From Candidatus Nanohaloarchaea archaeon (lineage in GTDB: Archaea; Nanohalarchaeota; Nanosalinia; Nanosalinales; Nanosalinaceae), in NCBI GenBank assembly GCA_013343275.1, contig CP046106.1, forward strand, positions 62,001 to 126,000: DNA of 64,000 nt. The letters run 5' to 3'. A program made the position numbers and the translations under genes. Of the stretch, positions 1 through 64,000 are shown one piece after another (position 1 is the first letter of the stretch; every line of letters starts with the position of its first letter). Below the pieces are notes generated by a model that had not been told where the DNA came from, ran no database searches, and saw nothing but the letters and a program-made list of their open reading frames with translations.

Positions 1-1056
1 TGGAGGGCGTTCATGCAGTGGGTAGGAGGTCTTGGAATACTTACTTTCTTCATAGCAGTCATCCGTGAATCCGGAGGTATCTCCAGAAGGCTTTTCTCTG
101 CAGAGGCCCATAAGACAGATCCTGGGAGCATAAGACCGTCTCTAAAGAAATCGATAATAGAGCTCTGGAGGGTATATGGATTCCTCACTATGCTGATAAT
201 AGGTATATATATAGGCCTTGGAATGTCGGTATTCAACTCATTCGCCCACGCATTTACTGCAATATCTACGGGCGGCTTCTCGACTGTAGGAGCCAGCATG
301 GCAGCCTTCTCAGCACAGGTTCAGGCAGCAACAGTACTGTTCATGTTTGTAGGAGGAGTCAACTTCGTTCTGCTGTACAGATTTCTGAGAGCAGATGTCA
401 GGCCTCTATGGGAGAACTCCGAGTTCAAACTCTACACACTAATCTTCCTCGTCATAACAGGAATAATGGGGATCGAACTCCTCGGCAAGGGAATGGCTCC
501 GGCCTCCGCACTTCTTAACTCCTCCTTCACCTCCGCTTCAGTGCTATCATCCACAGGCTTTGCTACAGTAGGAGTTACATCTCTCTCGGTAGCACTCCAG
601 GCCCTTTTCCTCGGAGGAATGTTTGTAGGAGGTTCTCTGGGATCTACCGCAGGAGGTATAAAGATCTTCCGGCTGAAAGCAATGTTTGAACTGGTTAAAA
701 CTCGTGTAAAGGGTTATTCTCTGCCAGAAACTGCTATAAATGAGGCCAAGATCGATGGAGAGATACTTTCGGGCTCTGTGGTTAGAACTATCTCGGTACT
801 GTTCTTTGTATGGATATCAGTCATATTTGTTGCTACTCTGGGCGTGCTGGCTGTGGAGGACGTAAGCTTCATGGCTGCTCTCTCTGGAACTATCTCTGCA
901 GCAGGTAACATGGGTCCTGTGTACATGGCTGGTGAGAATATGGTCGCACTGTCGCCTGTAACTAAAAGCATCTGGGTGGTCGTCATGCTTGCGGGCAGAT
1001 TGGAGATGCTTCCTTTGCTTGCATTATTTAATAAGAGAATTCTCAAAAACAAGTAG
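1..1056 (+). CDS. trkH: TrkH/KtrB-family K+ transporter, membrane subunit (5' end outside window)
   Basis: Channel-like subunit for potassium uptake, a central need of a salt-in halophile. The reading frame is open from base 1 and the residues before the first Met (WRAF) match the conserved TrkH stretch ahead of the W-x-GG-x-G segment, so the gene starts upstream. Counting from the Met at base 13, filter-like pore loops occur at about 84-92 (STGGFSTV), 179-187 (SSTGFATVG), 208-215 (LGSTAGGI) and near 295 (SAAGNMGP), with several hydrophobic helices between them. The stop lies 2 nt before trkA. TrkH/TrkA pairs form one complex in which the cytosolic TrkA ring gates the channel. Family assignment is firm. 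Confidence 0.93.
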   Translation, partial: WRAFMQWVGGLGILTFFIAVIRESGGISRRLFSAEAHKTDPGSIRPSLKKSIIELWRVYGFLTMLIIGIYIGLGMSVFNSFAHAFTAISTGGFSTVGASMAAFSAQVQAATVLFMFVGGVNFVLLYRFLRADVRPLWENSEFKLYTLIFLVITGIMGIELLGKGMAPASALLNSSFTSASVLSSTGFATVGVTSLSVALQALFLGGMFVGGSLGSTAGGIKIFRLKAMFELVKTRVKGYSLPETAINEAKIDGEILSGSVVRTISVLFFVWISVIFVATLGVLAVEDVSFMAALSGTISAAGNMGPVYMAGENMVALSPVTKSIWVVVMLAGRLEMLPLLALFNKRILKNK

Positions 1057-1058
1057 AG

Positions 1059-1718
1059 ATGTACGTAGTCATAGCTGGAATCAACACTCTGTCGAAAAGA
1101 CTGGTCGAAAGACTGGAAGGAAGACACGATATAGTAGCAATAGACGCAGACGAAGACAAATGCGAAAGACTCTACTCTTCGTCAGGTGCAACAGTCATAA
1201 ATAAGGCTCCGACCACGTTATCCGCACTGGAAGATGCAGGTATTACACAGGCCGATGTACTTATATCTACATTGAAAGACGACAACCAGAACATGGTCGT
1301 ATGCTCTCTAGGCAAAAAGTATGGTGTGCCAAAAGTCGTTTCGAAACTGGAAGACGAAGAATACTTTGAAGCATTCCAGATAATCGGTGCAGAAACAATA
1401 GGCGACACAGATATACTTCTATCCGAGTTCCTATCATCTGTAGAACATCCCTACCTCGTCAAACTTGCAAACCTGTCTAACGACAGGGAGATACTGAAAG
1501 CCTCCATCAGAGAGGACTCTAGTCTCGCAGGATCAACGGTGAAGGAAATGAAGAGCATGAAACACTTCCCTGTGGACTTCCAGCTTACATCAATAGTGAA
1601 GCCGGAAGACACGCTGAAGGCACAGCAAGATATTGAGCTGGAGGAAGAGGACCAGCTCGTGCTTATAGGCCCTGAGGATAAAAAAGAAAAGCTAGATAAG
1701 TTCTTCCAGGACCAGTAA
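1059..1718 (+). CDS. trkA: TrkA-like K+ uptake regulatory subunit (RCK domain), degenerate dinucleotide motif
   Basis: Cytosolic gating subunit for the TrkH protein encoded immediately upstream. The 219 residues fit one RCK unit: a Rossmann-type RCK_N domain (about 1-120) followed by an RCK_C domain (about 135-218). The first strand reads VVIAGINTLSKRL, where a GxGxxG motif is expected, so the second and third glycines are missing. The acidic residue ending the second strand (AIDADEDKC) is kept. The protein may therefore bind nucleotide weakly or differently. ATG lies 2 nt after the trkH stop, indicating co-transcription. Function is inferred from family and context. Confidence 0.88.
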   Translation: MYVVIAGINTLSKRLVERLEGRHDIVAIDADEDKCERLYSSSGATVINKAPTTLSALEDAGITQADVLISTLKDDNQNMVVCSLGKKYGVPKVVSKLEDEEYFEAFQIIGAETIGDTDILLSEFLSSVEHPYLVKLANLSNDREILKASIREDSSLAGSTVKEMKSMKHFPVDFQLTSIVKPEDTLKAQQDIELEEEDQLVLIGPEDKKEKLDKFFQDQ

Positions 1719-1723
1719 TTGAT

Positions 1724-1864
1724 ATGAAACTACGAGACAAGCTGAAGAAAGCAGTCAAGAAGAAAGCCTGGAATACAGGTAAGAAGGCCGGAAAGAGCTA
1801 CCTGAAATACAAAGCTGTTTCCTACGGCTGGAAAAAGCTTAGGAAGAAAGTTAAGAAGAATTAA
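1724..1864 (+). CDS. 46-residue Lys/Arg-rich small protein
   Basis: ATG at 1724, five bases after the trkA stop, opens 46 codons ending in TAA at 1862-1864. About 19 residues are Lys and two are Arg; Trp and Tyr are scattered through a likely amphipathic helix and there are almost no acidic residues. This is striking in an otherwise acidic proteome and suggests binding to nucleic acid or to an acidic membrane surface. The last bases overlap the end of the convergent Nudix gene by 4 nt. I do not recognise a family. Coding is supported by operon position and by a composition unlike random translation, not by homology. Confidence 0.55.
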   Translation: MKLRDKLKKAVKKKAWNTGKKAGKSYLKYKAVSYGWKKLRKKVKKN

Positions 1865-2607
1865 AGAATTTCAACTATTTCCCCAACTTCCTTATTCGCA
1901 CGGTAAAGCTTGGCAGGCCTATGCGACACATTTTCCTCTCGTTCACCGGTCTCTTCAACTAATTCGTGTTTATGGATCTTCTTCCGGAAGTTCCTCTTAT
2001 CAAGTTCTCTGTCAAGTATTACTTCGTAAGTGTTCTGCAACTGGCTTAACGTAAACTTTTCAGGAAGTAGAGAAAATACTGCTGTCGAATACTCCAGCTT
2101 CCACCTCAGTCTCTTCACAGCGTATTCTATAATGTCCTCGTGGTCGAAACCGAGTTCCGGGAGATCGTATGCCGAGTGCCATTCGATGGCCTCAACATCT
2201 TCGGTCTCCTGAAGCTCTACATCTTCACGATGCACCAGTGCAAAGTATCCGACCGTGATTACACGGGTACGTGGATCTCTATCCGGCTCTCCGAACGTGT
2301 AGAGCTGTTCCATGTATACGTCGTCAGAGACTCCTGTCTTGTTGTGCAAAGTTCTCTCCGCCGCATCCTCCAGAGACTCCTCCATATCCACGAAGCTACC
2401 TGGCAAGGCCCATTTTCCCTCGAAAGGCCATCTCTGCCTTTTAATCAATGCGACCTTCAGATCATCGTCCTTCACTGTAAAGATGATATCGTCGACAGTA
2501 ACAGAAGGATGTTCAAACTCGTCAGGGTCGTAGTCTTCCGGGTTGTCGCCGTATTCTTCGCTGACGTTCTCGCTGTGTTTAGTGGAAGGCATATCTTCGT
2601 GTCTCAT
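1861..2607 (-). CDS. NrtR-like Nudix-fold transcriptional regulator of NAD salvage
   Basis: An N-terminal Nudix domain (about 33-160) is followed by a winged-helix-like region (about 165-248), the architecture of NrtR regulators of NAD metabolism. The Nudix box at about 70-93 is broken: the usual REUXEE core reads RTLHNK, so the glutamates that bind catalytic metal are gone. This fits a ligand sensor rather than a hydrolase. It is the last gene of a minus-strand operon after pncB, pncA and a hypothetical gene, which independently points to NAD metabolism. The acidic first 30 residues are extra; a second Met at residue 6 is an alternative start. The effector (ADP-ribose in bacterial NrtR) is family knowledge, not shown here. 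Confidence 0.8.
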   Translation of the reverse strand: MRHEDMPSTKHSENVSEEYGDNPEDYDPDEFEHPSVTVDDIIFTVKDDDLKVALIKRQRWPFEGKWALPGSFVDMEESLEDAAERTLHNKTGVSDDVYMEQLYTFGEPDRDPRTRVITVGYFALVHREDVELQETEDVEAIEWHSAYDLPELGFDHEDIIEYAVKRLRWKLEYSTAVFSLLPEKFTLSQLQNTYEVILDRELDKRNFRKKIHKHELVEETGEREENVSHRPAKLYRANKEVGEIVEIL

Positions 2608-2635
2608 CTACAATAATTTAACAGTTCCGGAGCCC

Positions 2636-3097
2636 TCAGTCATAGAAAAAACTGGACTCCGGAATCTCATCTTCTCTCATCCTTCTATGCAACTTCCTGA
2701 AAAATCCCTGGCTATCACGCTCACCAACCAGATACTCGTCCTCGATATCCAGAGGCTCCTCATAGGAATCCCAGCTACCAGGCCACAGCCACATATCATC
2801 ACCACTGTAGCCAGATTCACCACTCCGGGAAACATTCCGGGCCTCAACACCTTCAGAAGTCAGGACTTCATCAAAGCTGTACTTGCCTCCACGACCTGTC
2901 TCAGTCGAACACATCAAAGTATAGGCCTCGTCCTCACCAAGATCGTCCTGAATACTGTACAGAGCCATGATCACGGAATCCTCAACTTTCTGCTGTTCCT
3001 CCATGATATCGGCCTCCAGCCTTCTTTTCTCCTGGTGCAGAGACTCCAGTTCATCGTAGGTTTCCTCGGCACCTTCCAGAAGCTCGGCAACACTCAC
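2636..3097 (-). CDS. Hypothetical acidic protein in the NAD salvage operon
   Basis: Unrecognised 153-residue protein. Residues about 5-50 are Glu/Lys/Leu-rich and probably form a coiled coil; the rest is acidic with aromatic stretches (MWLWPGSW, SSFFYD). No signal peptide or membrane helix is visible and no catalytic motif stands out. Its start overlaps the end of pncA by 4 nt (ATGA) and its stop lies 28 nt before the NrtR-like gene, so it is translationally coupled inside the NAD salvage operon. A role linked to nicotinamide or NAD handling is inferred from position only. Confidence 0.7.
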   Translation of the reverse strand: MSVAELLEGAEETYDELESLHQEKRRLEADIMEEQQKVEDSVIMALYSIQDDLGEDEAYTLMCSTETGRGGKYSFDEVLTSEGVEARNVSRSGESGYSGDDMWLWPGSWDSYEEPLDIEDEYLVGERDSQGFFRKLHRRMREDEIPESSFFYD

Positions 3098-3822
3098 AGA
3101 ACACCACCTTCCAGGTATTCATTCAGGCCTTCGGTAGTTCCTATTGTAGCACCCTTATCCTCCCATCTGTTGATCGCTTCAGCAGAGTTGTCGGGATCAA
3201 TACCTTTTACTGCATCCTCAACTACGTAAACATCAACTCCCTGATCCATAAGACCTTCTACCGCGTAATCCACACAGACATCTGTTGCAACACCGTAGAC
3301 CACGGCGCGGTCCGGATCAAGAGTCTCAACCAGCTGCTCTGCATGAGGAGACTCTGGCTCGCCAGCGAAAACATCGAAAGCGTCCTTATACAGCACGAAA
3401 TCTCCTTCATGCTCCATGACTTCGGCCCAGTCAGCATCTTCACGCCAGTCTATCTCCATAGGATTTTCGGGCTGTGTAGCCGGGACGTACTCTGCACCTT
3501 CCGATCCTGCAAGACAGTGCGGAGGGAAGGTCTCTTCGAAATCCGGATCCTCCGAGAACTCGGCCGAGTCCTTGTTGTGGTAATCGGCAGTGTTGACAAC
3601 ACGAATACCATTGGCTCGGGCTGTCCGGGTTACTTCTGCCAGTGCATCCTCGATATCCTCTGCTCCCTCGCCTTCTCCGACAGGAAGATTTCCGTCAGGC
3701 CTCATGAAGTCGTACTGCGTATCGACGTTCCAGAAGATCGTATCGTCTCCGTAAGCTGCGGCATCCGATCCGCTCAACGCTCTACCACCGTCAGGCCTTA
3801 CCTCGAAGCTTTCTGCACTCAT
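3094..3822 (-). CDS. pncA: Nicotinamidase (isochorismatase-fold hydrolase)
   Basis: Converts nicotinamide to nicotinate and ammonia, feeding nicotinate to PncB. The catalytic triad of the isochorismatase fold is visible: Asp34 in NVDTQYDF, Lys146 in LYKDAFD and Cys183 in VATDVCVDYA. The DxH metal pair is at 80-82 (DYH). At 242 residues it is somewhat long, with about 25 extra N-terminal residues. A GGTG Shine-Dalgarno site inside the end of pncB precedes the ATG (AGGTGATTTAG-ATG), supporting the start and translational coupling. Confidence 0.92.
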   Translation of the reverse strand: MSAESFEVRPDGGRALSGSDAAAYGDDTIFWNVDTQYDFMRPDGNLPVGEGEGAEDIEDALAEVTRTARANGIRVVNTADYHNKDSAEFSEDPDFEETFPPHCLAGSEGAEYVPATQPENPMEIDWREDADWAEVMEHEGDFVLYKDAFDVFAGEPESPHAEQLVETLDPDRAVVYGVATDVCVDYAVEGLMDQGVDVYVVEDAVKGIDPDNSAEAINRWEDKGATIGTTEGLNEYLEGGVL

Positions 3823-4977
3823 CTAAATCACCTGCCTCATCTGATCTTCTACGTATTCGTCCATTGCCTCGGCATCGGCCTCACGGCCAACCTTCGAGAA
3901 CTCTTCGCCGTCAACCTCGTAGATATCCGCTGTAGCGTATATTCCATCGGAGAAGGCCCCGGCACCGACAGCATCGAACAGTTTCTCACCGTTCTCTTCC
4001 TCGTACTCGAGGTTGGCCTGGTGGAAGGCCTCAGCTTTCTTCGGGTTTCCGAATCCGCTGGAAAGTACGATTTCTGCATCATCGTAGCCGTTCTCAACGA
4101 GTGCATCTTTCAGGGCCTTCACTGACTCTATCCTGACACCTGTACCTGTCTCGTAGGGTTCGGCCTCCGGATCGAATTCTCGGCCTCCCTGAGCAATGTT
4201 TTCTCCACAGGTATCGACTCTGAAACCGTATTCAACGTCTCGATTCTCGAAGTATTCTGCGGTCTCCAGTGCATCATCTATCTCCTGGTTCCAGGTATCA
4301 ACCAGAGTGGTCCTCGGGATATCCTCATCCATGTGTTCGTCGAAAAGTTCTGCAGTCTTCCTCGTCGCATTATCCTCACCGTATTCTTCGCCAAGCATAA
4401 TTGTCAGTGCGTGTGGGGTTGTCCCGACACCTTCCTCACCGAAAGTAGCTGCCCCAACATCTGTAGAGGTGGCAACCGCGCCGTTGTCGTAGGCTGCTCT
4501 CGCAAGATCGGCGGTATCACTCCAGTGGTAGTGTCTGGCACCGAACTCCAGCAACGGAACATCGTAGATATCGGTAACCTCCCCAACGGCCTCGCCAAAC
4601 TCCTCGGGATCAACAGTTTCGTGTTCTGGATGGGCCGCAGTCAATCCATGCGAGACAGCTCCGAGATACATAGTTTCAAGATCGATGACGTCCTGTGCGG
4701 GCCCTTTCAACACCATCAAAGGATCCTTGGTTTCGAACTCATCGGCCTCGGTAACATGTAACTCGGTCTCATCGCTTTCCGAGTACTTTTCCACTATGGC
4801 CTCGGCCTCTTCCAGGCCTGCGACTTCTCCCTCACCTCTCGCAAATACTTTTACCGCAACTTCCGGGTTCAGGCCTTCTTTTTCCAGGATTTCTTTCGAT
4901 CTCAGAAAGTACTTGTCTGTGAATTTTTCGTGGTTTTCCGGCAGTTCAAACTTTCCAGTGGTCTGTGTTGTGCTCAT
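3823..4977 (-). CDS. pncB: Nicotinate phosphoribosyltransferase
   Basis: Makes nicotinate mononucleotide from nicotinate and PRPP, the entry step of NAD salvage. The 384 residues match the compact archaeal NAPRTase size. Family features seen are FGARHYH (about 145-151), the phosphate-binding GVGTTPHAL (about 183-191), and SSGFGNPKKA near residue 320. The open frame reaches a GTG at 4986, but that GTG is part of a GGTG Shine-Dalgarno site six bases before the ATG at 4977, so 4977 is the better start. It is the first gene of the operon pncB-pncA-hypothetical-nrtR-like. Confidence 0.9.
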   Translation of the reverse strand: MSTTQTTGKFELPENHEKFTDKYFLRSKEILEKEGLNPEVAVKVFARGEGEVAGLEEAEAIVEKYSESDETELHVTEADEFETKDPLMVLKGPAQDVIDLETMYLGAVSHGLTAAHPEHETVDPEEFGEAVGEVTDIYDVPLLEFGARHYHWSDTADLARAAYDNGAVATSTDVGAATFGEEGVGTTPHALTIMLGEEYGEDNATRKTAELFDEHMDEDIPRTTLVDTWNQEIDDALETAEYFENRDVEYGFRVDTCGENIAQGGREFDPEAEPYETGTGVRIESVKALKDALVENGYDDAEIVLSSGFGNPKKAEAFHQANLEYEEENGEKLFDAVGAGAFSDGIYATADIYEVDGEEFSKVGREADAEAMDEYVEDQMRQVI

Positions 4978-5027
4978 TGAATACACCTTTTTGTTGTTTT
5001 TACAATAACCTTATCGAATATTTCACA

Positions 5028-5045
5028 CTAAGCTTTTAAATAGAT
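5028..5045. promoter_or_regulatory. TATA-like element between divergent pncB and photolyase genes
   Basis: The AT-rich stretch CTTTTAAATAG at 5033-5043 reads as a TATA-like box on either strand. On the minus strand it lies about 55 nt before the pncB ATG, leaving a leader of roughly 30 nt that includes the GGTG ribosome site. On the plus strand it is about 60 nt before the photolyase ATG. No clear dyad operator for the NrtR-like protein was found nearby. Confidence 0.45.
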
Positions 5046-5105
5046 TTTGTTGATTCTACACAAAGGGTTGTTTGTTTCAAAAGACTCGGCGAACAAAACT
5101 CAGGT

Positions 5106-6527
5106 ATGACTGCGATAGTCTGGATCAGAAGAAGCCTCAGGGAACACGACAACACAGCGCTAGTAGAGGCCTTGGAAGAGCATGAAAGAGTAATTCCGTT
5201 CTACGTAGTTGATGAAAACTACTTCTCCAATGCAGCTCTAGGCTATCCAAGAGTGAAGTTCTGGCATGACTCTCTGGAAGAACTGAAGGATAACCTCGCC
5301 AACCAGGAGCAGAAAGATCTAGTTATAAGGGAGGGAAGTCCTGTAGATGAGCTTGAAAAGATTGTAGAGGAGGCCGATGCAGATGCAGTCTACCACAACA
5401 AAGATTACTCGCCGTATGCAAGAGAAAGAGATGAGAAAGCAGCTGAGAAGCTGGATGTGCCGGTCAACAGTTTCAAAGATATCGTAATGTTTGAGGAAAA
5501 AGAGATTCTTACTAACTCGGATACTCCGTACAAGGTATACACTTACTACAGCAAGAAATGGTTCGAAAAAGAGAAGAGAAGGCCTCGGGAAGTAAAGGAC
5601 TATACTACTCCGGATATAGAATCTGATGAAATCCCTTCTCTGGAAGAACTAGGCTATGAGAAACCGGAAGATTTTACCTGGGAATGGAAACCCGGGAGAG
5701 AAGGAGCAAAGGAGAGACTTGAGGCCTTCAAGGAAAAAATCTGGAACTACGATGAGAATCGGGATTATGCCTGGAAAGACTCTACCTCGAAACTTTCTCC
5801 ACATCTCAAGTTTGGAACAGTCAGTATCAGAGAGGTTTTCTGGGAGGCCGAAAGACTGAAGGCCCGCAACCCTGACGCTGATACTTCCGGCATCAAGACA
5901 TGGCAGGAGGAATTGGCTTGGAGAGACTTCTACATGCAGGTACTGTATAATTGGCCAGAAACTGTTGAGAAGCCGTTCCTCGAACAGTACGAGGATATTG
6001 AGTGGAGGTCGAAGGAAGAGGCTGAGGAGGACTGGAAGGCCTTCATCAATGGGAAAACCGGTTATCCTTTCGTAGATGCAGGGATGAGGCAGCTAAAGAA
6101 AACTGGATGGATGCACAACAGGCTTCGAATGGTTGTCACAAGTTTTGCATGTAAAGATCTCTGGCTGGACTGGAAAGACCTACACGAATATTTCAAGAAA
6201 ATGTTTGTAGACGCAGAAAAGGCCTCGATGATTGGAGGGATACAGTGGGCCTACTCAATCGGTACCGACGCCCAGCCATACTTCAGAGTATTCAATCCTT
6301 TCTCCCAGGGAGAGGACTACGACCCTGACGGTGAGTACATCCGTAAATGGGTGCCAGAACTTTCAGAAGTGCCTGACGAGGATATCCATAGGCCTCACGA
6401 AATGAGCGAGGAGAAACAGGCAGAGTGTGGTGTGGAGATAGGCGAGGACTATCCGAAGCCGATTGTCGATCACGGTGAGAAAAGAGAGGAGGCCATCGAA
6501 AAGTTTGAGGAAGCTAGAGAGGATTAG
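5106..6527 (+). CDS. phr: DNA photolyase / cryptochrome family, atypical FAD pocket
   Basis: Light-driven repair of UV pyrimidine dimers. The N-terminal alpha/beta domain (about 1-130) begins IVWIRRSLREHDN; the C-terminal FAD-binding domain spans about 200-470 with KFGTVSIREVFW (235-246), WQEELAWRDFY (266-276), GWMHNRLRM (334-342) and GTDAQPYFRVFNP (386-398). The expected NNGGWQW core instead reads MIGGIQW (375-381): the Trp aligned with E. coli W382, first donor of the electron-transfer chain, is Ile, and the Asn pair near the flavin is Met-Ile. Overall length and other motifs are intact, so it is probably a functional photolyase with a different photoreduction route. It stands alone, convergent with the glycosyltransferase gene. 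Confidence 0.9.
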   Translation: MTAIVWIRRSLREHDNTALVEALEEHERVIPFYVVDENYFSNAALGYPRVKFWHDSLEELKDNLANQEQKDLVIREGSPVDELEKIVEEADADAVYHNKDYSPYARERDEKAAEKLDVPVNSFKDIVMFEEKEILTNSDTPYKVYTYYSKKWFEKEKRRPREVKDYTTPDIESDEIPSLEELGYEKPEDFTWEWKPGREGAKERLEAFKEKIWNYDENRDYAWKDSTSKLSPHLKFGTVSIREVFWEAERLKARNPDADTSGIKTWQEELAWRDFYMQVLYNWPETVEKPFLEQYEDIEWRSKEEAEEDWKAFINGKTGYPFVDAGMRQLKKTGWMHNRLRMVVTSFACKDLWLDWKDLHEYFKKMFVDAEKASMIGGIQWAYSIGTDAQPYFRVFNPFSQGEDYDPDGEYIRKWVPELSEVPDEDIHRPHEMSEEKQAECGVEIGEDYPKPIVDHGEKREEAIEKFEEARED

Positions 6528-7805
6528 CTACTTTTGGACTCTGTACCATGAGGTTTCCTCGTCGAAAATGTAGCCGAAGAAGGATCTTATCGTGATGATG
6601 CTGAAGAAGGAAAAGACTAGAGGAGTTATCGTCCAGGAGAGACCTACCGAGTCAACGAAGTTGTATTTTTTGTCATGCATTCTAACAATTAACGCAGTAA
6701 GCATCACGACTGCTATAGGCAGGCTGTAAAACATCTCTGCTCCGAGCAGGAACAGAATCAGGAACTTGGAAACCAGTGTAAGCATGAGGAAACTGCCTAC
6801 CAGGCTGCCGCCCGCAATAAGGAGGGATATGATGCTTCTCCGACCTCTGAAGTTGCGGAAGGCCTTCGAAACCATTTTCGAAAATACTTGGAAATAACCG
6901 GTCATCCATCTCTTTCTCTGCCCCCACCAGTCACGGAGATTATGTGCGGCAAGGTTCTCAACAGGAAGAGGTACGCCCGCAACGTCAACATTGCTGACGT
7001 AGCATTTATGGGCGAAATCATAGTCCTCAGTCAAGGTATCGTCACTGTAACCATCCAGCTCCTCGAAAACTTCTCTTCTCATCCCGACACTCCTGCTACC
7101 TACAAGTCTGAAACCTGTTAACAGTGTAAGCATCTGCCGAGCCACATAAGTGAAAAATACAGATTCATAATAGCTTAGAGACTCTACAATGCCGTCAGGC
7201 CTTGGAATATTTCGGGCCTGAACTATTTCATGGCTCTGAAGCTCTTTAACAATGCCGGAAATGAAATCAGGCCTGACCCTCTGATCTGAATCGAAGAATG
7301 CCACGTACTCGGCAGAAGTATTTTCGACCCCGTAGTTCATGGCGCCGGCCTTGCTACCAGGGTACTTGTCGTTGACAAGGTAATCAACTTTCTCATCTGC
7401 GGAGAGCTTCTTGGCCTCCCTGATACCGGCCTCATCATCGCTCTCACATACAATAAGAACTTTGAAATCGCTGTAGTTCGAGTCAAGGAGAGATTCAACG
7501 CTTCGATGCAGAACCTCCGAGTCCCTGTAGGTAGGTACTATACATGTAATGCTTCCTTCAGCCTCTCCTTCCGGAGAAGAGTACTTTGAAACCCTGAACA
7601 GGAAGATTGCTCCCGACACCAGAAAGAACGCAGCAAAGCCCAGACTGGAAACTAGAGCGTCCAGCCAGATAACCCTGATAGCAACAGAGAAAAGGTCAAA
7701 AGTAAATGAATAAACCTGGTAGCCCTGGAAGAAACCAAGCAAAACCAGGAATACTACGGCCAGAGCAAAACCTGTTCTCTCAGCCAGGATCCTCAGGCCC
7801 ATCAT
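6528..7805 (-). CDS. Membrane-bound family 2 glycosyltransferase
   Basis: Two N-terminal membrane helices (about 12-35 and 48-70) precede a GT2 catalytic domain (about 84-310) and about three C-terminal helices (325-415). Processive-type motifs are all present: CIVPTYRD (88-95), the DxD-like FDSDQ (171-175), TED (259-261) and QRKRW (296-300). This arrangement matches BcsA/hyaluronan-synthase-like enzymes, which polymerise or export a cell-surface sugar; the sugar cannot be told from sequence. ATG at 7805 and 7802 are adjacent; either could be used. Its stop abuts the photolyase stop (convergent). Confidence 0.88.
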   Translation of the reverse strand: MMGLRILAERTGFALAVVFLVLLGFFQGYQVYSFTFDLFSVAIRVIWLDALVSSLGFAAFFLVSGAIFLFRVSKYSSPEGEAEGSITCIVPTYRDSEVLHRSVESLLDSNYSDFKVLIVCESDDEAGIREAKKLSADEKVDYLVNDKYPGSKAGAMNYGVENTSAEYVAFFDSDQRVRPDFISGIVKELQSHEIVQARNIPRPDGIVESLSYYESVFFTYVARQMLTLLTGFRLVGSRSVGMRREVFEELDGYSDDTLTEDYDFAHKCYVSNVDVAGVPLPVENLAAHNLRDWWGQRKRWMTGYFQVFSKMVSKAFRNFRGRRSIISLLIAGGSLVGSFLMLTLVSKFLILFLLGAEMFYSLPIAVVMLTALIVRMHDKKYNFVDSVGLSWTITPLVFSFFSIITIRSFFGYIFDEETSWYRVQK

Positions 7806-7880
7806 AGATCAGTTAATCACGTAACAACATTAAAATACAGCAACCCGGAACACTTTAGCCTCGGAATAATAGAGAAGTAT

Positions 7881-8507
7881 CTACTTCTCAACTTCTTCCT
7901 CAAGTTCCTGCTCAAGCGCCTCCATACTCATATCCTCCAGCTCGTCAGCAGTATAGGCCTTTACAACTCCATCTTCCTTCCCTTCAAGCTGTTCTGCCAT
8001 ATACTTCCTGGCCTCCTCGGGTTCGACAGTTCTCAGGGAGTAACTCTCCAGATGCGAGTACATGTCAAGCTTGTCGCTGGCTTTGTCGTTAGCCATGCTT
8101 GAACTCAGAACCGAGGAAATTCGTTTGAAGGCGCTTCTACCAGCCAGCAGACTTAACCCGCCAGTACCCAGGTACATAGGATCTCCGTCCTCCAGAAACT
8201 TCCAGGCGGATCCAGCAAGGCCAAGACCGCTACCACCCAAAACAGCGGTTTCAAGACCTAGAGGCCGATCAGCAACTCCTCTCCTGGCAGCCTCATTATC
8301 AAGAGCGTAGTCAAAGGCATTCTCATGCATTACTATTTCTTCCTGCTCTTCATCGATATCTACAACGCCACTCATCATGCTCAACGCAACGTAATCATCA
8401 ACATCCTCTCTAAGATCTCCAAAAGTATAATCTCCGCCATTTTCAACAGCTACTTCAGCATCCGAAAGATAGGATGCATCCTCCTTCAAAGTATTAATTT
8501 CTCTCAT
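7881..8507 (-). CDS. Hypothetical protein with central hydrophobic glycine-rich segment
   Basis: Unrecognised 208-residue acidic protein. The first 75 residues are strongly acidic. A Gly/Leu-rich region (about 80-125, including GGSGLGLAGSAW and GTGGLSLLAG) could be one or two short membrane-associated helices. The C-terminal 40 residues are Glu-rich and helical. It is a single gene: a TATA-like box at 8541-8550 is 34 nt upstream of the ATG, giving at most a few bases of leader. No functional clue comes from its neighbours, the membrane glycosyltransferase and the surface protein. Confidence 0.72.
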   Translation of the reverse strand: MREINTLKEDASYLSDAEVAVENGGDYTFGDLREDVDDYVALSMMSGVVDIDEEQEEIVMHENAFDYALDNEAARRGVADRPLGLETAVLGGSGLGLAGSAWKFLEDGDPMYLGTGGLSLLAGRSAFKRISSVLSSSMANDKASDKLDMYSHLESYSLRTVEPEEARKYMAEQLEGKEDGVVKAYTADELEDMSMEALEQELEEEVEK

Positions 8508-8540
8508 ACCAAAACCTCACTTTTGTTACTCTCTAATCAA

Positions 8541-8550
8541 AATTTAAATA
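8541..8550 (-). promoter_or_regulatory. TATA box for the 208-residue hypothetical gene
   Basis: AATTTAAATA (TATTTAAATT on the transcribed strand) lies 34 nt upstream of the start at 8507, the spacing of a nearly leaderless archaeal promoter. Confidence 0.55.
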
Positions 8551-8668
8551 GGGGTTGAGTAAGGCCCGGAAGTCTTCAGAAGCTCTAAAAAACCGGCTGC
8601 GAACAAAAATATAATATACGGTTACTTAAACATTCAACAACCATACTACAAACAACTGTTGCTGATTA

Positions 8669-10768
8669 ATGGTGGTACTCATCGAGAAAAAACCAACTCT
8701 CAAGATAGCGATCCTCGCAACCCTAACACTTCTAACCCTAACCAGCGTATCGGCCCTCACATGGGAAGCTCCAAGCAGCGATTCTCAGTTCGATAATAAT
8801 GTGGTTTTGAATTTTACTGCAACGGCTTCCGAGACTGATAACGCCCAATTATGGTATAGCCCTCCCAATGATGACTCTTTCAGTTTATTCAAGGATAGTG
8901 GACAGATAAATCAAGATAATAGCTTCGTCTTTAATGCGGGTGATGTTGCATCTGTTTACGGAGATTATACTTTCAAAATTAACTCTTCTGATAGTGGAGA
9001 GAGTAAAGAAATAACAGGGGTAATGTTGGATGGTGGCGCTCCATCAGTTACTCTTCCTATTTCGGATGATCGTTTGAATGCTTCTGATGTTGATTTTGAG
9101 GTAACTACTGAAGATAACTTGGTTGATGTTTCAAGTCTAAGTATTACTGTTGAGAACTCTGATGGGGATGAGGTTTTCTCGGAATCTGAGGATAATTGTG
9201 ATTCTTCGGAGTGTTCTCTGGACGTCGATCTTTCAGGCGATCTGGAGAACGGGAAGGAGTACGATGTTGAAGTTACTGCTGTTGATGCAGTAGGTAATGA
9301 GGCCACTCCTTCTGAGACGTTTACTTATGATAATGAGTATGAGGGCGATGAGGATCCAAGGATTAGTCCTCAGCCGACGGTTTTCCAGACTTCTCCTGAT
9401 AAGGATGAGTATACTTTTGATGTGGTTCTGGAGGAGCAGGATCCTGCGGAGCCTTCTGATATTACTGTGAAGTGTCAGCTAGGAGGCCGTGAGCCTGTTG
9501 ATGCTGGTACTCAGGATGTCAGCGGCACTACCAGTTATGAGTGTAGTGTTGAGCCTATGAGGAATACTCAGACTACTCTTGAGGTATTTATGATTGATGA
9601 GGCCGGTAACAGTGTTTCGAAGGAGTTTGAGTATACTTTTGATTACACGCAACCGGAGGTAAGTGGTCTGAGTACTGTTGTCAGTGTTTTCAACAGTGAT
9701 TTCGAGGTCAGTTATGAGGCCTCGGATGCTGCTTCTGAAGTTACTGATTTGATCTATCAGATAGATGAGTCCACTCTGGATACTGATAATGAGAAGTTGA
9801 GTGTTAACGGTAGTTTCACTGTTGATACTTCAGGCCTTGACTCTGGCAGCCATACTTTGTATGTGTGGGTTAGGGATGAGGCTGGTCGCTGGAGTGAGAG
9901 CGATTCTCTGACCTTTGAGTTCCGGCCTAGTGCTGAGCCGAAGGCTAGTGTTTCCGGTCTCGGTGAGGTCCGGGTTACTGCTGGGGAGTCGAAGACGTTT
10001 ACTTTCCAGGTTCGGAATACTGGAGAGCTTTTGATTCCTTCCCTGACTTTCAAGCTGGAAACCGGTTTCTCGAACCATACCAGTATTGTCAGTGATCTGA
10101 AGCCAGGTAATAATCGTTCGGTAAGCTTTACGGTTGATACCTCCGAGTCGAATCTCGGGAAGCATACTGTTTCCCTGAGTTCGGAGAGCCCGGATATTTC
10201 GAAGACCTTCCCTCTTGTTGTTGAGGCGAACGCCGAGCAGCAGCAGAATATTACTTCGAATTACCAGTCCAAGCTTTCGAGGTTTGAGGATCTCAAGGCC
10301 AATGTCACTGAGCTTATGAGTAAGGTTTCTGGTGAGAGACAGGAGCAGCTGGCCAGCGACTTCGAGGAACTTAATCAGACTATGAACGAGGCCAAGCAGG
10401 CTGTTGAGGAAGGCCGTTACTACAAAGCTGCCAGCCTTCTTGAGGGCGTTGATTCGTACTTCTCTCAGGCCAGCCAGGGTTACGAAGAGGTCAAAAAGGA
10501 GTATAAGATCGCTCAGAGGAACAAGCTGATCTTTGGATTCCTGCTGTTCCTTGCTGTCGGCGGAATAGGTACTGTAGGCTACTTCTACACTAATGACGAG
10601 TACGAGTTCGATCTCTCAGCTATTGAGAACCTTGAGTTTAAGGACGTCAATCTCGGAGATTACTCTCTGTCGATGGAGCCTGTAAACAACTTTGTTGAGA
10701 ATGTCAGGGAGTGGCTTGAAGAGGAGGAAGAAAAGGCCGAGGAGACTTTCCAGGGCTTTACTAACTAG
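8669..10768 (+). CDS. Large secreted/surface-anchored protein with Ig-like repeats and C-terminal membrane helix
   Basis: 699-residue predicted cell-surface protein. A signal-peptide-like helix (about 11-30, ending SVSALTW) is followed by beta-rich Ig/bacterial-Ig-like modules (about 35-420; repeated phrases such as TAVDAVGNEAT, FMIDEAGNSVS and VWVRDEAGRWS mark domain ends), a CARDB/NEW3-like module (about 425-520), an Ala/Glu-rich coiled coil (about 525-615), one membrane helix (about 618-640) and an acidic 59-residue cytoplasmic tail. The first half prefers T-ending codons and has few AGGCCT sites. This suggests an adhesion or S-layer-associated protein, plausible for a host-attached archaeon; the ligand is unknown. 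ATG at 8669 is the first in frame; a TATA-like run at 8604-8616 lies upstream. Confidence 0.8.
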   Translation: MVVLIEKKPTLKIAILATLTLLTLTSVSALTWEAPSSDSQFDNNVVLNFTATASETDNAQLWYSPPNDDSFSLFKDSGQINQDNSFVFNAGDVASVYGDYTFKINSSDSGESKEITGVMLDGGAPSVTLPISDDRLNASDVDFEVTTEDNLVDVSSLSITVENSDGDEVFSESEDNCDSSECSLDVDLSGDLENGKEYDVEVTAVDAVGNEATPSETFTYDNEYEGDEDPRISPQPTVFQTSPDKDEYTFDVVLEEQDPAEPSDITVKCQLGGREPVDAGTQDVSGTTSYECSVEPMRNTQTTLEVFMIDEAGNSVSKEFEYTFDYTQPEVSGLSTVVSVFNSDFEVSYEASDAASEVTDLIYQIDESTLDTDNEKLSVNGSFTVDTSGLDSGSHTLYVWVRDEAGRWSESDSLTFEFRPSAEPKASVSGLGEVRVTAGESKTFTFQVRNTGELLIPSLTFKLETGFSNHTSIVSDLKPGNNRSVSFTVDTSESNLGKHTVSLSSESPDISKTFPLVVEANAEQQQNITSNYQSKLSRFEDLKANVTELMSKVSGERQEQLASDFEELNQTMNEAKQAVEEGRYYKAASLLEGVDSYFSQASQGYEEVKKEYKIAQRNKLIFGFLLFLAVGGIGTVGYFYTNDEYEFDLSAIENLEFKDVNLGDYSLSMEPVNNFVENVREWLEEEEEKAEETFQGFTN

Positions 10769-11109
10769 ATAATCCGGTAGGTGTTCCGGAACTCCTCTTT
10801 CATTATTCCCTTATCCCTTACGTTCTTTATTATCTCTGAGATCTCCTGTGCAAATATCTCATCTGTTGCGGCCTTTGAGGCAGCGTCACGCACGAGAATA
10901 CCTATCTGTGGATCATCCTTCAGTCTCTGAATTATATCTTGGTCTGCACGTGTATTGCTGAGGTACTGTGAGACTGCGGGCTGTGTTACTCCTAGCTTCT
11001 CAGCTATCTCCGACTGTTTAAGCCCGTATTCCTGCTTCAACTGGTTGGCTATCATGCTTCTTATAGCTGGAAGAAGCTCTTCGTTCACTACCTCTACTTC
11101 AAACCGCAT
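10765..11109 (-). CDS. HTH transcriptional regulator (COG2522-like)
   Basis: 114-residue protein with a clear Xre/Cro-type helix-turn-helix at about 25-60 (LKQSEIAEKLGVTQPAVSQY). After it comes a helical region whose Ala-rich segment VRDAASKAATDEIFAQEI resembles the archaeal COG2522 regulators that can be fused to ThiN; no ThiN domain is present here. The stop overlaps the end of the convergent surface-protein gene by 4 nt. A TATA-like stretch at about 11128-11136 sits 20-27 nt upstream of the ATG, so the message is probably leaderless. Target genes cannot be inferred. Confidence 0.82.
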   Translation of the reverse strand: MRFEVEVVNEELLPAIRSMIANQLKQEYGLKQSEIAEKLGVTQPAVSQYLSNTRADQDIIQRLKDDPQIGILVRDAASKAATDEIFAQEISEIIKNVRDKGIMKEEFRNTYRII

Positions 11110-11206
11110 ATAGTATTACGGTGTTATAATTTTCAAAAACTCTTCTACTGAAAAAGGCCTTCGGAAATTAATAGAGAAAAAAAGGAGAGAGGTATATGTG
11201 GTGTTT

Positions 11207-11548
11207 TTAGTAGTCGGATTGCTGGATTTCCCGTGAAAGCTTCTCGACATCTGCGGAAAGTGCTTCCAGCTTCCTGCTGACTCTCTCCTTCTCCTTGATA
11301 ATGTTCTCCACTTTCTCGTACTTCTTGGCAGCATTATCGAGGTGGTGTTTCTCTACATAGGCGGCTTCTGTTTCCATCATGTTGTCGATTATTTCTTCAG
11401 CGATCTCTCCCAGAAGCATGTTCAATCCGTAGTATACGTTTGAACGCACGTACTGGCCTTCGGAGGCCTTGTCTCTTACCATTCTTTTGATCCTTGCATG
11501 AGTGAAAGGAAGTTCAGATACTTCAACGTCTTCGGGTACTTCTACCAT
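11207..11548 (-). CDS. Non-canonical histone-fold protein with coiled-coil tail
   Basis: Residues about 13-78 follow the archaeal histone pattern: LPFTHARIKRMVRDK parallels the usual LPxAPIxRIIKxAG, followed by a long central helix and a last helix with HHLDNAAKKY in place of the RKTIxxxDIxxA ending. The usual RKT loop is missing, and the tail (about 78-113) is a charged heptad-like coiled coil absent from the 65-residue canonical histone at 36295. It could be a multimerising chromatin protein or a histone-fold partner. It is a single gene; a canonical promoter is not obvious. Fold assignment is by eye, so moderate. Confidence 0.62.
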   Translation of the reverse strand: MVEVPEDVEVSELPFTHARIKRMVRDKASEGQYVRSNVYYGLNMLLGEIAEEIIDNMMETEAAYVEKHHLDNAAKKYEKVENIIKEKERVSRKLEALSADVEKLSREIQQSDY

Positions 11549-11690
11549 GTTATCACAGTAAAAATTACGCTCAGAATCTTTTAATGCTTATCCATCCATG
11601 CTTCAGCAGACTTCCAACTTTGATGGAAAAGATTTGAGGCCTTACATTCCTGCCTCAGATTGCAACCACGGATTCCGGGTTTTTAGCCGG

Positions 11691-11700
11691 TAGATATAAA
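11691..11700 (+). promoter_or_regulatory. TATA box, leaderless promoter of the 87-residue membrane protein
   Basis: TAGATATAAA at 11691-11700 ends 25 nt before the ATG at 11725, so transcription should start at or next to the start codon. Confidence 0.6.
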
Positions 11701-11724
11701 TTGAGGCCTGGATAAAACGGTTTT

Positions 11725-11988
11725 ATGGCAGGTCTAGTTATCGACAGGGAAAGTATTGATCTTTTGCTTCAGGTACTGAAAGTGCCGCTTGTCCTTCTGG
11801 CTATACTTTTGCTCTACCGGTTGAACAGGGTTATAGAGGTTGGAGAGGAATCTGTGGAGTCGCTTGAGAGAACGGCCCGTAATGTTGAGGATTCTTCGAA
11901 GACTTTAGCTAATTTTGTTTCAATTATGCGGAAAATCCCTTTCGTGCGAGGTGGTGAAGATGACAAACGAACTTCTGGAAGCAGCTGA
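11725..11988 (+). CDS. Small single-span membrane protein
   Basis: 87 residues with one hydrophobic helix (about 17-35, VLKVPLVLLAILLLYRL), followed by an amphipathic Glu/Ser-rich helix and a basic-to-acidic tail. It looks like a small bitopic protein with its C-terminal part soluble. The DUF948-like phrase SVESLERTARNVEDSSKTLANF suggests a coiled-coil partner protein, but no family is firmly recognised. It starts a two-gene unit: the next gene begins inside its last 29 nt. Confidence 0.65.
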   Translation: MAGLVIDRESIDLLLQVLKVPLVLLAILLLYRLNRVIEVGEESVESLERTARNVEDSSKTLANFVSIMRKIPFVRGGEDDKRTSGSS

Positions 11989-12202
11989 ATCCGGCGATGA
12001 TTCGAGCGAGGAAAGATACAATAAACTGAAGAAGGAAGAGGCCGATACTCAGGCAGACTCTCCGGCAGAGAAGCGCTACAATGAACTGAAGGAGAAGGCG
12101 AAGAGAGAGTTCGAGAAAGAGGAGATGGAGAGGAAGAGAAAGGAGTCTGAGGAAGACGACGCCGAGGAAGATGAAGAGGATCAACAGTTTATAACTTACT
12201 AA
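11960..12202 (+). CDS. Small highly charged protein with an internal repeat
   Basis: 80 residues, more than half of them Glu, Lys, Asp or Arg, without hydrophobic segments. A short repeat is visible: EERYNKLKKE and EKRYNELKEK about 24 residues apart. The frame is open from further upstream, but ATG at 11960 is chosen because it follows a GGTGGTGAAG ribosome site and gives the plausible start MTNELLEAAE. It overlaps the upstream membrane-protein gene by 29 nt in another frame, implying coupled translation. The function is unknown. Confidence 0.6.
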   Translation: MTNELLEAAESGDDSSEERYNKLKKEEADTQADSPAEKRYNELKEKAKREFEKEEMERKRKESEEDDAEEDEEDQQFITY

Positions 12203-12220
12203 ACCTATTTTCTTTTTTGT
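12203..12220 (+). terminator. T-rich terminator-like tract
   Basis: ATTTTCTTTTTTGT directly follows the stop of the charged protein and precedes the MFS gene by a few bases, a typical archaeal poly-T termination signal. Confidence 0.4.
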
Positions 12221-13396
12221 ATGGATTTAGACCGAGTTCCGTCCATAGCCAAGTACCTTTCAGTAGTATTTCTTGTTTCCTGGCTTGGACGAAGCACTGT
12301 TTGGAACTTCCTGCCGATCTTCCTGGAAAAGCATATATCAAGCGTATTCCTACTCGGTATAATAACTGCATTACCAGCTATCATACCTTTACTACTTGAT
12401 ATCCCTGTAGGAAATCTTGTTCAGAAATCTGGAGAAAAAATAGTAATATTTCTAGGCCTTTTCGCAGCAATACTGCCGCCAGCACTCTATGCAACTGCAA
12501 TAGCACCACTGCTAGTACTTGGTAAGGCAGCTGAAGGAGTAGTTAAATCTCTGGTCTGGAACGGAGGATGGAGTCTCTCACTGAAGTCTGCAGATGACGA
12601 TGTTGAATCAGAGGCTGTATCAGTCTTCCTGCTAGGAGTCAATCTGGCCCTGGTACTCGGACCCATCATTGGAGGATTCCTTATCGCCTCGCAAGGCTTC
12701 TATCTCACTTTCAAGCTCTGGGCATTCTCATCAATCCTTGGTCTCCTAGTCTTCTACAGTTACGTAGGTATTGAGAGAAAGGAAGGACTTGAACAGTCTC
12801 TGGAGGAGCTGCTTCACCGCAGAACCTACATGGATGAATACCACCACATCAAGGAGCACTGGAGCGATCTGAAGTTCCCATTCAGCCTGGTATTCCTCTA
12901 CTCCATAATTTTCTCATTTTACTGGCTGGCAATACCGCTACTGCTGGATAAGATAAATGCCGACTACGCTACAATGGGAATAATCTTCGGCCTCGCAGCA
13001 GTTCCAAAGGTCTTCCAGTTCATCTTCGGAAATATAGCAGACCACATCGGAAAGCTGAAGACACTGGCCTTCCTCTCACTGGCCCTGACACCTGTGCTTG
13101 TAGTCATGAACTTCATCACGAATGTCCTGCTGGTAGGAGTATTCGTATTTATCGCCAGAACCCTGTCATCAGGTATGTCACCCGCAGTTCATGCAACATT
13201 CGATGCAAGAGTGCCTGACGAGATCGAGAGCGAGATGACAGGATTCCTGGAACTGTTTAAACACGGAGGAACAGCACTAGGGCCTATACTTGCAGGTACA
13301 GTCGCATCAATGTACTCGATCAATGCCTCATTCCTTGCAGCTGCTGGTGTATCTCTCCTGATATTTGCTGCAACTTTCCGAGGTCTCTGGGACTAG
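12221..13396 (+). CDS. Major facilitator superfamily transporter
   Basis: 391 residues with about 12 hydrophobic helices in two halves separated by a hydrophilic loop near 185-215 (ERKEGLEQSLEELLHRRTY). The loop IPVGNLVQKSGEK after helix 2 and its counterpart FGNIADHIGKLKT in the second half are degenerate versions of the MFS motif A. It is likely a secondary transporter or exporter of a small molecule; the substrate is not predictable. ATG at 12221 has a TATA-like run (TTATAACT) about 25 nt upstream. It overlaps the convergent phosphoesterase gene by 4 nt. Confidence 0.85.
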   Translation: MDLDRVPSIAKYLSVVFLVSWLGRSTVWNFLPIFLEKHISSVFLLGIITALPAIIPLLLDIPVGNLVQKSGEKIVIFLGLFAAILPPALYATAIAPLLVLGKAAEGVVKSLVWNGGWSLSLKSADDDVESEAVSVFLLGVNLALVLGPIIGGFLIASQGFYLTFKLWAFSSILGLLVFYSYVGIERKEGLEQSLEELLHRRTYMDEYHHIKEHWSDLKFPFSLVFLYSIIFSFYWLAIPLLLDKINADYATMGIIFGLAAVPKVFQFIFGNIADHIGKLKTLAFLSLALTPVLVVMNFITNVLLVGVFVFIARTLSSGMSPAVHATFDARVPDEIESEMTGFLELFKHGGTALGPILAGTVASMYSINASFLAAAGVSLLIFAATFRGLWD

Positions 13397-14127
13397 ATAC
13401 GGCCGACTTCCGGGAACTCCAGTATCCCGGCCTCTCTGTCGACAGCGATGGCCTTCAGAGAGTTCTTGTCGGTCTGGTTCCTGAGTATAGGTGAGAGGAG
13501 CTCTCTTGAAGGTACTTCGTTGATGTTTGTGCCGTTCGAGATAGTGGAGAAGGCTGGCATTACAATTATGTTTCTGCCTTCGTTCATTTCTCCATACAGG
13601 AAGCAGTCAACCTTCTCCTTAACGCCTACCTCGTCCGTTAAGGCAAGGGCGGGGTGCTCGTGACCTATAACTACTGTTTCGAATTCTTCAGCCTCCAGGG
13701 TTTGCAGCCCGATATGTCCATGAGTGAAGAGCACTCCATCCTCCTGGTATTTTTCCAGCAATCTAAGGTCTTTCCCCTCCACCACATCCTCGATAAGTGT
13801 GTCGTGGTTTCCCTTGATCAGTATTACGTCCTCGAATCTCTCCTGAAGAAAGTCTATGAACTCACGTATCTCTCTTTTCTCCGAGTAACTGGTTGAGAAC
13901 TCGTTCTTCAGGTCGCCGTTAACCAGTATTCTGCTGGCCTCTGTTTCCTGCTGCATCTCCTCGACGTCTCTCTTGATATCGTCCAGCTGGAACTGAGGTA
14001 CATAGCTTCCTTTCGTCGTCATGCTGCTTTCCAGGCCCAGATGCAGATCTGAGATTACTAGCAGGTCGAGCTCTCCGTGGTAGAGGCCTGGTTTGCTGTC
14101 TATGGTTTTGAATTCGAAGAAGTTCAT
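13393..14127 (-). CDS. Calcineurin-like metallophosphoesterase (COG1407-like)
   Basis: All metal-binding motifs of the calcineurin-like fold are visible: SDLHLG (26-31), NGDLKNEF (70-77), KGNHD (105-109), THGH (135-138) and GHEHPAL (155-161). The 244-residue single-domain form matches archaeal ICC-like phosphoesterases of COG1407, which often accompany DNA repair helicases; no such helicase is adjacent here. The substrate is unknown (phosphodiester or nucleic acid). It lies 30 nt downstream of the DUF58 gene on the same strand and may be the last gene of the MoxR operon. Confidence 0.86.
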   Translation of the reverse strand: MNFFEFKTIDSKPGLYHGELDLLVISDLHLGLESSMTTKGSYVPQFQLDDIKRDVEEMQQETEASRILVNGDLKNEFSTSYSEKREIREFIDFLQERFEDVILIKGNHDTLIEDVVEGKDLRLLEKYQEDGVLFTHGHIGLQTLEAEEFETVVIGHEHPALALTDEVGVKEKVDCFLYGEMNEGRNIIVMPAFSTISNGTNINEVPSRELLSPILRNQTDKNSLKAIAVDREAGILEFPEVGRI

Positions 14128-14157
14128 GTTGCTGGATTGGGAAGCGAATCTTTTTGT

Positions 14158-15015
14158 TTACTGGTTGACTGCCCGCCAGATTTCCAGAAGTGACTCAAAT
14201 ACATCGTCGTTTGTAGAGACCTGTACGTAACGTGCTCCGTGTTTGTTCGCTATTTCCTCTATCTTTGAGGTATGTTCTTTCAGTTCTTCCTGGTACTGGT
14301 TCTTCGTTCTTTTGGACAGATAAGTTCTGAGCTTTGACTCTGATTCCGGGTCTTTCAGTATTGTGTCTCCCTCGAAACTTGGGTCAAGTTCCTCGGAGTC
14401 AAGTACATTTACTAGGACCACATCGGTATCTCTTAGGCTCTCTATACCTGACTCTATCTCCTCTGTATCTGTCAGGAAATCCGAGATGATGACTACCGCT
14501 GACTTGTTCTTGATTCTGCTGCCGTACTCTGTCAGGCATTTCTCGATCATGCTCTCAGGTGTTTTTCTCAACTCGTTCAATGTCTCAACAATATGAGGTG
14601 TATTGCTGTTTCTCCGACCTGAGGAAATATCGGTAAGAGTCTCTGAGAAAACCGAGAAGCGAAAACGATCGTTAGTGTTCATAGCCATATCGGCCACGGC
14701 AATCCCCAGCTTACCTCCGTAATCGTATTTTGTAGGTTCTCCATAATCCATTGAGCTGCTTCTGTCAAGGAGGATGTGGATTGTAAGATTCTTTTCCTCC
14801 TCGAAACGCTTTACAAAGTAGTCTTTGGTTCTTGCATAGGCCTTCCAGTCTATCTTCCGGATATCGTCGCCGGGAGCGTACTGCTTGTGGTCCTTGAAAA
14901 TCATTCCCTGGCCTGTGAAGCTGCTGGACTGCTCTCCCTGACTTCTTTCCTCTGAGTGCTTATCCAGAGCTAGCTGGAAGTTCTGCAGCTCGTCAAGGAA
15001 CTCTATGTCTATCAT
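14158..15015 (-). CDS. DUF58 protein with von Willebrand factor A domain
   Basis: The N-terminal DUF58 signature is YAPGDDIRKIDWKAYART (about 46-63). It is followed by a VWA domain whose MIDAS motif D-x-S-x-S is intact at 84-88 (DRSSS). DUF58/VWA proteins pair with MoxR AAA+ ATPases to help assemble or load metal into partner proteins; the partner here is unknown. The start overlaps the moxR stop by 4 nt. Length 285 is normal for the family. Confidence 0.9.
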   Translation of the reverse strand: MIDIEFLDELQNFQLALDKHSEERSQGEQSSSFTGQGMIFKDHKQYAPGDDIRKIDWKAYARTKDYFVKRFEEEKNLTIHILLDRSSSMDYGEPTKYDYGGKLGIAVADMAMNTNDRFRFSVFSETLTDISSGRRNSNTPHIVETLNELRKTPESMIEKCLTEYGSRIKNKSAVVIISDFLTDTEEIESGIESLRDTDVVLVNVLDSEELDPSFEGDTILKDPESESKLRTYLSKRTKNQYQEELKEHTSKIEEIANKHGARYVQVSTNDDVFESLLEIWRAVNQ

Positions 15016-15977
15016 ACCGAGTGCACTATTTCCTCTACAACCTTATCTTCGTCTTTTCCTTTCTTCTCCGCCTGGAAGCTCAGGCCTATACGATGCCGTA
15101 GAACAGGCTTTGCAACATGGTTTATATCAGAGGCAGAGACATGGTTCCGCCCTTTAATCAGTGCACGACCTTTAGCCGCCAGCACAATATTCATAGAGGC
15201 TCTTGGTGAGGCACCGTAGTCCAAATCGTCGTGATCTCTCGTTGATGTGACTATATCGATCGCTCTCTCCTTGATATCGTCGGCGATCGGAACCTGACGG
15301 GTAAACTTCTGAAGCCTTACTACTGAAGGCTTGGAGATCACCTCCTTCAGGTCAGGCTCGTAATTTAGCTCAGATGTAAATCTCTCAACGATCTCCTGCT
15401 CCTCATCTTTCTCAGGGTATTCAAGCTCCAGTTTCATCATGAAACGATCTCTCTGGGCCTCAGGTAATGGGTATGTTCCTTCCTGGTCGATAGGGTTCTG
15501 CGTAGCCATCACGAAGAAAGGACTGTCCAGTTCGTAGCTCTGATTACCTACTGTTACCTGTTTCTCCTGCATAGCTTCCAGCAGTGCGGACTGGGTCTTC
15601 GGTGTGGCTCTGTTGATCTCGTCCGCCAGCACCATGTTTGAGAAGATAGGGCCTCTCTGGAAAATGAAGTCGGTCTCACCGGATGACTCATCTATAATAT
15701 GCGTACCGGTAATGTCAGAAGGCATGAGGTCTGGAGTATTCTGTATACGGGAGAAATCCAGACCCATAACTTCTGAAAGAGTCTGTATCATTTTTGTCTT
15801 ACCCATGCCGGGATTAGATTCAAGCAGAACATTTCCGTCGCAAAGTACCGATATCAGAACGTTCTCTATTATTTCTTCCTGGCCTACAATTACTTTGCCG
15901 ACCTCTTCTTTGATTTCAGTCAGTTTCTCCGAGGCTTTGTCGTACTTTCCTGCTTCATCCAGGTTCGATATCTGCAT
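15012..15977 (-). CDS. MoxR-family AAA+ ATPase
   Basis: Chaperone-type ATPase. Walker A at 53-62 (ESNPGMGKTK), Walker B near 113-118 (VLADEI) followed by NRATPKTQSALLEAMQE, and sensor region FFVMATQNP. The C-terminal lid ends with the family-typical arginine-containing segment DYGASPRASMNIVLAAKGRA. The first 25 residues are helical. It is paired with the overlapping DUF58 gene, the usual MoxR partner, and preceded by two membrane-protein genes on the same strand, suggesting envelope-associated work. Confidence 0.93.
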   Translation of the reverse strand: MQISNLDEAGKYDKASEKLTEIKEEVGKVIVGQEEIIENVLISVLCDGNVLLESNPGMGKTKMIQTLSEVMGLDFSRIQNTPDLMPSDITGTHIIDESSGETDFIFQRGPIFSNMVLADEINRATPKTQSALLEAMQEKQVTVGNQSYELDSPFFVMATQNPIDQEGTYPLPEAQRDRFMMKLELEYPEKDEEQEIVERFTSELNYEPDLKEVISKPSVVRLQKFTRQVPIADDIKERAIDIVTSTRDHDDLDYGASPRASMNIVLAAKGRALIKGRNHVSASDINHVAKPVLRHRIGLSFQAEKKGKDEDKVVEEIVHSV

Positions 15978-16022
15978 AGATAACTACTAAATCCCGAGCT
16001 ATTTAAATTTCCGAGAAACCAT

Positions 16023-16766
16023 CTACTCGAACTCTTTGATAGCTATACTGTACTCTCTTGCAAGTTCAAGGCTGTCATCAAGGCCTTCGGTAGATGATTC
16101 GTAAGCGATATTTTCTCTAGATGAGTAAGGCCTTATCTCAGGCTCTGAACTATCGCCTTCGCCTTTCAGCTCGAAGCTGATATTGGCCGCAGGATAACTT
16201 GTGTTTATATCACGTATCTCGATCCGGGAAGAGTTCCCCAGCGTAAAGTTACCGCCGGTACTGCTTCCCTGTCCGCCCAGGTTTGAGAAAATGTTTCGGG
16301 TATCGTTCTGGAGATTGATGTCTGCCACTCCCGAAAGGATAGTGAGAAGACAAAGCCCTCCTACTGCCAGGATCTTCTGTATAATAGTTCTGCTGGGGAT
16401 AATGCTTTCCGAAGTAACTGAACGGGCTCTATCCATTACGTCATCGAATAATGCCTGAGAAGCCACGTTCCGCTGATTAAGGTTGTCTCTCGCTGTTCTG
16501 AGCACCTCTCTCAGCTCAGGGTTCTTCTCCTCGTAGATCTCCAGCCGGTAGTTCTGACTCCTCCAGTAAAGATCAACTGCACCAACCAGGAAACTGAGGC
16601 CTGTCAGGAGGTAGAGGTTGCTGACGTTCCTGAATATCTCCACGGAAATGAAGAACAGGGCTAGGTTAGATACCAGAAAGAAGAGAATTGCATCTAGACA
16701 GGCCTGGATAACATTTACCTTGATGAATTCTCTCTTCAACTGTTTCAGTAGTTTCTCAATTCTCAT
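16023..16766 (-). CDS. Membrane protein upstream of MoxR-DUF58
   Basis: 247 residues. Two closely spaced hydrophobic helices (about 20-45 and 50-68), an amphipathic stretch, a third helix (about 128-147), then an extracytoplasmic-looking region rich in Asn/Ser/Gly with several N-x-S/T sequons (NFTLGNSS, NISF). No enzyme motif is seen. Its start overlaps the upstream coiled-coil gene by 11 nt. Similar small membrane proteins accompany MoxR/DUF58 in haloarchaea, so it is a candidate client or anchor of that ATPase system; this is inference. Confidence 0.72.
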   Translation of the reverse strand: MRIEKLLKQLKREFIKVNVIQACLDAILFFLVSNLALFFISVEIFRNVSNLYLLTGLSFLVGAVDLYWRSQNYRLEIYEEKNPELREVLRTARDNLNQRNVASQALFDDVMDRARSVTSESIIPSRTIIQKILAVGGLCLLTILSGVADINLQNDTRNIFSNLGGQGSSTGGNFTLGNSSRIEIRDINTSYPAANISFELKGEGDSSEPEIRPYSSRENIAYESSTEGLDDSLELAREYSIAIKEFE

Positions 16767-17241
16767 TGAAATCGTAGCTGTCGCATTTGTCCTGACTGCT
16801 TTGCGTTAGGTTGTTGCTGTCGTTTTCACAGATACTTTCTAGATCGATTCGCAACATTTCGGTTCTGTTCCTCAAGTCAGAAACAGTCTGGTTGAGGTTC
16901 TCAACTTCGGTTTGGAGATCATCTACCTTTGTTCTGAGGCCTCCTATAGTGTTTTCCTGCTCCTGTATGGTCTGGTTCTTATTGCTGATGATTGTTCTCA
17001 GCTGATCTGTTGTGCTGTTGAGGGTAGAAGTTCTCTCCTGTAGGTCCTGGTTTCGGCTCTGCAGGCTGTCGATTTTCTGTTCTTTATTGTTTAATTCCTG
17101 TTTTAGCTCTTTCTTGCTTGATACCAGGTTGTTGAGCTGGTCCTGGTACACTACGGATGTTCCTGCGAGAAGAGCCAGTGTTAGAACGGTTGATATCAGT
17201 AGTATAGGGTTAAGCCGTCTCTTTAGTAGCGGTGTCTCCAT
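16756..17241 (-). CDS. Membrane-anchored coiled-coil protein
   Basis: 161 residues: a short basic N terminus, one membrane helix (about 12-32), then a long Gln/Asn/Glu/Leu heptad-rich coiled coil (about 35-135) with many N-x-S/T sequons (NSTT, NQTI, NQTV, NRTE), consistent with the coiled coil lying outside the cell and being glycosylated. The C terminus holds two Cys residues. It is the first gene of the operon with the next membrane protein, MoxR and DUF58. The function is unknown. Confidence 0.72.
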   Translation of the reverse strand: METPLLKRRLNPILLISTVLTLALLAGTSVVYQDQLNNLVSSKKELKQELNNKEQKIDSLQSRNQDLQERTSTLNSTTDQLRTIISNKNQTIQEQENTIGGLRTKVDDLQTEVENLNQTVSDLRNRTEMLRIDLESICENDSNNLTQSSQDKCDSYDFNEN

Positions 17242-17307
17242 CGGTTAAATCACTCTAACATAGAATTGTCCGGCCAATAATTTAACTTGTTGTCCAGGAA
17301 CTCCAGA

Positions 17308-17318
17308 TTTTAAGTAGA
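17308..17318 (+). promoter_or_regulatory. TATA box, leaderless GTG-start operon
   Basis: ATTTTAAGTAG lies 22-32 nt before the GTG at 17340. No ribosome site precedes the GTG, so the two-gene operon is probably read from a leaderless message. Confidence 0.5.
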
Positions 17319-17339
17319 AATCAAACCCTTATTATAGAT

Positions 17340-18935
17340 GTGAGCCACGAAAACGGAGATGAAAAACCCAAGTTCGGCCATACCTTTGAGGTTCCCGGCA
17401 GTTCTCCTGTAGGAGAGGAAATCAGGAATGGTGAGATCACCACTCTGGATGATGTTCGGGACGCAAGGGATGGGTCCGACTTTCTGCGAGAGATCATGGG
17501 AGATCATCAGCACAAGCTGAAGGTCTCCTCGGGAAGCAGCGGAACGGCCTATGGGATAATAATGGGTGCGCCGGACGCTTTCGATGACATGGGTTACACA
17601 GTGAATAAGACTGAGGAAAAAGTCTTTATCTCTCCTCAGAACCAGCTGCATCAGTCTTTCCGGCAGAGAAGAAAGGAGGCCGAGCAGAATATACAGGAGC
17701 AGATGCAGAGCATAGGCCGGCTTCGGAAGGAGAAACATATGCTTGAACATGATATTAGAAAGCTGAGATCCAGGGTAGAGGCTATCAAGGCCAAGGATGA
17801 GACACAGCTGAAATCTGATTTTATCGAACTGGTTGATGGGGCCAACGCTGGTTCCCAGCAGGGTGGTGAGGCCGCTATGAAGACGTTGCAGGAGAGAAAT
17901 ATCTATCCTTCTATCGTAGCTGATTTCCAGGAGATGGAGTCGATAGAGGATCTTGAAGAAGGCAACAAGCTTGGTGATCTACCTGCGAATGAGAAAGCTG
18001 TTCTGAAGAAGAAGTACAAGATGTACGAGGACTGGAAGGATCTCTACGGAAGCGAGGTCCAGAAGAGGTTGCAGGAGCTTAAAGGAGAGCTTAACCGTGT
18101 TGAAAGAGCTATTGAGGAGACACAGGAATGGCTGCAGCCATACGTACAGGACATGGTGATGATAGACCAGAAAGAGCAGAGCGACTACTACGAAGAAATG
18201 ACCAAATACTACACCATCGGAGGATACGCCTCTATGGAGAAGAACCTGGAGTTCATCTGTGCAAGAGGCCTGAAAAGCGAGGAAGGACAGCCTATCGTCA
18301 CCGACGATGATGACGAAATAACACACTACCAGATAGTTTACATCCACGCAGTACACGTTAACCTTGCTGGAGGAGATCAGCCTCAGCAGAACGCTGCAGG
18401 CCCAGCAACTGCAGTAGTATTCTTCTTCCCCGCAATCGTTGACAAGCATATCTATGAGGGAATATTCAAGGAGAAGATCGAGAAGATGGATAACAGGTTT
18501 GAAAGCCTGATGGATGACTACACAGGCAACTTCTCCTCTGAGAAAGGTGAGAAACTGAAGAAGGCAAGAGAGGACGAAGGAATGCGGGTTAGAGAGCTCC
18601 GTCAGGCAATAGAAGATGAGATAGAGGGAGATGTACCGCTGGAGGTATCCTCACAGATAAGAAGGATCGAAGACGGCCTTGACGACATCAGTACTCTGAA
18701 GAAAGAGTATGTAGAGGCCATCGATGAGATACTTGATGAAGATTTCTCCGAGGAAGCGGAAAGCAGTGGCCCTGACTTCTACGAGGGGGTTGAGCTTAAA
18801 TTAAGAAAATTCCTGGGGGAAACAGATCGCTATGTCATTGATGCCGGTGCTGCACTGGGAGAACTGCAGGGCCAGATCACTAACTCTTTCTACTACGACT
18901 TCAAAATCGGAAACGGCTTGAACACGATGAAATAG
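17340..18935 (+). CDS. Unrecognised 531-residue coiled-coil protein, partner of the 898-residue protein
   Basis: I do not recognise a family. Residues 1-60 look disordered. A region around 60-100 contains SSGSSGTAYGIIMGAPD. Long Glu/Lys/Arg-rich coiled coils occur at about 105-155, 235-275 and 400-470. Between them is a compact beta-rich segment near 290-380 with hydrophobic strands (QIVYIHAVHVNLAGG and ATAVVFFFPAIVD). There is no signal peptide or clear membrane helix. The start is GTG at 17340, since the overlapping ATG one frame away is followed at once by a stop. The stop is 3 nt before the 898-residue gene. The pair probably forms a complex; the role is open. Confidence 0.75.
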   Translation: MSHENGDEKPKFGHTFEVPGSSPVGEEIRNGEITTLDDVRDARDGSDFLREIMGDHQHKLKVSSGSSGTAYGIIMGAPDAFDDMGYTVNKTEEKVFISPQNQLHQSFRQRRKEAEQNIQEQMQSIGRLRKEKHMLEHDIRKLRSRVEAIKAKDETQLKSDFIELVDGANAGSQQGGEAAMKTLQERNIYPSIVADFQEMESIEDLEEGNKLGDLPANEKAVLKKKYKMYEDWKDLYGSEVQKRLQELKGELNRVERAIEETQEWLQPYVQDMVMIDQKEQSDYYEEMTKYYTIGGYASMEKNLEFICARGLKSEEGQPIVTDDDDEITHYQIVYIHAVHVNLAGGDQPQQNAAGPATAVVFFFPAIVDKHIYEGIFKEKIEKMDNRFESLMDDYTGNFSSEKGEKLKKAREDEGMRVRELRQAIEDEIEGDVPLEVSSQIRRIEDGLDDISTLKKEYVEAIDEILDEDFSEEAESSGPDFYEGVELKLRKFLGETDRYVIDAGAALGELQGQITNSFYYDFKIGNGLNTMK

Positions 18936-18938
18936 AAA

Positions 18939-21635
18939 ATGAGCTTTATCATAGATGCAGTTAAGAGAAACCTGGGGTCTGAAAGCAGCGATGAGGGAGG
19001 AGGCTTTCCGGATCTGAACTATATGATCGGTAACTCCTCTGCGATGGATAGAGGAGAGGTTCCAACGCCACTCGACCAGAGAATAGGTTATGCGGCCCAG
19101 ATAGGTGGAAGTGTAATGGAGCTCCAGATAACCAACCCCTCCACGTTTACTCTGGAGAGGGATAAGATGATCTCCACAATCGACCAGCTGGGGATCGATG
19201 TAACACTCCACAGCGACATGAATGCTGGATACGCTTCACCCCAGAAATCGGGGCAGCAAGGCTATGGATACGATACTGTTGAAGACTACTTCACTGAGTA
19301 CCTGCAGGAGCTGGCTCTGTTCAAGAGAGAAGTCGAAAAGAGAGGAGAGAATGGCCCGCTTTTCAACATTGGTAGAATCAATCCGCATATCTCCACTACT
19401 CCACTACCTCCTCTAGAGGAGAGAATGGAGACAGATGTAGGTGTAGATCCTTTCGGTTTCACGATAAATAACTATGATGAAAACGCCCGGAAGCAGAGAA
19501 ACTACGCCAAGCAGAATATCTACAAGAATCCGGATTTCCTCCGTAAACTGTACTACACGCTTTTCCTCGAGACAGCTAACTATCCTTTCCAGAACTATCA
19601 GACCTTCGCCTCCTACTCGAACCAGTTCGATGAAGAATGGCTGGAGGCGCAACATGAAGCAGCCTGGAGGCTTTTCCAGGAAGAAGCACAATCTGTCGAA
19701 GATAAGCTAGCTGCAGTTATGACAACCCGACAGAGAGATCAAGGGATTGGACGTAAATGGCTGGAAATACTTGATAGTGAGATAGAGTTAGATTACGGGT
19801 TCCCTCGGTTTGAAATTGATATAGAAACCGATGATGATGGTAACTTCGAAGCATATAATGGTGTTGAAAAGGACTCTATTGACGACCTCAAAATGGTTCT
19901 TGGAATTTTATCCGGCAATCCAAGAGACACACAGGATCTTCGCCAAATGGACAGTATGCTTTATAAAGTAGATAATATACAACAAGAGAGGTTTCACAAG
20001 ACAGGAGACGAATTGCCTGACGATGCTCCTGATGGGCTAATAGATCAGGTAAATAATGATATAAGCTCGAAAGTAGATGAGGGAAGGCTTATTGGAAGTA
20101 TAAAAAATGGCGTTAAAGAGGCCTTGAATAATCTCTGGCATGTTGAGGATGCTGATAGCCCTGATGAGCAGAATATTTCTCAGGATGCGAAATGGAATGC
20201 ATTGCAGAGCGCATTAGAAGTTCAGCAGATAAGACTTCTTGAAGTTGCGTACGATATCGGTAAGAAGAACCACGATATTGAGGAGAAAGCTGCTAGAGTG
20301 TTCAGTGGCGCAGATAACTATGAGATGTTCGACTCCAGCGATAGAGAGGATATCGAAGATGAAGAGGCCATGCATGAGGATCTTCTTGAAAGACTTCTGC
20401 AGGGCCAGCAGTTCCAGAGGGAGATGTGGAAGGAGTCAACTATTTTCTATCAGGTGATTCCAGCCTGGATGGCGGCCAGCAGCAATGACTCTCACGAATA
20501 CCATGAAGGATGGGAGGCCCCTGAGTTCATATGGGAGGTTCTCGTTGAGAAATGGAATGATAAAGACGGTGTCGAGATTGACTTGGAGGATCCCCGTAAC
20601 GGTATGGAGGGGACTGACAGGTATATGGATTTACTGGAGAAGAGCGATGAGTTCCAGATGGATGTTGCTGCGGCCGTGGGAGCATGCTATGCCTGGGGGC
20701 ACTTCACCCAGCACAGGAGCCAGTTCAACCTGAGAAACAGGGATTTCGGCCTGGAAGATGACGAGGCTGAAGAGGTTGAGCGAGAGGGCTGGACATGGAT
20801 CGACTGGATGAACAGGTTCGGTATAGGGGTTAACCTTGAGACAATGGCCGGTAGCCCTCAGCAGAAGTTCAAGGTCTGGAGGCCTAAAGATATCTCGGTA
20901 GCAGCCCACGCAATAAACATGACTGCAAGAAACAAGCTTGATGAAGAAGGAGAGCTGGGAGGGAAGAGCGAGATACATCCAGAGCTTGACGGCTGTCCAG
21001 CAAAGTTCACTATAGATATGGAGCACGTGGCCTCTCTGGGAGCGCCTCCGTGGGAGGAGATGGACCTATTTATAGAGCAGGAGGAAGAGCTGGCGGGCGA
21101 CTGGCCTGAACTCGATATAGATTCTGACAAGCCTATTGCCAAGATACTGCGCCAGTACCACTTAATGGATCCTGGAGTTGAGTCGGATAGAGGAACACAT
21201 CACGGAGCTTTCAAGAGAGGAAATACTCAGATATATGAATGGCTGTATAAACTGGTGGAGAAAGGATTTGCCCGTAACGAGAACGAGCCAGCTACACTAC
21301 TTTTCGAACTTGCTGAGCACAAAGGAGAGTCCAGCTTTATGATGAGAATATCCATGGATATGATTGAAGTAGGTGTAACACCTGACGAGCTTGATCCAAG
21401 CAATGTGGATCCGGGAGAGGACTACCAGAGTGAGAAAGAGGCCCTTATCGCCAGATTCTTCGGAATGGATCAATCCAGCTACGACAGGGAATGGGCGAAG
21501 ATAGAGGAACATGCATTTGACCCTCTGGAAGGCCTTCTGGAGGCAGATGAATTTAATGAGACGCATCAGGGCTCTGCTGCACTGGAGCAGGGTAATAAAA
21601 GGTATAACGAGTGGAAACCTGAGGAGTATAAGTAG
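18939..21635 (+). CDS. Unrecognised 898-residue protein, possibly a TIM barrel split by a large helical insertion
   Basis: The two ends resemble a xylose-isomerase/endonuclease-IV-like TIM barrel: near the N terminus GGSVMELQITNPSTF (about 56-70), VTLHSDM (about 87-93) and FNIGRINPHIS (about 140-150); near the C terminus FTIDMEHVA (about 689-697), RQYHLMDPG (about 736-744), THHGAF and LLFELAEHKG (about 786-795). The His and Glu residues recur where metal ligands sit in that fold. About 500 helical, acidic residues separate the halves. Bases 19740-20250 are more AT-rich than the flanks. The gene follows the 531-residue gene by 3 nt. The fold suggestion is by eye; the substrate is unknown. Confidence 0.72.
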   Translation: MSFIIDAVKRNLGSESSDEGGGFPDLNYMIGNSSAMDRGEVPTPLDQRIGYAAQIGGSVMELQITNPSTFTLERDKMISTIDQLGIDVTLHSDMNAGYASPQKSGQQGYGYDTVEDYFTEYLQELALFKREVEKRGENGPLFNIGRINPHISTTPLPPLEERMETDVGVDPFGFTINNYDENARKQRNYAKQNIYKNPDFLRKLYYTLFLETANYPFQNYQTFASYSNQFDEEWLEAQHEAAWRLFQEEAQSVEDKLAAVMTTRQRDQGIGRKWLEILDSEIELDYGFPRFEIDIETDDDGNFEAYNGVEKDSIDDLKMVLGILSGNPRDTQDLRQMDSMLYKVDNIQQERFHKTGDELPDDAPDGLIDQVNNDISSKVDEGRLIGSIKNGVKEALNNLWHVEDADSPDEQNISQDAKWNALQSALEVQQIRLLEVAYDIGKKNHDIEEKAARVFSGADNYEMFDSSDREDIEDEEAMHEDLLERLLQGQQFQREMWKESTIFYQVIPAWMAASSNDSHEYHEGWEAPEFIWEVLVEKWNDKDGVEIDLEDPRNGMEGTDRYMDLLEKSDEFQMDVAAAVGACYAWGHFTQHRSQFNLRNRDFGLEDDEAEEVEREGWTWIDWMNRFGIGVNLETMAGSPQQKFKVWRPKDISVAAHAINMTARNKLDEEGELGGKSEIHPELDGCPAKFTIDMEHVASLGAPPWEEMDLFIEQEEELAGDWPELDIDSDKPIAKILRQYHLMDPGVESDRGTHHGAFKRGNTQIYEWLYKLVEKGFARNENEPATLLFELAEHKGESSFMMRISMDMIEVGVTPDELDPSNVDPGEDYQSEKEALIARFFGMDQSSYDREWAKIEEHAFDPLEGLLEADEFNETHQGSAALEQGNKRYNEWKPEEYK

Positions 21636-21639
21636 AACT

Positions 21640-22062
21640 TTAATTTCGATAGAATCCTTTAACCTTGTCTGGTGAGAAATCTGAAAAATCTTCTAGGTAT
21701 TCTTTAGGCCCAAAAGCAACAGTTTCTTCGCCGCTACGGGAGTTCGCAAGAATATCTGATATCTGATAGCTTGAACCAGGATATTCGAAGAAGAATACTG
21801 ATTCATTGTGTATTTTATCGGATTCTGCAACGTCTTCCTGGTACTCTTCCGATGCAAAAATTCTTGCATTGTTATTACTGGAGTAGTTCTTGAAAACAGT
21901 TTCTTCAAAATCTGCAAAGGACTTTCTGTTGTAGTCGTTATTGCCTCCCATCAGGGCAATGTTGTCGGTGGAATCAGTCTTTCTCAGAAATTTGAGCGCA
22001 CCTGGAAGTGTCTGGAGTTTCTCGCTTCCTTCCAGCAACTCATCCCAGACTTTGTTTACCAT
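21640..22062 (-). CDS. Hypothetical protein, about 140 residues
   Basis: Unrecognised. The frame is open to 22128, but ATG at 22062 (MVNKVWDELLEG) is preferred because a TATA-like box at 22086-22096 is 25-34 nt upstream, giving a leaderless message. The protein has an ALKFLRKTDSTDNIALMGGNNDYN segment that looks like a strand-loop-helix, and mixed acidic/aromatic content. It lacks membrane helices. It converges on the 898-residue gene (4 nt gap) and diverges from the nucleotidyltransferase gene. Confidence 0.65.
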   Translation of the reverse strand: MVNKVWDELLEGSEKLQTLPGALKFLRKTDSTDNIALMGGNNDYNRKSFADFEETVFKNYSSNNNARIFASEEYQEDVAESDKIHNESVFFFEYPGSSYQISDILANSRSGEETVAFGPKEYLEDFSDFSPDKVKGFYRN

Positions 22063-22084
22063 AAAGTAACAAATTATTGCAAAA

Positions 22085-22096
22085 GTTTTTAAGTTT
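22085..22096. promoter_or_regulatory. Shared TATA-like element for divergent genes
   Basis: GTTTTTAAGTTT reads as a TATA-like box in both directions. It sits 23-34 nt from the minus-strand ATG at 22062 and 32-43 nt from the plus-strand ATG at 22128. Confidence 0.45.
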
Positions 22097-22127
22097 GTCT
22101 TGACTAAACGGTTAATGTGATTGAGCA

Positions 22128-23381
22128 ATGAGTTCTAAGGACAAGTTGAAGGAGATGAGGGAGAAATCCCAGGAGAGAAGGATTGAGGCTGTCGAAGAGT
22201 TCTCCGACAAGCTGCAGGAAAAGCTAGGAGATAAGGTCAAGGTTGTAGCTGTCTGGGGATCTGTTCCGAAAGGAGAGCATGGCTATGACTCCGATATAGA
22301 TACTCTTGTCATTTTAGACGATACTAAGTTGAAGAAAGACGTTCCTGACGATGCAAAGAAGAAGATCAGGAAGAAAGTTACTAATCTAGCGAAGGAAACA
22401 GATGAAAGGATTACAATTCAGTACTTCCCATTCCTTACAGACTTCTGGGACTCTCTCAGAAAAGGAGAGCCTCTAGCAATCGAAGCAGTAAGAAATGGCG
22501 AACCTGTATACGACACAGGCCTGTTCATGCCTGCAAAAAGACTTCTGGAGAGAGGAAAGATCTCCGGAACTCAGGAATCTGTCAAGAAAAGGTTGAAGAT
22601 GGGTGCAGCAGGATACAAGAAGGCCGAGAAAAACTTCAAGTCCTCCATCCCTCACAAGCTGGAGCAATCGATGGCCAATGCTGGTCAGGCCCCTATCATG
22701 CTTGCCGGCAAGGCCCCTCCAGGAAAGGAGAATGTACCGGATACTCTAGAGGAGATGTTTGTGGAGCAGGGTATGCTTGAGGAAGAGTATGTTGAAAAGG
22801 CCCGTGAGATCTACGAGTTCGCAGATACTGGTGAGAAGGATCCTGAAGAGGTTACTGGTGAGGCAGTAGAAGAACATCTGGATAAGACTGATGACTTTGT
22901 CCGCAGAATGCATAAACTTGTGTCGCAGCTGGGAGCAAGGAAGAAGGTCAAGGGCATCGTCGATGACTACAAGAAGTTCCTCAAGGCCAACGTGGCAGCC
23001 CTTAAATCGCAAGGTGTCTCTCCACCGGAAGATAAGAGCGACTTGCCTGGTGTAGTAGAAGAGAACCTTGATGTCGGCGATGAGCATATTGAGATGTTCG
23101 ACCGCTGGGAGGACGTCATCGAAAAGGTCAAGGCCAAGGAACTAGATGATGTGCCAGAGAAGGAGATCTACGAGCTGAAAAGCGAGACCCGTGACTTTGT
23201 CTCAGAAGTCGGCAAGGATATCCAGAAGATGAAGGACGAGAAGAAAGACATGGGGCCGAACGTTGATACCTCCGAGATTGCGGAAGCGGCTGACACAAAA
23301 GACATGATGCCTAACCTAGAGAAAGAGGCTGAAAGAAAGGTCGAACAGGAAGAGGAAGAAGAGGAAGAGGCCGAGAAGTAG
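22128..23381 (+). CDS. Nucleotidyltransferase-domain protein with long acidic C terminus
   Basis: 417 residues. An MNT-type nucleotidyltransferase core is clear: VVAVWGSVPKGEHGYDSDIDTLVIL holds G44-S45 and D55-x-D57 (positions about 39-62). The following helical part (about 130-300) could be a HEPN-like or substrate-binding domain, but no R-x4-6-H motif stands out. The last 60 residues are Lys/Glu-rich, ending in a Glu run. It might nucleotidylate RNA or protein. MNT proteins are often antitoxins of HEPN toxins, but no toxin gene neighbours it. It is divergent from the 140-residue gene and convergent with the ATPase operon (3 nt gap). Confidence 0.78.
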   Translation: MSSKDKLKEMREKSQERRIEAVEEFSDKLQEKLGDKVKVVAVWGSVPKGEHGYDSDIDTLVILDDTKLKKDVPDDAKKKIRKKVTNLAKETDERITIQYFPFLTDFWDSLRKGEPLAIEAVRNGEPVYDTGLFMPAKRLLERGKISGTQESVKKRLKMGAAGYKKAEKNFKSSIPHKLEQSMANAGQAPIMLAGKAPPGKENVPDTLEEMFVEQGMLEEEYVEKAREIYEFADTGEKDPEEVTGEAVEEHLDKTDDFVRRMHKLVSQLGARKKVKGIVDDYKKFLKANVAALKSQGVSPPEDKSDLPGVVEENLDVGDEHIEMFDRWEDVIEKVKAKELDDVPEKEIYELKSETRDFVSEVGKDIQKMKDEKKDMGPNVDTSEIAEAADTKDMMPNLEKEAERKVEQEEEEEEEAEK

Positions 23382-23384
23382 TTT

Positions 23385-24014
23385 TTAGGCCTCTTCTGAC
23401 ATTTCCTTAACTTTCTTCATACGGAATGTTTCTTCTCTTTCGCTTTCTTCCAGTGTCTGTGATACGTAGTCGAGATCTTCCTTCATTTCTGGAATTGTCT
23501 TGTGTTCCAGTGCGTTGACACGTCTCTTCGTCTTCTCGATCTCATCCAGAAGTTTGAGTACTTTGGTCTGTGTCTCCGCAGCCTGTATGATCTTCTCAAT
23601 CAGTTCCTCGTATCTATCTGCTACAGAGTCGATCCTGGAGGTTGAGGTGGTCAGGCCGTACTCTCTTTCGGTAACTGTTCTCTGAACGCTTTCTGATTCT
23701 ATTTCAGGGACTACTACACCCATGATGTTCTGTGTTTCGGCCTTGATCTGCGGTTCGTTCTCAACATGCAGAGTGTTGGCCAGTAGAGTATCTTCGCCGT
23801 CGTACACCTTGGCCAGCAGAAGCTTCAATCGGGCCTCGGAGTAGAGATCGGCTAGTTCCTGGTTTACGTCCCTTGCATCACCGATTATCTCCATGAACTC
23901 GTGGATCAGGCCGTCTCTTTTCTTCTCCAGGATTTCGTGGCCGTTCTCTGCAAGCTCTATCTTCTCTTTCAGCTTGAGTTCTTCTGAACGTGTTGGTTTT
24001 ACGTCTTGGCTCAT
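23385..24014 (-). CDS. atpD: A-type ATP synthase subunit D (central stalk)
   Basis: 209-residue, almost all-helical rotor shaft protein. The N-terminal pattern PTRSEELKLKEKIELAENGHEILEKKRDGLI is typical of V/A-type subunit D, as is the C-terminal helix with EKTKRRVNALEHKTIPEM. It rotates inside the A3B3 headpiece and couples to the K ring. It is the last gene of the nine-gene operon H-I-K-E-C-F-A-B-D, 30 nt after atpB. The ribosome site AAAGGTGATTAT directly precedes the ATG. Confidence 0.95.
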   Translation of the reverse strand: MSQDVKPTRSEELKLKEKIELAENGHEILEKKRDGLIHEFMEIIGDARDVNQELADLYSEARLKLLLAKVYDGEDTLLANTLHVENEPQIKAETQNIMGVVVPEIESESVQRTVTEREYGLTTSTSRIDSVADRYEELIEKIIQAAETQTKVLKLLDEIEKTKRRVNALEHKTIPEMKEDLDYVSQTLEESEREETFRMKKVKEMSEEA

Positions 24015-24044
24015 ATAATCACCTTTTTAGGAGCGAAGAGGTTT

Positions 24045-25439
24045 TTACTCCTCTTCCTCTTCGCTGGTTTCTGGCAGGTATTTCTCCCGAGTTTCTGGGT
24101 CCACTCTTGTGAGTTCTCCTTCTGGAACGATGGAGAGCAGATCCCACGCGATGGAGAGTGATTCCTCGATATCTCTGTTGGTTCGGGTTCCTTGATCAAT
24201 AATCTCCTGCTCGAACTGCCTCGTGAACTCGAGAACTTTCTCATCTCTGTCGCTCAGTGCGTCCTCTCCGACAATCGAAACCAGGTCTCTCAGGTTCTCA
24301 CCTTCTGCGTACAGAGCGTAGAGCTGGTCCTTGAGGTCGCCGTGGTCTTCACGGGTGTAACCCTCTCCGATACCGTTGTCCATAAGACGGGAAAGCGATG
24401 GAAGCACATCTACAGGAGGTTTCAGACCTTTGTTATCGAGATCTCTGTCCACAACGATCTGTCCTTCTGTAATGTATCCTGTAAGGTCAGGGATCGGGTG
24501 TGTCTTGTCGTCGTTAGGCATTGTCAGGATCGGGATCTGTGTGACTGATCCTTCACGGCCTTCGATAATTCCTGCTCTCTCGTAGATCTCTGCCAGGTCT
24601 GTGTACATGTATCCTGGGTAACCACGACGGCCTGGAACTTCCTCTCTTGCGGCTGATACTTCACGCAGTGCGTTGGCGTAGTTTGTCATGTCGGTCATGA
24701 TGACAAGCACTTCCATACCTTTCTCGAAAGCCAGGTACTCTGCAGTTGTCAGGGCCAGCCGTGGAGTGATCAGTCTCTCCGGTGCTGGATCGTCGGCCTT
24801 GTTCAGGAATACGACCGAGCGCTCAAGTGCTCCGGTCTCTCTGAACTCTTCGATGAACTCCTTGGACTCTTCATCTGTAATACCCATACCTGCGAACACT
24901 ACAGCGAATTCGTCGTCCTCTCCGGAAACATCGGCCTGTCGAGCGATCTGCATTGAAAGCTCGTTGTGCGGAAGGCCTGATCCCGAGAAGATAGGAAGCT
25001 TCTGTCCTCTTACCAGTGTGTTCATCAGGTCGATTGTCGTGATTCCTGTCTGGATGAAGTCCTCAGGTAGCTCACGAGAGTAAGGGTTGATGGCCTCCCC
25101 CTGGATATCTCTTTCCTCTTCAGGGATGATCTCTGGTCCGTCGTCGATTGGGTCTCCGGTTCCGTCAAGGATCCTGCCCAGTAGGTCGTCTGTTACGGGC
25201 ATTTTGACGTTCTGGTCCAGGAACTTGACGTGTGCATCTTTTCCGATTCCCTGTGTTTCCTCGTAGACCTGTACAACTACTACGTCTTTAGATGTCTCGA
25301 GGACTTCTCCTCTCTTTGTTTCGCCATCCGGCGTCTCGATTTCTACAATGTCTCCGTAGGCGATGTCTCGGGTTTTCTCTACGTATACGAGAGGTCCTTT
25401 AACTTCGTTGATCGTCTTGTATTCTTCTTGTTGGCTCAT
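24045..25439 (-). CDS. atpB: A-type ATP synthase subunit B (non-catalytic headpiece)
   Basis: 464-residue regulatory nucleotide-binding subunit that alternates with A in the hexamer. Seen: [16 protein letters not shown] (about 104-119), [25 protein letters not shown], where the canonical P-loop is replaced by the family-typical SGSGLPHN, and [36 protein letters not shown] (about 250-285). Full length. The site AAGGTGATGTAGA precedes the ATG. Confidence 0.97.
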
Positions 25440-25492
25440 TCTACATCACCTTGTGATGTTGATCTTAGAAAATCTTGCATTTTCGGCCACCT

Positions 25493-27229
25493 CTACTCCT
25501 CGACTACCTCGTCGAACTCCTGTTCCATCTGATCACGGATTTCCTGAACTGTTTCCAGGTAGTCCTCTGAGGTTGCTACCTCGCTGATACGGTTTTTGGA
25601 GTCGAGGGTGATGATGTCTTCTACAAGTGCTCCTTCTTCGAGGGCCTCGTAGGCGTTGTTACCCCAGTCGAGGATCAGGTCGAGTATTTCATGGGTTTTC
25701 TCTGGTTCTGAGTACTGGTCTACAGGGTGGAAAGCGTTCTGCTGTAGGTAGAACTGTTTGACCATGTCTGCAATCTCTAGAGTCAGTCTTTCACGGTCTG
25801 GAAGTGCGTCCTTACCTACAAGCTGAACTGTTTCCTGGAGCTCTCCGTCCTTCTGAAGAAGGTCTTTGGCTTCCTGTATGTTTTCCTCCCATTCTTCGTC
25901 GACTTCTTCGCTGAAGTAGTCAACTAGTTTGTCGGAGTATCCTGAGTAGGAGTCATCCCAGTTGATCGATGGGAAGTGCCTCTTCTCGGCGAGGTCTGCA
26001 TCCAGTGCCCAGAAGTTCTTCGCTACACGTAGAGTGTTCTGGGTTACTGGCTCCGAGAAGTCTCCTCCTGGAGGTGAGACTGCTCCGATGATGGAGACAG
26101 ATCCTGGATCATCAGGGCCTAGAGGTTTGACTCTTCCTGCTCTCTCGTAGAACTCTGCGAGTCGAGAGGCCAGGTATGCTGGGTATCCTCTTTCTCCAGG
26201 CATCTCTTCGAGTCTTGCTGATACTTCACGCATAGCTTCTGCCCATCTTGATGTTGAGTCTGCCATCAGGGCTACGTCGAGACCCATGTCTCTGAAGTAT
26301 TCTGCGATTGTTACTCCGGTATAAATGGAGGCCTCTCTTGCTGCTACTGGCATGTTTGATGTGTTTGCAATCAGTACTGTACGGTTGATGATTTTGTCTC
26401 CTGTCTGTGGATCCTCAAGTTCTGGGAACTCTTCGAGGACTTCTGTCATCTCGTTTCCTCTTTCTCCGCATCCGATGTATACGATGATGTCTGCATCGGA
26501 GAACTTGGCCAAGGACTGCTGTGTAACAGTTTTTCCTGAACCGAATGGCCCTGGAATGGCTGCTGTTCCTCCTTTTGCGATTGGGAAGAATCCGTCAAGT
26601 ACTCTCTGGCCTGTGATCAGAGGAACTTCTGGCTTCATCTTTTCTTCTTCCTCTCTCGGCTGTCTGATAGGCCATTCCTGTCTCATCTGGATTTCTTCGC
26701 CGTCTTCCAGAGTGACTACTGTTTCTTTGACTGTGTGTTCTCCGGCCCGGATTTCTTCGATTGTTCCTCCTTCGCTTCCCGGTGGAACCATTACCTTGTG
26801 TGTTCCGAAGTCTACATCGACTTTACCGATTACATCGCCGGAACTGACTTCGTCGCCTTCCTCTCTTGTAGGCCTGAAGTCATATTCTTCTTCCATGTCG
26901 ATTCCTGGTGCGTCTTCACCTCTTTCGATGAAGTCGCCGGTCATCTCCTGCAGTACCGGTAGAGGTCTCTGAAGTCCGTCGTAGATGGAGCCTAGAAGTC
27001 CTGGCCCTAGCTCTACGGATAGTGGTTCTTCAGTGTTCTCTACAGGTTCTCCCGGTTTTACTCCGGTTGTCTGTTCGTAGACCTGTATGTATGATTTTTC
27101 TCCTTCGATTTGGATAACTTCTCCCATGAGTCCTTCTTCGCCGACTTTAACTACGTCGTACATCTGAGGATCCATGCCGGTAGCGATAACCACCGGACCT
27201 GCTACTTTGTAAATTTCTCCATCAGCCAT
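25493..27229 (-). CDS. atpA: A-type ATP synthase subunit A (catalytic)
   Basis: 578-residue catalytic subunit. The P-loop GPFGSGKT is at about 230-237 and is followed by [19 protein letters not shown] and [32 protein letters not shown]. The non-homologous insert typical of A subunits (about 115-195) is present. No intein interrupts the P-loop region, unlike some archaeal atpA genes. The start has GGTGAACAGTA before the ATG. Confidence 0.97.
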
Positions 27230-27314
27230 TACTGTTCACCTCGAACAGTTGTGCTTTGTAGAAAACTTTGAGTTTTCGATTTCATTTTTGTGTTTCACCT
27301 TATAGTATGAGTTT

Positions 27315-27635
27315 TTATTCTGGAGTGATGTCTGCTCCAATTGCTTTCTTGATTTTCTCCTGCAACCGTTCGCTTTCTGCTTCCTCGGAAAGCGGTACTA
27401 CGACAGGATCTACCGAGCTGCTTACGTTCTTCTGGATTCTCTCCGGTAGCTCCTTTAGATCCTTCTCTTTCACTACCAGGATACCGATGTCTTCTCTGCT
27501 GGTTAGTTCCTGAATCTTTTCCCTGTAGTTTTCCTTTTCGAATACCTTCTCTACTCCTGCAAGCTGGAATCCAAGCGTGAAGTCCTGATCTCCGATCACT
27601 GCAAGATTCTTTTTCTCCATATCTTCGTCTGTCAT
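27315..27635 (-). CDS. atpF: A-type ATP synthase subunit F
   Basis: 106-residue central-stalk subunit with the CheY-like fold. The start region KKNLAVIGDQDFTLGFQLAGV is the subunit F signature, and the C-terminal helix carries the expected charged segment. It lies between atpC and atpA. An AAGGTGAAATTGA site precedes the ATG, which fixes the start. Confidence 0.93.
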   Translation of the reverse strand: MTDEDMEKKNLAVIGDQDFTLGFQLAGVEKVFEKENYREKIQELTSREDIGILVVKEKDLKELPERIQKNVSSSVDPVVVPLSEEAESERLQEKIKKAIGADITPE

Positions 27636-27641
27636 TCAATT

Positions 27642-28652
27642 TCACCTTTCTGGAACAATCAAGTTTCTTCTGATGGTTTCGATATTGTGGATACCTGTCT
27701 CCTTCGCTCTGATCAGCATCCGGAGATTTTCAACCTCTGTAATTTTCGCAACAACGTATCCAATAATCGAGGTAAGGCCCAGTGGCTCTGTGTGGAGCAT
27801 TTTCAAGGCCTTCCGCAGTCTCTTTACTTCCAGTTCTCTTTCTATCTCCTCGAGGTCTTCGTCAGTTGAGCTTATTCTCTCTTCCTCGGCAAGTATCTCT
27901 ACTGCGTGATTGAGGTCTTCTGCCTCGATTACTTTGTCCACTATTTCCGATCCGCCGTTCTCTATCATCCTTTCCCGGATTTCCTCTCTTCCCTGTCCGT
28001 GTTTTTTCAGCCTTAATGCGACCGTAAGGTTCTGGTGTTCCATCTCTCTTTTCAGGAAGTTCTGGAACTCCTCGCTTCTTACCTCTCCCGCCAGAAGCTC
28101 TAGTTCGTCGAAATGGGCCTGGTCGAGAGCTGTCTCAATCTCTGATACAGATTCCTTCCCTTCAAGGTAGTTGCTGTAATCTATCTTGGCGTCAAAGTCT
28201 AGTTCATCCACGATTTCGTCGAGGTCTTTCTCCGATAGTTCCTTGAGTTCTTTGTAGGTGAAGCTGGAGACAGGGGTTAGAATCGACTCTATGTCGAGGT
28301 CTCCTTGGTCACTAAGCTTCCACCTGAGCAGCCTCTTGATGCTTAAAATATCGTACCTTCTGAGGTAGGCCTCCAGGATTTCGCTCAGATCCTCTGGCGC
28401 CATCTCCACAAGTTCGGACAGGGAACGGGCCAGGTTGCGTGTGAGTCCTAGTTCAACCAGTCGTACACCATCGTAGTTCGACCCTAGTGCATCGATATCT
28501 TCCTTGTACTCTCCTTCTTCCAGATTTCTCGAAATCTCGTTTACACCCATCTTCATGAAGTTCTCGTAGTCGCTGCTCTCCAGAAGCTTTGCCTTCTTGG
28601 CGCTGACACGGGCGTACATGTAAGGGTAGTCTCTCTCGGTTCCTAGGGCCAT
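27642..28652 (-). CDS. atpC: A-type ATP synthase subunit C (rotor socket)
   Basis: All-helical subunit that seats the central stalk on the K ring (336 residues from ATG at 28652). Typical features are YPYMYARVSAKKAKLL at the start and ENLRMLIRAKETGI near the end. The frame is also open from a GTG at 28661; the ATG is preferred because the sequence then begins like other C subunits and is preceded by a GTGGAG site. The C gene follows atpE with at most 9 nt between the stop and the chosen start. Confidence 0.92.
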   Translation of the reverse strand: MALGTERDYPYMYARVSAKKAKLLESSDYENFMKMGVNEISRNLEEGEYKEDIDALGSNYDGVRLVELGLTRNLARSLSELVEMAPEDLSEILEAYLRRYDILSIKRLLRWKLSDQGDLDIESILTPVSSFTYKELKELSEKDLDEIVDELDFDAKIDYSNYLEGKESVSEIETALDQAHFDELELLAGEVRSEEFQNFLKREMEHQNLTVALRLKKHGQGREEIRERMIENGGSEIVDKVIEAEDLNHAVEILAEEERISSTDEDLEEIERELEVKRLRKALKMLHTEPLGLTSIIGYVVAKITEVENLRMLIRAKETGIHNIETIRRNLIVPER

Positions 28653-28661
28653 GTTCTCCAC

Positions 28662-29204
28662 TCAGTTAAACAGTTTCTCCGCTACCTGATTTCTGTAGTT
28701 TTCACGGTAGTTCTCAACGATTTTATCTAGTTTAAAGTTCAGACGCTTTAATCCGTCTTCAGAAACCACTACAAGACCTTCGTCTTCAATCTCCTCGAAG
28801 TCGTAACCTTCGCTCTCTACTGCGTCTTCAAGGCCTTCGCTGCCCTGAATCTTCCCTACGTCGAAATCTGCCTTTTCAACACAGCTCGTGACGAATTCTT
28901 CCTGGTTGTCATCTACTTTCTCGGAGAGTTCGTCTCTGAACTCGTCGAATACATTGTTCAGTGCGTTCTGCTTGGCTTCGAGCTTTTTCTCCTTGGCCTT
29001 CATTCTGGCGTTTGCAAGGCCTTTCTTCTTGATGGATTCCTTTTCTTCCTCTATCTCTTTCTCTACTCTTTCCTCGATTTTTTCAGCTTCCTGCTGCGCT
29101 TCTTCTCTGATCTCTTCTGCTTCTTCCTCTGCTTCTTCCACTATACTGTTTGCTTTTTCTTCTGCGTCGTTCAAGACTTCTGATTTAACGTCTTCAAGTG
29201 CCAT
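28662..29204 (-). CDS. atpE: A-type ATP synthase subunit E (peripheral stalk)
   Basis: 180 residues: a long Glu/Ala/Lys coiled coil (about 1-95) then a globular C-terminal domain with the family pattern VVSEDGLKRLNFKLDKIVE. It pairs with subunit H to form the peripheral stalk. It has the only strong AGGAGG-type ribosome site in the operon (AAGGAGGAAAAAGTACT before the ATG). Confidence 0.94.
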   Translation of the reverse strand: MALEDVKSEVLNDAEEKANSIVEEAEEEAEEIREEAQQEAEKIEERVEKEIEEEKESIKKKGLANARMKAKEKKLEAKQNALNNVFDEFRDELSEKVDDNQEEFVTSCVEKADFDVGKIQGSEGLEDAVESEGYDFEEIEDEGLVVVSEDGLKRLNFKLDKIVENYRENYRNQVAEKLFN

Positions 29205-29292
29205 AGTACTTTTTCCTCCTTTTCTCTACGTATGTCTTCGAATAAATTGAAAGTGGTGAAGGGCCTTTGAAGGGCCCTCCGGGTGGTTTTTT
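29205..29292 (-). promoter_or_regulatory. atpK-atpE intergenic GC-rich repeat element
   Basis: The 88-nt gap between the ring subunit gene and atpE contains two direct copies of TGAAGGGCC separated by a few bases (about 29257-29276), overlapping the palindrome GGGCCC, with an A-rich run (T-rich on the plus strand) just after the atpK stop. It may be a processing or attenuation element allowing more ring subunit than downstream subunits. No experiment or clear hairpin proves this. Confidence 0.3.
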
Positions 29293-29526
29293 CTATATGA
29301 ATCCTGTTGCTACCAGTGAGACTACAAGTCCGAAGATAACCATTGTCTCCGGGATAACTGTAAGGATCAGGACGTTACCGAATAGGCTGTCGTCCTCTGC
29401 AAGAGCTCCTACTCCTGCTGATCCAATCTTTGCCTGTGCCCAGGCTGTTGCGAGTGCTGAGAGACCTATTGCTAGGCCTGCACCAATTGCCTGTAGTCCA
29501 CCGATTGCTGCTGTCTCTGTTGCCAT
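29293..29526 (-). CDS. atpK: A-type ATP synthase subunit K (membrane ring proteolipid)
   Basis: 77-residue two-helix hairpin. Helix 1 carries the Gly/Ala repeat (GAGLAIGLSALATAWAQ), and helix 2 the ion-carrying Glu in TVIPETMVIFGL. The loop AKIGSAGVGALAEDD is typical. The Glu-Thr pair is present, but the helix-1 Gln of known Na+-binding rings is Leu at the expected place, so proton coupling is somewhat more likely; ion choice cannot be settled by eye. A GAGGTGAAAACC site precedes the ATG. Confidence 0.95.
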   Translation of the reverse strand: MATETAAIGGLQAIGAGLAIGLSALATAWAQAKIGSAGVGALAEDDSLFGNVLILTVIPETMVIFGLVVSLVATGFI

Positions 29527-29615
29527 TGTGTGGTTTTCACCTCAAAATATAATTTTGAAAATCCGAGTGGATTTTCTGCTAACAGATTCCGGAAAAGAAT
29601 CTGTGTTTTTCGGCT

Positions 29616-31439
29616 TCATTTTGAAGCCTCTGCTCCGAATGGAGCGTATTTTTTACCGCCTCCTTCGTAGAACTTTCCGAACATCTCCACGTAGTGGAGT
29701 CGGATGCCCTGAAGGAAGCCTTCGATGATTTTGATGAATGAGTTGAATGTGTGTCCGAATACCAGTACTACTAGGCCTAGAGTGATTCCGAGCACTGTTC
29801 CTGACTGGAAAAGCGGTTCAGCCAGTGAGTTGACTACTACGGCTAGTGATACTGCTGCTACTGATACTCCGAATAGTCGGAGGTAGGACAGGATATTGGA
29901 CATCAGTGATGGGATCTCTACTACTCCTTCGATACCCTCTCCCAGGTAGAGTGTGATGACTGAGAGCAGGATTACTGGCAGGCCTGCTTCCATACCGACA
30001 AAGTACCATAGTGCTGCACCTGCTTCGAGTGCAATCCATGATCCTTTCTCAAGCAAGGCCTCTTTGATGCCGTGCCGGTTGAACTCGTTGTACGCCCCGA
30101 TCAGGTAGCCTAGGTTGACATGTACCAGTCCGATAAGTGCTGAGATCGTGAATACCTGGCCTAGGTGCTCTGCTCTGTGGAACAGTACCGGGATCTGGCT
30201 GAACACGTGCAGTCCGAACTGTTCTGCCAGTATGGAGTGCGATCCGAAGATCATGTATCCGAATGCGTCTCCGAACGCCAGGCCGAAGGCCATAGTGGCG
30301 ATGGAGGCGTACATGAGCGACTTGAATATTTCCTCGGCTCCGTCAATCATACGGTATCCTGCGTAGAAGATTGCGAACGTGGAGAGTCCGTATCCGAAGT
30401 CTCCGATCATGAATCCGAAGAATAGAGGGAATGTAAGCATGAGGATGACTGATGGATCAAGTTCGTCGTGTCGTGGTACTGCCATCAGATCTGTAAGAGA
30501 TTCGAAAGGCTGTACGAACCGGTTGTTGTCGTGCTGTACAGGAGGGTTGTCTCCTTCCTCTTTCTGGATATGTACCTTTCCTTCGGTTACTTCTGCTACT
30601 CTCTCCTCGAAGTCGTCGAATGACTCGGAAGGTATCCATCCTTCTATGATGAATGTGTTTTCTGTAGTACCAAACTTCAGAGGTACTTCTGCCTTCTCGA
30701 TTCTTTCTGTAAGGTATTCGTCGGCTGTTTCAAGCTTACCTCTCCACTCGTGAGCTATATCTTCCAGCTCCGACTCTACCTGCTCTATCTCCTCTCTGTA
30801 CTCTTCTTTCTGTGACTGTGCGTTGCTTACTATGCTTTCAGGAGTTCCTGAGTAATCGCCTTCAGGTAGTTCAAAACTTCTCTCCTGAACATCCATCAAC
30901 ACATCTTCTACGCCGGAGTCTTTCTCGTAGACAACAACTGTAGCTCCGTTTCCTTCAAGAACCTCGTAGTTACCGGAGGCCTGCGATCTGAACTCTTCCT
31001 CATCAAGGACTCCGATGAAGACATCCAGGTTCTCTGACCCTTCAAGGTCCTCGTAGGTTAGGCCTGTTCCTGATACTTTTCTGAAGAACTTTCTATCATC
31101 ATTTAAACTTGAGATCTTTCTGCTGAATTCTTCTTTCTTTGCTGTAAGCCTGTCGATATCGGACGAAATCTGCTCTACGTTGTCCTGTATCTCTTCAAGA
31201 TCTAAATCTTCTTCTTCGGTTTCTACTTCCGGAAGCTTTGATTCGAGAGATCTTATATCGACTAGAAGCTGTGAGAGGTCCTCTGCCTCTTCAAAGGGTT
31301 CTCCTGTATCAAGCTCTCCGTCGTAAGATTCTATATCCAGAATTTCGAGAGAGTGGAGTTCATCGATAACATCTTTTAGATATTTCTTCGGGCCGGTTAC
31401 TGAGGTTTTGGTCATCTCTGCTGGTTTTATTTTAATCAC
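29616..31439 (-). CDS. atpI: A-type ATP synthase subunit I (membrane stator, a-type)
   Basis: 607 residues. The soluble N-terminal half (about 1-330) has two long coiled-coil hairpins; the C-terminal half has about seven membrane helices, including LTFPLFFGFMIGDFGYGL (about 343-360), the typical start of the ion-channel part, and NILSYLRLFGVSVAAVSLA (about 508-526), which carries the essential Arg. The start is GTG at 31439, giving MIKIKPAEMTKTSVTG, which matches the N terminus of haloarchaeal subunit I. It directly follows atpH. Confidence 0.95.
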   Translation of the reverse strand: MIKIKPAEMTKTSVTGPKKYLKDVIDELHSLEILDIESYDGELDTGEPFEEAEDLSQLLVDIRSLESKLPEVETEEEDLDLEEIQDNVEQISSDIDRLTAKKEEFSRKISSLNDDRKFFRKVSGTGLTYEDLEGSENLDVFIGVLDEEEFRSQASGNYEVLEGNGATVVVYEKDSGVEDVLMDVQERSFELPEGDYSGTPESIVSNAQSQKEEYREEIEQVESELEDIAHEWRGKLETADEYLTERIEKAEVPLKFGTTENTFIIEGWIPSESFDDFEERVAEVTEGKVHIQKEEGDNPPVQHDNNRFVQPFESLTDLMAVPRHDELDPSVILMLTFPLFFGFMIGDFGYGLSTFAIFYAGYRMIDGAEEIFKSLMYASIATMAFGLAFGDAFGYMIFGSHSILAEQFGLHVFSQIPVLFHRAEHLGQVFTISALIGLVHVNLGYLIGAYNEFNRHGIKEALLEKGSWIALEAGAALWYFVGMEAGLPVILLSVITLYLGEGIEGVVEIPSLMSNILSYLRLFGVSVAAVSLAVVVNSLAEPLFQSGTVLGITLGLVVLVFGHTFNSFIKIIEGFLQGIRLHYVEMFGKFYEGGGKKYAPFGAEASK

Positions 31440-31757
31440 CTAGAGGAAGTCTTCTCTAAATTGCTGTTCCAGAACTTCTTTTGCTTCCTCGCTGTTTTCC
31501 TTGGCATGCTGCTTGGTATCTGCGGCTTCGTCTTCTCCTTCTTCAATTATCTCTTCTTTCTGCTCTTCTATCTCTTTACGGAAGTCTCTGAGTTCCTTCT
31601 CCTTTCTCTCCTGCATGTTTTCCTTCTTGCTGTCTACTATTTCATCTGCCTCTTCCCTGGCATCGGAAAGAATCTCTTCCCTGCTTTCCTCTGCGTCTTC
31701 GATAATGGATTTGGCGTCTTTCTCTGCCTTTTTGACTTCTTGTACTACATTACTCAA
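31440..31757 (-). CDS. atpH: A-type ATP synthase subunit H (peripheral stalk)
   Basis: 105-residue coiled-coil protein, partner of subunit E. The frame stays open to 31787, but the TTG at 31757 (start SNVVQEVKKAEKDA) is preferred. A TATA box at 31793-31803 should start transcription near 31770, and the short leader holds GCGGTGG about 7 nt before the TTG. The upstream ATGs at 31787 and 31781 would then precede the transcript. It is the first gene of the ATP synthase operon, as in haloarchaea. Confidence 0.85.
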   Translation of the reverse strand: MSNVVQEVKKAEKDAKSIIEDAEESREEILSDAREEADEIVDSKKENMQERKEKELRDFRKEIEEQKEEIIEEGEDEAADTKQHAKENSEEAKEVLEQQFREDFL

Positions 31758-31791
31758 AACAAAACCACCGCAAGAAAACATGAGCATTGAA

Positions 31792-31803
31792 AGGTTTATA
31801 AAA
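31792..31803 (-). promoter_or_regulatory. TATA box of the ATP synthase operon
   Basis: TTTTATAAACCT (minus-strand reading) lies about 25 nt before the inferred start of transcription near 31770. It controls the operon atpH-I-K-E-C-F-A-B-D. Confidence 0.6.
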
Positions 31804-31861
31804 GGTGCGAGCAGCTTTTCTCCGCCTCCTCTTTAAAAGAGTTGCGCTGACCCTGGTTTCT

Positions 31862-31872
31862 GATTTAAAAAT
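31862..31872 (+). promoter_or_regulatory. TATA box, leaderless promoter of trm1
   Basis: GATTTAAAAAT at 31862-31872 ends 23 nt before the ATG at 31895, which identifies that ATG rather than the more upstream in-frame start at 31805. Confidence 0.6.
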
Positions 31873-31894
31873 AGTTCTCGATACATCAAGATAC

Positions 31895-32983
31895 ATGGAA
31901 GAAAGAGGCCTGAAAATCTTCGTACCGGAAGAAGAGGAGCCTGGGAAAGACTCCAGCGTATTCTACAATAAAGATATGAAGAATAATAGAGACATATCAG
32001 AGGCCGCGCTCAAAGTCTTCCGTGAAAAAGTAGATGTGCCGGAGTTCAACATCGCAGACGCACTTGCAGCATCGGGCATCAGAGGATTCCGGTACGCAGA
32101 CCAGGGAAACATCTACCTGAACGATGCAAACCCCAAGGCCATCGAAAGCATACAGAAAGGCCTTGAAGAAAATAATATCGAGGCCGAGGTCTCGGAGCAG
32201 GACGCCAACGTTTTCCTGTCGGAGAACAGAAACTTTCTCCACTTCATCGACATCGATCCCTTCGGTCCTTTCACACCATATCTTGATTCTACAGCTAGAG
32301 CAGCTAACTACCAGAGCTTCGTAGGCCTTACAGCTACAGATAATGCAGTACCAGCAGGTAGCTACAAGAAAACATGTATGAGACGGTATGGATCGACGCC
32401 GATGAAAAACTCCTTAATGCATGAGACAGGCCTCAGAATTTACATCAAGGAAGTGTTCCAGAACTTCGCAAGATACGATAAATGCTTTGATCCGAAGATC
32501 TGCTGGCATGAAAGACATTACTCAAGAGTAATGGGTCGAGTCACTGAATCAAAAAGCCGGACTAACCGGGCCCTCGAAAATATAGGCTACATGAGTTTCT
32601 GTCCGGAGTGCAGGTGGCGGAAACTGGAGGAAGTCGATGAATGCGGTCACTGTGGAGCTGAAGTGAAGCTTGCCGGCCCTCTATGGACCGGAAAGATCTC
32701 TGATCAAAGGTTCACGGAAGAGGTGCTCCAAGAGATGCCGGAAGACTGGGATTCTAGAGAAATTGTAGAGTTGTTGGATTCGGAGGCCGAGATACTGACA
32801 CCTTTCTACGACCTCCATAAAATGGCCTCGTCCACAGGAGTTATGGCGCCGAAAAGAGAGGACGTTATACAGGAACTGCAGGATAAGGGCTATCCTGTTT
32901 CCAGAACTCACTTTGCACCAACCGGTATAAGGACGGATGCGCCGATAGAAGATATTATTGAGATAATGAAGGCCTTAGAATAG
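31895..32983 (+). CDS. trm1: tRNA (guanine-26 N2)-dimethyltransferase
   Basis: Methylates G26 of many tRNAs using S-adenosylmethionine. Seen from the chosen ATG: VFYNKDMKNNRDIS (about 22-35), the SAM-binding ADALAASGIRGFRY (about 54-67), the catalytic DIDPFGPFTPYLD (about 118-130), TATDNAVPAGSY, and a C-terminal zinc site with CPEC and CGHCG. The frame is open from 31805, but the leaderless promoter and family length (362 residues) support 31895. It is divergent from atpH. Confidence 0.94.
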   Translation: MEERGLKIFVPEEEEPGKDSSVFYNKDMKNNRDISEAALKVFREKVDVPEFNIADALAASGIRGFRYADQGNIYLNDANPKAIESIQKGLEENNIEAEVSEQDANVFLSENRNFLHFIDIDPFGPFTPYLDSTARAANYQSFVGLTATDNAVPAGSYKKTCMRRYGSTPMKNSLMHETGLRIYIKEVFQNFARYDKCFDPKICWHERHYSRVMGRVTESKSRTNRALENIGYMSFCPECRWRKLEEVDECGHCGAEVKLAGPLWTGKISDQRFTEEVLQEMPEDWDSREIVELLDSEAEILTPFYDLHKMASSTGVMAPKREDVIQELQDKGYPVSRTHFAPTGIRTDAPIEDIIEIMKALE

Positions 32984-33024
32984 TTTCAGGCTGTAACTGG
33001 TTCTGTAAAATGTGTGGCGAACTT

Positions 33025-33033
33025 TTTTAAATC
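33025..33033 (+). promoter_or_regulatory. TATA box, leaderless promoter of the 147-residue gene
   Basis: TTTTTAAAT ends 25 nt before the ATG at 33058. The ATG at 33052 is followed at once by TAA and is not a start. Confidence 0.55.
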
Positions 33034-33057
33034 GGCTGGTCACAGGTTTTAATGTAA

Positions 33058-33501
33058 ATGGAGTACAGCAACCGCAGTTACAGCTCTAATCGATCTCAAC
33101 CGCCAGAGATAGAAAAGGGAGCTGATGAAGTGTCTGGAGCGGATAAAGCTGAAATTAACAGTCTTTTCTCGGAATTGGGTGTAGATGCAACTGCGGAGGA
33201 GGTTCTTGACGGCGCAGAGACTGCGGAAGTCTACATGCATGTCCAGCTTGAAGACGATCATGCTGAAAACTACTGGAGGGCCACCGTGGATAATAGGGAT
33301 GTCCTTGCTGAAGAGATAAAGGTTGGATTTGTTATCGATGGAGAGGAAGGGCCTGATTACCGGGCAGAAAATGTTCAGAAACCTGCTTACGATATCTTCA
33401 ACTTATCGAGTTACATGGAAACTGAGGACGCTATGGCTGAAGATGATTTACATGAGGTATCTGCTGATGCTGAAATTCAAGAAGCGGCATCTACAGACTA
33501 G
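33058..33501 (+). CDS. Hypothetical acidic protein, 147 residues
   Basis: Unrecognised soluble protein. A polar, Ser/Asn-rich N-terminal 30 residues precedes a segment with alternating strands (AEVYMHVQLEDDHAENYWRATVDN and EIKVGFVIDGEEGPDY) that suggests a small beta-rich domain, then an acidic Ala-rich tail. It is a single leaderless gene between trm1 and the TFB gene (convergent). No functional clue from context. Confidence 0.68.
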   Translation: MEYSNRSYSSNRSQPPEIEKGADEVSGADKAEINSLFSELGVDATAEEVLDGAETAEVYMHVQLEDDHAENYWRATVDNRDVLAEEIKVGFVIDGEEGPDYRAENVQKPAYDIFNLSSYMETEDAMAEDDLHEVSADAEIQEAASTD

Positions 33502-33551
33502 CTAATTTACCCATAATAGAATAAAGGAGAAAGAAATGTGAGAAAAGGCCT

Positions 33552-34634
33552 TTAATTGGATTTCTCTTCTAGTTCTTCTTCGAGGCCTAGTTTCTCTGCA
33601 AGTTCTTTGTAGCGGTTTCTGATTGTTACTTCTGTGACTCCTACTACATCTGCTACTTCTCTCTGAGTTCTCTTCTCGCCTTCAAGTACTGCTGCGATGT
33701 AGAGTGCGGCTGCGGCAAGTCCTGTTGGGCCTTTACCTGATAGAAGGTCTCTTTCACGTGCTTCCTTCAGGATGTTGCGTGCTCGTGCCTGGACTTCCCC
33801 TGATAGCTGGAGTTTTCCAGCGAATCTTGGTACATAGTCCTGTGGCTTTGCTGGCAGGATTCTGAGGCCTAGTTCTCTTGCGACGTATCTGTATGCGCGT
33901 CCGATCTCTCTTTTTTCGATTCCGGATGCGTCTGAGATTTCGTCGAGAGTTCTTGGGGTTCCCTGCTTTCTTGCTACAATGTAGATAATTGCAGAGATGA
34001 TGGACTCCATTGAGCGGCCTCTGACCAGTCCCTGGTCTACAGCTTTCTCGTATAGTCGGGCTGTCTCTTCGTGGACTGATTCAGGCAGGTTGAGGTTTGA
34101 GATCATGGAGTTTAGCTCGGATAGGGCGAATCCAAGGTTGCGGTCCTTTGACTTAGTCAGTCTCTTGTGCCATTTTCTCAGGCGGTAGTACTGAGCTCTC
34201 TTGTTTCCAGATACTTTGTAGAGCTCTCCGGATCCTTTTCCGATCTCTGTGGAGACTCCCATGTCGTGTTTCGTATATGTTAGTGGCTGTCCTGCACGGG
34301 CCTTTTTCTCTTTTTCTTCAGCGTTGAATGCTCTCCATTCTGCGGATTCGTCGATCCTGTCTTCGTCAATCACGAAACCACATTCGATACAGATAAGCTC
34401 ACCCTTCGAGGAGTCTTCCTCGAACCTCTGGGAGCCACATTCGGGACATGTAAGTACTGTTTCGCCTTCTTCGGCTTCTTCCTGTACTACCTCATATCCT
34501 TCCTCGCCTTCGACCTCTTCCTCGGCCTCGGCGCCTTCTGCTTCCTGTTCCTCTGTTTCTTCATCTTCCTCCCATTCTTCTGGGACCTCGTAATTATCAA
34601 ACTGCCTTCGTGGAATGTTGCCATCTTCCGTCAT
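33552..34634 (-). CDS. tfb: Transcription factor B (TFB), with long acidic N-terminal extension
   Basis: General initiation factor that joins TBP on promoters and recruits RNA polymerase. An acidic extension of about 58 residues precedes the zinc ribbon (C63, C66, C82, C85), the B-reader/linker (about 95-150) and two cyclin repeats (about 155-250 and 255-350). The second repeat ends in the DNA-binding helix-turn-helix REVADVVGVTEVTIRNRYKEL. Archaeal TFBs usually lack such an acid-rich extension. The leader TTAGGTGTAAATA sits 3 nt before the ATG and is shared with the TrmB-like gene. It is convergent with the 147-residue gene. Confidence 0.95.
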   Translation of the reverse strand: MTEDGNIPRRQFDNYEVPEEWEEDEETEEQEAEGAEAEEEVEGEEGYEVVQEEAEEGETVLTCPECGSQRFEEDSSKGELICIECGFVIDEDRIDESAEWRAFNAEEKEKKARAGQPLTYTKHDMGVSTEIGKGSGELYKVSGNKRAQYYRLRKWHKRLTKSKDRNLGFALSELNSMISNLNLPESVHEETARLYEKAVDQGLVRGRSMESIISAIIYIVARKQGTPRTLDEISDASGIEKREIGRAYRYVARELGLRILPAKPQDYVPRFAGKLQLSGEVQARARNILKEARERDLLSGKGPTGLAAAALYIAAVLEGEKRTQREVADVVGVTEVTIRNRYKELAEKLGLEEELEEKSN

Positions 34635-34637
34635 TTT

Positions 34638-34650
34638 TATTTACACCTAA
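34638..34650 (-). promoter_or_regulatory. 5' leader motif TTAGGTGTAAATA of tfb
   Basis: It contains a GGTG ribosome site 9 nt before the ATG. The same 13 bases occur at the same place before the TrmB-like gene (43548-43560). A TATA-like TTATAAAAAA at about 34673-34682 lies upstream. Confidence 0.55.
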
Positions 34651-34685
34651 ACAAGGACTATGGGAAGGCCAAATTTTTTATAACT

Positions 34686-34739
34686 TAGCCTCTCTGGTTT
34701 TATCTTCCAGTAGTAACACTCCGCGCGTAAGGGAGGCTA
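34686..34739. repeat. Inverted repeat between tfb and the AI-2E-family gene
   Basis: Arms TAGCCTC (34686-34692) and GAGGCTA (34733-34739) are exact complements and enclose a smaller CTGG/CCAG hairpin (34694-34710) and a GCGCG tract. It lies between the two divergent TATA boxes, so it might be an operator or a short structured RNA. Confidence 0.35.
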
Positions 34740-34740
34740 G

Positions 34741-34750
34741 ATAATTTAAC
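34741..34750 (+). promoter_or_regulatory. TATA box, leaderless promoter of the AI-2E-family gene
   Basis: ATAATTTAAC ends 23 nt before the ATG at 34774. Confidence 0.5.
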
Positions 34751-34773
34751 AGTCCTTCTGTTATAACTTGGAT

Positions 34774-35838
34774 ATGGATGAGGAAAAGCTCCGAACACAG
34801 AGAGAGACGCTGGTAGTCGCCGGCCTACTCCTTGTTGGAAGCCTTTTCATCCTGTACCCGTTCCTGGACTCCATACTTATGGCGGTAGTTGTCTCCTATC
34901 TGCTGAAGTTCGCACATGATTGGGTCAATGGCTACCTGAAAAATGACCTGCTCTCATCAATTACCGTTATCTCGGCAGTTATATCTACTATATCAATGGG
35001 CCTGTACCTCTTCCTGAACAACTTCTTCGTGATACTATCAGAGGTGGAGGAGTTCTCAGGCCAGCTCAGTAACCTGGTAACTAACTTGGTGATGTTCCTT
35101 AACCTCTCGCCCTCTTTCCAGCAGAACCTTCAGGACTTCATAGACCAGATGTCAAGCGAAGTATCGAACATGTTAATACAGATGTTTGTCTCCGCACCAT
35201 CACTTCTAGTTGATCTAGGTATATTCTTCGTAACAGCAATCTTCCTCTACCGAGACAGAGCCAAGCTCGGCAACCAGATCAAGGGAATACTGGATGAGAT
35301 GCCTAGGCCTGAAGAGAAAATACTGAGATCGCTACTCCATTCTATCGACAAGATCTTCCGGGGAGTATTCATGACCCAGATAATAGTAGCAGTAATACTT
35401 GGAATCGCAACAGGTATAGGCCTCTACCTGATCGCACTTCTGACATCGCCAATACCGCTAATCCCTCTATGGGCCTTCCTTGTAGGCGTAGCAGCTCTAC
35501 TCCCGCTTGTAGCAGCATTCATGTTCTATGTGCCGATAGGAGGATACTACATAATGGTCGGGCAGCCTTTCAAAGGAACTCTGATAATAGTATTCGGAAT
35601 ACTGGCGCTTAACGTAATGACGGAAATATTCCTCAGACCTTACATCGGGTCCAAACAGATGGAGGAACACCCGCTGGTAGTATTCCTTGGTTTCCTAGCA
35701 GGCCCTCTAGTACTCGGTCTCAAAGGGCTTATAATCGGTCCTCTGCTGCTGATTCTGACAAAAGAATTTGTCCTGGACTACGCTAATCTAGTTTCCGACG
35801 AACCTGCTGGCATCCACAGTACCGACACGGAGGACTAG
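34774..35838 (+). CDS. AI-2E family permease
   Basis: 355-residue integral membrane protein with about eight helices: two at the N terminus, a third around 60-80, then a soluble amphipathic section (about 85-150), and a C-terminal bundle. The C-terminal signature PLIPLWAFLVGVAALLPLVAAF and the final LGFLAGPLVLGLKGLIIGPLLL are typical. Members have been linked to autoinducer export or, in some archaea, Na+/H+ antiport; a Na+/H+ role would suit a halophile but is not shown. The frame also opens at a TTG (34768); the ATG at 34774 is chosen by promoter spacing. The 3' end overlaps the convergent nob1 by 56 nt. Confidence 0.85.
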   Translation: MDEEKLRTQRETLVVAGLLLVGSLFILYPFLDSILMAVVVSYLLKFAHDWVNGYLKNDLLSSITVISAVISTISMGLYLFLNNFFVILSEVEEFSGQLSNLVTNLVMFLNLSPSFQQNLQDFIDQMSSEVSNMLIQMFVSAPSLLVDLGIFFVTAIFLYRDRAKLGNQIKGILDEMPRPEEKILRSLLHSIDKIFRGVFMTQIIVAVILGIATGIGLYLIALLTSPIPLIPLWAFLVGVAALLPLVAAFMFYVPIGGYYIMVGQPFKGTLIIVFGILALNVMTEIFLRPYIGSKQMEEHPLVVFLGFLAGPLVLGLKGLIIGPLLLILTKEFVLDYANLVSDEPAGIHSTDTED

Positions 35839-36229
35839 AAATCTCTCTACCACAGTTACTGCATACAGTTTTCCACTCCAGTTTCTCATCAATTCTGTCC
35901 TCAAGAAAACCTTCAACATCGGCACCCAGGTGGAGACCTAGATTCTGAAGATCCTTGTCATCGGTAACCAGTGCCTGATCAAGTGTAAGAGCCAGTGCCA
36001 ACAGTTTCTCATCGGTATCCGAGGTAGCGGCCTCTATCTTTTCAGACCTCTCCTGAACCTTCTCAAATATCTCCGGATCAGGCTGCGAAACCTGAAGGTC
36101 CAGCAGGTCGGCCTTCATACTGGCCTCACTGCTCTTCATCTCCTCCATCACTTCGGGAACTGTGTAGGCCTTCTTGAATCTCTGGTCGGCCCTGCCATGA
36201 ATGATTACGTTGGCATCGACAACTACCAT
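35783..36229 (-). CDS. nob1: Ribosome maturation endonuclease Nob1 (PIN domain + zinc ribbon)
   Basis: 148 residues: a PIN nuclease domain starting MVVVDANVIIHG with the catalytic Asp, further acidic residues near 85-100 (SDTDEKLLALAL, VTDDKDLQNL), and a C-terminal zinc ribbon CSNCG...CRYCG. This is the compact archaeal Nob1, which trims the 3' end of 16S rRNA. The frame extends to 36295, but the ATG at 36229 begins exactly at the PIN first strand and has a TATA-like run about 25-33 nt upstream. It is divergent from the histone gene. Confidence 0.9.
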   Translation of the reverse strand: MVVVDANVIIHGRADQRFKKAYTVPEVMEEMKSSEASMKADLLDLQVSQPDPEIFEKVQERSEKIEAATSDTDEKLLALALTLDQALVTDDKDLQNLGLHLGADVEGFLEDRIDEKLEWKTVCSNCGREISSPPCRYCGCQQVRRKLD

Positions 36230-36255
36230 ATGGAACTCTGAAAGACCTATCCTTA

Positions 36256-36269
36256 TTAAAAAATATTTT
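36256..36269. promoter_or_regulatory. AT-rich divergent promoter between nob1 and the histone gene
   Basis: TTAAAAAATATTTT is nearly palindromic and lies 27-40 nt from the nob1 ATG and 26-39 nt from the histone ATG, so it may serve both as a TATA region. Confidence 0.45.
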
Positions 36270-36294
36270 GAACATGGTTTACCTGTGATTAACA

Positions 36295-36492
36295 ATGAGT
36301 CTACCTAACGCACCAGTCGAACGAATAATTAGAAATGCAGGCGCAGAAAGAGTTTCAGAAGATGCAGTTGAAGAACTAAAAGACGCTCTCGAAGATCTAG
36401 GAGAGGAAATTGCTTCTGATGCAAACGAAGTCGCCGACCACGCAGGAAGAAACACAATCAAAAAAGAAGATATCGATCTAGCTACTCGGTGA
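36295..36492 (+). CDS. Archaeal histone (canonical, HMf-like)
   Basis: 65-residue single histone fold without tails: LPNAPVERIIRNAGAERVS at the start, the long central helix, and HAGRNTIKKEDIDLATR at the end, where the usual GRKTI loop reads GRNTI. It packs DNA as dimers and larger multimers. It is more acidic than thermophilic homologues, as in halophiles. The aIF5A gene follows after 5 nt, with GGTGAAATAA overlapping the histone stop as its ribosome site. Confidence 0.95.
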   Translation: MSLPNAPVERIIRNAGAERVSEDAVEELKDALEDLGEEIASDANEVADHAGRNTIKKEDIDLATR

Positions 36493-36497
36493 AATAA

Positions 36498-36881
36498 ATG
36501 CCGAGACAGATTGAAGCATCCAAGGTAAACAGCGGAACATACATCATGCTGGACGGAGAGCCATGTGAAGTAAGAAGCATGAGCAAGTCCAGCCCCGGAA
36601 AACACGGATCCGCAAAGTGTAAGATCAAGGCCAGAGGAGTGTTCGACGACAAAGACCGGCACGTAACCAAGCCAGGGGACGCAATGCTGATGTCTCCAGA
36701 CGTCGACAAGAAGATTGGCCAGGTTGTATCCCGTGAAGGAGATATTGCACAGGTAATGGATATGGATACCTACGAGACGGAGGAGATGGAACTACCTGAA
36801 GACCTCAACGCTGGAGAAGGCGACGAGATCGAGTACTGGGTCATTGACGACCGAAAGCTTGTGAAAGGTCTCAACAAGTAA
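36498..36881 (+). CDS. eif5A: Translation factor aIF5A
   Basis: 127 residues. The N-terminal SH3-like domain carries the hypusine loop SSPGKHGSAK with the modifiable Lys35; an OB-like C-terminal domain follows. It relieves ribosome stalling, for example at polyproline. It requires deoxyhypusine synthase encoded elsewhere. Second gene of the histone operon, with a clear GGTGA ribosome site. Confidence 0.96.
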   Translation: MPRQIEASKVNSGTYIMLDGEPCEVRSMSKSSPGKHGSAKCKIKARGVFDDKDRHVTKPGDAMLMSPDVDKKIGQVVSREGDIAQVMDMDTYETEEMELPEDLNAGEGDEIEYWVIDDRKLVKGLNK

Positions 36882-36904
36882 GAGAACTTTCTCCTAGCTC
36901 ACAT

Positions 36905-36930
36905 ATTCCTGCCCTTCTTTTTCTTAACTA
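36905..36930 (+). terminator. T-rich terminator-like tract after eif5A
   Basis: Pyrimidine-rich CCTGCCCTTCTTTTTCTTAA follows the aIF5A stop, a typical archaeal terminator composition. Confidence 0.4.
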
Positions 36931-36959
36931 AATTAAATGAAGAACCCGCAACTCTCTAT

Positions 36960-38318
36960 ATGAACTGGGAAAGACTGAGAGAAAAAATACTGGAGGAAAA
37001 CTATCCGACAGAAGAAGAGTTCCAGAAAATACAGGAACTGTATGACAAAATATCAGGGTTCATTGAGGAAGAGTACGGCCTGGAGACTCATTTCGCTGGG
37101 TCAGCAGGCAGGAAGACATGTATGGCTGGCGACAAAGATATAGATCTATTTGTTCTCTTCCCTGAAGACACTGAGAGACATGAACTGGAGCAGAAAGGCC
37201 TGGAAGTTGGAAAGAAGACTTTCGAAAACTTTAACGCAGACTACCATGTAGAATACGCAGAACATCCATACAGTAAAGGCCGTATCGAAGGTGTGGAGGT
37301 CGAGATAGTACCGTGCTTCGATACAGATCCTGAAGACATACGGAGTGCTGTAGACAGGACTCCACATCACTCTCGCTGGGCAAGGGAAAACCTGGATGAA
37401 GAACAGAGAAAAGAGGCAGTACTTCTCAAGAAGTTCCTCAAGACCCAAGGCCTCTACGGTTCGTCTCTCAAGAGGAGAGGGTTCTCCGGATATCTATGTG
37501 AAATACTAATATCGGAGTTCGGTGATTTCAGAAGTCTGCTGGAAAGCGCTGAGGACTGGCCTGAAAGAAAGCTGCTTGACCCGGAAGACTATCATCCAGA
37601 GGGCCTTTCTCAGGAGCTGGAGAGCAAGTTTTCAGGCGATAATCTGGTGGTTGTAGATCCTGTTGATCCTGAGAGAAATGTGGCCGCAGTACTGTCAACC
37701 CAGAACTACGCAGAGTTCATACATGAGGCCTGGAAGTTCAACAAACAGCCCGGGATAGATTTCTTCCAGGAGGCCGAGCCTGATTACGAGAGGTTTGAGC
37801 TTGAGCAGGAGATCAAGGATAGAGGTGATTTCCTCGTGATCGAGTTCGACAGCCCTGAAGAAGTTGATGACGTAGTGTACCCGCAGATGAGGAAGGCAGT
37901 CTCCCGTCTGAAGTCCAAGCTGCAGAAGAACGATTTCCGTCTGTTTGAATCCGGGTTCTACGTTGGAGATGAGGAGACACGGGTCTTCTTCGAACTAGAC
38001 CAGCATCTGCCTGCTGTCGAAGAACTGAAAGGCCCTAGAGTCTTCCACGGAAAAGATCACATGGAGCAGTTCACCTCAAAGTACGATAACACGTTTATCC
38101 AGGGTGACAGGCTGGTTGCAAAGACGGAAAGAGAGTACACTGATGCGAGAAATCTGCTGAAGGACTTTATCTCACGTGAAAGGGATGAACTGAAGGAGGA
38201 TGGTATTCCGAACTATGTGGCTGAGAAGATGGAGGAGGCCAGGTTCACTGAGCCAGTCATTGAAGACGATAAATGGTTAAACTATTTGGCCGAAAAACTA
38301 CACGTGATCGATCAATGA
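36960..38318 (+). CDS. cca: CCA-adding tRNA nucleotidyltransferase (archaeal, class I)
   Basis: 452-residue enzyme that builds or repairs the 3' CCA of tRNAs. The catalytic head has FAGSAGRKTCMAGDKDIDLFVLF with metal-binding Asp60 and Asp62; a further catalytic Asp/Glu pair lies in GVEVEIVPCFDT. Neck, body and tail domains follow at normal length. The two tRNA genes in this window lack encoded CCA, consistent with need for this enzyme. The stop overlaps the adenylate kinase start (ATGA). Confidence 0.95.
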   Translation: MNWERLREKILEENYPTEEEFQKIQELYDKISGFIEEEYGLETHFAGSAGRKTCMAGDKDIDLFVLFPEDTERHELEQKGLEVGKKTFENFNADYHVEYAEHPYSKGRIEGVEVEIVPCFDTDPEDIRSAVDRTPHHSRWARENLDEEQRKEAVLLKKFLKTQGLYGSSLKRRGFSGYLCEILISEFGDFRSLLESAEDWPERKLLDPEDYHPEGLSQELESKFSGDNLVVVDPVDPERNVAAVLSTQNYAEFIHEAWKFNKQPGIDFFQEAEPDYERFELEQEIKDRGDFLVIEFDSPEEVDDVVYPQMRKAVSRLKSKLQKNDFRLFESGFYVGDEETRVFFELDQHLPAVEELKGPRVFHGKDHMEQFTSKYDNTFIQGDRLVAKTEREYTDARNLLKDFISRERDELKEDGIPNYVAEKMEEARFTEPVIEDDKWLNYLAEKLHVIDQ

Positions 38319-38893
38319 GCAGCGTAAATATTGTAGTAGGACTTTCAGGAGTTGGAAAATCAACAGTACTTGAAGAAGCCATGCTTCTCGCAGATGAGGA
38401 ATATGAAGTAATCAACTACGGCGACAGAATGCTTGAAACCGCCAAGCAGCAAGGCCTGGTAGATACCCGAGATGAGATGAAAGACATTGGAGTTGAGAAG
38501 TACAAGGAGATTCAGAAGGATGCTGCAGAATCAATAGTAGATGATGCGGAGGAAGCTGAAGATGGAAACGTAATTGTAGACACTCATGCAGCAATCAAAA
38601 CACCTTACGGCTACATTCCAGGTCTACCGAAATGGACTGTTGAGAACCTTGATCCCGAGAAAATAATTATACTGGATGCTTCCGCAGAGGAGCTCTACAG
38701 GAGAAGCCAGAAGGATGAAGACAGGGATAGAGAGCACGATGATGTAGAGGACATAGAAGAGTACAGACAGGTCGCCAGAGAAATGGCCTCAGCAGGTTCT
38801 GTACTTACCGGAGCATACCTCAAAGTCATAGAGAACAAGAAAGGAAAGGCTCAGCAGGCAGCAAGAGATCTTATCGACACTCTTAACGCCTAA
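38315..38893 (+). CDS. adkA: Archaeal adenylate kinase (AdkA type)
   Basis: 192 residues with P-loop GLSGVGKST (about 9-17) and the archaeal AK pattern YEVINYGDRMLETA and VDTHAAIKTPYGYIPGLPKW. It interconverts ATP, AMP and ADP. The ATG at 38315 overlaps the cca stop by 4 nt. The frame opens upstream inside cca, but the chosen start gives a protein beginning at the first strand before the P-loop. Confidence 0.94.
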   Translation: MSSVNIVVGLSGVGKSTVLEEAMLLADEEYEVINYGDRMLETAKQQGLVDTRDEMKDIGVEKYKEIQKDAAESIVDDAEEAEDGNVIVDTHAAIKTPYGYIPGLPKWTVENLDPEKIIILDASAEELYRRSQKDEDRDREHDDVEDIEEYRQVAREMASAGSVLTGAYLKVIENKKGKAQQAARDLIDTLNA

Positions 38894-38903
38894 TTCTTTC
38901 CAC

Positions 38904-39599
38904 TTAATTCTCTTTATCTTTTCCTTTCTCCAGGTAGTACTTCGGACTTACGACGATCAGGTAGGTAGCTACAACTGCTGATGTGAATCTGCCAAGTACG
39001 AAACCTATGAGACCCAGAGTCTGCAGTACGCCGCTGGAGGCTGCTGAAAGGCCGAAAAGAAGGAAGGAGAACAGCAGTAGCGCTGTGACTTCACGGCTGT
39101 TCTGTGAGGAGAAACTGGCGGATTCCCGGAAGCTCTCTATAACCCCGTTCCGGATCAAGGTTATCGGCAGGAAGTACGTGGCAAAACCTGTAGCTAGAAT
39201 CAGGAGCAGTGAGAGAGAACCTCCGATTACAAGGCCTGCGATATTTCTATTCATTATGTAGAGCGCTGTGCCGAGTACTGTAGGTAGGGCTGCAACTGCT
39301 GCTGCAGCGAAGAACACGAGCGTCGAGAGGAATATATCATCGGCCTTTCTAAGGGTTGTCTGAAAGCCTTCTATCAGCCCGGACCTGTTCTCCACCATGT
39401 ATGCTACCATGACTGGTACGAAGAGGCCCATGAATATGATGAAAGGTGCCGTGGCCAGGTAGAGATTGGTTTTCAGGTTGGAGAGTATGTAGATAAACCA
39501 GGCCGTGCTTATCCCGGTCGATATGAACCGGGGCACGAAGTAGACAGGCCTTTCCCTCAGCTCCTGAAAGCTTTCCTCCAGTATTTCTATCAGTCTCAC
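38904..39599 (-). CDS. Multi-span membrane protein of unknown function
   Basis: 231 residues with about six hydrophobic helices (near 15-40, 45-68, 88-112, 118-145, 165-190 and 195-220) joined by short loops, and a basic C terminus. The layout resembles uncharacterised archaeal integral membrane proteins of about six spans (permease-like, related in style to glycerophosphodiester-phosphodiesterase membrane domains), but I cannot place it in a family. The loop RNGVIESFRESASFSSQNSREV is characteristic of that group. Single gene convergent with adkA. Confidence 0.68.
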   Translation of the reverse strand: MRLIEILEESFQELRERPVYFVPRFISTGISTAWFIYILSNLKTNLYLATAPFIIFMGLFVPVMVAYMVENRSGLIEGFQTTLRKADDIFLSTLVFFAAAAVAALPTVLGTALYIMNRNIAGLVIGGSLSLLLILATGFATYFLPITLIRNGVIESFRESASFSSQNSREVTALLLFSFLLFGLSAASSGVLQTLGLIGFVLGRFTSAVVATYLIVVSPKYYLEKGKDKEN

Positions 39600-39778
39600 A
39601 TCATAGACTGTTAACCGGACACTCGAAAAAGGTTTGCCTGCTCAAAAAACACTTGTTTCAAATGAAAACAAAAGAAGTGTATTTATTGTCTCGTGACAAC
39701 GATTAATGGCTGTGAGGGCCTCGATTCTAATTTAACGGGTGGAAAAGGTTAATAATAGTTACAACCCCTACTGGGATT
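39600..39778. other. Intergenic region upstream of the 93-residue gene
   Basis: 179 bases without a convincing gene. A TATA-like GTTAATAATAG at 39749-39759 precedes the ATG at 39779 by about 20 nt. An imperfect inverted repeat (CACTTGTTT at 39650-39658 against AAAACAAAAGAAGTG at about 39664-39678) is the only structure noticed. A 14-codon ORF at 39661 is not supported. Confidence 0.4.
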
Positions 39779-40060
39779 ATGGCAAGCCTCTGGGATTTAG
39801 GAAAGAGTTCTAAGGAGAAGCTTGCCGATGAATGGGAAGATGACGGAGTGCTCGAGGATAAAGTTAACGAGCACCGTCACAAGTTTGAGGATCAGTTCCA
39901 AGAAAACATGGATGACGAAGTACCGACACATCCATACAAGATTTACCGTGAAATAGTGGAATCCAACGAATTAACGGATGAAGAGCGCGTAGCTCTTGAA
40001 CAGATGAAGGACGAGTTCTCCGAAAGATGGCAGGAACTCAAGAATACTCACTCCAACTAG
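39779..40060 (+). CDS. Hypothetical small acidic helical protein
   Basis: 93 residues, mostly helical and strongly acidic, with His clusters (NEHRHKF, THPYK). No membrane helix, cysteine pair or known motif. Expressed from its own nearly leaderless promoter and followed by a T-rich terminator, so it is a monocistronic gene. The function is unknown. Confidence 0.65.
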   Translation: MASLWDLGKSSKEKLADEWEDDGVLEDKVNEHRHKFEDQFQENMDDEVPTHPYKIYREIVESNELTDEERVALEQMKDEFSERWQELKNTHSN

Positions 40061-40079
40061 AAATTCATCGGCAGTAGCT

Positions 40080-40116
40080 CTCCAGGGGAGGGGACTACCC
40101 GTCTTTTTATTTTTCC
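40080..40116 (+). terminator. GC-rich tract followed by T-run
   Basis: CTCTCCAGGGGAGG can form a weak stem and is followed by GTCTTTTTATTTTTCCC at 40101-40117, separating the small acidic gene from the convergent Elp3-like gene. Confidence 0.45.
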
Positions 40117-40124
40117 CAATGATT

Positions 40125-41735
40125 TTACTCCAAATACTTGACCATGTAAGGCCCTTCCTTCTCGTATCCCATCTTCCTGTAGTACTCGCGGGTACCTACT
40201 GCCGAAATCACGACAACCTTCCTCTTCCCAAGCTCACGGGCCTTTTCCTCCGCATTCTCCATTAACTTCCGGCCGTAACCCTGGTGCTGGGTATCGGAAC
40301 CTTCCTCGCCGATACTGGTGGCCGAGCCCATAACCTTCAGCTGCCTGACAATCAAAGTATCTTCATCTATCTCAGACCTGAAGCTTTCAGGAGTAGTCCT
40401 CAATCTGGAGAAACCTAGAATAATATCGTTCTCGGTATCCTCGAAGCTGGCAAAGTATTCGTGGCCTTCAGAGGCCTCGTAATCTCTTTCAACTAGCTCT
40501 ATATTTTCTTCCTGAGGCTCGAGATCGTGGTTCTTCTTGACGTGGCCAACCTCTCTCGCTCTGATATTTCTGGATCTCTCATCGTTCTCCCATAGCTCCT
40601 GTAAAGCCATCTGCCGCATGTTTGTCAGCTGAGGGCCTGCGTCAACCTCTGTAGAAGGGATATCACGCATGACGCGTTTGACTCTGACGTGTGGAGGGAT
40701 ATGGTCTCTAAGTATCTCTTTTAATCGGTCCTTGGCCTCATCGTCGTCGATAGGCTCGAACTCTCCCTCCTCGTACTGCCTGTAAAGCTCGGTACCCTGA
40801 ATTACCTCGCAGGGATAGATCTTGACTTCGTCAGGCTGGTAATCTGCATTCGAGAAAGTTTCCTTGAACTTCTCGATGTCTTCCTCGTAGCCTTCGCCGG
40901 GCAGGCCGAGCATAAGGTGGTATGCAACCTTGAAACCTGCATTCTTCAAACGTTTCGTAGCCTCGATTACCGGTTCCATGCCGTGGCCTCTATTGGTAAT
41001 CTCATGGGTCTCATCGAATACTGTCTGGACACCCATCTCTACACGTGTACCGCCCATCTCAAGAATCCTATCGATATGCTTGGTCTCAGCAATATCAGGC
41101 CTTGTCTCGAAAGTTACTCCTACATTCCTGACATCTGCGGTCTCGTTAATCTTCTTCGCTTCCTCCAGAGAATCTGCTCCTTCAAACTCGTCAGGATCGT
41201 CGATCTCTTCTTTGTCTTTGTATGTGTTCAGGCCGTCGAACGCTCTCTTGATGAACTCTTTCTGGTAGTCCGGGTCCTGGAACGGGAAGGTTCCGCCCAT
41301 GATAATTAGTTTGGATTTGTCGATGCTGTGGCCGTTTTTCTCGTACTGTCCCAGTCTGTCGTGCGTCTGCTTGAAAGGGTCGTACTGGTTTCTGATAGCT
41401 CTCCGGGTGGCTGGCTCCTTGCCTGTGTAACTCTGTGGCGCGTCCTTTCCTTTAGGACAGTAAATACATCCTCCACCACAGGGGGCAGGCCTTGCCATGA
41501 TCGCAACGTTCGCGATACCGGAGAGGGTTCTCGTAGGCTTAGTCAAAAGGACTTTCTTGGCCTTTTCCTCGTCGTCATCTACGAACTCTAGTATATCCGA
41601 GTTTTTCGGGAGGCCTGGGAAACTCAGTTCTGAGCATAGCTGTTTCTTCCGGGTCTCTACATCGTCTTTATCCTCTATTTCGCCGGCCTCTATCTCCTCG
41701 ATAATCTTTCTTGAGAGCTGTTTTAAGTCAGACAT
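40125..41735 (-). CDS. elp3: Elp3-like tRNA uridine-34 acetyltransferase (radical SAM + GNAT)
   Basis: 536 residues. The radical SAM domain has its iron-sulphur cysteines at 86, 90 and 93 (PAPCGGGCIYCPKG) and family phrases such as MARPAPC, TFETRPD (about 208) and GVQTVFDETHEITNRGH. The C-terminal GNAT domain (about 390-536) has the acetyl-CoA segment GYGRKLMENAEEKARELG and the end ISAVGTREYYRKMGY. It makes the carboxymethyl group on wobble uridine. Elp3 works alone in archaea. Full length. Confidence 0.94.
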   Translation of the reverse strand: MSDLKQLSRKIIEEIEAGEIEDKDDVETRKKQLCSELSFPGLPKNSDILEFVDDDEEKAKKVLLTKPTRTLSGIANVAIMARPAPCGGGCIYCPKGKDAPQSYTGKEPATRRAIRNQYDPFKQTHDRLGQYEKNGHSIDKSKLIIMGGTFPFQDPDYQKEFIKRAFDGLNTYKDKEEIDDPDEFEGADSLEEAKKINETADVRNVGVTFETRPDIAETKHIDRILEMGGTRVEMGVQTVFDETHEITNRGHGMEPVIEATKRLKNAGFKVAYHLMLGLPGEGYEEDIEKFKETFSNADYQPDEVKIYPCEVIQGTELYRQYEEGEFEPIDDDEAKDRLKEILRDHIPPHVRVKRVMRDIPSTEVDAGPQLTNMRQMALQELWENDERSRNIRAREVGHVKKNHDLEPQEENIELVERDYEASEGHEYFASFEDTENDIILGFSRLRTTPESFRSEIDEDTLIVRQLKVMGSATSIGEEGSDTQHQGYGRKLMENAEEKARELGKRKVVVISAVGTREYYRKMGYEKEGPYMVKYLE

Positions 41736-41802
41736 ATTCAGGTATACAGGTTGAAAAGTTAAAAAGAAAAGTTAAAAGAAAACCACAGTCGCAACAGTAA
41801 AC

Positions 41803-42666
41803 ATGAAGAGAAAAATAGCAGTACTTCTAACCGCTTTTCTGATAATTTCAACAGGCCTTGCATCCGCATTCTCACTGAGTTCTATATTTGAGCCAACAGG
41901 ACAGGCCGCTGTAATACAGCTTTCTGGCAGTATAACTCCCACGGCTTCAGGTTTCAGCTCAGGGATAACGCCGGAAAAGGTAAGGACTCTGAACGACAAG
42001 GCCCGTCAGAGAAATGTAGATGCAGTTGTGTACGAGATAAACTCTGGCGGCGGTGCGGTAGTGGCCTCGAAGGAGATAATGCGTGCAATAGAATCTATGG
42101 AGGTTCCTACGGTCTGCCGTTTCCGGGATGTAGGGGCTTCTGGAGCATACATGGCAGCTCTCGGCTGCGACAGGGTAGTGGCAGATTCTGCTACTTTAAC
42201 CGGCAGTATCGGTGTTAAAAGCTCTTACCTGCAGTACACAGGCCTGATGGATAAACTGGGTCTGAAATACGTCAATATCACTTCTGGAGAATACAAGGAT
42301 CTTGGTTCTCCGTATCAGAATGCATCTGAAAGGGAGAAACAGATGTTGCAGGCGAAGGCCGATAAAATCCATAGAGAGTTCTACAGAATGGTGGATGAGG
42401 AGAGAAATCTTACTGAGGTCCAGCTTGAAGAAGTGAAGACTGGAGAGCCGTTCCTTGGTTCGAAGGCTAAGGAACTCGGTCTTGTAGATAGGCTTGGAGG
42501 GCGACAGACTGCTTACAGTGTTGCAGAGAATCTTACGGACATGAAGCTCCGTTTTACTAAGATTGAAACTGAGTCAAGCTTCAGCTTTTTCTCCTTGCTA
42601 GGAGCCAGTATTGCGGACAGTTTTCTCAGCTCCGATAGCTCTGCGTTTGAATCTGAGTTCCGCTAG
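41803..42666 (+). CDS. sppA: SppA-like signal peptide peptidase (S49 family)
   Basis: 287-residue membrane-tethered serine protease. A signal-anchor helix covers about 5-24. The catalytic Ser113 is in DVGASGAYMAA and the general-base Lys165 in SGEYKDLGSPY. The strand YEINSGGGAVVAS corresponds to the S49 oxyanion region. It clears cleaved signal peptides or membrane fragments. TATA-like and T-rich signals precede the ATG; it converges with the TrmB-like gene. Confidence 0.9.
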   Translation: MKRKIAVLLTAFLIISTGLASAFSLSSIFEPTGQAAVIQLSGSITPTASGFSSGITPEKVRTLNDKARQRNVDAVVYEINSGGGAVVASKEIMRAIESMEVPTVCRFRDVGASGAYMAALGCDRVVADSATLTGSIGVKSSYLQYTGLMDKLGLKYVNITSGEYKDLGSPYQNASEREKQMLQAKADKIHREFYRMVDEERNLTEVQLEEVKTGEPFLGSKAKELGLVDRLGGRQTAYSVAENLTDMKLRFTKIETESSFSFFSLLGASIADSFLSSDSSAFESEFR

Positions 42667-42695
42667 AAACAGAGAAAAGTAAAAAAGAGGGTATG

Positions 42696-43544
42696 TTATT
42701 CAGGTCTCTTAGGGCCTTCAGGCCCTTCTGGCTCCTCTGAGTGGTGCCATAGAACGTCGAACATTGGGCTGAGGGTTTCCTCGGCCATGTGATCGCTCTT
42801 GGACCAGAAAGCTGTTTCCTGAGTGTTGTGGACTTCGTCGTGAGTCATCGACATTGTGAGTGCATCGTCGTCGACAACTGCAAACCTTCCGTTTGGAATA
42901 TCGAACTCGTCCTTGTCCTGTAGATGCCTGACTTCGGCAAACTCTCGCAGGTCCTCGACTACATCGGCGTTCTCCTCTGTGACTGGTGCAAGAACTTTCA
43001 CATTAACACCGTTCTCCCTGGCTTCTTTCAGCAGGTTGTAATGGTTATCTCTTAGATCTTTGAGCCCTTCTTCAGAAGTAAGGATCTTGATACTATCATC
43101 AGCTTCCTGGAACATTGTTCCAACATGCTGATCGATCTGATGCTTGCCTTTAAGCGATCCAGACATCTCTGCAGGTTCTACAAGGTCGAGACCCTGATCG
43201 TAGAGCTCTTCAAGCTCCTCTACAGCTTCTGAATCCTTGAAGCCATCCAGTTTTCCAAGCTTCTCTTCCAGCTCCTGCCTGTGCTGTTTCTTGATATTCT
43301 CTATTGCCTGGTTCGGTGGTATGGCAACGTATTCCATGGGTTTGCTTGACTTTATGACGGCGAAACCTTTCTCGGCCAGAGACTCTAAAACATCATAAGC
43401 ACGTGAACGTGGAACATTAGTCATCTCAGATAGTTCACCGGCCGTAGAAACTCCTCTGCCCAGTAGAGCAGAGTAAATCTTTCGCTCGTACATGTTCAGC
43501 CCTATATCTTCAAGGGCGTCCAGTGTGTCTTGACTTGCGACCAT
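42696..43544 (-). CDS. TrmB-family transcriptional regulator
   Basis: 282 residues. The N-terminal winged helix-turn-helix (about 10-75; LNMYERKIYSALLGRGVSTAGELSE and NVPRSRAYDVLESLAEKGF) is typical of TrmB. A coiled-coil linker follows (about 80-110), then the TrmB effector/PLD-like domain (about 130-275; SIKILTSEEGLKDL, FAVVDDDALTMSM). TrmB proteins control sugar or metabolic genes; no target is adjacent. It shares the leader TTAGGTGTAAATA with tfb. A perfect 6-bp dyad lies upstream of its TATA box, possibly autoregulatory. Confidence 0.9.
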   Translation of the reverse strand: MVASQDTLDALEDIGLNMYERKIYSALLGRGVSTAGELSEMTNVPRSRAYDVLESLAEKGFAVIKSSKPMEYVAIPPNQAIENIKKQHRQELEEKLGKLDGFKDSEAVEELEELYDQGLDLVEPAEMSGSLKGKHQIDQHVGTMFQEADDSIKILTSEEGLKDLRDNHYNLLKEARENGVNVKVLAPVTEENADVVEDLREFAEVRHLQDKDEFDIPNGRFAVVDDDALTMSMTHDEVHNTQETAFWSKSDHMAEETLSPMFDVLWHHSEEPEGPEGPKRPE

Positions 43545-43547
43545 TTG

Positions 43548-43560
43548 TATTTACACCTAA
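43548..43560 (-). promoter_or_regulatory. 5' leader motif TTAGGTGTAAATA of the TrmB-like gene
   Basis: GGTG ribosome site 9 nt before the ATG, identical over 13 bases to the tfb leader. The TATA-like GGTTTATAAC is at 43581-43590. Confidence 0.55.
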
Positions 43561-43606
43561 GTAACGGTTGCTTGAAGGCAGTTATAAACCTTTTCGGCTC
43601 GTTTCC

Positions 43607-43625
43607 CTGTGTGGTAAATACACAG
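43607..43625. repeat. Perfect dyad CTGTGT-N7-ACACAG upstream of the TrmB-like gene
   Basis: Arms 43607-43612 and 43620-43625 are exact complements. The dyad lies about 17 nt upstream of the TATA box of the TrmB-like gene, a position used by archaeal activators or by autoregulators. Binding is untested. Confidence 0.35.
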
Positions 43626-43672
43626 TCCGATCAGGTTTTATTATGCTCTAGTAATTAAACAGAGCTGAAAGT

Positions 43673-44317
43673 TTATAAAACCTTTCTCAACTTACGTCGT
43701 AGCTTGTCTTTCAGGCCTTTAGCCTTCTTTCCGTAGATCCTCTTCTCCTCCTTCACACCTTTCCACTCGAGGCCTTCGAAAGCACTCTGGATCTGACGAC
43801 CGTAACTATCGTAGTAACATCTCTGGTTCAACCTGAACTTGTGCTCGCTGGTATGAGGGTTGTCGGTATAACCGATGGAAACAGCCATTAAAGGTACTTT
43901 ACTCTCAGGAACCTCGAACTTCTGGGCTACCATCTCCTCATCGAAACCAGATACAAGTATCGAGGCCAGGTCGTTCTCGTTTGCAACCAGCCTCATATTC
44001 TGTACAGAGAAAGCAGCCTCGGCCATACACGCCTTCCGGGCCTCAGAGCTTCCTACTCTCTTCCTCATCCGTGGAATATCGGCGACCACAAGAATAGTTG
44101 TAGGTGCCTTAGTAATCTTCTTATTTCCAGTAGAGTCCTCAAGCTTCTCCAGAGCATCATCGCTCTCAATTACGATGAACTCCAGGCACTGAACGTTTCC
44201 TGGCGAAGGAGCGTATCTGCCGGCCTCAAGTATCTTGCCTACAGTTTTCCGTGGAATGGTCTCATCTCTGCATTTTTCAAAAGTCTTCAGATTCAGGGCA
44301 GACTCGAAGGTAGACAT
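43673..44317 (-). CDS. Nitroreductase-family flavoprotein
   Basis: 214 residues from ATG at 44317. The family start TFESALNLKTFEKCRDETIPRKTVGKILEAGRYAPSPGN contains the FMN-phosphate-binding region (normally RxSxRxF, here degenerate), then NVQCLEFIVI and the C-terminal GYTDN. It probably reduces quinone, nitro or related compounds with NAD(P)H; the substrate is unknown. The basic C-terminal 25 residues are extra. The frame is open to 44365, but the start is set by a palindromic TATA box 27 nt upstream that is shared with the ligase gene. Confidence 0.85.
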   Translation of the reverse strand: MSTFESALNLKTFEKCRDETIPRKTVGKILEAGRYAPSPGNVQCLEFIVIESDDALEKLEDSTGNKKITKAPTTILVVADIPRMRKRVGSSEARKACMAEAAFSVQNMRLVANENDLASILVSGFDEEMVAQKFEVPESKVPLMAVSIGYTDNPHTSEHKFRLNQRCYYDSYGRQIQSAFEGLEWKGVKEEKRIYGKKAKGLKDKLRRKLRKVL

Positions 44318-44343
44318 TACAATAACAAACTGCGAGAGCATAC

Positions 44344-44353
44344 GGTTTAAACC
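44344..44353. promoter_or_regulatory. Palindromic TATA box serving divergent nitroreductase and ligase genes
   Basis: GGTTTAAACC is a perfect 10-bp palindrome. It lies 27 nt from the nitroreductase ATG (44317, minus strand) and 22 nt from the ligase GTG (44375, plus strand), both at leaderless spacing. Confidence 0.6.
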
Positions 44354-44374
44354 TTCAGGTGGCAAAATCTAGAT

Positions 44375-46048
44375 GTGAAATACTCAAAACTCGTGGAGAC
44401 ATACCAGCAGCTCGATCAGACACAGGCCACACTGGAGAAGACTGATATCCTGGCCGAGCTATTTGAGGAATCAAGAGACGATCTGGACTACGTCGTGCTC
44501 CTAGCGCTGGGCAGAATCTACCCGGAATGGATGGAACCGGAGATCGGCGTATCCAGCCAGACAATGGTCGACATAATACACCAGGCCACAGGCCGTGGAA
44601 AAGACGAGGTAGAAGAAGTCTGGAAAGAGAAGGGAGATCTCGGATTTGCAGCCGAAGAAATGGTCGAGAACAAGACACAGCAGAAACTGATGACCAAAAC
44701 TCTCACAGTAGAATCTGTTATCGAGAGACTCAGAAAAGTAGCAGAGATGGACAAAGAAGGCCTCAGCCAGTCGGTAAACATGGATAAAAAGAAGAAAGAA
44801 ATCGCCGACCTCATCTCTAACGCAGAACCAGTAGAGGCCTGCTACATTACAAGAACAGTACTCAACCATCTCAGACTTGGAATAGGAGAGGGAACAGTGA
44901 GGGATGCGCTCGATGAAGCCTTCTTCGATGGAGAATATTCGGAGGATATCCAGAGAGCCTACGACTTTACCAATGATTTTTCACGTGTAGCAGAGGCCTG
45001 TCAGAAAGGCCTGGAAGAGGTGAACTCCCTAGATATAGAGCTTTTCAGACCTATCAAATCTATGCTTGCGAAGAAAGTAGATACTATAGAGGAAGGTTTC
45101 GACACTGTTGGAAAACCTGCTGCTATCGACTACAAATATGATGGAATGAGAGCCCAGATACATGTTAAGGATGGAGAGGTCAAGGTCTTCACCCGTCGAC
45201 TGGAGGATGTCACCAAGCAGTTTCCCGACGTCGTCGAGGCCGTCGAAGAGAAAGTTGAATCAGATAACTGTATAATTGACTCCGAAATTGTTGGCTATGA
45301 TCCGGAAGACGGTGGAATGATTCCTTTCCAGAAGCTTTCGAAGAGGATCAAGAGGAAGTACGATATCCAGAAACTGAGAAAGGAGATACCTGTAGAGGTA
45401 AGGCCTTTCGACCTGATCTACGATGAAAAGTCGCTGCTGGAGAGGTCTTACAGCGAGAGATGGTCTCTGCTTCAGGAAGAAGTCGAAGAGGAGGAAAATA
45501 TTCTCAGACTGGTTGACCATGAGGAAACTTCTGAAGAGGAAACTGTGCAGGAGATGCAGCAGAGATCTCTCAGCGAAGGTCACGAAGGAATAATGATGAA
45601 ATCACTGGACGCGGAGTACAAGCCTGGCTCCCGTGTAGGATATATGGTTAAGCTGAAGCCAGTGATGGAAACCCTAGATCTGGCGATTATCGGCGCTAAA
45701 TGGAGTGAAGGCCGCAGAAGCGGGTGGCTTGGACGACTATATCTCGGATGCTACGACGAGGAGAACGACGAATATCTGGAGGTGGGCCGAATGGCGACAG
45801 GCCTTACAGATGAACAGTTCGAAGAGATCACTGAGAAGCTGAAGCCTTTGATCACGAAAGAGGAAGGCCGTAAGGTTGAGGTCAGGCCTGAGGTAATTGT
45901 AGAGGCAGAGTATGAGGAGATTCAGGAAAGCCCTGAGTATTCGTCAGGCTACGCTCTGCGTTTTCCACGCATGAAACAGTTTCGTGAGGATAAGGAAGAG
46001 GCCGACTCACTGGAGAAGGTAAAGAATCTATACAAAGATCAGAAATAG
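44375..46048 (+). CDS. lig: ATP-dependent DNA ligase
   Basis: 557-residue archaeal replicative ligase. The DNA-binding domain covers about 1-220. The adenylated Lys254 is in motif I (DYKYDGMRAQ). Other motifs seen are CIIDSEIVGYD (III), HEGIMMKSLDAEYKPG (IV region), VKLKP (V), and the OB-domain motif VI region LRFPRMKQFREDK. The start is GTG at 44375, because the overlapping ATG two bases upstream reads straight into TGA. Leaderless promoter shared with the nitroreductase gene. Confidence 0.96.
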   Translation: MKYSKLVETYQQLDQTQATLEKTDILAELFEESRDDLDYVVLLALGRIYPEWMEPEIGVSSQTMVDIIHQATGRGKDEVEEVWKEKGDLGFAAEEMVENKTQQKLMTKTLTVESVIERLRKVAEMDKEGLSQSVNMDKKKKEIADLISNAEPVEACYITRTVLNHLRLGIGEGTVRDALDEAFFDGEYSEDIQRAYDFTNDFSRVAEACQKGLEEVNSLDIELFRPIKSMLAKKVDTIEEGFDTVGKPAAIDYKYDGMRAQIHVKDGEVKVFTRRLEDVTKQFPDVVEAVEEKVESDNCIIDSEIVGYDPEDGGMIPFQKLSKRIKRKYDIQKLRKEIPVEVRPFDLIYDEKSLLERSYSERWSLLQEEVEEEENILRLVDHEETSEEETVQEMQQRSLSEGHEGIMMKSLDAEYKPGSRVGYMVKLKPVMETLDLAIIGAKWSEGRRSGWLGRLYLGCYDEENDEYLEVGRMATGLTDEQFEEITEKLKPLITKEEGRKVEVRPEVIVEAEYEEIQESPEYSSGYALRFPRMKQFREDKEEADSLEKVKNLYKDQK

Positions 46049-46125
46049 AAAAAGAAGAACTGAAAAGAAATTGGAAGCCATTTCTTGAATGGCTTAACGC
46101 GTGTTGAGCTCCGCGTCAGGAGTCA

Positions 46126-46494
46126 CTATTCGTGTTTCTGGGAGCGGTGGATCTTCATTCCTCTTTCTGTGTCGAATTCTTTGCCGCAGTCAGGGCAGGC
46201 GTGTTTCTCTTCTTCTTCTGTTTCCTGGGTTACCTGTTCCTTGACTTCTTCCTGGACTTCTTCGTTGTTCGCTGGCTGGAACTGTTGCTGAACGCTTCTC
46301 TCGCTTTCGCTTTCCTCTCTTATCATCTTCCATTCGTCGCTCTCTAGCCAGATGATGAAGGCGCCTATAAGTACTAGTAGAGGCCCTATTGCTCCTTTAG
46401 CAAGGTATAGAAGTTTGTCAAGCTGCGTGGCTGTGGAGTATACTCCGACTACCACCATCAATGCTCCGATTAGTATCTTAACAACTGGGTGCAT
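46126..46494 (-). CDS. Two-span membrane protein with C-terminal C2H2 zinc finger
   Basis: 122 residues. Two hydrophobic helices (about 3-22 and 30-50) are followed by an acidic Gln/Glu linker and a single classical C2H2 finger at the C terminus (CPDCGKEFDTERGMKIHRSQKHE, spacing C-x2-C-x12-H-x4-H). The frame is open further upstream, but ATG at 46494 is preceded by AGGTGTGATACC, a good ribosome site. The combination suggests a membrane-tethered protein that contacts nucleic acid or protein partners. Convergent with the ligase gene. Confidence 0.72.
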   Translation of the reverse strand: MHPVVKILIGALMVVVGVYSTATQLDKLLYLAKGAIGPLLVLIGAFIIWLESDEWKMIREESESERSVQQQFQPANNEEVQEEVKEQVTQETEEEEKHACPDCGKEFDTERGMKIHRSQKHE

Positions 46495-46613
46495 GGTATC
46501 ACACCTGAATGATAACAAGTTGATCTTTTATTTGTTATCTTCCGGGAAACAATGCAGACCCGACAGGGTTTATAATATTTTCCGGCTAAAAATTCGTGTA
46601 CGAGGCACCAAAA

Positions 46614-47189
46614 ATGAGTTACTACAAATACGCCCAGGAGCAGTACGAACAGCCTAAAGAGAACCTGGACGAACTCTGGCAACAGAGACTTGTCGAATGG
46701 AGACAGCAGGATGCAATTGTAAAACTTGACAACCCAACACGAATTCCAAAAGCCCGACAGCTAGGATACAAGGCAAAGAACGGGTTTACACCTGTAAGAG
46801 TCAGAGTCGATAAAGGAGGAAGCAAGAGAGAAAGACCAAGCGGAGGCCGCAAGCCTAAGAACGCTGGTCAGAGCCGATACTCTTCCAAGAAATCCAAGAG
46901 AGTAATCGCAGAGCAGAGGGCCTCGGATCAGTATCCGAACCTTGAAGTTCTGAACAGTTACTGGGTAGCAGAAGACGGAAACCGCAAATGGTACGAGATC
47001 ATCATGGTTGACCCAGAGCATCCAGAGATTGAATCCGATGATGATATCAACTGGATCTGCGACAAGAGAAACAGAGCAGAGAGAGGACTTACACCTGCAG
47101 CCAAGGAAAGCCGAGGACTCAAGAACAAAGGCAAAGGCGCAGAGAAAGTAAGGCCTTCGCAGTCAGCTAACGACAACAAAGGAAAGTAA
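46614..47189 (+). CDS. rpl15e: Ribosomal protein L15e
   Basis: 191 residues starting MSYYKYAQEQYEQP, with the highly conserved core RVEWRQQDAI-like segment, PTRIPKARQLGYKAKNGF and RVRVDKGGSKRERPSGGR. The ATG at 46614 is chosen over an upstream in-frame GTG (46596) because L15e proteins begin at this point. A TATA-like TTTATAATATT at about 46569-46579 gives a short leader. First gene of an operon with rnp3 and rnp2, a conserved archaeal arrangement. Confidence 0.95.
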   Translation: MSYYKYAQEQYEQPKENLDELWQQRLVEWRQQDAIVKLDNPTRIPKARQLGYKAKNGFTPVRVRVDKGGSKRERPSGGRKPKNAGQSRYSSKKSKRVIAEQRASDQYPNLEVLNSYWVAEDGNRKWYEIIMVDPEHPEIESDDDINWICDKRNRAERGLTPAAKESRGLKNKGKGAEKVRPSQSANDNKGK

Positions 47190-47239
47190 AAACGCACATA
47201 TTCTTTTCACATTTCCCTTCCATCTATATTTCTACACCG

Positions 47240-47851
47240 ATGTCACAGTTCCACGAACTCTGCCTGAAAAACAGTTCAGAGAAACTTTGCAGTAAGGCCG
47301 AAGAAATAGGCTGGAACACCACTAACTGCCGTGTAAACACAGTATTCATTCAGGCAGATGGCTGGGGCGAGCTGAAGAGAAAGATCCGAGAGAAAAGAGA
47401 AAACGCTGATATACTTGTATTTGAGGGCGGAGACGAGGAGCTTAACAGGAAGGCCTGTGAAAGCTCCCGGATTGATGTACTTCTGCATCCGGAAAAAGGC
47501 CGGAAAGATTCCGGACTCAATCATATCATGGCTGAGGAAGCAGCAGAGAATAATGTCGCAATCGGGCTTGATTTCGCCCAGCTGGATGACTCGGGAAAGA
47601 AAAGAGTACACGTTCTTTCTCACTGGAGGAGAAACCTCAAACTGTGCGAAAAATACGGTGCACAGTATCTTATTACCACAGGAGCTGAACAGGTACACCA
47701 GTTAAGAGCTCCAAGAGAGCTGAGGGCCTTGATTGATTCTATAGGTTATTCCGGTCAAGAAGCTGTATCTGGTACTCCGGAAAAGATTCTCAGAGAGGTA
47801 GAAAAAGCTAGTTCCGATAAAAATATACGGCCGGGAGTTGAAGAGAAATGA
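47240..47851 (+). CDS. rnp3: RNase P protein component 3 (Rpp30)
   Basis: 203-residue TIM-barrel-like subunit of RNase P, which matures tRNA 5' ends. Diagnostic parts are RIDVLLHPEKGRKDSGLNHIMAEEAAENNVAIGLDF and the LITTGAEQVHQLRAPRELRAL segment. It binds Pop5, encoded by the next, 4-nt-overlapping gene. Found downstream of rpl15e as in other archaea. Confidence 0.92.
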   Translation: MSQFHELCLKNSSEKLCSKAEEIGWNTTNCRVNTVFIQADGWGELKRKIREKRENADILVFEGGDEELNRKACESSRIDVLLHPEKGRKDSGLNHIMAEEAAENNVAIGLDFAQLDDSGKKRVHVLSHWRRNLKLCEKYGAQYLITTGAEQVHQLRAPRELRALIDSIGYSGQEAVSGTPEKILREVEKASSDKNIRPGVEEK

Positions 47852-48186
47852 AGCATCTGCCGCCAACACTTAGAGAGGATCAGAGGTATCTGAAGTACAG
47901 AGTTCACTCTGAGAAGGATATAGAGTTTTCGGAAGTTGTAGAGGCTATATGGGAGGCTTGCCTCAACTTTATGGGGGAGAAAGGAGCAAGCAACGCTGAT
48001 CCATGGATTATGAAAAATCTCTACAGCTACAGCGATCAGGTAGGTGTGGTAAAAGTTAATTCTCAGTCAGTTACGGATTTCAGAGCAGCTCTTGCTTTTG
48101 TAGATAGTTTTGGCTCTGAGAAAGGCTTTCTGACTGTTGAACAGGTCAGCGGAACCGTTAAATCTCTTGAGGGCGTAGAAAACTAG
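47848..48186 (+). CDS. rnp2: RNase P protein component 2 (Pop5)
   Basis: 112 residues. It starts MKHLPPTLREDQRYLKYRVHSE, the conserved N terminus of Pop5, and contains a ferredoxin-like RNA-binding core (VGVVKVNSQSVTDFRAALAFV). It pairs with Rpp30 on the RNase P RNA. The ATGA overlap with rnp3 indicates coupled translation. T-rich bases follow the stop. Confidence 0.92.
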   Translation: MKHLPPTLREDQRYLKYRVHSEKDIEFSEVVEAIWEACLNFMGEKGASNADPWIMKNLYSYSDQVGVVKVNSQSVTDFRAALAFVDSFGSEKGFLTVEQVSGTVKSLEGVEN

Positions 48187-48229
48187 CTCTGGTTTGAAGT
48201 TTTTATGATTTCAGAAAGTCTTTTAAGCG

Positions 48230-48278
48230 GACTATTTAAAAGGTTTCACTTATAAACGGTATATAAAGTATATAAACT
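48230..48278 (+). promoter_or_regulatory. Clustered TATA-like boxes upstream of tbp
   Basis: At least three TATA-like elements occur in 50 bases: ACTATTTAAA (48231-48240), CTTATAAACG (about 48248-48257) and GTATATAAAGTATATAAA (48259-48276). The last pair would start transcription near 48300, leaving a leader with AGGTGA (48319-48324) nine bases before the ATG. Alternating boxes could allow self-regulation by TBP. Confidence 0.5.
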
Positions 48279-48333
48279 GGTCTTAAGTTTCCAAATGAGG
48301 CCAGATTTTCCCAATTCCAGGTGAAATCCAAAA

Positions 48334-48882
48334 ATGGTAGAAGACGAAGACATTGAGATTCAAAACGTTGTTGCTTCCGCAACATTCGACCAACGACTGC
48401 CTCTAGACAGAATTGCAATTTATCTAGAAAACACAGAGTACGAGCCAGAGCAGTTCCCAGGCCTAGTATACAGACTTGAAGAGCCTAAGGCCGCAGCACT
48501 GCTTTTCGGTTCAGGAAAGATCGTCTGTACAGGAACTCAGAGTCCAGAACAGGCGAAAGAAGCGACCCACAAGATCATCGACGAACTGCGTGAAGCAGAC
48601 GTCGAGATCGGAAACAAACCAGAGATAACAGTACAGAACATCGTAGCATCCTCAGAGCTAGGAGCTACACTCAACCTCAACAGAATCGCATTCGAACTCG
48701 TAGGAACAGAGTACGAGCCAGAGCAGTTCCCAGGCCTAGTATACAGACTTGAAGAACCACAGGTAGTATTCCTGCTGTTCAGCTCAGGTAACCTGGTATG
48801 CACAGGTGGCCGAACCTACGAAGACGTCAAAGAAGGAATCGCAACACTGGAAGAGAACCTGAAAGAAATTGGAGCACTTTAA
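48334..48882 (+). CDS. tbp: TATA-binding protein
   Basis: 182 residues forming the two-repeat TBP saddle. Each half has EYEPEQFPGLVYRLEEP (about 37-53 and 128-144), then a strand and SGKIVCTG or SGNLVCTG. The two halves share a perfect 50-bp stretch of DNA around this motif. The protein is acidic and the short C-terminal tail is plain. It is the partner of TFB at 33552 and, with the ATP synthase, the surest archaeal marker here. Single gene with a strong multi-box promoter. Confidence 0.97.
   Translation: MVEDEDIEIQNVVASATFDQRLPLDRIAIYLENTEYEPEQFPGLVYRLEEPKAAALLFGSGKIVCTGTQSPEQAKEATHKIIDELREADVEIGNKPEITVQNIVASSELGATLNLNRIAFELVGTEYEPEQFPGLVYRLEEPQVVFLLFSSGNLVCTGGRTYEDVKEGIATLEENLKEIGAL
48433..48482 (+). 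repeat. 50-bp perfect direct repeat inside tbp, copy 1
   Basis: Identical to 48706-48755. Both copies encode the same residues in the first and second TBP halves with identical codons. Confidence 0.9.
48706..48755 (+). repeat. 50-bp perfect direct repeat inside tbp, copy 2
   Basis: Identical to 48433-48482; the flanking bases differ on both sides, so the identity has sharp borders. Confidence 0.9.
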
Positions 48883-48927
48883 AGCTCCACCACATATTTT
48901 CTCTTCCAAATTTCTACACGCATAACC

Positions 48928-49371
48928 ATGATAAGCTCTCACCTTGCCGCCGCAGCGATCGCAACCAACGAAGACGGAGAAATCCTGATGGTGCAGGAAG
49001 GAAAAGGCCATGTAGAGGGTACCTGGAACTTCCCTGGCGGAAGCTTTGAACAGGAAGAAGGCCTGAAAGAGACAGCAGCCAGAGAATTCCTTGAGGAAAC
49101 AGGCTACAGGATCAAACCGCAGGAAGTAATAGGAGTATACCTGGAAGAAAGCGTAAGAACAGGCAACACTGTAGCAGTATTCCTGTATGAAGCACAGATA
49201 ATAGAAAGAGAACACAACGGCCTCGACGATGGAGAAATACTTGATACACAGTTCTTCTCACCTCACCAGATCCAGGGCCTCAATCTCAGAAAAGAAAACA
49301 GGTTGAAGATGCTGGAAGACTACCTTGAAGGCCGGAGATTCTCTGATTCAAGAGTAGTAGATACTCGCTAA
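48928..49371 (+). CDS. Nudix hydrolase
   Basis: 147 residues with a complete Nudix box GGSFEQEEGLKETAAREFLEETGY (about 37-60), including all catalytic glutamates, unlike the NrtR-like protein at 1861. It hydrolyses a nucleoside diphosphate derivative, possibly a damaged nucleotide or ADP-sugar; the substrate is not predictable. A leaderless or very short leader is likely. It overlaps the convergent dehydratase gene by 4 nt. Confidence 0.9.
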   Translation: MISSHLAAAAIATNEDGEILMVQEGKGHVEGTWNFPGGSFEQEEGLKETAAREFLEETGYRIKPQEVIGVYLEESVRTGNTVAVFLYEAQIIEREHNGLDDGEILDTQFFSPHQIQGLNLRKENRLKMLEDYLEGRRFSDSRVVDTR

Positions 49372-49667
49372 TCCCAGTCAATATTCCTGACCTTATCCTC
49401 AATTCTCTCAGCGAGATCGAAATCTCTCTCGGTAAGGCCTTCCACATCGTGACTCCATAGATCGATCTCTACAGCGCCGTACTCCACAGTCACTGAAGGA
49501 TGGTGGAACTCCTCTTCTGCCAGCGAAAAGACCGAGTTAGCGAAGAAAACAGACTTCTTGTAATCATCAAACTCCACACGACAGACCAGCTTCTCAGCCT
49601 CTATACCCCAGATTTCCAGCTCTTCAAGCCTCTCATTAATTTCAGAATCATCAAGTTTATCTGACAT
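49368..49667 (-). CDS. Pterin-4a-carbinolamine dehydratase family protein
   Basis: 99 residues. The catalytic signature is EEFHHPSVTVEYGAVEIDLWSHDVEGLT (about 52-79), with the His-His-Pro triplet and the usual T/SHD-GLT end. It recycles pterin cofactors, or in some organisms serves molybdopterin-related or dimerisation roles. The short single-domain form is typical. No pterin-dependent hydroxylase gene lies in the window. Confidence 0.9.
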   Translation of the reverse strand: MSDKLDDSEINERLEELEIWGIEAEKLVCRVEFDDYKKSVFFANSVFSLAEEEFHHPSVTVEYGAVEIDLWSHDVEGLTERDFDLAERIEDKVRNIDWD

Positions 49668-49727
49668 GAAAGAGTTTTACTGCCTGACTGCTTTTCACTT
49701 TTATCACTTATCACACAATAACTAACC

Positions 49728-51719
49728 ATGGAGTACGGGGAGGCAGTCAACGAGTTCGAAGAATTCTTCTCGGAGAAATACTACAAAAAAGTTGCTACTG
49801 CCGTACAGGATGGCCAGGACTCCATAGTAGTCGACTTCCAGGACATGGACATCTTCAATTTTGAATTAAGTGACTACCTGCGTGAAAACCCGACTTCAGC
49901 TATAGATGCGGCAGAGGAAGGCCTCGAAGGCCACGACCAGGTAACAGATGAAGGCCTCCACGTCAGATTCGTCAACATGCCGGAAGAAGACTTCGTATTT
50001 CTACGCAACCTTAGATCAGAGCATATCGGCAAGTTCATACCGGTAGAAGGTATGATAAAACGGGCCTCACAGGTAAAGCCTGAAGTAGTATCCGCAATAT
50101 TCGAATGTACTCAGTGTGGGGACCGATACGAAAAAGAACAGGACTCCTCACAGCTGAAATCACCTTACAAATGCGACTGCGGCTCGAGAAAGTTCGAAGT
50201 CGAAGAAAAAGTCATGACAGACACCCAGATAATAACCGTAGAGGAGAATCCTGAGTCCAGGGAAGGTTCGGAACAGCCATCCTCGCTGAAAGTCCGGCTG
50301 GAAGGAGACCTCGTAGACCCTGACTTCCAGAAAAGAGTTGTACCAGGTAATGTAGTAGAGATCACTGGTGTTATGAGAGAGAGGCCTATGAAGAAGAACT
50401 CGAAGAAGTTCGATATCTATATGGAGGCCAACTACCTTGATCCTACAGAACAGGAGTTCGAGGAACTCGAGCTGACAGATGAGGAGATAGAGGAGATTGA
50501 GGCCCTCTCAAATGAAGATGAAATATTCGAGAAGATCGCAAGATCCATCGCGCCATCGATATTCGGCCACCACCAGATCAAGAAGGCCATCGCGCTCCAG
50601 CTGTTCGGAGGAGTGAAGAAAACCCGTGATGACGGTGTGAAATCAAGAGGAGATATCCACGTACTGCTTATCGGAGAACCAGGAACAGGAAAATCCCAGC
50701 TACTGAAGTTCACGGGAGAACTATCGCCAAAAGGCCGATACGTAGTAGGTAAGTCATCTACAGGTGCAGGCCTGACAGCTTCCGTAGTAAAAGAGGAATC
50801 CACAGGAGAGTTCAGCCTTGAGGCCGGTGCAGTCGTCCTTGCAAACAAAGGAATGGCAGCTATCGATGAGATCGACAAGATGGCTGCAGAAGACCGGTCC
50901 AGCTTGCACGAGGCTATGGAGCAACAGCAGATCTCTGTATCCAAGGCCAATATTCAGGCAACACTTAACGCTGAGACATCGATCCTAGCAGCAGGTAACC
51001 CGAAGATGGGACGTTTCGATCCATACGAACCGATACCACAGCAGATTGACATCGGCGATACACTACTCTCGCGTTTCGACTTTATCTTCCCTGTAAAAGA
51101 CCAACCAGATGAGGAGAAGGATACCAAACTATCCCGACAAGTGCTACAGAATCACCTGGACCCAGAGGAGACGGATGCTGAAATACCGCAGGACCTGCTG
51201 ATGAAATATGTGGCTCATGCCAAACAGCTCCGGCCACAGCTCACACAAGAAGCTGCAGATGAGATACAGGATTTCTATGTCAGCATGCGTGCAACCGGAA
51301 GCGGTGAGGAAAACAGCAGCGTACCAATTACTGCAAGGCAGCTGGAGGCGCTTGTAAGAGTAGCGGAGGCCTCTGCAAGAGCAGAACTTAAGGATAAAGT
51401 AGAAGTCAGTGATGCTCAGAGAGCGATCGATATATTGAAGTACTCGCTGGAGCAGATCGGTGTCGACCCGGAGACAGGAGAGTTTGATATCGACAGGATT
51501 GAGTCAGGAGTCTCCAGCAGCCAGAGAAACAGGGTTCAGACTATTAAACACATAATTGATCAGGTTTCAGGTTCCAGCGATTCGGCGCCGATCGAAGACG
51601 TACTTGATGAGGCCGAGGAGGAAGGAATAGGCCGTGACAAAGCGGAAGAAGTTATTGAAAATCTGAAGCGTGACGGCGAGCTTTTCGAGCCGAAACAGGG
51701 CCAGGTCCAGAAGATTTAA
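49728..51719 (+). CDS. mcm: Replicative helicase MCM
   Basis: 663-residue hexameric helicase. The N-terminal domain has a zinc site (C127, C130, C149, C151). The AAA+ domain has Walker A GEPGTGKSQ (316-324), Walker B AAIDEIDKM (about 371-379), sensor 1 LAAGNPK and the arginine finger region LLSRFDFIF. A C-terminal winged helix (about 600-663) ends FEPKQGQVQKI. No intein interrupts it. The RPA-like gene follows after 43 nt; its C terminus resembles that of MCM. Confidence 0.97.
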   Translation: MEYGEAVNEFEEFFSEKYYKKVATAVQDGQDSIVVDFQDMDIFNFELSDYLRENPTSAIDAAEEGLEGHDQVTDEGLHVRFVNMPEEDFVFLRNLRSEHIGKFIPVEGMIKRASQVKPEVVSAIFECTQCGDRYEKEQDSSQLKSPYKCDCGSRKFEVEEKVMTDTQIITVEENPESREGSEQPSSLKVRLEGDLVDPDFQKRVVPGNVVEITGVMRERPMKKNSKKFDIYMEANYLDPTEQEFEELELTDEEIEEIEALSNEDEIFEKIARSIAPSIFGHHQIKKAIALQLFGGVKKTRDDGVKSRGDIHVLLIGEPGTGKSQLLKFTGELSPKGRYVVGKSSTGAGLTASVVKEESTGEFSLEAGAVVLANKGMAAIDEIDKMAAEDRSSLHEAMEQQQISVSKANIQATLNAETSILAAGNPKMGRFDPYEPIPQQIDIGDTLLSRFDFIFPVKDQPDEEKDTKLSRQVLQNHLDPEETDAEIPQDLLMKYVAHAKQLRPQLTQEAADEIQDFYVSMRATGSGEENSSVPITARQLEALVRVAEASARAELKDKVEVSDAQRAIDILKYSLEQIGVDPETGEFDIDRIESGVSSSQRNRVQTIKHIIDQVSGSSDSAPIEDVLDEAEEEGIGRDKAEEVIENLKRDGELFEPKQGQVQKI

Positions 51720-51762
51720 GGCCTGTGAAACATTCAAAAGATTGAGTTAAAACTGTGATACT

Positions 51763-52509
51763 ATGCCTCAACAGAAAAGACAGACAGCAAAACTAACGAA
51801 CACGGACGAACTGAATTCAGGTAAATACTTTCAGAAAGAGGGATTCACTCCTAACTACCTTCTAACGCCTGAAGGAAGAAGACTTTCACGTGCACGGCTC
51901 GTGGCTACCGTAGTCGACACTTTCACGAATGAAGACGAAACATACGGATCGATAACACTGGACGACGGCCGAGATACGACCCAGGTCAAGTTCTTCAACG
52001 ACATAGACGATGTCCAGGAGTATGATGAAGGCGATATTGTTGAGGCTATCGGCAAGGTTAGAGAGTACCAGGGCCAGATCTACATGGATGCAGAAGTCCT
52101 AAAACAGGTTTCTGTCGAGAAAGAGCTCCTTCACCAGCTCAAGTACCGGAAGACCATGGAGGAATGGAGCCAGATAAGAGATACTGTCAAACAGCTTAAG
52201 GAATCCGGTAAAGATCAGGAAGATATCGAGAAAGAAATGGCCGGTAAACTTGATGAGGAAGAGGTCGACTCCCTGCTTCAGAGCTTTGGCGAGAGCTTCT
52301 CAGTATCTGAAACACAGGAAGATATCGAGAACCTGGAGAAAGACGTACTTGACGCAGTAGAGAACCTGGACGAAGGAGAAGGAGCAGACTACGCTGACAT
52401 CGTCGACGAACTCGACGAACCAGAGGACAAACTCGAAGACACAATCAACGGCCTACTCAGCGATGGAACCTGCTACGAACCAAAGCCGGGGAAGATCAAG
52501 AAGCTTTAA
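51763..52509 (+). CDS. RPA-like ssDNA-binding protein (OB fold + winged helix)
   Basis: 248 residues. An OB fold covers about 40-120 (RLVATVVDTFTNEDETYGSITLDDGRDTTQVKFF, then IYMDAEVLKQV). A helical linker (about 135-185) and a C-terminal winged-helix domain (about 190-248) follow, giving an RPA32-like layout. Its ending CYEPKPGKIKKL parallels the MCM ending FEPKQGQVQKI. Placed directly after mcm, it is a likely replication partner. The ATG is 43 nt after the MCM stop. Confidence 0.85.
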   Translation: MPQQKRQTAKLTNTDELNSGKYFQKEGFTPNYLLTPEGRRLSRARLVATVVDTFTNEDETYGSITLDDGRDTTQVKFFNDIDDVQEYDEGDIVEAIGKVREYQGQIYMDAEVLKQVSVEKELLHQLKYRKTMEEWSQIRDTVKQLKESGKDQEDIEKEMAGKLDEEEVDSLLQSFGESFSVSETQEDIENLEKDVLDAVENLDEGEGADYADIVDELDEPEDKLEDTINGLLSDGTCYEPKPGKIKKL

Positions 52510-52512
52510 CTT

Positions 52513-53091
52513 ATGACTTCTGAGTCTCACGAACGTCTGTTTGAAGAAGTAAAGGCTATTAATGAGACGCAGGTTTCTTGGCTAGAGACCATCTATCAAA
52601 ATATTCACAAGAATCTTCGATTTAATCTACTCTTTCTCTCTATTCTGATTGGAGCAGGTACAGTGGCTGCAGAGGCAGGCTATTTTAATTTTTCAGAAAG
52701 TCTAAATCCGATGTTGAAGTGGGGTATTGTCTCCATGACTTCTGGTATTGCATTATCTGCTATCCCCTACTTCCAGGCCGAAAGGAGATTCATGGTTAAC
52801 GGTGATGAAATAATTGAGATATTGGAAGCAGATGTTGGTCAGCAAGGCTGGGTTGAAAGTCAATTAGAGGATTATGCGGAATCCATAGATAGGAATGAGA
52901 AGTTCTTGAGATTCAAGAGCGGTGTCTTGCTAGTATCACAACTCCTTTTCATCGGTTCGGTAATTTTGATACTTTCCGGCATACTGCATCTTTATAATAC
53001 GCATCTAGCAGGGTTGATGTTAGGAATACCAACGATTATAGCTGTTATAGCTCTAATTTTAGAATTACTTTACACTGATCCGCTTTGGTAG
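52513..53091 (+). CDS. Four-helix membrane protein of atypical composition (SLATT/mobile-like)
   Basis: 192 residues. An amphipathic N-terminal helix is followed by two membrane helices (about 36-58 and 66-86), a soluble loop (about 90-135, QAERRFMVNGDEIIEILEADVG) and two more helices (about 138-160 and 165-187). Two helix hairpins around a cytosolic loop resemble SLATT-type pore proteins of nucleotide-activated defence systems, but no firm match can be claimed. The DNA is AT-richer, with T-ending codons, no AGGCCT until after the stop, and sits 3 nt after the RPA-like stop in a replication/translation cluster. This suggests insertion from elsewhere. Confidence 0.68.
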   Translation: MTSESHERLFEEVKAINETQVSWLETIYQNIHKNLRFNLLFLSILIGAGTVAAEAGYFNFSESLNPMLKWGIVSMTSGIALSAIPYFQAERRFMVNGDEIIEILEADVGQQGWVESQLEDYAESIDRNEKFLRFKSGVLLVSQLLFIGSVILILSGILHLYNTHLAGLMLGIPTIIAVIALILELLYTDPLW

Positions 53092-53145
53092 GCCTGATAA
53101 ATTAAGAAACTTCCCTTCTATTCTTTGGTATAAGAGGCGATAAAA

Positions 53146-53544
53146 ATGGATTATGATGATTTACTGGAGAAGGGCCGTGAAGAGGTCTCTGAGGAGGAAG
53201 GTTCTGCTGAGAGGTTTGAGATGCCTGAGGTCAAGAGCCGTAAGAAAGGTTCAAACACTGCTATAGAGAATTTCTCGGAGATTGCTGATAAGCTGGGTCG
53301 TGATGAGAAGCATCTTTCAAAGCATATTCAGAGCGATCTAGGTACTTCGGGCCAGATTGAAGGCAGTGAACTGGTTCTGAACGGCGAGTTCCGTAGAGGC
53401 CATGTTCAGTCCAAGGTAGAGGATTACGCCGAGGATTATGTGATCTGTCCGGAGTGTAACAGGCCGGATACGAAGCTTACGAAGGAGAAAGGCGTTGAGA
53501 TCTTGAAGTGCCAGGCCTGTGGCGCTCGAACAGTTGTAGAATAG
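53146..53544 (+). CDS. eif2b: Translation initiation factor aIF2-beta
   Basis: 132 residues: an acidic, partly disordered N-terminal 50 residues, the core (about 55-100; NFSEIADKLGRDEKHLSKHIQSDLGTSG) and a C-terminal zinc ribbon CPECNRPD...CQACG. It is part of the aIF2 heterotrimer delivering initiator tRNA. It has its own short upstream region, so co-transcription with the preceding membrane protein is uncertain. Confidence 0.95.
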   Translation: MDYDDLLEKGREEVSEEEGSAERFEMPEVKSRKKGSNTAIENFSEIADKLGRDEKHLSKHIQSDLGTSGQIEGSELVLNGEFRRGHVQSKVEDYAEDYVICPECNRPDTKLTKEKGVEILKCQACGARTVVE

Positions 53545-53585
53545 GTTTTTCTCCCTTCTTTTTCTCCACTCTTTTATTCCACTTC
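53545..53585 (+). terminator. T-rich terminator-like tract after aIF2-beta
   Basis: GGTTTTTCTCCCTTCTTTTTC and then CTCTTTTATT follow the stop codon, two closely spaced T-tracts of the archaeal terminator type. Confidence 0.5.
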
Positions 53586-53628
53586 TTTAAAGCTTGGGTT
53601 GTAACCGGTTGTTATAGGTGTAAAAATT

Positions 53629-53841
53629 ATGGACGGACAAGAAGCATCACCGGAACAGGCAATGCAGATGATCCAGCAGCGACTAAACGATCTTCAGCTA
53701 ACACTTCACGCCCTTATGAGCGTACTAGATGAAGATGACATGATCGACCAGGAGAGGATCAACGAGAAGGCACAAGAGATCGTTGAGAACCTGGAAGAAC
53801 AGCAGGAAGCTGGTGGACCACAGCCAGAAGACCTAGAATAA
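53629..53841 (+). CDS. Small acidic helical protein
   Basis: 70 residues, Gln/Glu/Leu-rich and probably one or two long helices (about 8-60); no hydrophobic span or cysteines. The leader ATAGGTGTAAAAATT before the ATG resembles the GGTG leaders of tfb and the TrmB-like gene. It has its own transcription unit between aIF2-beta and nth. Function unknown; prefoldin-like or adaptor roles are only guesses. Confidence 0.65.
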   Translation: MDGQEASPEQAMQMIQQRLNDLQLTLHALMSVLDEDDMIDQERINEKAQEIVENLEEQQEAGGPQPEDLE

Positions 53842-53907
53842 CAGTTTTCTAGGCCTCTTCACTGAATTTTTCTCTACATATTTCTCTTAATTTTCTTCCA
53901 ACTGACT

Positions 53908-54660
53908 CTAGAAATCTTCAGGATCAAGATCTCCCTTGTAAACTTCCTGATAGTAGTCGCATTCTTCAGGCCAGATACAGTTCTCGCAGTCAGGATTCTG
54001 AGCCTTTGCGGTATCACGGCCGTACTCGATCATCAAACGATGCAGCTCGTACTTGATATCATCAGGAACTTTCTCCTCAAGTATATCGTGGGCCTTCTCT
54101 CTGCCTGCGTTACGTGGAATAAGGCCTAGTCTCTTTGAAACTCGGTGGACGTGCGTATCCACGGGGAAAACAGGTTTCTTGAAGTAGAAGCACAGAATTA
54201 TTGCTGCCGTCTTCGGCCCGACACCTGGGATCTTTGTCAGCCAGTCCTTGGCCTCGTCAACACTCATATCCTCAAGGAACTCAAGAGAATACCTGTCTTC
54301 GTCCGGAAATCCTGTCCCCGAGTTTTCTTCTGAACCAGGAACACTCCCAGAGTTTCGCTCATCCTCTCTGACAATCTTCAAGGCTTCCTGAATTCTCTCA
54401 GCCTTAGTTGGTCCAAGCCCTGCAATTCTGATAGTATCGACAAGTTCCTCGTAGTCAGCGTTCTCAACTTCCTCCCACGAATCGTATTCTTCTTTCAGCT
54501 GCTTGAAGGCCTTGTCGCGGTTAATGTCGTTGGTGTTCTGCGATAGAATGGTTTCGACAAGGTAGTCAACGCTGCTCTTCTCCTCTGAAGGCTCTGGTGG
54601 TTCGCCGTATCTCACCTTCAGTCTGCGGTTAAGCTCCCGGATTTTCTCTTCTTCGTTCAT
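53908..54660 (-). CDS. nth: Endonuclease III-like DNA glycosylase/lyase, incomplete Fe-S ligand set
   Basis: Removes oxidised pyrimidines. The helix-hairpin-helix KIPGVGPKTAAIIL contains the catalytic Lys, and the catalytic Asp is in PVDTHVHRVSKRLGL. The Fe-S loop normally has four cysteines (C-x6-C-x2-C-x5-C); here it reads GRDTAKAQNPDCENCIWPEEC, so the first Cys is Ala and only three remain. The N-terminal linker (about 100-130) is longer than in bacterial Nth. A TTG at 54696 is in frame, but the ATG at 54660 is preferred by TATA spacing. Downstream of the 166-residue gene. Confidence 0.9.
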   Translation of the reverse strand: MNEEEKIRELNRRLKVRYGEPPEPSEEKSSVDYLVETILSQNTNDINRDKAFKQLKEEYDSWEEVENADYEELVDTIRIAGLGPTKAERIQEALKIVREDERNSGSVPGSEENSGTGFPDEDRYSLEFLEDMSVDEAKDWLTKIPGVGPKTAAIILCFYFKKPVFPVDTHVHRVSKRLGLIPRNAGREKAHDILEEKVPDDIKYELHRLMIEYGRDTAKAQNPDCENCIWPEECDYYQEVYKGDLDPEDF

Positions 54661-54692
54661 AAAGATGTGTCGGTTAGACAGATTTTTATGGT

Positions 54693-55193
54693 TCAAAGAC
54701 TGTCCTGGAAGAAAGGATCCTGTTTGTCTGCTAGAGTCAGCATAGTATTGTAGAACTGGCTGTCGTAGAAATCGGAGTCCTCATCTACCTGTAGAACAAG
54801 TTCTCCGTTCTTCTTGGCACGCCCATCAAGAACGTGAAGGAACTGGAAGAAGTTCTTGTCGCCGCCATTCGATTCCATAAGCTCTGCCGCATCATCAAAA
54901 TTGTTGAAATAGGTTAGTACATCATCACAGTTCTCATAAAAACCGGAGGCTCTCATACCTGCACCGGTCAGATCGTTGTAGTCAACAGCGTCAACAGTAT
55001 CGACATCTAGTTCCCGGGGATCGGCCTCAGGAAACTCGGGGTGACGCATCTCGATACCTGCAAAATTTCTGCCTGGGCTATATTCTCCGCCGTCACGGAA
55101 ATGAAAGCCTAGAACGCCATCCATGCCTTCCTGATCCGCATACTCGAGGGCAGAATCGTAGCTTTCTTCCTCCGAAACAATATGAAACTTCAT
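54693..55193 (-). CDS. Hypothetical protein, 166 residues
   Basis: Unrecognised soluble, very acidic protein. A strand-rich start (MKFHIVSEEESYDSALEYADQEGM and GVLGFHFRDGGEYSPG) is followed by an acidic middle and an aromatic-rich end (NFFQFLHVL, SDFYDSQFYNTML). No membrane helix or metal motif. It sits between the Vms1-like gene and nth on the same strand; the gap to nth suggests possible co-transcription. The function is unknown. Confidence 0.68.
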   Translation of the reverse strand: MKFHIVSEEESYDSALEYADQEGMDGVLGFHFRDGGEYSPGRNFAGIEMRHPEFPEADPRELDVDTVDAVDYNDLTGAGMRASGFYENCDDVLTYFNNFDDAAELMESNGGDKNFFQFLHVLDGRAKKNGELVLQVDEDSDFYDSQFYNTMLTLADKQDPFFQDSL

Positions 55194-55232
55194 ATCAAAC
55201 TCAGTAATCCAAAAACATATAAAGCAAATTGT

Positions 55233-56114
55233 TTACTTTAGAGTCACAAATCCTGTGCTGTAGAGTGCCTCCAGGTCAGGCCTGTTGGGATCAAAGCCTC
55301 CTAGGTACTCTCCAGGAAGATCCTTACACAAACTGCGCTCGCCCACGAGAAAAACATGCTCGTGATCAGGAATTGCCTCTCTGACGTTCTCCAGATGTCC
55401 TTCGATCTGCTCTTCCCTCTTCTTCTCGAAACGGCCCTGCGAGAAACCACCGCTAGAATGCTGACGGTTAACACGATCCTTAACATGCTCGATAACTTCC
55501 AGTTCTCCGGAAGCCTCACGGAAAACCTTGGTGTCGCCGGCAGAGGCTTTTACCCAGACTTTCTCCATCTCGATAAATTCAGAGACCTGATCCAGCTCGA
55601 AACTCTGGCCCGAAAACCATTCTGCCTGGAAGAAAGGCCTGAAATCCAGGAAAATATCGAAAACCTGATCCTCATCAAACAGGTATACCCCCGAGTCATC
55701 GATCTCTCTGAACTGATCTCCTGTAATCGAGTTCTTCAAACCGCTCAAATCACCGAGATCATTCCTATCGCCGGTATGATACACTGTGGCGAGGTCTCCT
55801 ACAGGAGAGTTTATGGAGTCAAGCTTGGAGATAACTCTGCGGGCCTCGTCAAATGAGAGATCCCTCCTCTCGGACTCTTCCTCGGCGTCTTCCTCTTTCT
55901 CCGTGCTTTCTGATTTAAGGCCTTCTAGCTTGTCCTCCAGCCTGTTGGCTCTCTCCTCGGCCTCCTGCTTTTTCTTTGAAAGTTTGCTTCTGCGTTCCTC
56001 CTCTGCCTCAAATCTGTTCCTCCACTTTTCTTTCTCCTCTTCCAGTTCCTCTATCCTATTCTCGAGTTCCTCTATTTTCTCCTCTTTCTCGTTTTCAGAG
56101 TTCCAGGGCCACAT
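55233..56114 (-). CDS. Vms1/VLRF1-like protein, possible peptidyl-tRNA hydrolase
   Basis: 293 residues. A Glu/Lys coiled coil (about 9-85) precedes an eRF1-like domain. Near 210-245 the sequence VKDRVNRQHSSGGFSQGRFEKKREEQ resembles the catalytic loop of VLRF1 proteins, where a conserved Gln (here Q226 in GGFSQ) acts on peptidyl-tRNA in stalled ribosomes. The end HEHVFLVGERSLCKDLPGEYLGG is the following strand-helix. This would place it in ribosome quality control. Assigned by motif eye-match only; haloarchaeal relatives are annotated that way. Divergent from the OB-fold gene. Confidence 0.68.
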   Translation of the reverse strand: MWPWNSENEKEEKIEELENRIEELEEEKEKWRNRFEAEEERRSKLSKKKQEAEERANRLEDKLEGLKSESTEKEEDAEEESERRDLSFDEARRVISKLDSINSPVGDLATVYHTGDRNDLGDLSGLKNSITGDQFREIDDSGVYLFDEDQVFDIFLDFRPFFQAEWFSGQSFELDQVSEFIEMEKVWVKASAGDTKVFREASGELEVIEHVKDRVNRQHSSGGFSQGRFEKKREEQIEGHLENVREAIPDHEHVFLVGERSLCKDLPGEYLGGFDPNRPDLEALYSTGFVTLK

Positions 56115-56222
56115 AACTACGTGTTTTCGGCCTCAGTATTTACAGGGTTTGGTGTTTCTACTGCTGGAAAACAAAAACCCTTTTAAATTTCGTTAGGGGA
56201 ATTCTGTAATAGTGGTAAAATA

Positions 56223-56516
56223 ATGCCCGAAATGACTGTTGAGGAACTTCAAGCGGATTCAGATGATGTTGAAATCAAAGGAACGATCAAAAAGCTTCCA
56301 ACCCCTAGAGCAGTATCAACTCAGTACGGCCAGAAAAGAATTACTACAGTAGTATTCGAAGATGATACAGGAGAAATCGACCTGACGCTCTGGGAAGAAG
56401 AGATCGATGCGATCGAGGAAGGAGCCGACGTAGTAATTGAAGGCGGATACGTCCGTGAATGGGCTGACGACCTCCAACTCAACATCGGAAGAGACGGCAA
56501 CATAGAGCAGGCATAA
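56223..56516 (+). CDS. Single OB-fold nucleic-acid-binding protein
   Basis: 97 residues forming one OB fold of the RPA/SOSS-B type: VEIKGTIKKLPTPRAVST, then RITTVVFEDDTGEIDLTLWEEEID and ADVVIEGGYVREWADDLQLNIGRDG. The phrase V-FEDDTGEI-L-LW is diagnostic of archaeal SSB-like OB folds. Probably binds single-stranded DNA or RNA alone or with the RPA-like protein. TATA-like TTTTAAATTTCG lies about 40 nt upstream. Confidence 0.85.
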   Translation: MPEMTVEELQADSDDVEIKGTIKKLPTPRAVSTQYGQKRITTVVFEDDTGEIDLTLWEEEIDAIEEGADVVIEGGYVREWADDLQLNIGRDGNIEQA

Positions 56517-56596
56517 ACTTTCGGGCCTGACCAGTATCCTTTTTCTTCCATATCTCTATTCTCTATTTCTATATTAGACGCTCACCACCGAAACAG

Positions 56597-56607
56597 ATTT
56601 AAATTTG
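56597..56607 (+). promoter_or_regulatory. TATA box, leaderless GTG start of the GGCT-like gene
   Basis: GATTTAAATTT ends 21 nt before the GTG at 56628, favouring that codon over the later GTG at 56637. Confidence 0.5.
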
Positions 56608-56627
56608 TGACTCGCTGGTAATAATAG

Positions 56628-57392
56628 GTGTCTCTGGTGTCAAAATCAACATTCGGCTACGGTAGCTTGATACTACCAACTTCAGTAATAGCCAGATTTG
56701 ATGATGATATAGGCCCGGCTAAACCTATCTACGATGAAGGTAAGACGCTGGGAGATGAAGGTCTTCTCAGGGATGAAGCCGTAGAGGCCTGGAAGAATGA
56801 GAAGGAGAAAGACGACGGCATCGAGATGGTGCCGGTAAAAATCCCTGGTTTCAGGAGGAATTATACTCTGGAGAAGTATGGGGGAACGATGCTGGAGGGA
56901 GAATCTGGAGACAGAGATGACTTTATCAACGGCGTAGTTATCAGAGGCCTTACCGACGAACAGTACGAAGGTATAGCAAGCACAGAGAACTACGGCAGCG
57001 AAGAGGTGCCTCCTGAAGAGATTGAGAGCTATGTTGATGGGCTTGAGATCGATGAGCCTGTTACTCTCTACACTGAGAGCGTGGATGATCGTTCCGACTA
57101 CTTCACTTCCAGAACCCGTCAGCCGACATACCATGCCAGAATACTGAAAGGCATAGAGATGCTGGGCGAAATGTATGGAGAGGAAGTAGCTCAGGAGTTT
57201 CTGGACGACTTCGAGGAAAACACCTATGAGAATCCGGTTCCTGGCAACTCCTTCAGTGAGGAGACGCCAGAGGATGACAGAAGAGAACTTAGATCAGAGC
57301 TTATGAACACGGTAAGAGCGCAGGACAGATCAATTCAGGGATTCAAGAACCTGATCGAAGGAATCGACCAGGACTACCAGCAGGCCCGCTAA
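56628..57392 (+). CDS. GGCT-like (gamma-glutamylcyclotransferase-fold) protein with long extension
   Basis: 254 residues. The start STFGYGSLILPTS (about 7-19) carries the FGYGSL signature of the GGCT/butirosin-acyltransferase-like fold. The fold continues with PVKIPGFRRNYTLEKYGGT (about 66-84) and GVVIRGLTDEQYEGIAS (about 103-119), the strand-helix normally bearing the catalytic Glu. A helical acidic C-terminal half is not part of the usual domain. It may act on gamma-glutamyl amines, but the substrate is unknown. Read from GTG at 56628; single gene. Confidence 0.75.
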   Translation: MSLVSKSTFGYGSLILPTSVIARFDDDIGPAKPIYDEGKTLGDEGLLRDEAVEAWKNEKEKDDGIEMVPVKIPGFRRNYTLEKYGGTMLEGESGDRDDFINGVVIRGLTDEQYEGIASTENYGSEEVPPEEIESYVDGLEIDEPVTLYTESVDDRSDYFTSRTRQPTYHARILKGIEMLGEMYGEEVAQEFLDDFEENTYENPVPGNSFSEETPEDDRRELRSELMNTVRAQDRSIQGFKNLIEGIDQDYQQAR

Positions 57393-57466
57393 ACCCATTT
57401 TATCATCTTTCTTCTCTAACTCGAAAATAGTAAGACTTTTTGAAACTCAACCTTCACGGTAACAGT

Positions 57467-58552
57467 ATGGGCCTTGAAGACGAGATTCAGCGAGTAGAGG
57501 ATAAGCTTGAAGAGACTCCTGTAAACAAGGCGACCGAAAAAGAAAGAGGCCGACTGAAGGCCCGTATCGCCGAGCTGAAGGAGGAGAAGCAGCAGAAACA
57601 GAAAGGAACCGGCGAGACCTCAGGCTACGCAGTGAAGAAACAGGGAGATGCAACAGTGGCCCTGGTAGGATTTCCATCGGTAGGAAAGTCCACGCTTCTG
57701 AACCAGTTGACGAACGCAGACTCGGATACAGGGGCCTATGAGTTCACAACTCTCGATGTAGAGCCTGGCATGATGAAGCACAGAGGCGCCAATATCCAGA
57801 TACTTGACGTACCCGGACTGATCGGGGGTGCAGCAGAAGGCCGTGGAGGCGGAACGCAGGTACTTTCCGTGGTCAGGAACGCTGATCTCGTGCTGGTAAT
57901 GCTTGATCCCGAGGAGATGCGTTACGATAAGATTACCGGCGAGTTATACGATGCTGGTATCAGGGTTAACATGAGCCCGCCGGACATGAAGGTGGAGAAG
58001 AAAGGCCGTGGAGGAATCAACATATCTACAACAGTTGATCTTGATATCGAAGAGGATACTATCAAGCAGCTCATGCAGCAGAAAGGATATACTAATGCAG
58101 AAGTCGTGATTAGGGAAGAACTGGACCTCGACAGATTCATCGATGGACTGATGAGAAACAGGAAATACGTGCCGGGAATAACTGCGGTTAACAAGATGGA
58201 CTTGCTCTCTGACCCGGAAAGAGAGGAGTACAAGGAGAAGTACGATTTACTGATCTCAGCAGAAGAGGGAAAGAACCTCGACGAGCTCAGAGACATGATA
58301 TTCGAAAGCATAGGCCTTATCAGGATCTACATGAAGGAGAAAGGAGAGGAACCTGACAGGGAGGATCCGCTGATCCTTAGAGAGGGAGATACTGTTGAGA
58401 ACGCTCTTGAAGTACTGCCCGGAGATATGAAGGACCGGTTCAAAAAGGCCAAAGTTACGGGCGAAAGCTCCAAATTCCCTGAACAGAAGGTAGGCATGGA
58501 TCACGAACTTATGGACGAAGACATACTCGAACTCAACCTCCGCCACGTATAG
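57467..58552 (+). CDS. drg: DRG-family GTPase
   Basis: 361 residues from ATG at 57467. The N-terminal helical region (about 1-60) is followed by a G domain: G1 GFPSVGKST (about 67-75), G3 LDVPGLIGGAAEGRGGGT (about 114-131), G4 NKMD (about 243) and G5 SAEEGKN, then a C-terminal TGS domain (from about 287). DRG proteins bind ribosomes and are conserved in archaea and eukaryotes. An in-frame TTG at 57440 is a less likely start. Monocistronic. Confidence 0.95.
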   Translation: MGLEDEIQRVEDKLEETPVNKATEKERGRLKARIAELKEEKQQKQKGTGETSGYAVKKQGDATVALVGFPSVGKSTLLNQLTNADSDTGAYEFTTLDVEPGMMKHRGANIQILDVPGLIGGAAEGRGGGTQVLSVVRNADLVLVMLDPEEMRYDKITGELYDAGIRVNMSPPDMKVEKKGRGGINISTTVDLDIEEDTIKQLMQQKGYTNAEVVIREELDLDRFIDGLMRNRKYVPGITAVNKMDLLSDPEREEYKEKYDLLISAEEGKNLDELRDMIFESIGLIRIYMKEKGEEPDREDPLILREGDTVENALEVLPGDMKDRFKKAKVTGESSKFPEQKVGMDHELMDEDILELNLRHV

Positions 58553-58617
58553 CCGAAATCTTCTTAGAACAGGCCTTATTCTCTATAAAGTGATTAAAAC
58601 CCTTCAAACATCGATTA

Positions 58618-58626
58618 GTTTATAAG
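58618..58626 (+). promoter_or_regulatory. TATA box of the 37-residue ORF
   Basis: GTTTATAAG ends 24 nt before the ATG at 58650, at leaderless spacing. Confidence 0.5.
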
Positions 58627-58649
58627 AGTTGACCTCGGCTTTTCACTTG

Positions 58650-58763
58650 ATGATGGAGTCCGAATTCATGGACGAAGCCGGAAGACAGATCCCGGTAGAG
58701 TTCAACAACGAAGGAATCCATATGAAGATTTTCTCCTACGTTAAAGGCCTAGTCAAAGCATAA
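58650..58763 (+). CDS. 37-residue leaderless small protein
   Basis: Two adjacent ATGs at 58650 and 58653 open 38 codons ending TAA. The product begins MMESEFMDEAGRQIPVEF and ends in a hydrophobic/basic HMKIFSYVKGLVKA, so it looks like a strand hairpin or a short amphipathic helix. Supported by its own TATA box at the right spacing, a T-rich tract after the stop, and an AGGCCT site inside the frame. No family recognised; too short for certainty. Confidence 0.5.
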   Translation: MMESEFMDEAGRQIPVEFNNEGIHMKIFSYVKGLVKA

Positions 58764-58935
58764 GTTTTCGGCCCTTTAACCTCTCTATTTATTTTTCTAT
58801 TACCTTTATCGTATTTCGCTGTCAAAAATTCTGCTGGGGAACTAGATAGGGAATGAAAATTAGGGAATAAGAACGGAGAAATTCCGGAAATAGAAGAATT
58901 TCCTGTGAATACAGAAACTCTCCGAGTTTCGAATT
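58764..58935. other. Intergenic region between the 37-residue ORF and rps8e
   Basis: 172 bases without an ORF of note. The first part is T-rich (CTCTCTATTTATTTTTCTATTACC), a likely terminator for the small ORF; the rest is A/G-rich with an AATTCC(GG) motif. Nothing else seen. Confidence 0.4.
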
Positions 58936-59313
58936 TTACTCCTCTACAGGTACTGCGTTGACAACTCCGTTCTGTCCAGGCCTGGAAGTAATCTTGGCCT
59001 TTCCTTCGGAGGTCTCAACGATGGTTCCTTCTGTAAGTAGAGATCTTCTGACGAAGTTAGGGTTCGCAGGGTTCTCAACTACAGCCTCGATCTCTGCCTT
59101 CTTAACCTCTCCATCCTCAGCAAGGTTAACTGTCTCAGATCTCTTTGCTCTGACCTTTGTAGTATTACCCCTAGCATCCTTCACTGTAATTCTCTGCTCT
59201 CCTACCTCTGGTTCGGAGAACTCTGATCCTAGATCGTATTTTCGAGATTTCCTGTATCTACGGGTTTTACCGCCCGTCTTCTTAGTCATTGATCTTTTAT
59301 GCCAAACAGCCAT
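58936..59313 (-). CDS. rps8e: Ribosomal protein S8e
   Basis: 125 residues. It starts MAVWHKRSMTKKTGGKTRRYRKSRKYDLG, the S8e signature, and continues with NPANPNFVRRSLLTEGTIVE, the second conserved block. A TATA-like CTTTATAAAT at about 59336-59345 gives a leader of a few bases at most. Divergent from the LSm gene. Confidence 0.96.
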   Translation of the reverse strand: MAVWHKRSMTKKTGGKTRRYRKSRKYDLGSEFSEPEVGEQRITVKDARGNTTKVRAKRSETVNLAEDGEVKKAEIEAVVENPANPNFVRRSLLTEGTIVETSEGKAKITSRPGQNGVVNAVPVEE

Positions 59314-59394
59314 AACACCAGTTCATGCGTAAAAATTTATAAAGAATCTTGATATCGAGGCCTCAAAAACCCTTGCAATCGATGGCCTCAAGTT

Positions 59395-59407
59395 AGGTTT
59401 ATATAAG
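59395..59407 (+). promoter_or_regulatory. TATA box of the LSm-L37e operon
   Basis: GGTTTATATAAGT lies about 40-50 nt upstream of the LSm ATG. The leader contains CAGGTG (59430-59435), a ribosome site 9 nt before the ATG. Confidence 0.5.
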
Positions 59408-59444
59408 TTGTCAGGGTTCTGTATGTTTACAGGTGTTCTAAACA

Positions 59445-59684
59445 ATGGCAGATAACAAGAGGCCTTTTGACGTTCTAGATGGGGCCAAGCAAGGAAACGT
59501 ACTAGTAAAGCTAAAAGCATACGGAAGAGATCAGGAACCTACAGTTTCAGGAGAACTTCAGGCATTTGACAAGCATCTTAACATCTGGCTTGAGAATGCT
59601 TCCGTAAAGACAGAAGATGGACAGACAGACTACGGAAAGCTCTTCGTCAGAGGAGACAACGTACTGTTCGTCAGTCCAGAATAA
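59445..59684 (+). CDS. LSm (Sm-like) RNA-binding protein
   Basis: 79 residues with Sm1 (VLVKLKAYGRDQEPTVSGELQAFDKHLNIWLENA) and Sm2 (KLFVRGDNVLFVSPE) motifs, including the RGDNV core that binds uridine-rich RNA. It forms a seven-membered ring. Co-transcribed with L37e 17 nt downstream, the standard archaeal pairing. Confidence 0.96.
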   Translation: MADNKRPFDVLDGAKQGNVLVKLKAYGRDQEPTVSGELQAFDKHLNIWLENASVKTEDGQTDYGKLFVRGDNVLFVSPE

Positions 59685-59701
59685 ATTAACGTGATCATAC
59701 A

Positions 59702-59863
59702 ATGGGATTGAACAAAGGTAAACGGAACAAGAAAAGCCACGGCAAATGCCGCAGATGTGGCAAGAAAGCCTTCCACCTCAGAAAGAAGGAATGCGCAGCA
59801 TGTGGCTTCGGAAAGACCTCGAAGAGAAACGACTTTGACAAGGCAAAGCCACGGAAAGACTGA
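59702..59863 (+). CDS. rpl37e: Ribosomal protein L37e
   Basis: 53 residues, below the usual ORF-length cut-off. It starts [24 protein letters not shown] and has the four zinc cysteines CRRC and CAAC, then [19 protein letters not shown]. The basic, zinc-bearing pattern and the position after LSm make it certain. The last base of the stop overlaps the start of the next gene (TGATG). Confidence 0.95.
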
Positions 59864-60084
59864 TGGCAGAATTCGAAGTAATCCTGTTAACTGAATCCGG
59901 CGACTTCCTGCTGGAGAAGGAAGAACACCTGCACAGAGAGGGTAAAGGGGTAGAGGCTCAGCAACCGCACGTAATGACGGAAGACGAGAAAGCCCACCGG
60001 ATTGCGGCCCACGAAATATTCGTCCCTTACAGCTCTCTACAGAACATTCAGTTCGGTAATTTCGAGCAGGAAACCGTTGACTAA
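59863..60084 (+). CDS. Hypothetical small protein in the LSm-L37e operon
   Basis: 73 residues. The pattern AEFEVILLTESGDFLLEKEEHLHREGKGVEAQ and the end IFVPYSSLQNIQFGNF suggest a small beta-rich domain. Overlaps the L37e stop by one base, so translation is coupled. No recognised family; an RNA-related role is inferred from neighbours. Confidence 0.65.
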   Translation: MAEFEVILLTESGDFLLEKEEHLHREGKGVEAQQPHVMTEDEKAHRIAAHEIFVPYSSLQNIQFGNFEQETVD

Positions 60085-60135
60085 CAGGGATTACTTAAAT
60101 TCTACCATCTCATTTTTCTACATACCTTACCATAA

Positions 60136-60209
60136 GGGCTCGTAGCTCAGTCTGGCAGAGCACCGGCCTTTTAAGCCGGTAGTCGCGGGTTCAAATCCCG
60201 TCGAGCCCA
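60136..60209 (+). tRNA. trnK: tRNA-Lys (anticodon UUU)
   Basis: 74-nt cloverleaf. The acceptor arms GGGCTCG and CGAGCCC pair perfectly with discriminator A; the D arm is GCTC/GAGC; the anticodon stem is CCGGC/GCCGG around loop CTTTTAA (anticodon TTT); the T arm is GCGGG-TTCAAAT-CCCGT. No encoded CCA. A TATA-like CTTAAATTC lies about 35 nt upstream. Confidence 0.96.
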
Positions 60210-60222
60210 ATCGTTATTCAGA

Positions 60223-60624
60223 TCATTCTTGAGGGAAAGGTCTTTCTGGTTCGATAGCTTCAACAGGATACCTATCTACTAGCTCTATAATGCTTTCCGG
60301 TTCCGGAAGTTTGAGTGTGTAAGAATGAAATCCAAGAGGATCCAGTAAATATTTTTGTCCTTCAAGCTCTATTGAAGCAGTCTGTTTAAGATTTCTCTCC
60401 TCCTTGTGAATATCGTCCGAGCTTCTATCGGACGATTCAATGGGAGATCCTTGAGCTAAGTCTAATCCCTCATAATCCGGAATCAGCTCATTCACAGATT
60501 GGGAATCTTCGAAACGGATAAAAACCTCTACGCCTCCCCTTTCGAAAAACTCCTCGAACTCGCTGTCAAAGTAGTCTAAGTCATATTCCTCCTCAACCTT
60601 ATCGAGGTTAAAATCTAGAGACAT
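60223..60624 (-). CDS. Hypothetical acidic protein, 133 residues
   Basis: Unrecognised. The acidic, aromatic N terminus (YDLDYFDSEFEEFFERGG) is followed by a strand (VEVFIRFED), a Ser/Asp-rich linker and a C-terminal region with LEGQKYLLDPLGFHSYTLKLPEPESI. No membrane helix. A TATA-like TTTAATATTTG at about 60642-60652 gives a short leader. It sits between two tRNA genes and has few AGGCCT-type sites; it might belong to an older insertion, but this is uncertain. Confidence 0.62.
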   Translation of the reverse strand: MSLDFNLDKVEEEYDLDYFDSEFEEFFERGGVEVFIRFEDSQSVNELIPDYEGLDLAQGSPIESSDRSSDDIHKEERNLKQTASIELEGQKYLLDPLGFHSYTLKLPEPESIIELVDRYPVEAIEPERPFPQE

Positions 60625-60691
60625 AGAGCTTTATACTGTATCAAATATTAAATCTGTGGCTACGTAGTATGGATTCTAGAGTAATTTCTCT

Positions 60692-61165
60692 CTAGAACTG
60701 GAAGCTTCTTTTGATCATTCTTGTGATACGTGTCATCTTGGCGGATAGATCCAGGTTCCGGATGATTGCCAGGCCTGCTGTGGCTTTTTCTCCGGCGATT
60801 TCCTGCTCAAGTACTCCGCCCATCTCAAGCTCCTCGGCGATGCTCAATGCAGGTATCACCATTAATATGTCCAGCCAGTGATCTTCCACAAATTTTGTGT
60901 TCGACTTCGCCAGCCGGAAACCTATTCCCAGTCGGGCTGCGAAGAAGACTATCACAATCCAGTTAAAGTAGTTGATATAGGCCTCTGCAGTTGATCCGAG
61001 ACTGAAGAACTGGAAAAATACTACAAAGGCCATCAGGATCAGTGCAAGAGGCAGAAAATAATCCAGTACAGACTTCAGACGGGAGGCCGACTTCTTGGAG
61101 GTAATCAGGCTTACGGACTCCTCAACGTTCCGAACCTTTTCGCCGTACTCATCATTCAGTCCCAC
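60692..61165 (-). CDS. Membrane protein resembling a voltage-sensor module without a pore
   Basis: 157 residues. Hydrophobic helices lie at about 33-54, 63-80 and 94-106. The segment FRLAKSNTKFVEDHWLDILMVIPAL resembles the S2-S3 region of voltage-gated channels, and the C-terminal IIRNLDLSAKMTRITRMIKRSFQF places basic residues every third or fourth position, as in S4. No pore loop follows. It may be a regulatory membrane protein or a truncated channel relative. Divergent from tRNA-Ile; the start at 61165 is preceded by AT-rich TATA-like sequence. Confidence 0.6.
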   Translation of the reverse strand: MGLNDEYGEKVRNVEESVSLITSKKSASRLKSVLDYFLPLALILMAFVVFFQFFSLGSTAEAYINYFNWIVIVFFAARLGIGFRLAKSNTKFVEDHWLDILMVIPALSIAEELEMGGVLEQEIAGEKATAGLAIIRNLDLSAKMTRITRMIKRSFQF

Positions 61166-61259
61166 TACAGAGAATAATTAGATAAAACCCGAATAAAAAT
61201 AATGTGCCGTGGCGTTGCATTAAAAATACTTACCCGTCAACACTACTACACAGCCCAAA

Positions 61260-61334
61260 GGACCGGTAGCTTAGCCAGGTTATAGCGCCACGCTGATAAC
61301 GTGGAGATCCCCAGTTCAAATCTGGGCCGGTCCA
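61260..61334 (+). tRNA. trnI: tRNA-Ile (anticodon GAU), putative attachment site
   Basis: 75-nt cloverleaf: acceptor GGACCGG/CCGGTCC with discriminator A, anticodon stem CCACG/CGTGG around CTGATAA (anticodon GAT), T arm CCCAG-TTCAAAT-CTGGG. No encoded CCA. A TATA-like ATTAAAAATAC lies 31-41 nt upstream. An integrase gene starts 60 nt after its 3' end, so the 3' part of this tRNA is the probable attachment site of an integrated element. Confidence 0.96.
61310..61334 (+). other. Putative attL within the 3' end of tRNA-Ile
   Basis: Integrative elements with tyrosine recombinases commonly use tRNA 3' halves. A second copy of this stretch should exist at the far end of the element, outside the window, so the boundaries of the site are unproven. 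Confidence 0.4.
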
Positions 61335-61365
61335 TCAACCTCTCTGTTCAATTACTGTAAAGTTC

Positions 61366-61374
61366 TTATAAGGA
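61366..61374 (+). promoter_or_regulatory. TATA-like box of the integrase gene
   Basis: CTTATAAGG ends 21 nt before the integrase ATG at 61395; probably leaderless. Confidence 0.45.
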
Positions 61375-61394
61375 CCTTCTTCGCCTTCTAAAAT

Positions 61395-62831
61395 ATGGAT
61401 AAAACAAAAGCAGAAGGCGTAAAGAGGGCAAAAATGGCATTTGACTCACTGGGGCAAACTAATCAAAAACTCGCAAAGAATCCAGATCTATCAGAGCATA
61501 ACAAAGAGGTTCTGGATGACTTCTTCAGAAAATCCAGAAGTGGAGGAGCAGGCTCTGCAACACTAAGAGACTACAGCTCCAGGTTCAACAAACTAGCAGA
61601 AGAAATAGATTTCCAGTTAGATAATCCCTCCCAGAGAGACTTAGAGGAATTAGTATCTAAGTTCAATACTGATGAGATCAGGAAAAACAATGGAGAGAAA
61701 TACTCAGACTACTCAAAGGATAAATTCTGGTCCACACTTTCTAAGTTCTACAACTGGTTCATCAAGAAAGAAGGCAAAGGATACAATGAGGACATAGATG
61801 GGCCTAACCTGCTAGAGGACCTGGAAATCAGTATAGATCTCTCAACAGAAGTAGATCCTGATACCAAACCCTCACCTGAACAGGTAAAGAAGGTAGCAAA
61901 CCACGCTAACAACCTGAGAGACAGAGCAATAATCCTGTTCTGTTGGGCTACAGGAACTAGAGTTGGAGAAGTTTTCACAACTCAATATGATGATGAACCT
62001 TTGACCTGGAGGGACATAGATTTCAATGGAGACAAAATGTGGGTGACTGTGGATGGCAAGACAGGGGAGAGAACCATCCCTGTAAAGACTTCCATGCCTG
62101 TTATGAAAGAGCTATGGGAGGAAAGCAATGCCTCACTGGATGACCCTGTCTTCTTCAAGCAGAATAGAACCTATTGCTGTCCCAAATGCTCAGGAGAAGT
62201 CAACTTAGCTTCAAGCAACACCACTAAAGAATACAAGAAATACAAATGCCCTGCCTGTGAATGGGAAGGAGACTATTCTCAGGTAGAGAAAGAAGTTCAA
62301 CCACTTACAGATAATGCAGTGAGAAGAATCCTGGAGAGAACTGTAGAAAGAGCAGGCCTAAATAATGAGCTTGATGATAATCCTCATGACTTTTTCAGGA
62401 AAGCCAGAGCTATATACAAGGTTAGAATAGGGAATACAGAGCATCAGCTCAGAGCTTTCTTTGGATGGAGTGAAACCAGTGATGCACCAAAACACTACAT
62501 TGCCCTGGTAAAAGAAGATCTAGAAAAGGCCCTGGCAGAGGAATATGGAGAAGAAGTAGAGTATGAAAATGGATATGATGAAGATGCATTAAGGCCTGTA
62601 GAATGTGAGAACTGTGGCAAGATCTGCTCTGCTACTGAAGACATCTGCAAAGACTGTGGTAATGGATTGACAGAGCAAGGAGAAGAACTCACTCAAGATA
62701 GTTCAGATGATCAGGATATGAGAGATTCCTTCATTGATATTGCCAGGGAGAGAGGGATGGATACAGAGGACTTTGATGAGATGCTAGACATGTCTGTAGC
62801 AGAGTTCATGGAGTTCATGGCAGAAAATTAA
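61395..62831 (+). CDS. int: Tyrosine recombinase/integrase with two zinc ribbons
   Basis: 478 residues. The core-binding domain is about 35-150. Catalytic residues are Arg189 (ATGTRVGE), Lys222 (VDGKTGERTIPV), His331 and Arg335 (NPHDFFRKARA, one residue longer than the usual HxxR), Trp358 (FFGWSE) and the nucleophile Tyr368 (KHYIAL). A zinc ribbon (C262, C265, C285, C288) is inserted between the Lys and His boxes, and a second one (C404, C407, C418, C421) lies after the catalytic domain. The gene is intact, not split, and begins 60 nt after tRNA-Ile. Composition is AT-richer than the rest of the window. Confidence 0.92.
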   Translation: MDKTKAEGVKRAKMAFDSLGQTNQKLAKNPDLSEHNKEVLDDFFRKSRSGGAGSATLRDYSSRFNKLAEEIDFQLDNPSQRDLEELVSKFNTDEIRKNNGEKYSDYSKDKFWSTLSKFYNWFIKKEGKGYNEDIDGPNLLEDLEISIDLSTEVDPDTKPSPEQVKKVANHANNLRDRAIILFCWATGTRVGEVFTTQYDDEPLTWRDIDFNGDKMWVTVDGKTGERTIPVKTSMPVMKELWEESNASLDDPVFFKQNRTYCCPKCSGEVNLASSNTTKEYKKYKCPACEWEGDYSQVEKEVQPLTDNAVRRILERTVERAGLNNELDDNPHDFFRKARAIYKVRIGNTEHQLRAFFGWSETSDAPKHYIALVKEDLEKALAEEYGEEVEYENGYDEDALRPVECENCGKICSATEDICKDCGNGLTEQGEELTQDSSDDQDMRDSFIDIARERGMDTEDFDEMLDMSVAEFMEFMAEN

Positions 62832-63427
62832 TCTATTCCTATGTTAGGAGCAACTGAAACTTCTTCTAAATCATCTATTTCTATTTTTTGTCTAACCCCT
62901 TTTCCTTTCAAAGGTTTAACTACCAGGTAAACTTCTTCTCCTTCTCTATTTAGAGGTTGTCTCTTCTTTATTTGTTCTTTATCGTGTTTGGAGTTATTTT
63001 CAGAATTGTGGGAATAATAATCTCCCTCTATTTTAACTATGCTAAACGCCTCTGCAGTTTCTCCTGAATAAATGTCTCTTTTTCTTTTGTAACCTGGATC
63101 TAGATGAAATTCGTCAAAAACTAGAAATGTCTTCTGCCTGCTTCCTTTACTATTAGGTCCATGTTTGATGTATAGATAAGCCTTGCACTTTTCAGCAGTA
63201 TTCCTTTCTATTATAGATAAACCTCTTGTATTCTTGATCCCAAAAGAGAATTTCTCTATAGTGCCATCCTCAACTGATATATTTCTCTTATATACCTTTT
63301 CAAGCTCTAGCTTTGGCCTTTTAAGCCATTCATTGATGAATACAGATACAAATGCACTAACAAATATTGTGATTACTGAGCTAATTCCTATGCTACTTGT
63401 TGCCAGAACTAATAGATCATCAATCAA
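62828..63427 (-). CDS. Membrane-anchored hypothetical protein in the integrated element
   Basis: 199 residues. One N-terminal membrane helix (about 13-35, SSVITIFVSAFVSVFINEWL) followed by a cytosolic, probably beta-rich domain with FSFGIKNTRGLSIIERNTAEKCKAYLYIKHGP, resembling membrane-anchored sensor or effector parts in mobile elements, but no family is recognised. More basic than typical proteins in this window. It overlaps the integrase stop by 4 nt (convergent) and the HEPN-like gene by 4 nt (same strand, ATGA-type), so these two are translationally coupled. Confidence 0.68.
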   Translation of the reverse strand: MIDDLLVLATSSIGISSVITIFVSAFVSVFINEWLKRPKLELEKVYKRNISVEDGTIEKFSFGIKNTRGLSIIERNTAEKCKAYLYIKHGPNSKGSRQKTFLVFDEFHLDPGYKRKRDIYSGETAEAFSIVKIEGDYYSHNSENNSKHDKEQIKKRQPLNREGEEVYLVVKPLKGKGVRQKIEIDDLEEVSVAPNIGID

Positions 63428-64000
63428 GGGTTGCCCTCCTGATTTAACTCATCAACCATTGAATCCTCAATTCCAAACCAGCTCTCATAAATTTTAATTG
63501 CCTGATCAACTCGATCATAACTATCTATACCTTTGTCATTCTCAGGTGAGAAGGCCTCTATGTTGTGAGCATAGTCGTTCCTATACATTCTTATTTCATT
63601 CATTACTGAATACTCATTTTCTGAGAGAATACCATGAATCCTAGCTAGAGTTAACTTTCTTTCAAAATTCATATCGTCAAGGAATGAAGTGGAGCCATTG
63701 GTTCCTTTTTCCTCTTTCACCTCTTCCATGTGTTCTTCCAGGCTTTCTGTGACAGCAGACTCAAAGAAAGTTGAAAGCAAGATAACTACTACACTGTATT
63801 CCTCTCTCAAGTAGGATTGCTTTAGAGTATTATAGTGCCAATGTTTGGGTTCAAGTTCTAGAGAACCTAAAATTTCAGAGAAATCTGGGATATCAGGGAC
63901 TAAAAGACTAGGATCTGGTATAGCCTTGGACATCTGGTCTAAAGAGTTCTGCATCTTTAAGGCTCCATGAAGTGCATCTCCAGATTGTAAGGCTCTATGA
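63424..64000 (-). CDS. HEPN-like protein (DUF4145-type), possibly continuing beyond the window
   Basis: Helical protein with a C-terminal HEPN-like core: an early helix with SVVVILLSTFFESAVTESLEEHM, then KLTLARIHGILSENEYSVMNEIRMYRNDYAHNIEAF, where R-NDYA-H is the R-x4-H motif of HEPN ribonucleases. From ATG at 63954 it has 176 residues, but the frame stays open to the window edge (upstream residues read LQSGDALHGALK), so the true start may be outside. It is translationally coupled to the membrane-anchored gene. A toxin or defence role is plausible and unproven. Confidence 0.7.
   Translation of the reverse strand, partial: HRALQSGDALHGALKMQNSLDQMSKAIPDPSLLVPDIPDFSEILGSLELEPKHWHYNTLKQSYLREEYSVVVILLSTFFESAVTESLEEHMEEVKEEKGTNGSTSFLDDMNFERKLTLARIHGILSENEYSVMNEIRMYRNDYAHNIEAFSPENDKGIDSYDRVDQAIKIYESWFGIEDSMVDELNQEGNP

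What the first reader, a model, noticed from the sequence alone, without database searches (positions are those of the whole stretch)
17340..21635. Two-gene operon of large unrecognised proteins, candidate undescribed system
A leaderless GTG-start operon encodes a 531-residue coiled-coil protein and, 3 nt later, an 898-residue protein whose two ends look like a xylose-isomerase/endonuclease-IV-type TIM barrel with recurring His/Glu residues, split by about 500 acidic helical residues. Neither matches a family I know, and tight coupling suggests a complex. The metal-like residues hint at an enzyme rather than a structural pair.
Basis: partly seen in the sequence, partly recalled or inferred. 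Interest (0 to 1): 0.65.

Follow-up and report, generated by a model that had tools for sequence, protein, structure and literature searches.

The report
Conserved nanoarchaeal gene pair, endonuclease-IV-like barrel
A tiny symbiotic archaeon carries a coiled-coil gene and, right behind it, a gene for a very divergent relative of the DNA-repair enzyme endonuclease IV; this pair, usually followed by a nucleotidyltransferase gene, is kept side by side in almost every genome of at least two deep archaeal phyla, which points to an undescribed core process of these organisms.

Summary
Two adjacent genes encode a 531-aa coiled-coil protein (C, GTG start, 17340-18935) and an 898-aa protein (B, 18939-21635). 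Neither matches Pfam, NCBIfam or (B) the PDB by sequence. Shorter homologues of B pass the Pfam cut-off for the xylose-isomerase-like/AP_endonuc_2 TIM barrel, and an AlphaFold model of B (pTM 0.73) shows eight barrel strands interrupted after strand 4 by about 480 mostly helical residues. Eight of the nine metal ligands of endonuclease IV are conserved; the ninth is usually His. The window is from a nanohaloarchaeon. B occurs in 26/28 genomes of its phylum, 141/156 of a second and 29/34 of a third. In the first two, C sits directly upstream of B in nearly every locus that can be assessed. A large DPANN phylum lacks B and C and shows no convincing N. A canonical endonuclease-IV-type gene exists elsewhere in the genome. 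Most likely B is a metal-dependent phosphoesterase on a coiled-coil scaffold in a core nucleic-acid process. Fold and pairing are shown; substrate and complex are inferred.

The parts
17308..17316 (+). TATA-like box TTTTAAGTA, about -32 to -24 of the GTG start (candidate leaderless promoter)
   Evidence: read directly from the sequence; not tested
17340..18935 (+). Gene C: 531-aa coiled-coil protein; long helices at residues 102-150 and 216-274, beta region around 297-368
   Evidence: homologues in nearly the same genomes as B; invariant P99 H137 D138 R140 D166 P190 D195 F196 W232
18939..21635 (+). Gene B: 898-aa split TIM-barrel protein of the endonuclease IV / xylose-isomerase-like superfamily
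18939..19478 (+). B residues 1-180: barrel strands 1-4; His91 (19209-19211) and His150 (19386-19388) align with E. coli endonuclease IV His69 and His109
19479..20735 (+). B residues 181-599: helical acidic insertion between strands 4 and 5; residues 281-400 hypervariable (22% identity within the genus), His588 invariant in three phyla
20736..21632 (+). B residues 600-898: barrel strands 5-8 and conserved C-terminal tail; Glu634 (20838), Asp693 (21015), His696 (21024), His741 (21159), His755 (21201), Glu790 (21306) align with Glu145, Asp179, His182, His216, His231, Glu261
22128..23381 (+). Gene N: 417-aa minimal nucleotidyltransferase (PF01909) with a C-terminal HEPN-like region; GS...DxD catalytic motif intact, HEPN Rx4H motif lost here
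21640..22128 (-). 162-aa ORF between B and N on the opposite strand; no family match; many nanohaloarchaea of the same family have an opposite-strand ORF of about 160-280 aa in this place
   Evidence: probably not part of the system

Best explanation
B is a divergent member of the endonuclease IV / xylose-isomerase-like TIM-barrel superfamily whose barrel is split after strand 4 by a long helical module. It most likely binds two or three divalent metal ions and works as a phosphoesterase on a nucleic-acid or nucleotide substrate, presented or gated by the insertion and by the coiled-coil protein C, with which it probably forms an obligate complex. The nucleotidyltransferase N, encoded in the same neighbourhood, would act in the same pathway, transferring a nucleotide to an RNA, DNA or protein; an end-processing step by B followed by nucleotide transfer by N is the simplest scheme. 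Shown: fold, ligand conservation, purifying selection, near-universal presence in three phyla, conserved C-B(-N) gene order in two. Inferred: metal binding, phosphoesterase chemistry, the complex, the substrate and the order of steps.
For: Homologues of B pass the Pfam AP_endonuc_2 cut-off (62, 61, 43 bits). AlphaFold model of P0002 pTM 0.73 with eight barrel strands in order; Foldseek top hits are nearly all (beta/alpha)8 proteins, including 3-epimerases of this superfamily, probability up to 1.00. Profile alignment with canonical Nfo from the same phylum places His91, His150, Glu634, Asp693, His696, His741, His755 on the Nfo motifs that carry the metal ligands, and Glu790 follows by motif order; each is conserved in 40 or more of 44 diverse sequences. 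The best NCBIfam model for a short homologue is CbiR phosphodiesterase (6e-9), with deoxyribonuclease IV weakly (0.014). Pairing: C directly upstream of B in nearly all phylum-1 and phylum-2 loci where the contig allows a check. B in 12/12, 38/39 and 7/7 near-complete genomes of three phyla. N: GS and DxD motifs in 31/31; orthologues in the third phylum carry an N-terminal RadA-like helix-hairpin-helix (5.9e-5), a nucleic-acid-binding module. B and C were not found, and N not convincingly found, in a large DPANN phylum.
Against: The Asp229 position is His in most, Thr in the window, and varies in phylum 3, so the third metal site may be incomplete. Direct homology scores to endonuclease IV are weak (PDB profile E 0.05; hhalign probability 76-85% for the first half only). 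The same residues also serve isomerases and oxidases in this superfamily. One lineage (family f118) has lost the ligands. The genome has its own canonical Nfo-type gene. In phylum 3 C is found near B in only 3 of the loci examined, on the opposite strand, and N next to B in only 4.
Confidence: 0.5

Rival explanations
1. B is a metal-dependent sugar or metabolite isomerase, epimerase or dehydratase of the same superfamily, C a scaffold, and the link with N is incidental.
For: Foldseek's best superfamily hits are 3-epimerases; weak NCBIfam hits to IolE and hydroxypyruvate isomerase.
Against: Epimerases of the superfamily keep a single metal with about four ligands (general knowledge), while eight endonuclease-IV-type ligand positions are kept here. 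No sugar-metabolism gene recurs beside it across phyla; those that recur in all three are N, Trm1 and transcription factor B.
Confidence: 0.17
2. The module is a toxin-antitoxin or antiviral system: N is an MNT-HEPN pair fused in one chain and B a nuclease effector.
For: N has NTase plus HEPN domains; an intact Rx4H HEPN motif occurs in most long phylum-2 copies; PADLOC candidate NTase models match N.
Against: Near-universal occurrence in three phyla is unlike defence genes; HEPN motif lost in all eight nanohaloarchaeal copies checked; B and C match no defence model convincingly; context is housekeeping.
Confidence: 0.12
3. B is an oxidative metalloenzyme like the DUF692/MNIO peptide-modifying TIM barrels.
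For: MNIO enzymes use a similar His/Asp/Glu set on the same fold (general knowledge).
Against: No DUF692 hit for any of nine homologues scanned at E<=1; no precursor-peptide gene noted beside it (not searched for systematically).
Confidence: 0.07
4. The pair is mainly structural (cell-architecture or host-contact scaffold) and the barrel is a fossil.
For: Coiled coil in C, large helical insertion in B, ligand loss in family f118.
Against: Ligand positions are among the most conserved residues in every other lineage; no signal peptide or membrane segment was noted on inspection; no pilus genes at the locus, unlike the published nanohaloarchaeal coiled-coil loci (PMC11291902).
Confidence: 0.1

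Closest known systems
Endonuclease IV (Nfo; deoxyribonuclease IV), Pfam PF01261
   Same: TIM barrel; order and identity of eight of nine trinuclear-zinc ligands
   Different: 500-900 aa instead of about 280; barrel split after strand 4; Asp229 replaced; conserved C-terminal tail; coiled-coil gene always next to it in two phyla; a separate canonical-size PF01261 gene is in the same genome
CbiR, cobamide-remodelling phosphodiesterase (NF041277)
   Same: best NCBIfam model for a short B homologue (6e-9); phosphodiesterase by its name
   Different: far below its cut-off (36 vs 105 bits)
MNT-HEPN (MntA-HepT) proteins; DPANN-specific cluster cls.004259 (NEQ050) of Makarova et al. 2019, PMC6393860
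   Same: architecture of N; that paper also notes unusual conservation and housekeeping context in DPANN
   Different: identity of N with that cluster was not tested; the passages read do not mention C or B; HEPN motif lost in nanohaloarchaeal N
Nanohaloarchaeal coiled-coil protein (CCP) loci of Hamm et al. 2024, PMC11291902
   Same: coiled-coil proteins conserved across some DPANN phyla
   Different: those loci carry type IV pilus genes; none was seen here (sequences not compared)

Membership tests
Xylose-isomerase-like TIM barrel superfamily (PF01261) | (beta/alpha)8 barrel by sequence profile or structure | tested here: met
   Homologues over gathering cut-off; AlphaFold barrel for P0002; Foldseek TIM-barrel hits. 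P0002 itself has no direct Pfam hit.
Endonuclease IV (Nfo) | nine trinuclear-zinc ligands | tested here: inconclusive
   Eight positions conserved; ninth is His, Thr or other.
Endonuclease IV (Nfo) | compact single domain of about 280 aa matching the family model | tested here: not met
   898 aa with long insertion; deoxyribonuclease IV model only E 0.014 in the best short homologue.
Endonuclease IV (Nfo) | AP-endonuclease / 3'-repair diesterase activity | not testable with these tools
   No biochemistry possible.
MNIO (DUF692) | match to DUF692 model | tested here: not met
   No DUF692 hit at E<=1 in nine homologues.
MNT-HEPN (N gene) | nucleotidyltransferase domain with GS..DxD | tested here: met
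   PF01909 over cut-off; motif in 31/31.
MNT-HEPN (N gene) | HEPN domain with Rx4H | tested here: inconclusive
   HEPN over cut-off in L130; motif in most long phylum-2 copies, absent in nanohaloarchaea.
Known defence systems | match to a PADLOC model | tested here: not met
   B none, C only weak coiled-coil hits, N only generic or candidate NTase models.

The most novel reading that the evidence does not exclude
C, B and N (with the twin 170-aa proteins in two phyla) form a previously undescribed core nucleic-acid processing complex ancestral to a subset of DPANN-type phyla: a split endonuclease-IV-like enzyme on a coiled-coil scaffold coupled to a nucleotidyltransferase.
Probability: 0.35. 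Interest if true: 0.85.

Novelty: new variant of a known kind. Interest (0 to 1): 0.62.

Why it matters
DPANN-type archaea have very small genomes and few lineage-specific core genes. A gene pair kept side by side in nearly all genomes of two phyla while the sequences diverged to about 20% identity must do something these cells need. It offers a testable enzyme with named catalytic residues, and a shared character for the debated relationships among nanohaloarchaea and their neighbours.

Tried and rejected
Direct Pfam and NCBIfam searches with both window proteins, and a PDB sequence search with B, found nothing useful; coiled-coil hits of C (fibrinogen alpha and others) look like low-complexity noise. 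Foldseek with the C model gave no convincing match. 'B replaces endonuclease IV' rejected: a full-length canonical-size PF01261 gene is in the same genome. 'C is the published pilus-locus CCP' not supported by context. 'The twin 170-aa proteins are relatives of C or B' not supported by profile comparison. 'DPANN-wide' rejected: a large phylum lacks B and C and has only short or generic NTase hits for N, although the tool warns that an empty answer without a positive control is weak. Viral structure library gave only weak hits, among them AP-endonuclease-family barrels. First attempt at a wide collection scan failed because the alignment was too diverse. Names of the second, third and fourth phyla could not be read from the tools; Aenigmatarchaeota for the second is only a guess.

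Full report
Check of the observation. The GTG start agrees with homologues that start MSH. An AT-rich box sits at -32 to -24 and no ribosome-binding motif is seen, consistent with a leaderless transcript. Against a same-genus genome, C is 85% identical with dN/dS 0.05; B is 66% overall, 77% in the barrel parts (dN/dS 0.07), 54% in the insertion, and only 22% at residues 281-400; N is 92% with dN/dS 0.05. These are real genes under purifying selection.

Where it is from. The window is therefore from a nanohaloarchaeon.

What B is. P0002 has no family or PDB sequence hit of its own. Its profile reaches proteins of mostly 500-780 aa in a second phylum, and several of these pass Pfam's cut-off for PF01261, the xylose-isomerase-like TIM barrel. 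An AlphaFold2 model built with 13 nanohaloarchaeal sequences has pTM 0.73 and eight strands in barrel order, four before and four after a helical insertion at about 181-599. Foldseek against the PDB returns nearly only (beta/alpha)8 enzymes at the top, probability up to 1.00, though E-values stay above 0.05, probably because of the insertion. Profile alignment with canonical Nfo from the same phylum, together with motif order, maps His91, His150, Glu634, Asp693, His696, His741, His755 and Glu790 onto endonuclease IV His69, His109, Glu145, Asp179, His182, His216, His231 and Glu261 (E. coli numbering from general knowledge). In 44 sequences from four lineages these are conserved in 40 or more; the Asp229 position is His in most of phyla 1 and 2, Thr in the window and variable in phylum 3; one family (f118) has lost the site. 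The best NCBIfam models for a short homologue are CbiR phosphodiesterase and, weakly, deoxyribonuclease IV. A canonical-size PF01261 gene is also in this genome, so B is an addition, not a replacement.

What C is. The model (pTM 0.51) has two long helices, 102-150 and 216-274, and a beta region around 297-368; nothing in the PDB clearly resembles it. Its invariant residues cluster in the coiled-coil stem (H137 D138 R140) and in the segment between the helices (D166 P190 D195 F196).

Distribution and gene order. B is in 26 of 28 genomes of the window's phylum (12/12 near-complete), 141 of 156 of a second phylum (38/39), 29 of 34 of a third (7/7), and weakly in 5 of 10 of a fourth. In loci of phyla 1 and 2, C is the gene directly upstream on the same strand wherever the contig allows a check, with one exception where two short ORFs intervene. 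Most gaps are between about -10 and +13 nt, some longer. Since identity of B to the window protein falls to about 20-25% in the second phylum, this order has survived long divergence. In a large DPANN phylum B gave no true hit in 146 genomes (only 271-297 aa Nfo-size hits), C none in 97, and the N profile only short or generic nucleotidyltransferase hits.

The third gene. One to three genes downstream of B in most phylum-1 and phylum-2 loci, and next to or near B in some loci of phylum 3 and of the fourth lineage, is a nucleotidyltransferase-HEPN protein (window 22128-23381). Its GS and DxD motifs are intact in 31 of 31 sequences; the HEPN Rx4H motif is intact in most long phylum-2 copies but lost in all eight nanohaloarchaeal ones. 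In phylum 3 some copies carry an N-terminal helix-hairpin-helix like that of RadA. Makarova et al. 2019 (PMC6393860) list a DPANN-specific MNT-HEPN cluster in housekeeping context as a priority unknown; N has the same architecture, but I could not test whether it is that cluster.

Further neighbours. In 22 loci of phyla 2 and 3 a pair (in a few loci a single copy) of about 170-aa proteins without Pfam match lies beside or near B. Trm1 tRNA methyltransferase and transcription factor B recur nearby in all three phyla (TFB recognised from its sequence). This is a housekeeping context.

Mechanism. The most economical reading is a metal-dependent phosphoesterase (B) on a coiled-coil scaffold (C), working in a core nucleic-acid pathway with a nucleotidyltransferase (N). 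Fold, ligand conservation, selection and gene order are shown. Metal binding, chemistry, complex and substrate are inferred. The full system may have members beyond these three.

Novelty. The fold is known; the split architecture, the constant partner and the module are not in the libraries searched. Five literature searches were run, and apart from the MNT-HEPN cluster none of the titles and abstracts returned describes such a module. I file it as a new variant of a known kind, with a real chance of a new core system.

Noticed in passing
L118:13280-14324, L154:12833-13871, L157:5122-6130 and other loci (22 in all): Paralogous proteins of about 170 aa, usually in tandem, with no Pfam family, near the C-B pair in phylum 2 and near B in phylum 3; conserved motifs GPNP, TEYPQDT.
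   Followed up: partly
L154:7759-9414 (-), L156:7095-8876 (-): N orthologues in the third phylum have an N-terminal helix-hairpin-helix similar to the RadA N-terminal domain, fused to the nucleotidyltransferase.
   Followed up: partly
L089:7205-8891 (Ca. Nanosalinarum J07AB56): A second, truncated and split copy of B, in addition to the full-length one about 33 kb away on the same contig; possibly a decaying paralogue.
   Followed up: no
L184:7001-8791 (Ca. Nanosalina J07AB43): B is only 597 aa and lacks the strand 4 / His150 region; deletion or assembly error.
   Followed up: no
L170:9323-10852: A B-like protein of 510 aa that has lost the metal ligands and the C-terminal tail (family f118 of phylum 3).
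   Followed up: no
window 14158-17241 (-): Genes for a MoxR-like ATPase, a DUF58-like protein, a DUF7502 protein and a membrane-anchored coiled-coil protein, divergent from C in eight nanohaloarchaeal loci.
   Followed up: no
L082:13757-15685, L079:5841-7769: A gene of about 640 aa inserted between B and N in one nanohaloarchaeal genus; the L082 copy is pullulanase/alpha-amylase-like.
   Followed up: partly
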